35,103 bases of DNA from Campylobacteraceae bacterium (GTDB lineage Bacteria; Campylobacterota; Campylobacteria; Campylobacterales; Sulfurovaceae): the NCBI GenBank assembly GCA_027024155.1, contig JALVTE010000062.1:1-35103 (forward strand). The letters are read 5' to 3'. This document shows, in pieces, positions 1 through 35,103 of this stretch. Position 1 is the stretch's first letter; every line of letters begins with the position of its first letter. Below the pieces are notes generated by a model. That model was given only the letters and a program-made list of their open reading frames with translations. It was not told the origin of the DNA and did not search any database. The translations under genes and the position numbers were made by a program.

Positions 1-180
1 CAGCGACCTCTTTTATCTTCCTCTTTCTACTTTAGCACCCCTTAGTTTAACATGTTTTTTACATTGTCAAACTTTTTATTTCTTTGGGGTTTTGTATTAT
101 ACGATGACGGCGATTGTAAGCTTTAAAGATAGCTCGAATAGTCTATTATATTCACATTTATTTTAAAACAACAGTAGTTT

Positions 181-208
181 TATGCTTTTGGCTTCTAGCT
201 TTAAGCTT
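181..208. repeat. Heptanucleotide array, locus 1
   Basis: Four consecutive 7-base units can be read in phase: TATGCTT, TTGGCTT, CTAGCTT, TAAGCTT, all fitting TNNGCTT. Similar period-7 arrays lie at 6632-6666, 10861-10895, 12236-12256, 28501-28535 and 30431-30507. The first units (TATGCTT-TTGGCTT) closely resemble the reverse complement of the 6632-6666 array, so this is a dispersed family and not one local low-complexity patch. Confidence 0.6.
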
Positions 209-215
209 ATCACGA

Positions 216-221
216 TATAAT
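216..221 (+). promoter_or_regulatory. Predicted -10 box for the rpsF-ssb-rpsR operon
   Basis: A perfect TATAAT lies 69 bases before the rpsF ATG, with no clear -35, as is common for sigma-70 promoters of Campylobacterota. Position and motif are seen; activity is inferred. Confidence 0.45.
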
Positions 222-290
222 TTTCGTTCAAAAAATTCTTTCTCGTAACGCATTAGCGGAGCGGGATAAAAAGCCGAAAGAAGGAAGAAA

Positions 291-665
291 ATGAACTGTT
301 ATGAAACACTTTTTATTCTTAAGCCTACGCTTACAGAAGAAGAGACTACAAAACAAATCGATGCTGTAAAGGCAAGTATCACTGAACAAAATGGTGAAGT
401 TGTTGCTACTAATGTTATGGGAGCTCGTAAGCTTGCATACCCTATACAAAAAAATGAGCGTGGTTACTACACTGTAGTTTATCATAAGTCACCTGCTTCT
501 GCTATTGCAGAAATCGAAAGAAAATTAAGATACAACGAAGATGCTCTTAAATTCTTTACTGTAAAATATGCTACAAAAAGAGAAATAGCAGAGTTCGATA
601 GACAAGTTGCTAACTGTTCTCCTAAAAAAGAAGAGAGCAAAGAAGAGGCTTCTAGCGAAGCATAA
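291..665 (+). CDS. rpsF: 30S ribosomal protein S6
   Basis: This is ribosomal protein S6 of the small subunit, which pairs with S18 on the platform of the 30S subunit. The N-terminus (MNCYETLFILKPTL) is the first strand of the S6 fold, followed by the conserved GARKLAYPIQKNERGYY region at about residues 44-60. The last ~20 residues are a charged tail rich in Glu and Lys, typical of bacterial S6. At 124 residues it has the usual length. GAAGGAAG sits just before the ATG. It heads a three-gene operon with ssb 17 bp and rpsR further downstream, the standard bacterial arrangement. Confidence 0.97.
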   Translation: MNCYETLFILKPTLTEEETTKQIDAVKASITEQNGEVVATNVMGARKLAYPIQKNERGYYTVVYHKSPASAIAEIERKLRYNEDALKFFTVKYATKREIAEFDRQVANCSPKKEESKEEASSEA

Positions 666-682
666 TTAATAAAGGTACTCCT

Positions 683-1189
683 ATGTATAACAAGGTAATT
701 TTAGTTGGTAATTTGACAAGAGATGTAGAGGTAAGATACTCTCAAAGTGGTAGTGCTATTGGAAAGGTTGGTATTGCTACTAGCCGTAAGTTCAAGAGTG
801 CTACAGGCGAGCAAAAAGAGGAAGTGATGTTTATAGACCTTACTTTCTTTGGAAGAACTGCCGAAATTGCTAACCAATACCTTAGAAAAGGGAGTAAAGT
901 ATTAGTTGAAGGTAGACTTATACTAGAGCAGTGGGTCGCTCAAGATGGTAGTAAAAGAAGTCGCCACTCTGTAACTGTAGAGAGTATGAAGATGTTAGAT
1001 AGTAGAGCAGACAGTGCACAAAACAACCAATATAATAACAATAATGGTTACAATGCGGCACCTGCACAGCAGCAACCTTCGTACCAGCAGCAAACACAGC
1101 AGCCACCAGTACAGCAGATGGCACCAAGTGCACCACAAGAGCCAAAGATTCCAGAAATCGATATCGATGAAGATGAAATACCATTTTAG
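683..1189 (+). CDS. ssb: Single-stranded DNA-binding protein
   Basis: SSB coats single-stranded DNA in replication, recombination and repair. The N-terminal OB-fold covers about residues 1-105 ([20 protein letters not shown], then [18 protein letters not shown] and the [10 protein letters not shown] strand). A disordered linker rich in Gln, Asn and Pro follows (about 112-155), and the protein ends in the acidic tip DIDEDEIPF that recruits partner proteins. At 168 residues with a typical tail it should be the main replicative SSB. It lies between rpsF and rpsR in one operon. The CAG/CAA-rich linker explains the long spurious open frames on the other strand. Confidence 0.97.
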
Positions 1190-1200
1190 GAGAAAAAACA

Positions 1201-1464
1201 ATGGCTGAAAAAAGAAAGTTCAAAAAAAGATTTTGTAGATACTGTCAACAAAAAGTTGATTACATAGATTATAAAGATTTAACTCAATTAAAATTTAGTT
1301 TAAGTGAGAGATATAAAATTATGCCTCGTCGTTTAACAGGTAACTGTAAAAGACATCAAGAGTTAATTGCAGATGCTATTAAAAGAGCAAGACAAGCTGC
1401 ATTTATCCCTTATATTGTAGATAGAAAAAGAGTTGTTGCTAATCCATTTGAATTAATCAAATAA
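1201..1464 (+). CDS. rpsR: 30S ribosomal protein S18
   Basis: This is ribosomal protein S18, the S6 partner on the 30S platform. The N-terminus is Lys/Arg-rich and includes [11 protein letters not shown] with a CRYC cysteine pair, followed by [18 protein letters not shown] and the core [24 protein letters not shown] (residues 41-64), a family signature. The 87-residue length is normal. It begins 11 bp after ssb with an AGGAGAAAA ribosome binding site and closes the operon. Confidence 0.97.
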
Positions 1465-1490
1465 TTAAAAGCAAACTCTTTTCCCATATA

Positions 1491-1516
1491 CTGCTTCAAG
1501 CTTATGCTTGAAGTAA
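1491..1516 (+). terminator. Hairpin after rpsR (possible weak terminator)
   Basis: CTTCAAGC (1494-1501) pairs perfectly with GCTTGAAG (1506-1513) around a TTAT loop, 30 bases after the rpsR stop. There is no run of T after it, so it may be a processing or pausing hairpin instead of a full Rho-independent terminator. Confidence 0.35.
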
Positions 1517-1723
1517 TCCACTTACTTACACTAAATCGAAATAGAGAATACTTCCAATACCATTAAGTTAATAGTTGTATAACCATATAATAGAATTAAG
1601 TTATTGTGCTAGCTTAAATATTTACCATATAGATTATGGATTCCCATTTTTACGAGAATAAGACTTGAAGGCATACTTTTATCTTTGTACTTTATGATTA
1701 GGAAGCAAAGTCTCAATTTAATA

Positions 1724-1970
1724 ACTGAACTTACACACTATATACATTATTTAACAAATCAAAAAAGTGATATATATGAAAGAAGAAATTCTCTCTCCTA
1801 GCTGAAGCTAAGAGTGATAATTTTTCTTTTGCCCTGCGGGTAGCACAAGAGGGCACTTGACTTTAAACACATTTTAGGGCAAGTTAGCTTTGGCTAGCTT
1901 TTATTAAAAACTATTCACATTAAGCACCCTCTTGTGCTATTAAATATTGAATATAGTGCGTAACTTCAGT
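1724..1970. mobile_element. MITE-like element, 247 bp, with inverted ends and TAATA target duplication
   Basis: The left end reads ACTGAACTTACACACTATA and the reverse complement of the right end reads ACTGAAGTTACGCACTATA. The match extends about 22 bp with three mismatches. Both ends are flanked by TAATA (1719-1723 and 1971-1975), as expected for a 5-bp target-site duplication. Inside lies a second inverted repeat (1841-1858 with 1922-1939, built on TAGCACAAGAGGG / CCCTCTTGTGCTA) and a small hairpin at 1881-1900 followed by TTATT. There is no transposase gene, so it would have to be mobilised in trans. The first ~37 bases of this element recur at 11734-11771. Confidence 0.6.
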
Positions 1971-2036
1971 TAATAACATTGAAGGGCAACTCTAATATAG
2001 CAACTCAGAATAGTTGCTATATATTAATATTTCTAT

Positions 2037-2705
2037 TTATTTTTTACTTGTAGATACTCTATCCTTGTCTACTCTTTTAGAGAACTCTGTATCTTCACCT
2101 ATCATTAATTTTTTAGCTTGTCCTATCCAATCTTCTCTTTTGATTCTACCTGAGAATGCTAAGTGGCTATCTACCCATGCTATCTCTTCTTCACTCCATG
2201 CTGCAATTTGGTCAAAATGGAACACACCTAAATTATGCAACTTCTCCTCTATAACAAAACCTATACCTTTAATTCTACATAAATTATCAGCCTTATTATC
2301 TCTAGGGCTATTTAATAAATTTGGCTTACTATTATCTTCTTTATCTACTTGCAAAAGTTCATCTTTAGAATTAGAGGTATCGTTTACTACTTGTGATACA
2401 ATACCTTGAGCTTCACTATTTACTGTAGTAGATTTATCTTTACTATTTGAAAAAGTTTCTACACTCTTTTCAGCTGCAGTAGCTACATTTTCAGAAGAGA
2501 GTATTGAAGGCTTCTCATCATTAACATTCGAAGAGTTTTCAATGGAGGCTAAATATTGACTTTCACAATAATCATTTTTCTTAAAATAGAGTTCATTAGT
2601 CTGTTTTTTACATGATAGTTTACCAAACAGATACCCTAAAATTATACCTATTAAGGCAATTAGAACCAATAAAAGTCCAATTTGTAATGCTGTTACCATA
2701 TCCAC
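2037..2705 (-). CDS. Membrane-anchored helix-hairpin-helix domain protein
   Basis: The protein has an N-terminal transmembrane segment (about residues 8-30, ending in GYLFGKLSCKK), then a ~100-residue low-complexity linker rich in Ser, Asn, Asp and Lys, then a compact C-terminal domain (about 140-202). That domain starts DNLCRIKGIGFVIEEKLHNLG, a helix-hairpin-helix motif, and continues FDQIAAWSEEEIAWVD to REDWIGQAKKL. Such domains are often annotated as flap-endonuclease-like or as related to the C-terminal part of some NADH dehydrogenase and ribosomal L21-like proteins. No nuclease active site is visible, so DNA binding or protein contact are both possible. It stands alone, divergent from mltG. 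Confidence 0.75.
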   Translation of the reverse strand: MDMVTALQIGLLLVLIALIGIILGYLFGKLSCKKQTNELYFKKNDYCESQYLASIENSSNVNDEKPSILSSENVATAAEKSVETFSNSKDKSTTVNSEAQGIVSQVVNDTSNSKDELLQVDKEDNSKPNLLNSPRDNKADNLCRIKGIGFVIEEKLHNLGVFHFDQIAAWSEEEIAWVDSHLAFSGRIKREDWIGQAKKLMIGEDTEFSKRVDKDRVSTSKK

Positions 2706-2728
2706 TCCTTTTAGTATTAAAAATATCT

Positions 2729-2734
2729 ATTATA
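2729..2734 (-). promoter_or_regulatory. Predicted -10 box for the HHH protein gene
   Basis: On the minus strand this reads TATAAT, 24-29 bases ahead of the ATG, with an AAAGGAG ribosome binding site between. No clear -35 is seen. Confidence 0.4.
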
Positions 2735-2833
2735 AGGTTATCATATTTTTTTTAAAATGTATCTATTCTTATCTAAAATTACTATATTTTATGACAAAAT
2801 CACTAGAAATTACGAATATAAACAAATTAAATG

Positions 2834-2839
2834 TATAAT
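2834..2839 (+). promoter_or_regulatory. Predicted -10 box for mltG
   Basis: TATAAT preceded directly by TG lies 30 bases upstream of the TTG start of mltG. It shares the intergenic region with the divergent HHH gene promoter. Confidence 0.4.
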
Positions 2840-2868
2840 TTCAGTAGAATAAAACAAAGGATACTCTC

Positions 2869-3891
2869 TTGAAAATTTTTATAAAAATAGTTTTACTCTT
2901 TATAATTGCATTTATGATATATCTATTAATACCTTTAAAAAGTGATAAATTAATATATATACCATCTGCTAAAGATAAAGATTTTAATCAAGCTATTAAG
3001 CTACAAGATACTCCTCTTAATAGTTTCGATTTAGCTATATTAAGAGTGTTTAAAATAAAAAGTGGTTGGGTCAGAGTCTCTACACCTATAAATAGATATA
3101 AATTATATCAAGTTTTATTAAATGCGAAACGAGAGCCAACAAGAAAAGTTGTAATGTATGGTGGAGATACTATCTTAAATTTCTCTAAAACAGTTGCAAA
3201 ACAGACTAATTTAAATGTAGATAAGTTAATTAAAGCATACGAAGAACTTTCGCCATTTTACGAAGCTGGAATCTTAGCACAAAAGTACGATATTCCATAT
3301 AATGCAACTGAACATAGTTTAATGTCATATATGATTAACAAAACAAATAGTTACTATAAAAATTTAGCAAAAAAAGAGGGTATTGATTTTTACTCTAAAG
3401 CATTTAAAAACAAACTAATAATTGCTTCTATAATAGAGAAAGAGACTCAAAATTATAAAGAGATGCCACTTATCTCTGCTGTTATACAAAATAGATTAAA
3501 AAAAGGTATGAAGCTACAAATGGATGCAACACTAAATCATGGTAAATATTCTCATACAGTTATTACACCTACCATTATAAAGTATGACCTCTCTAAATAT
3601 AACACTTATAGAAATAAAGGATTACCTCCCGAACCAATAGGCAGTGTATCTAAAGTTGCTCTTTTATCTGCATTTTTACCAGCTAAAGTTGATTATTTAT
3701 ATTTTGTAAAGAAGCCAAAAGGTGGGCATATATTTAGTAAAACTTATAAAAAGCATCAAGGTAGAGTAAAAATATATAAAGATAATTTAGCAAGAAAAAG
3801 ATTAATTTATAAATTAATAAATAGAAAAATAGATATCAAGTTTCCAATCATAGTACCAAAAGTTCATATACCAGTATATAAAAGTAAATGA
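2869..3891 (+). CDS. mltG: Endolytic murein transglycosylase MltG
   Basis: MltG is an inner-membrane lytic transglycosylase that cuts nascent glycan strands and is thought to set peptidoglycan chain ends. One N-terminal membrane anchor is visible (residues 2-22). The YceG/MltG domain carries IIASIIEKETQ, where Glu190 corresponds to the catalytic Glu of the family, followed by SAVIQNRLKKGMKLQMDATLNHG and the later GLPPEPIGSVSKVALLSA motif (about 245-265). Length (340) is normal. The start is TTG with AAAGGA 7-8 bases upstream, and no better in-frame ATG lies nearby. It is followed by trpB, which has its own predicted promoter. Confidence 0.93.
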   Translation: MKIFIKIVLLFIIAFMIYLLIPLKSDKLIYIPSAKDKDFNQAIKLQDTPLNSFDLAILRVFKIKSGWVRVSTPINRYKLYQVLLNAKREPTRKVVMYGGDTILNFSKTVAKQTNLNVDKLIKAYEELSPFYEAGILAQKYDIPYNATEHSLMSYMINKTNSYYKNLAKKEGIDFYSKAFKNKLIIASIIEKETQNYKEMPLISAVIQNRLKKGMKLQMDATLNHGKYSHTVITPTIIKYDLSKYNTYRNKGLPPEPIGSVSKVALLSAFLPAKVDYLYFVKKPKGGHIFSKTYKKHQGRVKIYKDNLARKRLIYKLINRKIDIKFPIIVPKVHIPVYKSK

Positions 3892-3906
3892 TAATGGCTA
3901 TTTAGA

Positions 3907-3912
3907 TATAAT
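3907..3912 (+). promoter_or_regulatory. Predicted -10 box for trpB-pepA
   Basis: GATATAAT contains a perfect TATAAT about 26 bases ahead of the trpB ATG, leaving a short leader with a GAGGAAAG ribosome binding site. Confidence 0.45.
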
Positions 3913-3938
3913 CTCTTAAAAATTTTGAGGAAAGTTTT

Positions 3939-5141
3939 ATGTATATTCCTAAACCTAGCAAATATGACCCAGACAATTTGGGGCATTTTGGTAAATTTGG
4001 TGGGCGATATGTTCCCGAAACACTTATGCCAGTATTAGAAGAGTTAAAAAAAGATTACGAAGCGGTAAGGTTCGATAAAGATTTTTGGAGCGAAGTTGAT
4101 TACTACTACAAAAAGTATGTTGGTCGCCCTAGCCCTCTCTATTTTGCAGAGAATCTATCTAAAGAGTTAGATGCAAAAATATATCTAAAAAGAGAAGATT
4201 TAAACCATACAGGTGCACACAAAATAAACCACACAGTAGCACAAGCAATCTTAGCTAAACGCCTTGGTAAGAAAAAAGTAATTGCAGAGACTGGTGCCGG
4301 GCAACACGGCGTAGCAACTGCAACAGTAGCAGCACTGTTTGGCTTAGAGTGCGAAATATTTATGGGTGCTAAAGATGTTGAAAGACAATCTTTAAATGTA
4401 TTTAGAATGAAGCTTCTAGGTGCAAAAGTGCACGCAGTACAAAGTGGTAGCAAAACACTTAAAGATGCTATGAATGATGCCATCAGATTTTGGGTTACAA
4501 ATGCAAGAGATACATTCTACATAATCGGCACAGTAGCAGGACCACACCCCTACCCTATGATGATTAGAGATATTCAGTCAATTATTGGTTGGGAAGCAAG
4601 ACGCGATATTTTAGAAGCCGAGGGTCGCTTGCCAGATAAAGTAATTGCATGTATTGGCGGTGGCTCTAACGCTATAGGAATATTTAACCATTTTTTAGAA
4701 GATAAAGATACACAGTGTATCGGTATCGAAGCTGGCGGTTTAGGCTTAGATAGCAAACATGGAGCATCACTTGCAAAAGGAAGCCCAGGGGTGCTACATG
4801 GGCAATTAAGCTACCTACTTCAAAATGAAGATGGGCAAATCTTAGAAGCCCACTCTATAAGTGCGGGGCTAGACTATCCAGGTATTGGACCAGAGCATGC
4901 ATATTTAAAAGAGTTAGAAGCAGTTAAGTACGATAGCATTACCGACAAAGAGGCACTTGATGCTTTTGTATGGTTAAGCCAAAAAGAGGGTATAATACCA
5001 GCATTCGAGAGTTCGCACGCTATTGCATATCTTAAAAAGATACCAAAAGATGAACTTAAAGATAAATTAGTTATAGTAAATGTCTCAGGAAGAGGCGACA
5101 AAGATATGATTCAGGCAAAAGAGTTATTAAATTTTGAATAA
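3939..5141 (+). CDS. trpB: Tryptophan synthase beta chain
   Basis: TrpB condenses indole with serine to make tryptophan using pyridoxal phosphate, normally as an alpha2-beta2 complex. The sequence is a textbook TrpB1 type: [15 protein letters not shown] near the start, the PLP lysine Lys95 in HTGAHKINH (90-98), [11 protein letters not shown] (about 116-126) and the phosphate-binding GGGSN at 240-244. Length 400 is normal. No trpA or other trp genes lie here, so trpB is split from the rest of the pathway in this window. pepA follows after 9 bp and is probably cotranscribed. Confidence 0.97.
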
Positions 5142-5150
5142 GGATATATA

Positions 5151-6629
5151 ATGCAAATAGAGTTTGTTACAAAGAAATTAAAAGATATAAAAGCAGATTT
5201 AGAGTTAATCGTAGTAGTAGATAAAAACTTCGACCACGATTTAGTTAAGGAGCATAAAGCTACATTAAAAGATGCCGGTTTTAGTGCAGAACAAGACGAA
5301 GCTATTTTACTACCGGAGAGCAAAAAACTTTTTGTTGGCTCAGAGTCGCTAAGAGCTAAAGATATTCGTCCAGCCGTTGCTAGTGCGTTGCGTTCTGTTT
5401 TAGGCAAAAAGTATAAAACTGTTAAATTAGCTAGCTACTTAAGCCATGCAAAATGTACTGCAACACTTAGAGCACTTGCAGAGGCAATAGTTTTAGGAAC
5501 TTACGAATACACAAGATACAAAAGTAAAAAAGAGAACTCTAAACTAGAGAAAGTTTTTATCTCTAGCCAAGAGTATAACAGTAAAGAGATAGATAAAGAT
5601 GCAGCAAAAAGAGCAATAACTAAAGGTATCGAGGTATCTTTAAGTGTTAATTTAACAAGAGATATTGTAAACACTCCACCAGACGACTTCTACCCAAAAA
5701 TTATGGCAAGAGTGGCTAAAGATATTGCTAAAAATGAGGATTTAGAGATAAAGGTTTTAAACAGAGGTCAAATAGCAGAACAGAAGATGAACGCCCTATT
5801 AGCTGTAGCAAAAGCAAGCACACATGCACCAAGAGTTATACATATTAGCTATAAACCTAAAAATCCTAAAGCAGTTGTATCTCTTATTGGAAAAGGATTA
5901 ACATACGATAGTGGTGGGCTAAGCCTTAAGCCAAGCGATTTTATGGTTACCATGAAAGCAGACAAAAGTGGTGGCTCAGCAGTTTTAGGAATAATGCAAG
6001 CTGTTAGCAGATTAAAACTACCAATAGAAGTACACGGCTTTATTGGTGCAGTAGAGAATATGATAGGTGGCAATGCCTATAAACCAGACGATGTTTTAAT
6101 AGCGAAAAATGGTAAAACTATAGAGGTAAGAAATACAGATGCCGAGGGTCGTTTGGTTCTTGCAGATGTACTTTGCTACGCACAACAAGAGGTAGATGCA
6201 AACTACATTATCGATATGGCAACACTTACAGGAGCTTGTGTTGTAGGCTTAGGACACTACACAACAGGTGTTATGGGTAACAACCAAAAGATAATAGACA
6301 AAATGCTATACGCTGCAAACACAGCATCTGGAGAAATGGCAGCACAGTTACCATTTAACAGATACTTAAACAAAACTCTAAAAAGCTCGATTGCAGATAT
6401 TTGTAATATCTCAAACACAAGATACGGCGGAGCAATCACAGCAGGGCTATTCTTAAGTAACTTTATCGAAGAGAAAAACCGCCAAAAATGGCTACACTTA
6501 GATATAGCAGGTCCAGCATTCGTAGAACACGAATGGGGCGAAAACCCACACGGAGCAAGCGGTGCAGGCGTAAGAGCAGTAACAAGATTTATAGAAAAAC
6601 TATCAACTAGCGAGGGCGAACACTACTAA
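5151..6629 (+). CDS. pepA: Cytosol (leucyl) aminopeptidase, M17 family
   Basis: This is a di-metal aminopeptidase that removes N-terminal residues from peptides, working as a hexamer in the cytoplasm. The M17 catalytic domain fills the C-terminal part, with metal ligands visible as Lys248 and Asp253 (GKGLTYDSGGLSLKP), Asp271, and Asp330/Glu332 in the family signature NTDAEGRL. The N-terminal ~165 residues form the macro-like domain. Length 492 is normal. It begins 9 bp after trpB with AAGGATATA before the ATG, so the two share a transcript ending at the hairpin near 6690. E. coli PepA also binds DNA, but nothing here shows that role. Confidence 0.95.
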   Translation: MQIEFVTKKLKDIKADLELIVVVDKNFDHDLVKEHKATLKDAGFSAEQDEAILLPESKKLFVGSESLRAKDIRPAVASALRSVLGKKYKTVKLASYLSHAKCTATLRALAEAIVLGTYEYTRYKSKKENSKLEKVFISSQEYNSKEIDKDAAKRAITKGIEVSLSVNLTRDIVNTPPDDFYPKIMARVAKDIAKNEDLEIKVLNRGQIAEQKMNALLAVAKASTHAPRVIHISYKPKNPKAVVSLIGKGLTYDSGGLSLKPSDFMVTMKADKSGGSAVLGIMQAVSRLKLPIEVHGFIGAVENMIGGNAYKPDDVLIAKNGKTIEVRNTDAEGRLVLADVLCYAQQEVDANYIIDMATLTGACVVGLGHYTTGVMGNNQKIIDKMLYAANTASGEMAAQLPFNRYLNKTLKSSIADICNISNTRYGGAITAGLFLSNFIEEKNRQKWLHLDIAGPAFVEHEWGENPHGASGAGVRAVTRFIEKLSTSEGEHY

Positions 6630-6631
6630 TG

Positions 6632-6666
6632 AAGCTCAAAGCTTTAAGCCCAAAGCTAAAAGCATA
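6632..6666. repeat. Heptanucleotide array, locus 2
   Basis: Five in-phase units: AAGCTCA, AAGCTTT, AAGCCCA, AAGCTAA, AAGCATA. All begin AAGC. On the other strand this is the TNNGCTT type seen at 181-208. It starts three bases after the pepA stop codon. Confidence 0.65.
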
Positions 6667-6675
6667 AGAATGTAG

Positions 6676-6700
6676 CGCGCAGTGCCCTCACTGCACGTTT
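6676..6700 (+). terminator. Rho-independent terminator of trpB-pepA
   Basis: CGCGCAGTG (6676-6684) pairs with CACTGCACG (6689-6697) with one mismatch around a CCCT loop, and TTTTA follows. It is the only strong terminator-like structure after pepA. The remaining bases to 6927 hold no further structure beyond the methyltransferase promoter. Confidence 0.55.
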
Positions 6701-6875
6701 TAGCCAAGTAACTCCATAAATATACTATACTCTATCAAGCTAGAGACTTTTCAACCTTTTTAAATCTTTTAAATAGGATAAATTCTAATCTAAACTATAT
6801 TATTTTGCTACTTTTTACAAATATCAATTTATCTTCTCTATAGTACCCCTTGAATACTTCTTGATTCCTGACCGT

Positions 6876-6890
6876 AAGTAAAATTTACTT
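6876..6890. promoter_or_regulatory. Perfect palindrome upstream of the methyltransferase promoter
   Basis: AAGTAAA-A-TTTACTT is a perfect 15-base palindrome centred about 45 bases before the predicted transcription start of the methyltransferase gene. It may be an operator. No candidate controller gene other than the HTH-containing endonuclease is present. Confidence 0.3.
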
Positions 6891-6915
6891 TATCAAAAAT
6901 CAAACAAATATAAGA

Positions 6916-6921
6916 TATAAT
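6916..6921 (+). promoter_or_regulatory. Predicted -10 box giving a leaderless methyltransferase transcript
   Basis: TATAAT ends only six bases before the ATG at 6928, so transcription would start at or next to the start codon. There is no ribosome binding site in front of this ATG. Confidence 0.4.
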
Positions 6922-6927
6922 TAAAAT

Positions 6928-7611
6928 ATGAAATATAATGATATTGATTTACAAAATTGGAAAGAATGTGATATAAATACAGATAGTTTATGGCTAATAA
7001 GTGAACGAGACAAAAGTGGTAAACACAAAAATATTTATCACGGGAACTTTATCCCCCAAATTCCAAATCAACTTCTTAGAAGATATACAAAAAAAGATGA
7101 AGTAGTGCTAGAACCATTCATGGGAAGTGGCACAACTCTTTTTGAATGTGAAAAACTGACAAGAAAATATATAGGTCTCGATATAAATCCTAAAATGATA
7201 GAATATGTAAACGAACAGATGCAAGATAATCTAATCTATCAAGATTATAGCATCAATTTTTGTAATTCATTAGACGAAAAAGCTGTAGATGATGCTGTTT
7301 TATCTTCATTAAAAAATTTTAATCAAAAAAGTGTCCAGTTTGTTTTAATGCACCCACCATATATGGATATAGTTAAATTTACAGAAGATAAAAATGACTT
7401 GAGTCAAATTAATAATATAAATGAGTTTGTTAAAAAATTTAAAATTGTTTGTGAAAATAGCCTAAAATATCTTGATAAAAATAGATATTTTGCTATTGTC
7501 ATTGGGGATGGATATGATAAAAAAAATTTCAGAGTTAAACTAAAAGGAATAGTGGTTAAAAATATAGAATCTTTAAAGAATAATTATTTAAAGGAAAAAT
7601 ATTGTGCATAA
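6928..7611 (+). CDS. Site-specific DNA methyltransferase (N6-adenine or N4-cytosine), possibly shortened
   Basis: This is an AdoMet-dependent DNA methyltransferase acting on an exocyclic amino group. Motifs appear in the order X (GNFIPQIPNQLLRRY, about 43-57), I (VLEPFMGSGTT, about 63-74, then GLDINP) and catalytic IV (HPPY, about 140). After VIGDGYDKKN and KLKGIVVKNIE the protein stops at 227 residues. From my knowledge of the family, relatives usually have an extra stretch between those two segments and a C-terminal WRYRAL...GGFYVFKHEY block, which is absent here, so the gene may be shortened and inactive. It overlaps the next gene by 8 bp and is more AT-rich than the flanking housekeeping genes. 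Confidence 0.8.
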   Translation: MKYNDIDLQNWKECDINTDSLWLISERDKSGKHKNIYHGNFIPQIPNQLLRRYTKKDEVVLEPFMGSGTTLFECEKLTRKYIGLDINPKMIEYVNEQMQDNLIYQDYSINFCNSLDEKAVDDAVLSSLKNFNQKSVQFVLMHPPYMDIVKFTEDKNDLSQINNINEFVKKFKIVCENSLKYLDKNRYFAIVIGDGYDKKNFRVKLKGIVVKNIESLKNNYLKEKYCA

Positions 7612-8293
7612 AGAAAATTTAACATATTCAGAAGCTATTGAAATGGTAATGAAAGATAACGGTGGGTTTGCATCATTAAAATATATTTATGAGAATATTG
7701 AAAAGTATAGAAAAAAAACAGGAAAAACACCTGATAATACTATCCAAGAAAGAGTTCAACGAGATAATAGATTTACAAGAATAGCTTTAGGAGTATATGC
7801 ATTAACAAATTTTTTAGAAAAAGTTGAAAAATATGATTTAGGTTTTTTTGCTACACAACAAGATAATATAGTTTTTAAACAAAAGAAAAAAAATAAAAAT
7901 ACCGAAAAAACTATAACACAAAAAATTAGAATTGGACAAGATATATTTAGAAATGAATTATTAAGAACTTTAAAAAAATGCCCAATTACACAAATTGATG
8001 ATAAAAGACTGTTAATAGCAAGTCATATCAAACCTTGGGTACACAGCAATAATGAAGAAAGATTAAATCCAAATAATGGATTTTTATTATCCCCTCTTTA
8101 TGATAAATTATTTGACAAGAGTATAGGTTTGATTACTTTTACTTCAAAAAAAGAAATTCTAATATCTAAGAAATTATCTAATGAGAATAGAGCAAGGCTA
8201 GGTATTAATAATCGAGATTACATAGCTGAACTACCTGTTGAAGGTAGAGAAGAATTTTTAGAGTATCATAGAAAATATATATTCCAAGGATAA
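7604..8293 (+). CDS. HNH restriction endonuclease with N-terminal helix-turn-helix domain
   Basis: The N-terminal ~70 residues (SEAIEMVMKDNGGFASLKYIYE ... NRFTRIALGVYAL) look like a winged helix of the HARE-HTH kind found on restriction and chromatin proteins. The C-terminal half resembles the HNH_2 family: CPITQIDDKRLLIASHIKPW, then ERLNPNNGFLLSPLYDKLFDKSIGLITF. The cysteine-threonine start, ASHIKPW histidine and NG...FD pattern are the family hallmarks. The start is GTG with AAGGAAAA upstream, overlapping the methyltransferase end. Position next to two methyltransferases marks it as the cutting enzyme of a type II-like system. Its recognition site cannot be read from sequence. Confidence 0.8.
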   Translation: MHKENLTYSEAIEMVMKDNGGFASLKYIYENIEKYRKKTGKTPDNTIQERVQRDNRFTRIALGVYALTNFLEKVEKYDLGFFATQQDNIVFKQKKKNKNTEKTITQKIRIGQDIFRNELLRTLKKCPITQIDDKRLLIASHIKPWVHSNNEERLNPNNGFLLSPLYDKLFDKSIGLITFTSKKEILISKKLSNENRARLGINNRDYIAELPVEGREEFLEYHRKYIFQG

Positions 8294-8298
8294 TATTA

Positions 8299-8748
8299 GT
8301 GAATAATCAAAAAGAATATAATATTTTAATTAGTGCTAATTGTAGTTCAACTTTAAATAAAAAATATTTAAACGATAGATTAGTTGCTTCATTGTATGAT
8401 ATTGATTCAGAAGAAAAAATATCTGATGGAGATAATGAAAAATTTGAAATTTTAGATTATAATTTTACAACTATAATTGAGAATAGCAAGAGCTTAGATA
8501 AATTTATTATTGATACTATAGAAGATACTATTCTAAAAATTATAAATAGAAATGGATATAATAAATCGTTATTTAATCCAAAATTATTTGAAAAAGCTTT
8601 AAATAATAAAGATTTTAAAATTACAGAATATGAGATTGGTAGAATTTATGCATTTGAAGAAATTTATTTTAGAATTATGCAAAAACCCACTAAATTTAAT
8701 GATATTATAGAGCAGATAGTAAATTATAATTTGCAACTTACCATATAG
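8299..8748 (+). CDS. Unknown protein in the restriction-modification island, probably truncated
   Basis: I do not recognise this 149-residue product. It is acidic and rich in Asn, Ile, Lys and Asp, without signal peptide, membrane segment, Cys pairs or a nuclease motif that I can see. It starts with GTG, AAGGA lying 8 bases upstream, 5 bp after the HNH gene, so it is in the same operon. Its last codons (after about 8723) run into DNA that in another frame encodes conserved adenine methylase sequence, so its natural C-terminus was probably lost in the deletion that removed the methylase N-terminus. It may have been a second restriction subunit, but this is a guess from context only. Confidence 0.55.
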   Translation: MNNQKEYNILISANCSSTLNKKYLNDRLVASLYDIDSEEKISDGDNEKFEILDYNFTTIIENSKSLDKFIIDTIEDTILKIINRNGYNKSLFNPKLFEKALNNKDFKITEYEIGRIYAFEEIYFRIMQKPTKFNDIIEQIVNYNLQLTI

Positions 8749-9460
8749 CTATTACAAAGATAGCGAAAGTGGCAGACAATATTTTAGCGATGAAAATAGT
8801 AAAAAGATAGATATTATAAGAACACAAATTCAAAAATGGTATGATGATAAAGAGATAGATGATGATTTGTATTATTTTTTGTTAGCATCTCTCATTGAAA
8901 GTGCTGACAAGGTAGCAAACACTACTTCAGTTTATGGAGCTTTTTTAAAACATCTTAAAAAATCAGCACAAAAAGAATTAATCTTAGAAAGTGCTGACTT
9001 TATTCAAAATGATAATTCTCATCAGGTATTTAACGAAGATAGTAATAAACTCATTAAACACATAAGTGGAGATATTTTATATCTCGATCCTCCATATAAT
9101 CAAAGACAATATAGTGCTAACTATCACTTATTAAATACAATAGCATTATATAAACCTTTTAAACCAAAAGGTAAAACAGGATTGCCTGAGTATAATCGTT
9201 CATCTTACTGTAAAAAAAATGAAGTAAAGGATAGTTTTGAAGAGCTTATCAAAAATGCAAGTTTTAAATATATTTTTTTGAGCTATAACAATGAAGGTCT
9301 AATGAGCAAAGAAGATGTTGAAAATACAATGAAAAAATATGGAAAATATGATTTAGTTACACAAGAATATCAAAGATTTAAAGCCGATAAAACTGAGAAT
9401 AGAAATCATAAAGCCAACAAAACTTTTGAGTATCTACATATATTAGAGAAAAATAATTAA
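8723..9460 (+). pseudogene. DNA adenine methylase (D12 class) lacking its N-terminal half
   Basis: In frame from 8723, just after a TAA at 8720-8722, the DNA encodes NLPYSYYKDSESGRQYFSDE, then IDIIRTQIQKWYDD, then FLLASLIESADKVANTTSVY, all typical of the middle of D12-class N6-adenine methylases. The catalytic DPPY follows in DILYLDPPYNQRQYSANYHLL, and the C-terminus runs normally to FEYLHILEKNN. The AdoMet-binding N-terminus (the KYIGSK and FxGxG motifs, roughly 110-130 residues) is missing, and no in-frame ATG with a ribosome binding site exists near the break; the first possible start is a TTG at 8867. I therefore read it as a non-functional remnant. Confidence 0.75.
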
Positions 9461-9548
9461 CAACCATAGGACTAAACAGGTAAACCTATCGGTGAAGTCT
9501 AATGTTATGAGATTATCCCCATAAGCAAAGATTAACTACTACACCATA

Positions 9549-10367
9549 CTAAACCAACTCTATACCATCACCACAATCTACACTAACTACCTTCTCATCC
9601 GGTAGTGAAACAGCTGTTAATTTGCCACCCCAAAGGCAACCGGTGTCGGTGGCTAGGATGTCTTCTCTATTTAGAAAGCCTAGTGTGGACCAGTGTCCGA
9701 ATATGATTTTTAGCTCTTTCTCTACTCTTGTTGGGCAGTCGAACCATGGGAATAGCTCGTTGCTTTTTAAATCTTTTGGTGAGCCTTTTTGTTTAAAATC
9801 TAAATGCCCATCTTTGTAGCAGTATCTCATTCTTGTAAAAGAGCTAATAATATAGCGTTCTAAGTCTATGTTTGAGCCTTTGGGGTCGAAGTATGGGCTA
9901 TCTTTTTTTATCATCGCTTTTAGCCACTCTTTTGCATTGCTACTTTGTAGTCTCTGTTGTAGTATATCGTTATAGTGCTTTGCTGCTCCTAGCTCGAAAT
10001 TTGGGGCTATTCCAGCGTGTGCCATTGTGTAGCCTAAGTTGTAGTCTATTTGTAAAAATGGTTGAGACATTAGCCATTTTAGTAGTTTATCGCGGTTAGG
10101 AGATTTTAGTATAGGCTCTAGTGTTGGGTTACTCTTTTTTATGCCAAGGTGTATAGCAATTAGTGCTATATCGTGGTTACCTAAGACAACTTTTATGCTA
10201 TCTCTTATACTGTATAGGTACTCTAATACTTCTAAGCTCTGCTCTCCCCTATTTACCAAGTCGCCTGCTAGCCAAAGGGTATCTTTTTTTGGGTTAAACT
10301 CTATCTTTTCTAAAAGCTCTTTAAAGGGTTTATAACAGCCTTGAATATCGCCTATTGCCCATATCAT
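9549..10367 (-). CDS. apaH: Symmetrical bis(5'-nucleosyl)-tetraphosphatase ApaH
   Basis: ApaH splits Ap4A into two ADP and can remove Np4 caps from RNA. The phosphoesterase metal motifs are in order: GDIQG (6-10), GDLVNRG (35-41), GNHD (63-66), with TMAHAGIAP and FGHWSTLG further on. Length 272 matches the family. The ATG overlaps the stop of the upstream DNA glycosylase gene by 4 bp (10364-10367), so the two are translationally coupled. In Campylobacterota I know no fixed partner for apaH; pairing with a base-excision enzyme suggests a nucleotide-damage theme but could be chance. Confidence 0.93.
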   Translation of the reverse strand: MIWAIGDIQGCYKPFKELLEKIEFNPKKDTLWLAGDLVNRGEQSLEVLEYLYSIRDSIKVVLGNHDIALIAIHLGIKKSNPTLEPILKSPNRDKLLKWLMSQPFLQIDYNLGYTMAHAGIAPNFELGAAKHYNDILQQRLQSSNAKEWLKAMIKKDSPYFDPKGSNIDLERYIISSFTRMRYCYKDGHLDFKQKGSPKDLKSNELFPWFDCPTRVEKELKIIFGHWSTLGFLNREDILATDTGCLWGGKLTAVSLPDEKVVSVDCGDGIELV

Positions 10368-10849
10368 TTGCAGTCTCCTAGAAGCTCTTTATATCTGCTC
10401 GCCTTCTCTTCTAAGCTCATACTTGCATATGCAGGAGATGGCGATGGTAGATAGATAGTTTTTATATCTAAATGGCTAAAATATTTTTTATAAATCTTCT
10501 CTGCCAAACGGCTTGTAAAAGCTATCTGCTCAATGTTTGGATACTCTTTTAAAAAGCCTTCTATATCGTTTGGGGTAATATCTTCTAAATTGGTATCGGC
10601 AGAGTTCTCTCGTTTGCAACTTTGCACCATATCCCATAAAGCTAATTTACACTGCTTTATAAGCCAAACTCTTTGGTCTCTCAAATTTGCAGGGTAGCCA
10701 CTAATCTTGCCTAAAATCTTCCAAAATTGATTTTGTGGATGAGCATAATAGAAGCTATTTTCAAATGATTTAAGGCTAGGGAAAGAGCCTAAAATAAGCG
10801 TTTTGCTACTCTTAAATATTAGCGGTTTAAATGGATGCTCTTGCTTCAT
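10364..10849 (-). CDS. DNA-deoxyinosine (hypoxanthine/uracil) glycosylase, UDG family 6
   Basis: This matches the hypoxanthine-DNA glycosylase branch of the UDG superfamily, which removes deaminated adenine from DNA. Motif 1 is LILGSFPSLKS (18-28), followed by the family hallmark FYYAHPQNQFWKILG (33-47) with its catalytic Asn in HPQNQFW. Motif 2 is LPSPSPA at 134-140. Length 161 is normal. AAGGAT precedes the ATG. It is the first gene of a two-gene unit with apaH. This is one of two UDG-superfamily proteins in the window, the other at 12322. Confidence 0.88.
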   Translation of the reverse strand: MKQEHPFKPLIFKSSKTLILGSFPSLKSFENSFYYAHPQNQFWKILGKISGYPANLRDQRVWLIKQCKLALWDMVQSCKRENSADTNLEDITPNDIEGFLKEYPNIEQIAFTSRLAEKIYKKYFSHLDIKTIYLPSPSPAYASMSLEEKASRYKELLGDCK

Positions 10850-10860
10850 AAAAATCCTTG

Positions 10861-10895
10861 TTTGCTCTAAGCTCTGTGCTCTTAGCTCTCAGCTG
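10861..10895. repeat. Heptanucleotide array, locus 3
   Basis: Five in-phase units: TTTGCTC, TAAGCTC, TGTGCTC, TTAGCTC, TCAGCTG. It runs directly into the hairpin at 10895-10913 between the DUF4149 and glycosylase genes. Confidence 0.65.
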
Positions 10896-10913
10896 TAACT
10901 CCAAAGGAGTTAC
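10895..10913 (-). terminator. Hairpin at the end of the DUF4149 gene
   Basis: GTAACTCC (10895-10902) pairs perfectly with GGAGTTAC (10906-10913) around AAA. It overlaps the DUF4149 stop codon on the minus strand. No T run follows, so termination is uncertain. Confidence 0.35.
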
Positions 10914-11395
10914 TTCAGCTCTTTTTGCAAAGTTCTAACAAATAAAATTATAGCAAAAACCATAAAGAGCATTAACGCTATTTCACTACCTTTATGCATA
11001 TTTTCGAATATATGGCTGTTTACTACCTTCTCACCCTGAGCTTGCATCTCTATTATGCTACTCATATAAAAGTATTTAAAAAGCATAGCACTCATAATAA
11101 ACCCTAAGGCACTTAGAGTCTTAACTAAATCTCTATTAAATCGCTTATACTGATACCCTTCGTAAAGCACAACTGCAAATACACCAACTAAAATAAAGTA
11201 GCCAAGGCGTACAAAGTTTTGAGTCATAATAAGCCCCTCTTGGAAACGAGACAAAAGCTCACCACCAAGCCATTTTTCACTATGAAAAGTAACAGGTGCA
11301 ACAACAGCCCCTGCATAAACAGTAGCTCCCAAAACTACGCCTAAAATTAGTAAATAAACTATTGTAAAATATTTGTTTGTCTTTAATTTTTGCAT
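10910..11395 (-). CDS. DUF4149 domain membrane protein
   Basis: A small integral membrane protein with four hydrophobic segments: YFTIVYLLILGVVLGATVYA, then FVRLGYFILVGVFAVVLY, LVKTLSALGFIMSAMLF and ALMLFMVFAIILFV. The order and the Thr-Phe-His turn after the first helix (APVTFHSE) fit DUF4149/TMEM205-like proteins of Campylobacterota, whose function is unknown. I place the start at the ATG at 11395, because AAAGGA lies 6 bases in front of it. A longer frame from a TTG at 11425 would add ten residues that contain that ribosome binding site. It stands divergent from the DUF6429 gene. Confidence 0.8.
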   Translation of the reverse strand: MQKLKTNKYFTIVYLLILGVVLGATVYAGAVVAPVTFHSEKWLGGELLSRFQEGLIMTQNFVRLGYFILVGVFAVVLYEGYQYKRFNRDLVKTLSALGFIMSAMLFKYFYMSSIIEMQAQGEKVVNSHIFENMHKGSEIALMLFMVFAIILFVRTLQKELK

Positions 11396-11568
11396 ATAAA
11401 ATCCTTTTTTGCTGATATTATCCAACTTTAATAAAAACTAGCTTTGTTACCATAAAAAATATAGGAAAAATAAACCAAAGAGCCTATGATCTATTAAGAG
11501 GTAAAAGGTAAAATTGTATAATAAAAGAGGAAAAGAGTTCAATAGAAAAATTTATATGGAGATAGAAA

Positions 11569-11751
11569 ATGGATTATAACCAAGATAAAATAGACGAAAC
11601 TGTATTAGCAACGCTACTATTAACACTACACGACGAAAATAGAGCCTGGAAAGGGCACGACTTTGAAGTCTTGGATAGATTATATGAAAAAGGGTATATT
11701 TATAATCCTAAAGGCAAAGCAAAATCTGTGGCTTTTACGCACTATATATAA
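11569..11751 (+). CDS. DUF6429 family protein, C-terminally truncated
   Basis: The sequence DKIDETVLATLLLTLHDE, NRAWKGHDFEVLDRLYEKGYI and NPKGKAKSV is characteristic of DUF6429, a small family of unknown function. Members I know continue after KAKSVV with a T-E-E-G helix of some 15-20 residues. Here the protein ends abruptly in AFTHYI. The break falls exactly where a stretch matching one end of the MITE-like element at 1724 begins (11734-11771), so the C-terminus was replaced by repeat DNA. GGAGA lies 6 bases before the ATG. Whether the 60-residue product is stable is unknown. Confidence 0.7.
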   Translation: MDYNQDKIDETVLATLLLTLHDENRAWKGHDFEVLDRLYEKGYIYNPKGKAKSVAFTHYI

Positions 11752-11771
11752 TATTTAACAAATCAAAAAAG
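11734..11771. repeat. Partial copy of the 1724 MITE-like element end
   Basis: These bases match 1731-1767 with three mismatches over 37 positions, including the shared core ATTTAACAAATCAAAAAAG. The outermost seven bases of the element end are not present. Homology stops after 11771, so only an end fragment remains. Confidence 0.6.
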
Positions 11772-11919
11772 CAACATTTAGTGCAACAAAAATTATTAGA
11801 GTATAAAAAGAGAAGTTCACCGTAGGGGCAATCCCTTGTGGTTGCCCTTTTTCCTGCGATTGATATTATCGCAAATTATAGCTATTCAGGGTACCCACAA
11901 GGGGCACCCCTACGATTTT
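11768..11919. repeat. Palindromic repeat, copy A (152 bp)
   Basis: Direct repeat of 12020-12170, differing at about five positions. Within it GTAGGGGCAATCCCTTGTGG and, 60 bases later, CCACAAGGGGCACCCCTAC form an imperfect inverted pair, so the transcript would fold into a long hairpin. An open frame of 79 codons across the two copies is made entirely of repeat and spacer DNA and is not a gene. Confidence 0.8.
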
Positions 11920-11921
11920 GG

Positions 11922-11959
11922 CGTATGCATTACGAAATGCAATTTCGTAACGAGAGGAA
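11922..11959. repeat. 38-bp repeat with TTACGAAA/TTTCGTAA palindrome, copy A
   Basis: CGTATGCATTACGAAATGCA and the following AATTTCGTAACGAGAGGAA recur at 12271-12308 with two substitutions. The core is a palindrome with arms TTACGAAA and TTTCGTAA. Confidence 0.75.
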
Positions 11960-12019
11960 GCTAACGAAGTTTTTGATAAACTGTTTAAGAATTAAAAATT
12001 TCTCTGATATAATGAGAAT

Positions 12020-12170
12020 AAAGCTACATTTAGTGCAACAAAAATTATTAGAGTATAAAAAGGGAAGTTCACCGTAGGGGCAATCCTTGTGGTTGCCCTT
12101 TTTCCTGCGATTGATATTATCTCAAATTATAGCTATTCAGGGTACCCACAAGGAGCACCCCTACGATTTT
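12020..12170. repeat. Palindromic repeat, copy B (151 bp)
   Basis: Second copy of the repeat at 11768-11919, about 252 bp away in the same orientation. It has one base deleted in the CAATCC(C) run. The flanking 38-bp palindrome that touches copy A at two bases' distance is 100 bp away here. Confidence 0.8.
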
Positions 12171-12235
12171 AACGACATAAGTTGTGATAAAATTTAGAAT
12201 TTATTGGATGTGCTTTCTTAATTATGCGATAATTG

Positions 12236-12256
12236 AGTTAAAAGTTAAGAACTAAG
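12236..12256. repeat. Heptanucleotide array, locus 6 (short)
   Basis: Three in-phase units AGTTAAA, AGTTAAG, AACTAAG. On the other strand they read like the TTAACTC/TTAATTC units of 30466-30507. It lies in the extra 100 bp that separates copy B from its 38-bp palindrome. Confidence 0.4.
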
Positions 12257-12270
12257 ATTGTATACTTAAG

Positions 12271-12308
12271 CGTATACATTACGAAATACAATTTCGTAAC
12301 GAGAGGAA
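12271..12308. repeat. 38-bp repeat with TTACGAAA/TTTCGTAA palindrome, copy B
   Basis: Same sequence as 11922-11959 except two substitutions. Its end GAGAGGAA lies 13 bases before the ATG of the UDG-like gene and is the only purine-rich stretch that could help ribosome binding there. Confidence 0.75.
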
Positions 12309-12321
12309 TGCAATATTTAAA

Positions 12322-12990
12322 ATGAATAAACAATTAAAAGAGTTATATAGCGATAAATTAGAAAAACTTGACACTTTGTTTACAGATAAAGAGAAATCAT
12401 ACTTATCAAAGCCTTTTTTATTAAAAACATATAAAGACTTTAATGTAAGCGGCAAGAAGATCATGATTTTTGGGCAAGAACCACATATATGGGGAAAACT
12501 TCATGAATTTAAATATGAACAAATTGATGAACTGATGGATAAATATGAAAACTTATTAAATAATAAGATTCTATTTAAAAATAAATTAAAAGGTAGAAGT
12601 TGCTTTTTACAAAGGTTAATAAAAGTTAAAAACAATCTTAAAGAAGATTCTATACAAATAATTTGGAATAATCTTTTAAAATTTAATAAAAATGGAAAAA
12701 GTGCTAAAAAAAACAAAAAAGTTGTTGATTTATCGATAGAACTCGTTAAGAAAGAAATTGAAATTTTAAAACCTAACTTTTTTTTATTTCAAACTGGTCC
12801 TCAATATGATTTTTTAATAAAAAAATTATTTGATAATATAGATGATAGTAAAGTTATTGTTAAAAAACGATTATGGAAATTTAAGGTTGATAACAAACTT
12901 GCATTAAGAATAAATCACCCTTGTACAAGAAGATTTAAAATTAAACCGTATTATTATAAAGCTATATCTGAAATAAAAAAATATAAGTAA
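12322..12990 (+). CDS. UDG-superfamily-like protein of unknown substrate
   Basis: The 222-residue protein has two features of the uracil-DNA glycosylase fold: KKIMIFGQEPHIWG (45-58), resembling motif 1, and LRINHPCTRRF near residue 205-215, resembling the HPS motif 2. Between them are IQIIWNNLLKF and KKEIEILKPNFFLFQTGPQYDF, a pattern I associate with uncharacterised UDG-like proteins. A classic family-1 catalytic Asp (GQDPYH) is not present; Glu takes its place. It is very Lys/Asn-rich and AT-rich, stands alone beside repeats, and ends before a strong hairpin. Horizontal origin and a role in defence or DNA repair are possible but unproven. Confidence 0.6.
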   Translation: MNKQLKELYSDKLEKLDTLFTDKEKSYLSKPFLLKTYKDFNVSGKKIMIFGQEPHIWGKLHEFKYEQIDELMDKYENLLNNKILFKNKLKGRSCFLQRLIKVKNNLKEDSIQIIWNNLLKFNKNGKSAKKNKKVVDLSIELVKKEIEILKPNFFLFQTGPQYDFLIKKLFDNIDDSKVIVKKRLWKFKVDNKLALRINHPCTRRFKIKPYYYKAISEIKKYK

Positions 12991-12999
12991 TTTTTCCTC

Positions 13000-13022
13000 G
13001 TGCCAAAATTGTATTTTGGCAC
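13000..13022. terminator. Perfect 10-bp hairpin between convergent genes
   Basis: GTGCCAAAAT pairs with ATTTTGGCAC around a TGT loop, between the UDG-like gene (plus strand) and prmC (minus strand). It would end transcripts from both sides, though neither side has a clean T tail. Confidence 0.5.
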
Positions 13023-13041
13023 ACATACACACTCCTAAATA

Positions 13042-13857
13042 CTACTCACAAATATAAACAAACCCTCTATCGTGCCCAGCTAAATCTTTATAAAATTCTA
13101 ACTTACCGCTTAAGCCAATCTCATTAGCAAAATTAGTTAATGGCTCTTTTTGGTCGTAGCCCATTTCGCATATGGCGTATTTAATGTTTTTGCTTTTTAT
13201 CTCTTCTAGTATTTTAAATAGTAACTCTAAGCCCTTGTTTGGGGCAAAAAGGGCGGTGTGGGGTTCGAAATTGGCTACATTTTTTTCTAATTCAAAATCT
13301 GGGTCTATGTATGGTGGGTTGCTGATTAATAGGTCGAAATCTGAGAAGCAGTCGAACATATTGCACTCTTGTAGCTTTATTCTATCGCTTAAATTAAAAT
13401 TCTCTATATTTTTTTGGGCTATTTTTAGAGCATCTTTACTTATATCACTAGCTTCTATACTCACATCGCTATGTCTTGCAATAGCAATAGATAGGGCTCC
13501 GCTACCAACCCCTATTTCGGCTACTTTTTTTATATTATAACGCTTAATTAACTCTAACGTTTTATCTACTAATATTTCGCTCTCTGGGCGGGGTATTAGG
13601 GCTCCTTGGGCAATGTATAGTTCGAAATCGTAGAAGCTTACTTTGTTTGTTATGTACTCTATTGGTTCTTGGTTTTTTCGGCGTTCTATTAGGGGTTTTA
13701 ACTCTTCGAAGTTTATGTCTTCTATCTCTTTTAGTATTAACTCTTCGCGTCGGCAATTTAGTAGGTGGGATAGTAAGATGTCGGCTTCTAATCTTGGACG
13801 TTCTACATAGCCTTTAAGCTCTTTTTGAGCCCAGAGATGGGCTTTTTTAAGCATCAT
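13042..13857 (-). CDS. prmC: Release factor glutamine N5-methyltransferase
   Basis: PrmC methylates the Gln of the GGQ loop in peptide chain release factors RF1 and RF2. It has the N-terminal helical domain (about 1-85), IPRPESEILVD (88-98), the AdoMet-binding EIGVGSGALSIAIA (114-127) and the catalytic NPPYI at 180-184. Length 271 is normal. The start overlaps the end of the M48 protease gene by 11 bp, and two consecutive ATG codons are available, so the two are an operon. Confidence 0.93.
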   Translation of the reverse strand: MMLKKAHLWAQKELKGYVERPRLEADILLSHLLNCRREELILKEIEDINFEELKPLIERRKNQEPIEYITNKVSFYDFELYIAQGALIPRPESEILVDKTLELIKRYNIKKVAEIGVGSGALSIAIARHSDVSIEASDISKDALKIAQKNIENFNLSDRIKLQECNMFDCFSDFDLLISNPPYIDPDFELEKNVANFEPHTALFAPNKGLELLFKILEEIKSKNIKYAICEMGYDQKEPLTNFANEIGLSGKLEFYKDLAGHDRGFVYICE

Positions 13858-15091
13858 CTAAAAAGCCTAGTAGTACGCTGTCGTCTCTTTTTTCCTCTGT
13901 GTAGCCTAACTCTTTAAGGCGTTCTACTACTGGTGGGTGGGTGTAGTAGAAGAATATATAAATTGGGTGCGATAGTGGGAATGATTTGTTTTCGTTTACT
14001 AACTTTAGCAAGGCTCTTACTAAGTTGCTTTTGCCACCTATTTTTGCACCGAACTTATCGGCTTCGTATTCGTTGTGGCGACTTACTAAGCCCATAATTG
14101 GCATATAGATAAAGCTAAATATTGGTAGTAGCATTGTAATTAGTGCTATCTTGGCACCTGCATTTGCTACAACTCCCATCTCTAAAAATATACTATCTGG
14201 TATGTGCCCAACTATAAAGAATACTACAAACAAAAATAGACCCATAAGAGCTATATTTTTAAATACATCTTTATGGCTGTAGTGCCCTAATTCGTGCCCT
14301 AGTACTGCTAGTATTTCATCTTTGTTTAGCTTCTCTAGCAGGGTATCGAATAGTACTACTCTTTTTGCTTTGCCAAAGCCTCCGAAGTATGCGTTTAGTC
14401 TTGCATCTCTCTTGCTGGCATCTATTGTAAAGATTCCGTCGCTGTTTAAGCCTACCTCTTTTAATATACGCTCAATATCGGCTTTTAACTCTTCGTCTTC
14501 TAGCGGTTTAAATTTGTTGAATATTGGGGCAATCAGTGTTGGGTATAGCATATTTACAAGCACTATAAATGCAAATACAACTATAAACGACCAAAGCCAC
14601 CAATTTGTAAAGTTTTCTATAATATAACTTAGTGCAAAGAAGATTGCCCCACCAACTATTAAAAATATTAGTGCCGATTTTAACTGGTCTATAATGTATA
14701 GCTTTGGTGTTGTTTTTGTAAAGTGAAATGCTTTATCTAAGCCAAATACTCTGTAAATATCTAGTGGCAGAGTTAAAATATAATTGATTGCAAAGTAGCC
14801 AAACAGGAACTCTACGCTAGATATTATGCCATTATCTATACCTACTGCTTGTTGTAGGTACTTAAAGCCACCATATACCCAAAAGAGGAATACTACATAG
14901 TCTATAAATGTCTCTAGTATCGATAGACGCTCTTTTTTAATTGCGTAATTTCCTGCAATTACATATTTTGTTTCGCTTAAAAGTACAGCATCTTCTCTTT
15001 TGGCATCTGTAACAAAGCCAATTTGCATTACGCTTATGTATATTTTTATTAGTGTATATAGAGTAAAGACTCCAATTAGGACTTCTAACAT
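13847..15091 (-). CDS. M48 family (Ste24-type) membrane metalloprotease
   Basis: This is an integral membrane zinc protease of the CAAX prenyl protease 1 type. HELGH at 266-270 supplies two zinc histidines and the catalytic Glu, and EYEADKFGA (341-349) the third ligand. The remainder is strongly hydrophobic, with segments near 1-20, 60-80, 90-115, 135-190, 280-300 and 310-335, as in the Ste24 barrel. RDARLNAYFGGFGKAKRVVLFDTLL is the conserved segment before HExxH. In bacteria it is thought to act in membrane protein quality control. It is the first gene of an operon with prmC. Confidence 0.9.
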   Translation of the reverse strand: MLEVLIGVFTLYTLIKIYISVMQIGFVTDAKREDAVLLSETKYVIAGNYAIKKERLSILETFIDYVVFLFWVYGGFKYLQQAVGIDNGIISSVEFLFGYFAINYILTLPLDIYRVFGLDKAFHFTKTTPKLYIIDQLKSALIFLIVGGAIFFALSYIIENFTNWWLWSFIVVFAFIVLVNMLYPTLIAPIFNKFKPLEDEELKADIERILKEVGLNSDGIFTIDASKRDARLNAYFGGFGKAKRVVLFDTLLEKLNKDEILAVLGHELGHYSHKDVFKNIALMGLFLFVVFFIVGHIPDSIFLEMGVVANAGAKIALITMLLPIFSFIYMPIMGLVSRHNEYEADKFGAKIGGKSNLVRALLKLVNENKSFPLSHPIYIFFYYTHPPVVERLKELGYTEEKRDDSVLLGFLDDA

Positions 15092-15176
15092 TGTTTCTCC
15101 GTTTTTTGGCTAAATATACTTTAGCATTACTTAAGTTTAGGTAAAATGTTGTCTGAATTTACTTAAAGGTAGAGAT

Positions 15177-17117
15177 GTGGCATATATTGATATGTATGAT
15201 ATTAAGAAAAAGTATGATGTTAAGCAAATATTTGATGGGTTAGATTTTCATATAGAACAGGGTGAGAGAGTTGCAATAATTGGGCAAAATGGGTGTGGAA
15301 AATCTACACTTATGAAGCTAGCTATTGGGGCTGAAAAGCCTGATGAAGGCAAAGTAATTTACGATAAATCTATAGAGATTTCTATGCTTGATCAAAACCC
15401 AAAATTTGATGATGACGCTACTGTAAAAGATGCTATAGAGAGTGAACTTAGTGAACTAAAAGATGCACAAAATAGGTATCAAGAGCTATCTGAATTAATA
15501 GCTAAAAATCCTGATGATAGAGCCATATTAAAGGAGCACGAAGCAGTAACTGCCTTTTTAGACCACCACAACGCTTGGGATTTAAGCAATAAAGTAGAGC
15601 GAGCTTTGCAGGAGTTTAAACTAAAAGAGTACGAAGATAGACTTGTCTGCTCGCTATCTGGTGGAGAGCAAAGACGCGTTGCCCTTGCCTCTTTAATCTT
15701 AAAAAAGCCCGATTTACTGCTACTAGATGAGCCTACTAACCACTTAGATGTATATATGGTAGAATTTTTAGAAGAGATACTGCAAAAAGAGAAGTTTACA
15801 CTGCTTTTTATATCGCACGATAGATACTTTATAGACCATATTGCAACAAGAATTGTAGAGGTAGAAGATTTAAAGTTAGTAAACTATAAAGGTGGGTATG
15901 AGAGTTATTTAGCACAAAAAGAGGCAAGAATTAAATCTATGCAAAAAGAGTATAGCAACTTACTGCGCCTGCTAAAACGCGAAGAGGAGTGGCTAGCTAC
16001 TGGAGTTAGAGCTAGAGAGACGCGAAACCAAGGACGAAAACGGCGAGTTTTTGAGCTTCGAGAACAGGCTAAGAAAAACCCTACCCTAATTCGCAAAATG
16101 AAAGTAGAGTTAGAGCGAGAAAAGAAGAGTTGGAGAGGCGATAAAATCGTAGCAAAAAAGAAGATGCTATTTGATATAGAGAATTTAGAGTACTCTATTG
16201 CAGATAAATTGTTAATTAAAAACTTTACTACCAGAATTTTGCAACGAGATAAGATAGCGATTGTTGGACCAAACGGCAGTGGCAAATCGACTCTTCTTAA
16301 AATTTTGTTAGGACGATTAAAACCAGATGCCGGCACAATAAAAAAAGGCGAGTTAAGTATTGGCTACTTCGACCAGCATAGAGAGATGTTAAAAGATGAT
16401 GCAACACTTATAGATATATTCTGCCCAGATGGTGGCGATAGAGTTATTGTAGAGGGTAAGAATATGCATGTTTATGGCTATTTAAAAAACTTTCTGTTTC
16501 CAAAAGAGTATTTAGATAAAAAGATTTTTCAGCTAAGTGGTGGCGAGAAGAATAGAGTTGCCCTTGCCCTACTCTTTACCAAAAAGTATGACTGTATTAT
16601 TTTAGATGAACCAACAAACGATTTAGATATTCAGACAATTAATATTTTAGAAGAGAAACTTTTAAGCTTTGAAGGGGCTCTTATTTTTGTAAGCCACGAT
16701 AGATACTTTGTAGATAAGTTGGCACAAAAGCTATTTATATTTAAAGGTAATGGAGAGATAGAGATTTCGCACCAAAGTTATAGTGAATATTTAGATATAG
16801 AAAAAGAGATAAAAGGTTTAGATAGTTTTGAGAAGAGCTTACAAAATGCAACTGTAACAATAGAGAATAAACCTAAAAAAGCTAAACAGAAGCTTAGCTA
16901 CAAAGAGCAGAGAGATTTAGAGCTACTACCAGAAAAGATAGAGAAGCTAGAAACATTAATAGACGAAATAAATACCTGCCTTGCAAATCCAGAGTGCTAT
17001 AATCAAAAAGGCTTAAAAGAGGTTAGCGAAGAGTTAGCAAAAGCGGAGAGTGAATACGAAGAGTTAAGTGATAGATACTTAGAATTATTGGAATTACAAG
17101 AGGAGCTAGAGGGGTAA
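15177..17117 (+). CDS. ABC-F family ATPase (Uup-like)
   Basis: This is a soluble protein with two ABC ATPase domains and no membrane part, belonging to the ABC-F group that acts on ribosomes. Walker A motifs are GQNGCGKST (36-44) and GPNGSGKST (364-372), with signatures LSGGEQRR (160-167) and LSGGEKNR in the second half, and both domains have LLDEPTNHLD/ILDEPTNDLD. The arm and linker with ARETRNQGRKRR lie between them. A Glu/Lys-rich C-terminal extension (about 565-646) predicts a coiled coil as in Uup. The start is GTG with AAAGGTAGAG upstream; the overlapping ATG two bases earlier is out of frame. Confidence 0.9.
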   Translation: MAYIDMYDIKKKYDVKQIFDGLDFHIEQGERVAIIGQNGCGKSTLMKLAIGAEKPDEGKVIYDKSIEISMLDQNPKFDDDATVKDAIESELSELKDAQNRYQELSELIAKNPDDRAILKEHEAVTAFLDHHNAWDLSNKVERALQEFKLKEYEDRLVCSLSGGEQRRVALASLILKKPDLLLLDEPTNHLDVYMVEFLEEILQKEKFTLLFISHDRYFIDHIATRIVEVEDLKLVNYKGGYESYLAQKEARIKSMQKEYSNLLRLLKREEEWLATGVRARETRNQGRKRRVFELREQAKKNPTLIRKMKVELEREKKSWRGDKIVAKKKMLFDIENLEYSIADKLLIKNFTTRILQRDKIAIVGPNGSGKSTLLKILLGRLKPDAGTIKKGELSIGYFDQHREMLKDDATLIDIFCPDGGDRVIVEGKNMHVYGYLKNFLFPKEYLDKKIFQLSGGEKNRVALALLFTKKYDCIILDEPTNDLDIQTINILEEKLLSFEGALIFVSHDRYFVDKLAQKLFIFKGNGEIEISHQSYSEYLDIEKEIKGLDSFEKSLQNATVTIENKPKKAKQKLSYKEQRDLELLPEKIEKLETLIDEINTCLANPECYNQKGLKEVSEELAKAESEYEELSDRYLELLELQEELEG

Positions 17118-17342
17118 TACTTTAAGTCCATTGAAATAAAAGTACTATCTAGTCACGATACTAACATATAATCTAAAAATTGTGGCTATTTGTTGCTGTC
17201 GTGATAACTCTTACAATACTAATAAATTATACCTGTAAATAAGTTATTTTAATGTTCATTTTTTAGTCTATTTTATAAGATAAACTTAATTGAATATTAA
17301 ATGATAACTATAGTTACAACACTTAAAAAATATTATCTCTTT

Positions 17343-17356
17343 TTGACTTAAATCAA
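17343..17356. promoter_or_regulatory. Crp/Fnr-type binding site upstream of napA
   Basis: TTGACTTAAATCAA matches the FNR consensus TTGAT-N4-ATCAA at nine of ten defined bases. Its centre lies about 40 bases before the predicted transcription start, the classic class II activator position. A related site lies upstream of dctP at 31667-31680. Confidence 0.6.
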
Positions 17357-17376
17357 TTAAATTAATCAGTAATAGT

Positions 17377-17382
17377 GATAAT
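17377..17382 (+). promoter_or_regulatory. Predicted -10 box of the nap operon
   Basis: GATAAT at the expected distance from the Crp/Fnr-type site, giving a leader of about 27 bases. AGGAGG (17405-17410) is a strong ribosome binding site before the napA ATG. The rest of the 298-bp gap after the ABC-F gene shows nothing recognisable. Confidence 0.45.
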
Positions 17383-17415
17383 ATATGACATCCCTACTTA
17401 TATCAGGAGGTTTAT

Positions 17416-20250
17416 ATGGGAATGAATAGACGTGATTTTTTGAAGAGTTCTGCAGCAGCGACAGCAGCAGCGGCAGTTGGAATTTCGGTTCCGCAAGAGG
17501 TACAAGCAGCTGCTAAAAGTGCAGAGCAAGGCTGGCGATGGGATAAAGCTCCTTGTCGTTTCTGTGGTACTGGTTGTGGTATTATGCTTGCAACAAAAGA
17601 TGGTAAAATTGTTGCAGTAAAAGGTGACCCTGCGGCTCCAGTAAACAGAGGTCTTAACTGTATTAAAGGGTACTTTAATGCTAAGATTATGTATGGTGCG
17701 GATAGACTTACTCAGCCATTAATGAGAGTTAATGAAAAAGGTGAGTTTGATAAGCAGGGGCAATTTAAACCAATTTCATGGAAACAAGCTTTCGATGAGA
17801 TGGAAAAACAGATTAAAAAAGCTCTAAAAGAGAAGGGTCCAGAAGGTGTTGCTGTATTTGGTTCTGGTCAATACACAATTATGGAAGGTTACGCTGCATT
17901 AAAAATGATGAAAGCAGGTTTCCGCTCTAACGCTATTGACCCAAATGCTAGACACTGTATGGCATCTGCTGTTGTTGGTTTCTACCAGACATTTGGTATA
18001 GATGAGCCAAGTGGTTGTTATGACGATATTGAACTTACAGATACTATTATCTCTTGGGGTTCAAACATGGCAGAGATGCACCCAATTCTTTGGTCTCGTG
18101 TTACTGATAGAAAGTTATCTGACCCAGATAGAGTAAAAGTTGTAAATATTCAAACTTATACACACAGAAGTTGTGACTTAAGTGACTTTAATATTATCTT
18201 CCGTCCAAATACAGACTTGGCACTATGGAACTATATTGCAAGAGAGATAGTTTATAATCACCCTGAAGCAATAGATTGGGATTTTGTTAAGAAACATATT
18301 GTATTTACTGCTGGTCCTGTAAATATTGGTTATGGTATGAGAAGAGCTGGTGAAAAATCTATAACACCAGTAAGACCTGATGGTTCTGCTGGTTTATATA
18401 GTGCAAAAGAGATGAAAATTATTAATAAAGAGATGGCTAAAAAAGTTTCTCCTTTAGAAGCACCTGCACTTAAACCTTATGGTTATAAAGAGGGTGACAC
18501 TATGAAGAATATTCCAGGTACTCTTGCACACTGGATGATTAGTTTTGAAGATTATAAAAAATCTTTAGAGCCGTTTACTCTTGATTATGTAGCTAAAATT
18601 GCCAAAGGTGACCCGGATGAGTCGCTAGAGAGCTTTAAGAAAAAATTAAAAGATTTAGCTACTTTATATATAGAAAAAGACAGAAAAGTTGTAAGTTTCT
18701 GGACAATGGGTATGAACCAACATACTCGTGGAACTTGGGATAATACACTTTCATATAATGTTCACTTCTTGTTAAATAAACAAGCAAAACCAGGAAATGG
18801 AGCATATTCACTAACTGGTCAGCCAAGTGCTTGTGGTACAGCTAGAGAGGTTGGTACATTTACTCATAGATATCCGGCTGACTTAATGGTTAAAAATCCT
18901 AAGCATAGAGCAAAAGTAGAGAAAAAATGGATGCTTCCAGAAGGCACTCTAAACCCAGTTGGTAAACAACATATTGTTGCTATTCAAAGAGGTTTAGAAG
19001 ATGGTTTAGTAAAATTTGCATGGGTAAATGTTTGTAATGCATTCCAAGATACTGCAAATGCTAACCACTGGATTAAAGCAGCAAGAAAAACAGATAACTT
19101 TATTGTTACTTCAGATGGTTATCCTGGTATTTCAGCGATGGTTTCTGACCTTGTACTACCAAGTGCTATGATTTATGAAAAGTGGGGTGGTTATGGTAAC
19201 GCAGAAAGAAGAACTCAACTTTGGAAACAACAAGTAGTACCTGTTGGTAATGCGATGAGTGATACTTGGCAATGGCTAGAGTTAGCTAAGAGATTTACTG
19301 TTAAAGATGTTTGGGGAGAATATGCACCAAGCGGTCCTCGTAAGAAAACTCTTCCTAGTGTAATTGAAGCAGCTAAGAAAATGGGTTATAAAGAAGATAC
19401 AACAATGTTCGATATTCTTTTTGCTAATAAAGAGGCAAAAAAATATACTATCGATGACCCTCAATTAAAAGGCTTTGATGATAGTGATTCTCTTGGAGAT
19501 AACAGAAAAGTTCTTGGTAGTGATGGCAAAGAGTGGAAAGGTTATGGATTCTTTGTTCATAAATATCTATTCGAAGAGTATGCTTGGTTTGGTAGAGGAC
19601 ATGGACACGACCTTGCTCCATTTGATATGTATCAAAAAGTTCGTGGACTTAAATGGCCAGTTGTTGATGGTAAAGAGACATTCTGGAGATTTAATACAAA
19701 ATATGACCCATATGCAGCAAAAGCAGCAAAAGCAGCGGGTATTAAAGACTTTGCATTCTATGGTCCACTTGCTAAGAAACTATTTAGCGGTAGCTTAACT
19801 AAGCCAGATAAAAAAGCTGGTAAGAAGCCTATTCCAAACAAAGCAAAAATATTTGCAAGACCATATATGGATCCACCAGAAATGCCAGATAAAGAGTATG
19901 ACACTTGGCTATGTACAGGTCGTGTACTAGAGCATTGGCACAGTGGTACAATGACTATGAGAGTTCCTGAACTATTCCGTGCAGTTCCAGAAGCACTATG
20001 TTATATGAATCCAAAAGATGCTCAAAAGCGTGGTGTTAAGCGTGGAGAACTTGTATGGGTAGAGTCTCGTCGTGGTAAAGTTAAAGCTAGAGTTGAAACA
20101 AGAGGAAGAAACAGACCTCCAAGAGGTTTAGTGTTTGTACCTTGGTTCGATGAAAAAGTATTTATTAACAAAGTTACATTAGATGCAACTTGTCCTATGA
20201 GTAAGCAGACAGACTATAAGAAGTGTGCTGTTAAAATTTATAAAGCATAA
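17416..20250 (+). CDS. napA: Periplasmic nitrate reductase catalytic subunit
   Basis: NapA reduces nitrate to nitrite in the periplasm at a bis-MGD molybdenum site. It begins with a Tat signal ([10 protein letters not shown] followed by an Ala-rich stretch and VQAA). The [4Fe-4S] cluster is held by CRFCGTGC and NCIKG (Cys47, Cys50, Cys54, Cys82). The molybdenum ligand is Cys181 in [15 protein letters not shown]. The 944 residues exceed the ~830 of the enterobacterial enzyme, as is usual in Campylobacterota. It is first in the operon napA-G-H-B-F-(unknown)-L-D, with electrons supplied through NapGH and NapB because no napC is present. Confidence 0.98.
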
Positions 20251-20264
20251 GGTAGGTAAAAGCA

Positions 20265-21119
20265 ATGGGCGAAAAAGAGAAAAAACATATAACACCTAGA
20301 AGAAGATTTTTTACCGATATGGCTCACCATATTGGTTTAGGAACTATGGGGGTAATGTTACTTGGTGGTTATGCTACAAAAGCAAAGAGTTCACCACTTA
20401 CTCTTAGACCGCCTGCTGCTATACCAGAAAATGACTTTTTAAAAACATGTATTAAGTGTGGGCTTTGTGCAGAAGCTTGTGTTAATAGACCACAAAACTT
20501 AACAAGAGATGGCAAGAGAAAAGATGAATTTGGAACACTAAAAATGGCAAAAGCCAACGATAATGTTACAGTTGGCACACCGTTTTTTACCCCAAGAGAT
20601 ACACCGTGCTATATGTGCGAAGATATACCTTGTGTTCCAGCTTGTCCAACAGAAGCGTTAGATATTACAAAAGTAACTAACCCAAAAACTAATGAATTAG
20701 ATATTCGCAAAATGGATATGGGTGTTGCTGTTGTTGATGTTCACTCATGTATAGCATTTTGGGGGCTACAGTGCGATGCTTGCTATCGTGCTTGTCCACT
20801 GCTTGATGAAGCAATTAAGTTACAATACAATAGAAATAGCAGAACAGGTAAACATGCATTTTTAGAACCTGTTGTTAATCCTGATGTATGTACAGGTTGT
20901 GGATTATGTGAAAAAGCTTGTGTAACAGAGAAACCAGCTATTTTTGTTTTACCAAAAGATGTTGCACAAGGTAAAGTTGGAGATCACTATGTTAAAGGTT
21001 GGGATAAAAAAGACCAACAAAGAGTTGGAGATAGAAATGAGAAAGATATCACAACCCATGATGACCGTAGCAAGAAAAAACCTCTTGATTACTTAAATAG
21101 TAATCAATTAGGATTGTAG
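20265..21119 (+). CDS. napG: Ferredoxin-type quinol dehydrogenase subunit NapG
   Basis: NapG is a periplasmic iron-sulfur protein that with NapH passes electrons from menaquinol toward NapB/NapA. A twin-arginine signal is visible (PRRRFFTDMAHHIGLGTMGVMLL). Four [4Fe-4S] motifs follow: CIKCGLCAEACVN, CYMCEDIPCVPACP, CIAFWGLQCDACYRACP and CTGCGLCEKACV. Length 284 is a little longer than in enterobacteria. It starts 14 bp after napA with a weak AGGTAGG ribosome binding site and touches napH. Confidence 0.95.
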   Translation: MGEKEKKHITPRRRFFTDMAHHIGLGTMGVMLLGGYATKAKSSPLTLRPPAAIPENDFLKTCIKCGLCAEACVNRPQNLTRDGKRKDEFGTLKMAKANDNVTVGTPFFTPRDTPCYMCEDIPCVPACPTEALDITKVTNPKTNELDIRKMDMGVAVVDVHSCIAFWGLQCDACYRACPLLDEAIKLQYNRNSRTGKHAFLEPVVNPDVCTGCGLCEKACVTEKPAIFVLPKDVAQGKVGDHYVKGWDKKDQQRVGDRNEKDITTHDDRSKKKPLDYLNSNQLGL

Positions 21120-21120
21120 T

Positions 21121-21948
21121 ATGAAATTCTCTAATATTAAATATTTAATTCTAAGAAGATTTACACAATTTGGGCTACTTTTTTTATACTTTGCTGGAAA
21201 CTTTTGGGGTTGGAGTATCTTACAAGGAGATATATCTACCTCTATGCTTTTTAACAAAGTACCACTAAGTGACCCTTTCGCCTTGCTTCAAATATTTGCT
21301 AGTGGCGCGGTTGTTGGTGCAAATGTACTGATTGGTGCTTTAATAATTTCTTTGTTTTATGGAATAATAGGGGGTAGAGCATTTTGTAGCTGGGTGTGTC
21401 CTGTAAATTTAATTACAGATGCAGCTGCATGGCTTCGCCGAAAATTATTGATAGATAAGATTGAGAGAAAGCTATGGATAAGCAGAAATATTCGCTACTA
21501 TATGATAATAATAGTATTAATAACTTCTGCAATTAGTGGCTTAGCGGCTTTTGAAATATTAAGCCCTATAACAATACTAAATAGAAATATTATATTTGGT
21601 GTTGGTTCAGGTTTAGGTTTAATCGCAGCTATTTTTCTATTTGATCTATTTGTTGTTAAAAATGGTTGGTGTGGACATATATGTCCACTTGGGGGAGTAT
21701 ATTCTATTATTGGAAAATACTCTATATTTAGAGTAAAACATACAAGTGAAAATTGTACTCTCTGTATGAAATGTAAAGAGGTTTGCCCTGAGAGTCAAGT
21801 TTTGCATATGATTGGAAAAAAAAGTATAAATGTAAACGATATAGAGTGCACAAATTGTGGACGCTGTATTGATGTTTGCGATGATGATGCTTTAGAGTTT
21901 TCAATCGGTAAGTATATTACAGAAAATAAAAAGAAGGAGTCAAAATGA
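21121..21948 (+). CDS. napH: Quinol dehydrogenase membrane component NapH
   Basis: NapH is the polytopic membrane subunit that oxidises menaquinol and hands electrons to NapG. Four transmembrane segments are visible (about 13-32, 60-85, 118-140, 152-178), with two CxxxCP motifs at the membrane edge (CSWVCPVN and CGHICPLG) and a C-terminal cytoplasmic pair of ferredoxin motifs (CTLCMKCKEVCP, CTNCGRCIDVC). It begins one base after the napG stop and overlaps napB by 4 bp, so the genes are tightly coupled. Confidence 0.95.
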   Translation: MKFSNIKYLILRRFTQFGLLFLYFAGNFWGWSILQGDISTSMLFNKVPLSDPFALLQIFASGAVVGANVLIGALIISLFYGIIGGRAFCSWVCPVNLITDAAAWLRRKLLIDKIERKLWISRNIRYYMIIIVLITSAISGLAAFEILSPITILNRNIIFGVGSGLGLIAAIFLFDLFVVKNGWCGHICPLGGVYSIIGKYSIFRVKHTSENCTLCMKCKEVCPESQVLHMIGKKSINVNDIECTNCGRCIDVCDDDALEFSIGKYITENKKKESK

Positions 21949-22544
21949 TAAAAAAGGGAATTTTATCAGTTATTGCGATAAGTACTCTAGCAATTAGTGC
22001 TTATGCTGCTGATAAAGTAATAACACCAGAATCACTGAGTTTAAGAAAAACAAATATTGTAGATGAGAGTAAGGCTGCACCTATAGACGCTAAATTTAAT
22101 GCGCCAGCACCAGGAGCAGCAAAAACTATTGCACGTTCTTATGAAAATGCACCACCATTAATTCCGCATAGTGTAGACGGTTTATTACCAATTACAATAA
22201 AGAGTAATGCTTGTTTAGGTTGTCATATGCCAGCAGTTGCTAAAAGTGTTGGAGCTACTCCTATTCCAGAATCACACTTTACTGATTTTAGACCTAGCAC
22301 TCAAATCAAAGATGGTAAGATTATAAAAGATGGTAGAGCAGTTAAAAATGGAACAGATGTAACTATTGCAAAATTTAAAAAGCTTAAAAAGCTAAATCCA
22401 GCAAGATATAACTGTTCTCAGTGTCATGTACCACAAGCAAATGTTAAACCACTTGTTAAAAATAACTTTAAACCAATCTTTAGTAGTGATAAGTTAAAAC
22501 ACAAGTCTGATTTAATTAAAGTTATAGATCAAGGTGTAAAGTAA
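21945..22544 (+). CDS. napB: Periplasmic diheme cytochrome c subunit NapB
   Basis: NapB is the small electron-transfer subunit that feeds NapA. It has a Sec signal peptide (MIKKGILSVIAISTLAISAYA, cleavage near 21) and two heme-binding motifs, CLGCH (90-94) and CSQCH (157-161). His75 and His111 are plausible distal ligands. The 199 residues contain a slightly extended spacer between the hemes. The ATG overlaps the napH stop. AAGGAGT precedes it. Confidence 0.95.
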   Translation: MIKKGILSVIAISTLAISAYAADKVITPESLSLRKTNIVDESKAAPIDAKFNAPAPGAAKTIARSYENAPPLIPHSVDGLLPITIKSNACLGCHMPAVAKSVGATPIPESHFTDFRPSTQIKDGKIIKDGRAVKNGTDVTIAKFKKLKKLNPARYNCSQCHVPQANVKPLVKNNFKPIFSSDKLKHKSDLIKVIDQGVK

Positions 22545-22545
22545 G

Positions 22546-23046
22546 GTGAATAGTAGAAGAGACTTTTTTAGAAAATTAGTTGAGCCTATATCGAGCGTAA
22601 AAGAGGAGCCTACTCCTACCTTTTTACGCCCACCTTATACACATGATTTAACTCTTTTTGACAAAGAGTGTATAGAGTGTGAATCTAAAGCTTGTGCCAC
22701 TGCTTGCGATGAAAATATTATCGTAATAGAAGCAAAAGGTACGCCTATACTAAATTTTAGAAAAAGTGGATGCACTTTTTGTCAAGATTGTGCTAATGCA
22801 TGCGAGAGAGATGTATTAAAAATTACAGATAATAATGAAAAAATTTATGCAACATTTTTAATTAATAAGCAGAGTTGTATGGCTCATAATGGCAGTATTT
22901 GCTTCTCATGCAAAGAGCCATGTCTTGATGATGCTATTTTATTCAAAGGAATGTTTGAACCAATTATAGATTTAGAAAAATGCACAAGTTGTGGTTTTTG
23001 CTTAAGTAGATGTCCAACAAATGCGATAGAATATATAATAAATTGA
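22546..23046 (+). CDS. napF: Ferredoxin-type protein NapF
   Basis: NapF is a cytoplasmic iron-sulfur protein linked with NapA maturation or cluster loading. The N-terminus MNSRRDFFRKL is the usual NapF start, followed by four cysteine clusters: CIECESKACATACD, CTFCQDCANACE, SCMAHNGSICFSCKEPC and CTSCGFCLSRCP. Length 166 is normal. It uses a GTG start two bases after the napB stop, so translation is probably coupled. Confidence 0.92.
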   Translation: MNSRRDFFRKLVEPISSVKEEPTPTFLRPPYTHDLTLFDKECIECESKACATACDENIIVIEAKGTPILNFRKSGCTFCQDCANACERDVLKITDNNEKIYATFLINKQSCMAHNGSICFSCKEPCLDDAILFKGMFEPIIDLEKCTSCGFCLSRCPTNAIEYIIN

Positions 23047-23077
23047 TATAATTACCTTTATTAAATAGGAGCTGAAT

Positions 23078-23440
23078 ATGAAAATTAATTTAGAGAAAGA
23101 TTATCCAAATATTGCGAATGCTATAGAAGAGAAAGATTTAGACGAGTTAAGATACTTTGTTGTAACAGATGAAAACTATGTAGATATAGATGATGAAGAG
23201 GTAGATGTTTTTGAACCAGAGAATTATAACTTTTTAGTTTATGTTACAGAGAGATTGTCAAATGCTCTTAGAGAAGATGGATTAAAAGAGTTGATTGCTA
23301 AACTATATGAAGTAAAAGAGTTTGAAAACTTTTTAGATTCTGAACTAGATTTATATGGTGTAAAAAGTGATTTAAATGGTGAAGAAATTGCAAAAAAATT
23401 ACTCTCTTTATCAAATGAAATTTTAGGAGCTAAATCTTGA
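23078..23440 (+). CDS. Unknown small acidic protein inside the nap operon
   Basis: I do not recognise this 120-residue protein. It is strongly acidic, with a dense Asp/Glu patch (DENYVDIDDEEVDVFEPEN, about 45-65), has no signal peptide, no cysteines and no membrane segment, and appears largely helical at the C-terminus. AGGAGCTGAAT precedes its ATG. It follows napF by 31 bp and overlaps the TTG start of napL by 4 bp, so it is cotranscribed and coupled with nap genes. A cytoplasmic accessory or chaperone role is possible, but only the location suggests it. Confidence 0.75.
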   Translation: MKINLEKDYPNIANAIEEKDLDELRYFVVTDENYVDIDDEEVDVFEPENYNFLVYVTERLSNALREDGLKELIAKLYEVKEFENFLDSELDLYGVKSDLNGEEIAKKLLSLSNEILGAKS

Positions 23441-24393
23441 GAAAAACTCTTTTTTTAATAGCTATACTTATAAACACTGTTTGGAGCAAAGATTTAACAC
23501 CAACACTGAAAATAGATGTAAATGAGAGTGTTAAAGATATGGTTTTAGTTAATGGTTCAATGCTTGTTATGGGTACAGATGGAGGTAAATTAAAGGCTTA
23601 TAATTTAGATAAAAAAAAGTTTACGAAAGTTGTACAGTTACCAAAAATAAAAGACTTTATGGGTGATAGTATAGATACAAGTGTCTCTAGTGTAGATTAT
23701 ATAAATGGAAAATATTTAATGCTAAGTGATAGTGGCATTGGAGGATATAGTGATTTAAGAATTAACGAAAACAATAAAACTATTAACATTTTTACAGAAA
23801 AAGATAAATTAGCTTTAGTAGAAGCAAAATTTATTGATAAAGATAATATTTTAGTTGCATTCTTAAGTGATGAAGCTGCTTTATATAATTTATCTACTAA
23901 AAAATTTGTATATAGAGAACAATTAAATGGCTCAAAATTTTCTAATTTTGCACTTAATAAAGATAAAACTTTAGCAGCTTTTGCAAGTGAAAGTGGAGAG
24001 GTAATTGTCATCAAACCCAAAAGTGGTAAAATTGTCAAACGGCTAACCGGTATTAATTTAGATAATATCTTTAAAGTAGATATAAAAAAAGATATTGTAG
24101 CAACAGCTGGCAAAGATAGACGAGCTGGATGGTATAATTTAACAACAGGTAAAAAAGATTTTATACAAGCAAAGTTTTTTATTTATGCTGTTTCATTAAG
24201 TCCTGATGCTAGTATGGCAGCTTTTGCAATGGATGAAAATAATAATATTACAATAGTAAAATTAAGTACAAAATCTAAACTTTTTCTACTTAAAGGGCAA
24301 AATAGTACACTAAATAATATTATTTTTAAAGATAAAAGTACAGTTTTTGCCGCAAGTGATGATACTTTTGTTAGTATGTGGAAGTTAAAATAA
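23437..24393 (+). CDS. napL: NapL, beta-propeller-like periplasmic nap accessory protein
   Basis: NapL is found only in nap clusters of Campylobacterota and its role is not settled. The protein has a signal peptide (MRKTLFLIAILINTVWS) and then repeated segments resembling WD40/PQQ-propeller blades, such as VLVNGSMLVMGTDGGKLKAYN, LAAFASESGEVIVIKPKSG, VATAGKDRRAGWYNL and VFAASDDTFVSMWKLK. The start is TTG overlapping the preceding stop (TTGA). Length 318 agrees with known NapL. It lies just before napD, the usual position. Confidence 0.88.
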   Translation: MRKTLFLIAILINTVWSKDLTPTLKIDVNESVKDMVLVNGSMLVMGTDGGKLKAYNLDKKKFTKVVQLPKIKDFMGDSIDTSVSSVDYINGKYLMLSDSGIGGYSDLRINENNKTINIFTEKDKLALVEAKFIDKDNILVAFLSDEAALYNLSTKKFVYREQLNGSKFSNFALNKDKTLAAFASESGEVIVIKPKSGKIVKRLTGINLDNIFKVDIKKDIVATAGKDRRAGWYNLTTGKKDFIQAKFFIYAVSLSPDASMAAFAMDENNNITIVKLSTKSKLFLLKGQNSTLNNIIFKDKSTVFAASDDTFVSMWKLK

Positions 24394-24408
24394 ATCAAGG
24401 AGAGAAAA

Positions 24409-24762
24409 ATGAATATTTCAAGTATAGTAGTTCAATGTAAAAGTGAGAATTTCGAAAAAGTAAAAGAGTGGTGTGAAAATAGTGAGATTTGTGATTACCA
24501 TTTTGGTGATAAAAACAAAGGTAAAATTATAGTAACAATCGAAGGTGAAGATGTAGGTGAAGAGATAGAAAAATTAAAACAAATTCAAGTAGCCCCATTT
24601 GTTATTGCAGCAGATATGATGATGACTTATCAAGAAGATATGCTAGATAAAGAGATAAAAACATTAAACGAGCAAGACCCTGTACCAGCATTTTTAAATG
24701 ACCCAGATACAAAAGCACAAGATATTGTATATAATGGAGATTTAAAAAAGAAGATTTTTTAA
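24409..24762 (+). CDS. napD: NapA-specific maturation chaperone NapD
   Basis: NapD binds the twin-arginine signal of NapA and holds back export until the cofactor is inserted. It shows the NapD ferredoxin-like fold pattern: MNISSIVVQCK, then GKIIVTIEGEDVGEEIEKLKQI, then the conserved PFVIAADMMMTYQED near 65-80. The C-terminal ~30 residues (PVPAFLNDPDTKAQDIVY) extend beyond the ~90-residue enterobacterial form. AGGAGAG precedes the ATG. It closes the operon. Confidence 0.93.
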   Translation: MNISSIVVQCKSENFEKVKEWCENSEICDYHFGDKNKGKIIVTIEGEDVGEEIEKLKQIQVAPFVIAADMMMTYQEDMLDKEIKTLNEQDPVPAFLNDPDTKAQDIVYNGDLKKKIF

Positions 24763-24767
24763 CTAAA

Positions 24768-24788
24768 AATGCCATCTTAATTGGCATT
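24768..24788 (+). terminator. Hairpin after napD (possible terminator)
   Basis: AATGCCA (24768-24774) pairs with TGGCATT (24782-24788) around a 7-base loop, six bases after the napD stop. No T run follows. Confidence 0.35.
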
Positions 24789-24847
24789 ATGTTAAAACCT
24801 AAAAACATCTATATAAAAAGCCACAGCAAGCTAAAAGCTAGCCACTT

Positions 24848-24877
24848 CGTCATTCCCACGAAAGTGGGAATCCACGG
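24848..24877. repeat. Palindromic repeat ATTCCCAC-GAAA-GTGGGAAT, copy 1
   Basis: Perfect 8-bp arms around a GAAA loop at 24852-24871, flanked by CGTC and CCACGG. A second copy in the opposite orientation lies at 24929-25088, interrupted by an insertion. A degenerate third copy is at about 1638-1663. Confidence 0.75.
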
Positions 24878-24928
24878 TTTAAATTGTCAAAAAAGTTAAA
24901 TTGTAATTTATAGACAGTTGAAATTGTA

Positions 24929-25088
24929 GATTCCCATTTTCAGAGACTGTGAAAAAACCTATAATTTTCCGGAATCGGTGGCTTTAGCCCCGAACTTTAA
25001 TACCATAAAAGCGTATTATTTTGCGAGGCTAAAGCCATCGATTCTAAGATTTTGTAAGTTTTCTCACAGCCTCTCATGGGAATGACGG
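24929..25088. repeat. Palindromic repeat, copy 2, split by a MITE-like insertion
   Basis: GATTCCCATTTTCA at the left and TCATGGGAATGACGG at the right rejoin, with one TCA removed, into a close match to the reverse complement of copy 1. The 131 bp between are a separate element. Confidence 0.7.
24943..25073. mobile_element. MITE-like element, 131 bp, with TCA target duplication
   Basis: The left end reads GAGACTGTGAAAAAACCTA and the reverse complement of the right end GAGGCTGTGAGAAAACTTA. The inverted match continues with gaps for about 50 bp, through TCGGTGGCTTTAGCCCCG and its partner TCGATGGCTTTAGCCTCG. TCA flanks both ends (24940-24942 and 25074-25076). A 3-bp TNA-type duplication together with GAGGCTGTG-type ends recalls some IS5-family subgroups, so a related transposase elsewhere in the genome may move it. 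It carries no gene. Confidence 0.7.
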
Positions 25089-25186
25089 CGGTGGTAAACA
25101 TTCAAATTTATATAAAAACTTAACTCCATTTGTAAATGAAAAATCTTTAAACTAATAGCATTGAAAGTACTCTTAATTATATTAAT

Positions 25187-26578
25187 TTAACCCTTTACTT
25201 GCTCTAACCAATTAGATAAAATATCAATCTGCTCTTTAGTTTTTACTGTAGATGTTCCACCAAAAGATTCTCTTGCATTCATAGAGTTTCTAATATTTAA
25301 GACATCTATTACATCTTGTGCGAATCTGCCATCTATTGCACTTAACTCTTCATAGGTTAGTTCACTTATATCTTTGCCTAATTCTTCTGATTTGTTTACG
25401 ATATTTCCTACTAAATGGTAAGCATCTCTAAATGGCATATTTAGGTTTTTAACCATATAGTCTGCTAAATCTGTTGCACTTAAGTGCCCTACTCTGCAGG
25501 CTTTTTCCATATTCTCTTTGTTTACTTTCATCTCGTCTATCATCTCTTTTAGCACCATTAATGAAAGTTTAGCAGTTTTTACACTATCGAAAACACCCTC
25601 TTTATCCTCTTGGGTATCTTTGTTATATGCTAGTGGCAGACCTTTCATAACAGTAAGCAGAGCTACTAAGTTCCCATTTACTCTACCTGTTTTTCCACGA
25701 AGAAGTTCTGGAATATCTGGATTTTTCTTTTGTGGCATAATAGAGCTACCAGTTGCGTGCTTATCGCTTAGGGTAATAAATTTAAACTCACTTGTACTCC
25801 AAAGAATTAGCTCTTCGCTAAGACGGCTTATATGCATCATCATAGTTGATATATTAAATAGAATTTCTAAGGCAAAATCTCTATCGCTTACAGTATCTAA
25901 ACAGTTTATACTTGGCTCTCTAAAGCCTAACTCTTGTGCTGTTTGCTCTCTGTTAATTGGGTGTGGTGTTCCAGCAAGTGCGGCACAACCTAAAGGTGAA
26001 ATATTATTTCTATCATAAGAGCTCATAAAACGCTCGTAGTCTCTTTTAAACATACTTGCATAGGCTAGCATATGGTAAGCAAAATTAATAGGCTGAGCGT
26101 GTTGTAAGTGTGTCATACCAGGTAGTAGTGTATCTGTATTCTCTTTAGCTAGATTTATAAAGCTCTCTACTACTTTTAAAATAAGTCTTGCTAACTCTAA
26201 ATTGTTATTTAAAACATATAGTCTAAAATCAGTTGCTACTTGGTCATTACGGCTTCTTGCAGTATGTACACGCTTTGCAGCATCTCCAATTTTTGCAGTT
26301 AATAGACGCTCAATAGCCATATGTATATCTTCATCACCACTATTTAGCTTAACTTTTCCGCTCTCTATCTCCTCTAAAAGCTCATTTAGCCCTTTTGTAA
26401 TTAACTCTAAATCTTCACTGCTAATAATACCTTGAGCTGCTAACATTTTAGAGTGAGCCAAAGAGCCTGTAATATCCTCTTTATACAACTCTTTATCAAA
26501 CGGTAATGAGTCGTTTAACTCTTTTAATAGTTTAGAACTCTCTATATTTATTCTTGCACTTGCTATATTCTTTTTCAA
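25187..26578 (-). CDS. argH: Argininosuccinate lyase
   Basis: ArgH splits argininosuccinate into arginine and fumarate, the last step of arginine synthesis. The fumarase/aspartase superfamily motifs are all present: HTARSRNDQ (105-113), THLQHAQP (156-163) and the signature [12 protein letters not shown] (277-288) with the catalytic serine. Length 463 is normal. I use a TTG start, since AGGAG is well placed in front of it and [10 protein letters not shown] leads directly into the fold. No other arg genes are near. Confidence 0.95.
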
Positions 26579-26794
26579 TAGAATCTCCTGACTTGATATA
26601 AGAAATTATACAATAAAATTAAAAAACATAGCTATTTGTTAAAGAAGAACATAAGCACTTTTTGATAATTTTGATTCTTTTGTCATAATTAGTAAAAGTT
26701 TATTAATTAATAGAGCAAAAATATTCTATACAAAAATACTCTTTACTGCTAATATTATCACAAGATATGTTGCAAAATATTGTAAGGAAAGAAC

Positions 26795-27694
26795 ATGAAC
26801 AGTAGAACTTTAACAATTTTAATGGTTTTAGCGATGATAGCTTGGGGTAGTACTTGGGTTAGTGCTAAGATTTTGATGGGGTATTTTGATGCATACTCTC
26901 TTATATTTTGGCGTTTTTTCTTCTCGGCTTTGGGGCTTGTTTTTGTGTTGTTTATTAGCAGAAGTAGTTTTAAAATAGATTATAAGGGGTTATTCTTGGC
27001 ATTTGTTAGTGCTATGGGTTTAATAGCTTATAACTACTTTTTCTTTTTGGGTACACATTATGGAGAGGCAGGCTTTGGTGGGGTTTTGGTTACTACACTT
27101 AATCCTATTTTGACATTTATTTTTATTGCAATAATTGGTCGAAAGTTTTTAGAGCTAAAAGATATTTTTGCTTTAATATTTGGAGCTATTGGAGTACTAA
27201 TAATTTTAAAAGTTTGGCAACTCGATATTAGCTTTAATCGTGGAGTTCTTTATTTTTTACTAGCTGCTGCTACTTGGCCTTGGATTACTATTGTTAGTTC
27301 TTACTTTAAAAATGGTTCGGCTTTGGCTTTTAGTTTTTATATGTTTAGTTTTACAGCACTTGGTGTTTTGGTACTATTTTTAAATTTAAAAGTACCTAGT
27401 TTAACAGTTTTAGATAGTATCGGTTGGGTTAATTTATTGGCACTATCTCTGTATGGTACAACTTTTGGTACATCTATATATTTTATGGCAACATCTACAT
27501 GGGGTGGTAAAAAGGCTAGTGGGTACTTCTTTTTAGTGCCAATTACTGCTGTATTTTTTGCTTCTATATTTTTAGCTGAAAGAGTTGATATATTTACAGT
27601 TATTGGTGGTATCTTTACAATTTTGGCAATTTATCAATTAAATGGGTATAATTTGATAGATATAAAGCAAAGGGTTCTATTTTGGAGAACTTAG
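26795..27694 (+). CDS. EamA/DMT family transporter
   Basis: A membrane protein of the drug/metabolite transporter superfamily with about ten hydrophobic segments arranged as two EamA repeats. The first starts MVLAMIAWGSTWVSAKIL and continues with FWRFFFSALGLVFVL, typical of the family. The second begins near residue 150 (VLYFLLAAATWPWITIVSSYF) and ends with FFLVPITAVFFASIFLAERV. Substrate cannot be read; relatives export amino acids or metabolites. It overlaps the AraC regulator by 13 bp, suggesting that the regulator controls this exporter. Confidence 0.85.
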   Translation: MNSRTLTILMVLAMIAWGSTWVSAKILMGYFDAYSLIFWRFFFSALGLVFVLFISRSSFKIDYKGLFLAFVSAMGLIAYNYFFFLGTHYGEAGFGGVLVTTLNPILTFIFIAIIGRKFLELKDIFALIFGAIGVLIILKVWQLDISFNRGVLYFLLAAATWPWITIVSSYFKNGSALAFSFYMFSFTALGVLVLFLNLKVPSLTVLDSIGWVNLLALSLYGTTFGTSIYFMATSTWGGKKASGYFFLVPITAVFFASIFLAERVDIFTVIGGIFTILAIYQLNGYNLIDIKQRVLFWRT

Positions 27695-28464
27695 ATATTA
27701 AAAATGGTATTAGTGCAGTTTTTGGTAAGTTTAAAAATGCTGGTATGGTGCCACATTTTCACGAAAGTTATAGTGTTGGAATATTTACCAAAGGATTATA
27801 TCGATATAGAAGTGGCTCAAAAGATACAACAATAAAAGCAGGAGAGACAAGAGTTGTAGCACCATATGAGTTGCACGAAACATATGCTGGAGAGTGGGAG
27901 TACCTGCATTTTGATATAGAACCTAATTTACTACTTAATGTAGTTCAAGATATAGAGCAAAGTGATAAAAACTTAGAGCCAAATATTTTACCTCTGTATA
28001 AACAAAAACCGATACTAAACATAGGAATAGAGCTCTACCAATCATTAAAAAATAACGAAATCTTAGAGATAGAACAAAGCTTTAATGAATTTACGACAAC
28101 ACTTCTTCAAAATTCATATTCTCTAAATTTAATATGCAACTTATCGCTTGATAGCATAAAATTAGGTAGAGCATTAGAGTATATATTTACTTTTTGGGAT
28201 AATCCAAATTTAAGTGTAGAAGCTATTGCAAAAGAGGTTGGTTTTTCTACTTACTACTTTACTAGAAGCTTTAGTAAAGAGTTTGCTATTACTCCACATA
28301 AATATATTCAGAGCTTAAGGGTAGAGAGAGCAAAACATAAAATACTTAAAACTAATGATTCACTAGCTGAAATAGCTATAGAGTGTGGATTTAGCGACCA
28401 GTCGCATATGAATAGAGTATTTAAACGTATAACTGGGTTTACGCCTAATGTGCTAAGAAACTAA
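27682..28464 (+). CDS. AraC family transcriptional regulator
   Basis: The N-terminal half is an AraC ligand-binding cupin (VPHFHESYSVGIFTKGLYRY, then IKAGETRVVAPYELHE). The C-terminal ~100 residues hold the two helix-turn-helix motifs: LSVEAIAKEVGFSTYYFTRSF and LAEIAIECGFSDQSHMNRVF, followed by the GFTPNVLRN tail. Length 260 is normal. The start is TTG inside the end of the EamA gene, with AAAGGG upstream, so the pair is translationally coupled. It probably senses a small molecule exported by its neighbour, by analogy with similar gene pairs. Confidence 0.85.
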   Translation: MENLDIKNGISAVFGKFKNAGMVPHFHESYSVGIFTKGLYRYRSGSKDTTIKAGETRVVAPYELHETYAGEWEYLHFDIEPNLLLNVVQDIEQSDKNLEPNILPLYKQKPILNIGIELYQSLKNNEILEIEQSFNEFTTTLLQNSYSLNLICNLSLDSIKLGRALEYIFTFWDNPNLSVEAIAKEVGFSTYYFTRSFSKEFAITPHKYIQSLRVERAKHKILKTNDSLAEIAIECGFSDQSHMNRVFKRITGFTPNVLRN

Positions 28465-28500
28465 GCTATTAATTATTGCAAACACCTTAGTAGAAATCGC

Positions 28501-28535
28501 TTTGCTTTAGGCTTTAAGCTTTTTGCTTTCAGCCC
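28501..28535. repeat. Heptanucleotide array, locus 4
   Basis: Five in-phase units: TTTGCTT, TAGGCTT, TAAGCTT, TTTGCTT, TCAGCCC. It fills the space between the convergent araC-type gene and dctM and stops seven bases before the dctM stop codon. Confidence 0.65.
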
Positions 28536-28542
28536 TAAAATT

Positions 28543-29883
28543 TTACCCCTTAAATCCATACAACTCTGGGAATATTACGATAGAAGCTAATACCAATACT
28601 TGCAGTATAATAAATGGCACTACACCTCTATAAATATCGGTAGTTTTTACCTCTGGTGGGGCTACTCCTTTTAAGTAGAAGAGGCTAAATCCAAATGGTG
28701 GGGTTAGGAATGAGGTTTGTAGGTTCAAAGCAATTAGTATTGCAAACCAAAGTGGGTCTATTCCTATTTTTTGTGAAATTGGTAGCAATATTGGTACTAC
28801 TATATATGATATTTCGATAAAGTCGATAAAAAAGCCTAAGAACATAATTATTAGCATAGTAGCTATTATAAAGCCCCATTTATCACCTGGCAAGGTTGTC
28901 ATAAAGTGCTCTACAATCTCATCTGCACCACTGTAAATAAATACCATAGAAAATGCCGTTGCACCTACTAAAATAGCAAATACCATAGATGTAGTTTTAA
29001 CTGTCTCTAATGAAGCCTCTTTAACTAAAGAGTAGCTAAGTTTTTTATACATTGCTGCTAAAATTAAACTACCAAGTGCTCCTAAAGATGCCGACTCTGT
29101 AGGTGTAGCGACACCCGCAAAAATAGAGCCCAAAACTAAAACAATTAAAGTTAAAGGTGGAATAATTGCAATTAATGCTTTTTTTACATTTGTAGAGTAT
29201 GTAACTGTGATATCTCCTCTAAATGCTGGTGCAACTTCTGGCTTTAAAAATGATACTATAAGAATATATAAAATATAAACCCCTACAAGAGCAAGCCCAG
29301 GAATTACAGCAGACTTAAAAAGGTCTCCAACTGGCAGTTGGAATACATCTGCTAAAACAATTAATACAATAGATGGTGGAATAATCTGTCCTAGCGTTCC
29401 AGAGGCACAAATTGTACCACAGCTTAAGGCTGTATCGTATTTGTTTCTAAGCATAATAGGCAGAGAAATTACACCCATTGCAACAACGCTAGCACCAACA
29501 ACACCTGTAGATGCTGCTAAAAGTGCACCAATTAGTACTGTAGATATTGCTAAACCACCTCTAACTTTTCCAAATAGTGTACCCATAGACTCTAACAATC
29601 TTTCGGCTAATTCACTCTTTTGCAGTACAATACCCATAAATATAAACAACGGTACTGCCATTAAAATTTTATTTGTCATAATAGAGTAAATTCTATAAGG
29701 CATCATTGAAAACATCGATAGAAACTCTTGCCACCACTCTATTAATGTCCCACCATCTGGCATAATTTCTATATATGAAGCTCCAAGCCCAAAATAGAGA
29801 GCAACTGCACCAAAAGTAAATGCTACGGGAAAGCCTGCAACAAGCATTACAAGTGCAGCAAAAAACATAACTATACCAATCAT
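28543..29883 (-). CDS. dctM: TRAP transporter large permease (DctM)
   Basis: DctM is the transport subunit of a tripartite ATP-independent periplasmic transporter, driven by an ion gradient. The 446 residues are almost fully hydrophobic with some twelve segments. The N-terminal MFFAALVMLVAGFPVAFTFGAV, ASTGVVGASVVAMGVISLPIML, CASGTLGQIIPPSIVLIVLA and the C-terminal LNLQTSFLTPPFGFSLFYLKG are standard DctM motifs. It overlaps dctQ by 4 bp. Confidence 0.93.
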   Translation of the reverse strand: MIGIVMFFAALVMLVAGFPVAFTFGAVALYFGLGASYIEIMPDGGTLIEWWQEFLSMFSMMPYRIYSIMTNKILMAVPLFIFMGIVLQKSELAERLLESMGTLFGKVRGGLAISTVLIGALLAASTGVVGASVVAMGVISLPIMLRNKYDTALSCGTICASGTLGQIIPPSIVLIVLADVFQLPVGDLFKSAVIPGLALVGVYILYILIVSFLKPEVAPAFRGDITVTYSTNVKKALIAIIPPLTLIVLVLGSIFAGVATPTESASLGALGSLILAAMYKKLSYSLVKEASLETVKTTSMVFAILVGATAFSMVFIYSGADEIVEHFMTTLPGDKWGFIIATMLIIMFLGFFIDFIEISYIVVPILLPISQKIGIDPLWFAILIALNLQTSFLTPPFGFSLFYLKGVAPPEVKTTDIYRGVVPFIILQVLVLASIVIFPELYGFKG

Positions 29884-30413
29884 AATTCATCCTCCTCTAT
29901 TGGAAGTGGCTTCTCTAAGCCTTTGAGTACATTTATATTATGTAGCAAAAAGTTAAATGCACAAAAAATAAGAAATATAAAAGATAGTGGAATCATCGCT
30001 TTTATTATCCATCTATATGGCAAACCTCCTGGGTCTTGACTGATTTCGTGCGTAGTATATGAATCCATAACATAATCTATTGAGCCATAAATAACTAAAA
30101 GAGCTAAAGGTAAAAGAAAAAATATTGTTCCTAATATATTAATCCAAGCCTGTTTTTTAGGAGAGAGTCTATCGTATAAAAAATCTACTCTAACATGTGC
30201 ATTATCTTTTAATGCATAACCTGTTCCAAATAAGATAACAACTGAAAACAGATGCCATTCAAGCTCTTGCATAGCTATTGAGCTATCATGAAATATATAT
30301 CTCATAGCAACGTCATAAGCTACATTTAATATCATAAGTAACAATAAAATACCCGTAAGGTATCCAACAAAATCTATAATCTTATCTGTGATTTTTTCTA
30401 GTTTTAAAAGCAT
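29880..30413 (-). CDS. dctQ: TRAP transporter small permease (DctQ)
   Basis: DctQ is the four-helix membrane partner of DctM. It has four hydrophobic segments (about 15-35, 50-70, 92-112, 140-162) and the family pattern DVAMRYIFHDSSIAMQELEWHLFSVVILFGTGYALKDNAHVRVDFLYDRLSP. Length 177 is normal. AAGGAAAAAAA lies before the ATG. It follows dctP across a 119-bp gap with a terminator and a heptad array. Confidence 0.9.
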   Translation of the reverse strand: MLLKLEKITDKIIDFVGYLTGILLLLMILNVAYDVAMRYIFHDSSIAMQELEWHLFSVVILFGTGYALKDNAHVRVDFLYDRLSPKKQAWINILGTIFFLLPLALLVIYGSIDYVMDSYTTHEISQDPGGLPYRWIIKAMIPLSFIFLIFCAFNFLLHNINVLKGLEKPLPIEEDEL

Positions 30414-30430
30414 TTTTTTTCCTTTTAAAA

Positions 30431-30507
30431 AAATAAAAGCTAAAAATTAAAAGTTGGTATTTACCAATTCTTAACTCTTAATTCTTAACTCTTAATTCTT
30501 AATTTAA
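30431..30507. repeat. Heptanucleotide array, locus 5 (eleven units)
   Basis: Eleven in-phase 7-base units from AAATAAA, AGCTAAA, AATTAAA, AGTTGGT, ATTTACC to three AATTCTT units alternating with two AACTCTT units, then AATTTAA. The two halves are partly complementary about position 30460 (AAGTTGGTA / TACCAATT), so the array can also fold back. It sits between dctQ and dctP. Confidence 0.65.
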
Positions 30508-30532
30508 TAAAAACCCGCAAAAGCGGATTTTA
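30508..30532 (-). terminator. Rho-independent terminator after dctP
   Basis: Read on the minus strand, AATCCGC-TTTT-GCGGGTT forms a 7-bp stem with one G-T wobble, followed by TTTTA. It begins right after the dctP stop and before dctQ, so it can lower dctQM expression relative to dctP. Confidence 0.65.
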
Positions 30533-31612
30533 TTATTTAGTAATACCTAAATCTTTTGAAAGTTTTAAATAGTCATATTGACTCATCATTGACCATGCTC
30601 TAGCTTTTTTCATATATGCTGTGTAATCTTGATAAATCTCTTTAAATTTAGGATTTTTAGCAGAATAACCTGCATAAACTTCGTCTGCTGCTTTTTTAAG
30701 TGCTAACATAACTGGTTTAGGGAATGTTTTTACTTGAATATCTGGGTAATCTTTTTTCATTTTAGCCCAAGCATCAACAGACTCTGCAAAGTTTTCTATA
30801 TACATATCCATAGATGCTGCTTTCATTGCAGTCTCTAACATTACTTGGTACTTTTTAGGTAGTTTATCGAATGCTTTTTTGTTTACCAAAAATTGCATTT
30901 CACTTGCTGGCTCATGCCAACCAGTGTAGTAATATTTAGCAACTTTATGGAAGCCCATCTTAATATCCATACCTGGTCCTACCCACTCTAGTGCATCGAT
31001 AGTTCCTCTATCTAATGATGTATACAACTCACCTGCTGGGATATTTACAACATTTACTCCAAGTTTAGCCATAACTTCACCTGCTAATCCTGGGATTCTC
31101 ATCTTAAGACCTTTTAAGTCATCTACACTCTTTATCTCTTTTCTAAACCAACCACCCATTTGGTTTCCTGTATTTCCACCTGGGTAAGAGTAAACACCAA
31201 ATTTATCATAAACCTCTTTCATATACTTCATACCGTTTCCATAATAGAACCATGCATACTGCTCAGATGGTGTCATTCCAAACGGTACAGTTGTAAACCA
31301 TACTGTATTGATATCTTTACCTTTCCAGTAGTAAGAGCCACTATGACCCATTTGATACTGACCACCTTTTACCATATCTAAAATTCCAAGTGGAGCTTTA
31401 TGCTTCTCTTTTCCTTCTACTTTAATGATAAATTCACCATTACTCATCTCTTTTACGAGTCTTGCAACTTCTGCTGGTGGTGAAGCAAGTGGTGTTAGTG
31501 TTGAAGGCCAAGTCTCTGCTAATTTCCATCTAATTTTCTTAGCACTTAATGGTGAAGCCAAAAGCATTGCCGCAGCAGATGCAATTAATCCTACTTTTAA
31601 AATATTTTTCAT
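30533..31612 (-). CDS. dctP: TRAP transporter substrate-binding protein (DctP)
   Basis: This is a periplasmic binding protein of the DctP family. The signal peptide is MKNILKVGLIASAAAMLLASPLSA. KIRWKLAETWPSTL opens the mature part; GGNTGNQMGGWFRKEIKSVDDLKGLKMRIPG and GELYTSLDRGTIDALEWVGPGMD are the family substrate-clamp region, with the conserved Arg in LKMRIPG for the carboxylate. The W-x-G, DALEWVGP and GWHEPASEMQF features recall the subgroup that binds 2-oxo acids or lactate, but the ligand is an inference. Length 359 is normal. AAAGGAG lies before the ATG. Confidence 0.92.
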   Translation of the reverse strand: MKNILKVGLIASAAAMLLASPLSAKKIRWKLAETWPSTLTPLASPPAEVARLVKEMSNGEFIIKVEGKEKHKAPLGILDMVKGGQYQMGHSGSYYWKGKDINTVWFTTVPFGMTPSEQYAWFYYGNGMKYMKEVYDKFGVYSYPGGNTGNQMGGWFRKEIKSVDDLKGLKMRIPGLAGEVMAKLGVNVVNIPAGELYTSLDRGTIDALEWVGPGMDIKMGFHKVAKYYYTGWHEPASEMQFLVNKKAFDKLPKKYQVMLETAMKAASMDMYIENFAESVDAWAKMKKDYPDIQVKTFPKPVMLALKKAADEVYAGYSAKNPKFKEIYQDYTAYMKKARAWSMMSQYDYLKLSKDLGITK

Positions 31613-31639
31613 AGTACTCCTTTAAAGTTTATGTTAAAT

Positions 31640-31645
31640 ATTGTA
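31640..31645 (-). promoter_or_regulatory. Predicted -10 box of dctP
   Basis: TACAAT on the minus strand, 28-33 bases before the ATG, at the right distance from the Crp/Fnr-type site at 31667-31680. Confidence 0.4.
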
Positions 31646-31666
31646 ACTAAAAAATTCTTAAGATAA

Positions 31667-31680
31667 TTGACTTATGTCAT
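31667..31680. promoter_or_regulatory. Crp/Fnr-type binding site upstream of dctP
   Basis: TTGACTTATGTCAT contains the perfect palindrome TGACTTATGTCA... read as TGAC-TTAT-GTCA. Its centre lies about 40 bases before the predicted dctP transcription start. Its first nine bases except the last match the napA site TTGACTTAAATCAA. Confidence 0.5.
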
Positions 31681-31816
31681 ATTTTAATATATAAGTTAAG
31701 TTAGAGTGTAAGTTTGTAAAAAATAGATAAATTTTAATAATTAATTGTGTAGAAAATATTAAGTATAAGTGAAGTTAAGGAGAACTCTAATAATAAGTGC
31801 CCTTAAGAAGCAGAGA

Positions 31817-32770
31817 TTAAACTCTTGCCTCTTCTCTTCTTTGTAGGTATTCCCACTTAGCATCAATATCTTTTTGAATTCTTTCGATAACATGCTTATT
31901 TTCTGGTTTAAACAAGTGTTTATATCTTCCTTGAGATGCTAAATACTCCTCTACAGGAATAATATTTTTTGGTCTATAAAGAATATTTAATTCGTGACCA
32001 TCAATAATTTCATAAATAGGGAACATTAATGTATCAGTTGCTAAATCTGTTACATGGATTGTATCTTTAGGGTCAAACTTCCACTCTGTTGTACATGCTG
32101 AAACTGTGTTAATAAAACATGGCCCCTCAGTCTCTAGTGCTTTTTGGAAACCTTTTGCCATAATTTTCCACTTGTTAGGTGCAAGTTGTGCAACATATGG
32201 AGCACCATGAGCTGCCATAATAGCTACCATATCTTTTTTCTTCTCTTTTTTACCATAACTGAAACGACCAGCTTGAGCTGTAGTAGTGTTTGCACCAATA
32301 GGTGAAGCTGAACTTCTCTGTCCACCAGTGTTTGCATAGTTTTCGTTATCTAAACAGATATATGTAAAGTCATGCCCTCTCTCTACAGCACCACTTAACC
32401 ATTGGAAACCAATATCGTAAGTAGAACCATCACCACCAAATGCAACAAATTTAACTGGTGCATCTGGGTCTTTTAGAGTACCTTTTCTCTTTCTTGCTTT
32501 ATACATTGCCTCTGCACCACTTGCAGCAGTTGCAGCGTTTTCAAAGCCTATATGAATCCAGCTTGTATCCCAAGATGTATATGGGTAAACAGCAGTAGAA
32601 ACCTCTAAACAACCTGTGTTACTTGCTATTACTAAGTTGTCATCTGTACAGTTCATTAACTCTCTTACAATCATAGAGTGTGCACAACCAGGACATAAAA
32701 GGTGTGCCCCTTCGAAACGCTCGTTAGCTGTAGAGAACTCTTTTAAATTTTTAATTGATGTAATTGCCAT
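31817..32770 (-). CDS. porB: Pyruvate:ferredoxin oxidoreductase, beta subunit
   Basis: PorB holds the thiamine diphosphate site of the enzyme that interconverts pyruvate + CoA with acetyl-CoA + CO2 + reduced ferredoxin. HLLCPGCAHSM (23-33) gives the first cluster cysteines, and the ThDP motif is FGGDGSTYDIGFQWLSGAVERG followed by LDNENYANTGGQRS. Length 317 is normal. It overlaps porA by one base and is last of the porC-D-A-B operon, read leftwards. Confidence 0.95.
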   Translation of the reverse strand: MAITSIKNLKEFSTANERFEGAHLLCPGCAHSMIVRELMNCTDDNLVIASNTGCLEVSTAVYPYTSWDTSWIHIGFENAATAASGAEAMYKARKRKGTLKDPDAPVKFVAFGGDGSTYDIGFQWLSGAVERGHDFTYICLDNENYANTGGQRSSASPIGANTTTAQAGRFSYGKKEKKKDMVAIMAAHGAPYVAQLAPNKWKIMAKGFQKALETEGPCFINTVSACTTEWKFDPKDTIHVTDLATDTLMFPIYEIIDGHELNILYRPKNIIPVEEYLASQGRYKHLFKPENKHVIERIQKDIDAKWEYLQRREEARV

Positions 32771-34005
32771 TAGTTACCCCTTTTTGTTTCAAAGAATCCA
32801 AGTTTAGGACCACGAAGACCACTAAATTGCTGGATTGGTGTTGTTAAATGCCCAGCATCTGCGTGAGCTTTTTGCTCTTTAAATATTCTTTTTGCCTCTG
32901 CAACAGAGAAATCACGACCACCTAAACCGTAAATATAGTTACTAATTATTGGTCTCTTATCATTAGTATATAGTGCTGCTGATACTTCATTAAATAGTGT
33001 ACCCATCGCACCCATCGGACAAGATCTATCAAGAGCAGATACAGCTTTAACATTCTCTAAAGCCTCTCTAATACCATCAAAAGCAAATGGTCTAAAGCAT
33101 CTTGGTGCTACTACACCTGCTTTAATTCCCTCTGCTCTTAACTCTTCTGCTGCATATCTAGCAGTCTCAACAGCAGAACCTAAAGCAACAATAGCTACTT
33201 CTGCATCATCCATAAAGTACTTCTCTACTCTATTATACTCTCTACCAGTTAACTCTTTGTACTCTGCAAATACTCTATCGATTACATCTCTTGAATCCAT
33301 TAAAGCTTTGTGTTGTTTAGCTTTATGCTCATAGTGCCAATCTTCTTCTGTTTGTGCACCGTATGTTACAGCTTTTGTAAAGTCTAACATCTCTTCATAT
33401 GGCTGATATTTACCTATAAAGTTATATGCTACATCATCTTGAAGTGGCTTAACATTTTGTGCAGTGTGTGAAGTTACGAAACCATCTTGATGTACCATTA
33501 CTGGTAATCTTACATCCATATCTTCACCTATTTTAAATGCACATAGTGTTAAATCGTACGCCTCTTGAGCATTAAATGCATCTATCTGTACCCAACCGCT
33601 ATCGCGACCTGCATACATATCGCCATGGTCACCACGAACATTTAGTGGAGATGCCACAGCACGGTTTACAACTGTTAAAACTATAGGAAGTCTCATACCA
33701 CTTGCTTGGTAAAGTACCTCTATCATAAGCATAAAACCTTGTGAACTTGTTGCTGTTGCAACTCTACCACCAGCAGCAGCTGCACCAATACATCCTGACA
33801 TTGCAGCATGCTCAGACTCAACCATTACAAATTCGCCATCAACATAACCATTTGCTACATATGCACCATAACTCTCAACAATAGGAGTCGAAGGTGTAAT
33901 AGGATATGCTGAAACAACATCAACTTGTGCTTGTCTTAGAGCTTGTGATGCCGCGTAGTTACCATCCCAAACTTCGATATCGTTTAATTCCATTTTTTCT
34001 GCCAT
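32770..34005 (-). CDS. porA: Pyruvate:ferredoxin oxidoreductase, alpha subunit
   Basis: PorA carries the pyrimidine-binding part of the active site. The N-terminus shows WDGNYAASQALRQAQVDVVSAYPITPSTP, with YPITPSTP the family signature for substrate contact, followed by VESEHAAMSGCIGAAAAGGRVATATSSQGF. The transketolase-C-like part with AIVALGSAVETARYAAEELR and DRSCPMGAMG lies in the second half. The 411-residue length matches four-subunit PORs. It is coupled to porB and begins 9 bp after porD, with a weak ribosome binding site. Confidence 0.95.
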   Translation of the reverse strand: MAEKMELNDIEVWDGNYAASQALRQAQVDVVSAYPITPSTPIVESYGAYVANGYVDGEFVMVESEHAAMSGCIGAAAAGGRVATATSSQGFMLMIEVLYQASGMRLPIVLTVVNRAVASPLNVRGDHGDMYAGRDSGWVQIDAFNAQEAYDLTLCAFKIGEDMDVRLPVMVHQDGFVTSHTAQNVKPLQDDVAYNFIGKYQPYEEMLDFTKAVTYGAQTEEDWHYEHKAKQHKALMDSRDVIDRVFAEYKELTGREYNRVEKYFMDDAEVAIVALGSAVETARYAAEELRAEGIKAGVVAPRCFRPFAFDGIREALENVKAVSALDRSCPMGAMGTLFNEVSAALYTNDKRPIISNYIYGLGGRDFSVAEAKRIFKEQKAHADAGHLTTPIQQFSGLRGPKLGFFETKRGN

Positions 34006-34014
34006 ATTATATCC

Positions 34015-34461
34015 TTACTTAGCTTTCTTTTTTTTCTCTGGCCATTTTGCTAAAGCCGCTTCTGTCTCTTCTGATTCACCAAACATTAATAGAGATTTTG
34101 GATTTGTAGGACAAACCTCAACACATACTCCACAACCTTTACAGTGGTCGTAATCGATTCCTAACATTTGCTTATCACGAGATACAATAGAAGTATCTGG
34201 ACACCAAACCCAACAGTTTTGACAATCTATACATATGTCTCTGTTGTATACTGGCTTAATTACACGCCAAGATGCAACTGTTGCAGTATAAGAGTTAAAA
34301 TCAGAATATGGTCTCTCTTCAGGTCTTACATGTGCTGCATCTACCTCTTTTTCAAATGATGGTAAAAGAGTTCCTTGTGTAACTTCATCCCATCCAACAT
34401 GCTCTTCTGCACCTAACTCTCTCATTCCTCTTTTTTCTGTTGCTAATACACCTCTACTCAT
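34015..34461 (-). CDS. porD: Pyruvate:ferredoxin oxidoreductase, delta (ferredoxin) subunit
   Basis: PorD carries two [4Fe-4S] clusters that pass electrons to ferredoxin or flavodoxin. Motifs are CIDCQNCWVWCPD and CKGCGVCVEVCPTNP in the C-terminal half. The N-terminal ~70 residues (with GWDEVTQGTLLPSFEKEVDA) are the usual extension in Campylobacterota. The Lys-rich tail (KKKKAK) is notable but common. It lies 9 bp after porC. Confidence 0.93.
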   Translation of the reverse strand: MSRGVLATEKRGMRELGAEEHVGWDEVTQGTLLPSFEKEVDAAHVRPEERPYSDFNSYTATVASWRVIKPVYNRDICIDCQNCWVWCPDTSIVSRDKQMLGIDYDHCKGCGVCVEVCPTNPKSLLMFGESEETEAALAKWPEKKKKAK

Positions 34462-34470
34462 AAAAATCCT

Positions 34471-35034
34471 TTACTTAACTTCGTTATATGCTCTAGTCAT
34501 TGCAGCCATGTTCGCATCTATAATCTTTTGTGGGAACTTAGCAAGAACTCTTTTCATAGACTCTAAGAAGAAATCTAAATCATACATACCAGAAACTTTC
34601 ATTAATGCACCAAGCATTGGAGTATTTGGCATAGATCTACCGATTGTATCTAATGAAATTTGAATTGCATCCACTACAAACACTCTATCTTTTTTATCTT
34701 GCAAAGCTGGTATTTGTGAAATCAATTCATCTTTACTTAAATTAGTAGTAATAATATATTTAGTTGTTGGTTTATCGTTTGCTGTAATATTATCTGTAAA
34801 TGCAAGCGCTGGGTCGATTACAAGTACATAATCTGGTTCCATACCTGTTTCGTGGTTAATAATTGGCTTATCGTCAATTCTATTATATGCATTCATCGCT
34901 GCACCTCTTTTTGCAGAACCATAAAGTGCAAATGCCTGCACCTCTTTGCCAGTTCTTGAAACAACATCGCCAAGACCTTTAGCACCAGTTACCGCACCTT
35001 GACCTGCACGTGAGTGCCATCTAATTTCAATCAT
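34471..35034 (-). CDS. porC: Pyruvate:ferredoxin oxidoreductase, gamma subunit
   Basis: PorC is the subunit associated with CoA binding. It begins MIEIRWHSRAGQGAVTGAKGLGDVV, the family hallmark, followed by EVQAFALYGSAKRGAAMNAYNRID and the acidic-loop DYVLVIDPALAF. The C-terminal part has IGRSMPNTPMLGALMKVSG. Length 187 is normal. GGAGAAG lies just before the ATG. It is first in the operon. Confidence 0.95.
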   Translation of the reverse strand: MIEIRWHSRAGQGAVTGAKGLGDVVSRTGKEVQAFALYGSAKRGAAMNAYNRIDDKPIINHETGMEPDYVLVIDPALAFTDNITANDKPTTKYIITTNLSKDELISQIPALQDKKDRVFVVDAIQISLDTIGRSMPNTPMLGALMKVSGMYDLDFFLESMKRVLAKFPQKIIDANMAAMTRAYNEVK

Positions 35035-35055
35035 CGCTTCTCCTATTAAATTTAA

Positions 35056-35061
35056 ATTATG
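35056..35061 (-). promoter_or_regulatory. Possible -10 box of the por operon
   Basis: CATAAT on the minus strand, 22-27 bases before the porC ATG. The upstream region is cut by the window end, so the control region cannot be examined further. Confidence 0.35.
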
Positions 35062-35103
35062 ACTATTGTAATTAATTGAACTTAAATAACGCTTGTTAAT
35101 TAG

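Follow-up and report, generated by a model that had tools for sequence, protein, structure and literature searches.

VcaM4I is a modification-dependent HNH endonuclease in which H224, D250 and D254 are essential by mutation; recognition of the modified base falls to a separate domain, without whose control the HNH domain is toxic and cuts non-specifically (PMC7897488). PcaRCII, a DNA-binding domain joined to a VcaM4I-like HNH without a methyltransferase (MTase), restricts methylated DNA (PMC8989522). In the wH-HNH enzymes, which measure 224–283 aa, a winged-helix (wH) domain senses 6mA, and some of the MTases adjoining wH nucleases carry frameshifts (PMC11037411). HARE-HTH fused to REase domains has been proposed as a reader of modified bases, leaning to cytosine modifications (PMC10853773); the domain is related to wH, and its reader role in nucleases is a proposal. 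The iceA1-hpyIM locus of Helicobacter pylori is an NlaIII-like CATG system, and the characterised member of the HpyIM family is specific for CATG, a palindrome (PMC13340068).

We compared these systems with a locus in a window of 35,103 nucleotides (the whole stretch of DNA analysed) from a Campylobacteraceae bacterium. Its nuclease has the same HNH catalytic residues as VcaM4I (EVE-HNH) and PcaRCII (DNA-binding domain plus HNH) and, like them, no predicted functional cognate MTase, but its N-terminal domain is HARE-HTH-like, neither EVE nor the PcaRCII three-helix bundle. With the wH-HNH 6mA-dependent endonucleases (SruGXI and others, PMC11037411) it shares the size range and a small helix-turn-helix followed by HNH, and in the cited cases the MTases beside wH nucleases are absent or broken; unlike them, it has HARE-HTH, a predicted sensor, in place of the canonical wH, plus a wrecked MTase pair. 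The HARE-HTH plus REase proteins of Dnd neighbourhoods (PMC10853773) are likewise HARE-HTH–nuclease fusions, proposed to discriminate modified DNA, whereas the window protein is an HNH rather than a REase-fold enzyme and no Dnd genes were seen at the locus. The IceA1-HpyIM/NlaIII (CATG) system is matched by a D12 MTase of the HpyIM family, 63% identical to the ICEA-adjacent D12 of locus L130, and by a gene order corresponding to the MTase1–ICEA–D12 order of L117, L122 and L123; the window differs in having no ICEA, a D12 without motifs X and I, and an extra truncated MTase1.

Organization of the island

Four co-directed genes with a GC content of 0.24–0.25 form an island between flanks of 0.35–0.38, as the original prediction of an AT-rich, one-direction gene set had stated, and the ORFs it had placed at 6928–7611, 7604–8293, 8299–8748 and, for the D12 remnant, up to 9460 are real. 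The features are:

5151–6629: pepA, left flank of the island
6630–9548, no strand: whole island, between pepA and the apaH-like gene
6928–7611, plus strand: MTase1 remnant (gene 1), N4/N6 amino-methyltransferase of 227 aa with motifs X, I and HPPY retained
7604–8293, plus strand: complete HARE-HTH + HNH nuclease (gene 2), 229 aa, overlapping MTase1 by 8 nt
8299–8748, plus strand: acidic 149-aa protein (gene 3), pI 4.9, nuclease companion
8738–9460, plus strand: D12 adenine methyltransferase remnant (gene 4), HpyIM/NlaIII (CATG) family, intact relatives 331–345 aa
9549–10367, minus strand: apaH-like gene, right flank of the island

In the congeners G009 and G007, pepA and the apaH-like gene directly adjoin (gaps of 82 bp and 45 bp, respectively), so the 2.9-kb island would have been inserted between them or lost from these two genomes; in G004, which has the most similar pepA (96%), the contig stops short of the island site. 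Promoter and terminator scans of the island remained at chance level, and its repeats were short A+T-rich matches without clear element ends. A homing-type element was set aside because the junctions vary among loci.

Both MTase genes are truncated, as the original prediction had proposed in ascribing to the first a missing C-terminal block and to the second the loss of its AdoMet-binding half; their homologues at intact loci are longer (260–274 aa for MTase1, 331–345 aa for D12). Gene 1, with Pfam matches to N6_N4_Mtase and MethyltransfD12, carries an in-frame deletion of ~15 codons after ‘VIGD’ and is missing ~37 codons at its C-terminal end relative to the intact homologues (L113, L114, L116, L117, L119 and L122). 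Gene 4 matches MethyltransfD12 at 2.7e-31, covering profile positions 83–251 only: the first ~100 residues, including motifs X and I, are gone, and it is no complete HpyIM-like D12. Its open frame of 240 codons starts at 8738, before the 149-aa gene has ended, and the TTG at 8867 is a purely mechanical start. Family membership suggests CATG specificity for this D12.

The D12 remnant has a pN/pS of 0.20 between the window and L023; constraint is not relaxed, so the gene may have broken recently, and neutral decay also fits. A long decay of the MTase remnants was dropped as an explanation, dN/dS showing no clear relaxation. Among the other relatives, the start region could be read in 29, and all of these have the motif NYIGSK at the D12 start. 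L023 carries NNDIGSK in its place and has lost the start codon; translation of its D12 may still begin at ATGs lying a few codons upstream, and this long frame might still be working. In L005/L006, D12 begins downstream of NYIGSK.

Intact relatives and the exchangeable slot

MTase1 and D12 were searched in 298 Campylobacterota genomes, and whole loci were retrieved. The intact order is MTase1 (~260 aa), a variable nuclease and an HpyIM-like D12 (~331–345 aa). An ICEA-type nuclease fills the slot in L113, L115, L117, L122 and L123 (PF05315 at 2.9e-79 in L113, sequence likeness in the others); L114 and L116 have larger nuclease-like proteins there, and L118, L119 and L124 have other gene sets. 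In L130, an ICEA gene (228 aa, PF05315 at 6.6e-91) precedes a 329-aa D12, which is the arrangement of H. pylori iceA1-hpyIM; most genomes sampled from the same genus carry the D12 gene. ICEA (PF05315), present in L113 and L130, is absent among the window proteins.

Across L113–L124 and L165–L167, two conserved MTases bracket an exchangeable nuclease in a phylum-wide slot, whose contents include ICEA, larger nuclease-like proteins, other HNH sets and a whole m5C restriction–modification system (L118). The slot seems to serve for the exchange of nuclease genes in general, beyond the known iceA locus.

The presence of one nuclease flanked by two different MTases had led to the prediction of an asymmetric recognition site with one methylase per strand, with a still active and protective MTase1 as one option. 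This scheme is not supported: the D12 belongs to a family whose characterised member is specific for the palindrome CATG, and its usual partner is an ICEA/NlaIII-type nuclease, not this HNH; MTase1 moreover bears two lesions here and is broken in every locus with a HARE nuclease. We consider it extremely improbable.

The nuclease and its companion

Gene 2 matches HNH_2 at 3.7e-10 and HARE-HTH at 5e-4, the latter with 20.8 bits and hence below the curated Pfam cut-off of 25.9. An alignment of 13 sequences shows no variation at the catalytic residues H141, N158, D167 and D171. The C-terminal half matches VcaM4I (PDB 6yex) at 2.9e-21, with H224, D250 and D254 of that enzyme aligned to H141, D167 and D171, and N158 completes the motif. 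The protein first described as an HTH-HNH endonuclease is thus a complete nuclease, which has the VcaM4I-type HNH domain and catalytic residues expected of a type IV-like enzyme. Its pN/pS against L023 is 0.21 (0.15–0.30), indicating constraint. The AlphaFold2 model (pLDDT 56) was too poor for use.

The closest relative, in L023, shares 81% identity, and those in L024, L025 and L026 share 65–69%; MAGs carrying this nuclease at 65–69% identity bear the labels Paludibacter, Ignavibacteriales and Paceibacterota, although MAG labels can err. A motif scan of the surroundings of HARE-HNH in L024 and L025 revealed no MTase, the L024 contig stopping just past the 149-aa homologue. L026 has a further D12 gene ~2 kb downstream, besides fragments of the slot’s own MTases.

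The 149-aa protein received no family name from Pfam, PADLOC, NCBIfam or PHROGs. Homologues occur only directly after HARE-HNH genes (70% identity in L023, 51% in L024, fragmentary in L026), and a pN/pS of 0.39 (0.26–0.58) indicates constraint, which supports the frame as a real gene. No match was obtained by plasmid tblastn with this protein or by viral-contig scans with both cassette genes. AlphaFold2 was confident in the C-terminal helices only, and Foldseek returned no match. Where the 149-aa gene is absent, small, mostly acidic gene pairs follow HARE-HNH at L128:3348-3789 and L025:3515-3953.

The tight pairing of a basic nuclease (pI 9.6) with an acidic companion (pI 4.9) that is constrained and moves with it would fit an inhibitor-controlled pair, in which the 149-aa protein restrains the nuclease and frees it on infection; the other small, mostly acidic genes of L128 and L025 point the same way. 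However, L131, L120 and L132 have no small companion gene after the nuclease, and the companion itself has no fold or family match, which makes this reading quite unlikely.

Damaged methylases in loci with HARE nucleases

A HARE-HTH+HNH gene occupies the slot in the window and in L023, L026, L128, L131, L120 and L132; in L129, L121 and L126, HARE-HTH is joined to a different nuclease-like domain that resembles PD-(D/E)XK on visual inspection, and L140 and L141 retain fragments of the HARE part. An MTase was scored as intact when one open frame fell no more than six residues short of the reference at either end. By this measure, MTase1 is intact in 0/12 HARE loci versus 10/17 other loci (p = 0.0012) and D12 in 1/12 versus 13/17 (p = 0.0005), with the Fisher tests overstating independence because descent or transfer links the loci. 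Both MTases are intact in 10 of the 17 other loci and in none of the 12 HARE loci, whereas a type II system with an asymmetric site would call for two intact MTases cognate to the nuclease. The sole HARE locus with a D12 scored as intact is L023, described above as lacking the start codon and NYIGSK. L168, one of the 17 other loci, is truncated by the end of its contig, which makes the contrast smaller.

The breaks lie at varying positions among the loci. The homology of MTase1 stops at residue 36, 45, 110–118, 193–204 or 224, or in a frameshift or insertion (only 36–45 residues are left in L026 and L023), and D12 homology starts at residue 21, 39, 91–98 or beyond 240. In L126 (2449-3708), a 419-codon MTase1 frame contains a long low-complexity insert that separates the motif I half from the motif IV half.

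Traces of the exchange itself were also found. L147 has a HARE-HNH gene with a broken frame and, 30 bp upstream of it, the initial 67 codons of an ICEA-type gene, a fossil of nuclease replacement. In a sample of family f13, a complete HpyIM-like D12 was found in 0/10 HARE-positive versus 55/111 other genomes (hypergeometric p = 0.0017), a count dominated by one D12-rich genus and made on non-independent genomes. Between the window and L023, pS is 0.43 for the HNH gene (95% range 0.34–0.53) and 0.40 for the 149-aa gene (0.28–0.52) versus 0.73 for D12 (0.62–0.85); the ranges of the cassette (HNH plus 149-aa gene) and D12 do not overlap. The HNH and 149-aa genes thus share a younger history with L023 than the flanking D12, as expected of a mobile cassette. 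Replacement of the original nuclease by such a cassette is well supported and, in our estimation, very probable.

The description of the island as decaying misses this pattern of a nuclease cassette swap, in which both methylases are damaged in cassette-bearing relatives too. In ordinary decay, a type II nuclease would have replaced the old one and be silent or inactive, leaving methylases that nothing needs. Solitary nucleases beside corrupted MTases are documented (PMC3488263), and the remnants here look recently broken, yet the nuclease would be expected to go before the methylases. Instead, its frame is mostly open in HARE loci, constrained and with catalytic residues retained, while MTase1 is broken in all of them. 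We regard ordinary decay as unlikely.

Methylases elsewhere in the genome

The window’s own genome, 97% complete, contains no second copy of MTase1 or D12; with both neighbours truncated, it appears to provide no functional cognate MTase. Its other MTases (one Dam-family D12, two m5C and one type III-like) resemble neither MTase1 nor the slot D12. They could in principle shield a type II nuclease, or the protecting gene could be missing from the 97% complete assembly, but besides this lack of resemblance, both m5C genes already adjoin other partners (an NgoPII nuclease gene and a protein with an NgoFVII DNA-binding domain). Protection from elsewhere in the genome is thus very unlikely. Provided that the nuclease works and depends on modification, it is in turn unlikely to target a mark made by these other MTases. 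The Dam-family adenine MTase (L169, G000:C76:5-682), whose gene runs into the end of its contig, raises the possibility of GATC methylation in the host.

A proposed mode of action

Why an intact nuclease is not lethal beside dead methylases, as the original prediction asked, was the right question. The explanation towards which we lean, as a whole, combines cassette replacement with a modification-dependent nuclease independent of the flanking methylases. The ancestor would have been a two-methylase restriction locus, MTase1–nuclease–D12 (HpyIM-like, CATG family), in which a mobile cassette, here a HARE-HTH+HNH nuclease with a small acidic companion, took the place of the original nuclease. 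The MTase1 3′ end and the D12 5′ end were probably lost with or after the replacement, as the locus comparison supports. The nuclease would have stayed intact through being independent of MTase1 and D12. Most likely, the HARE-HTH domain recognises a modified base and guides cleavage by the VcaM4I-like HNH to DNA with methylation that the host has ceased to make, in a putative type IV-like, modification-dependent defence. Loss of MTase1 (and D12) would then be a condition for tolerating the nuclease. Since HARE loci have broken MTases, the HNH is VcaM4I-like and the same nuclease occurs in other phyla with no visible methylase, the paradox of a lethal nuclease most likely dissolves.

The type IV-like character of the nuclease, argued by analogy, is less certain. 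In L139 and L144, HARE–PD-(D/E)XK-like cousins adjoin D12 MTases of a different kind with long frames, so that HARE domains also seem to serve ordinary type II enzymes; in L029, L030, L035 and L150, an m5C MTase lies near a VcaM4I-like HNH domain that has a different N-terminus. In view of these cases, we consider the chances of modification dependence about even. HARE as a sure mark of type IV was dropped on account of the long-frame, different MTases adjoining HARE nucleases in L139 and L144. A narrower version, in which the HARE-HTH-HNH protein is aimed at the former mark of the locus (C6mATG or the MTase1 mark), so that one recombination turns a self-protecting restriction locus against its own earlier modification and MTase loss is a precondition, is doubtful.

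Read in this way, the lethal contradiction between a live nuclease and dead methylases becomes a recurrent, testable pattern: one Campylobacterota chromosomal slot would host either protection-based or probably modification-directed nucleases, two states that seem mutually exclusive. The proposal assigns a candidate function to HARE-HTH in bacterial nucleases, for which the literature we found offers predictions only, and the HARE-HNH family may supply enzymes that could help detect methylated DNA.

Closely similar remnants occur in two species at L140 and L141 (reverse strand), each with MTase1 residues 4–118, ~50 HARE residues and the last 60–75 D12 residues; they are an end stage of the same kind of locus as the other HARE slots. 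At L148 (G129:C1:1313500-1319500), a 245-aa HARE-HTH nuclease lies beside a short, 159-aa N4/N6 MTase frame, a further HARE nuclease whose methylase partner, here of another MTase kind, is probably broken.
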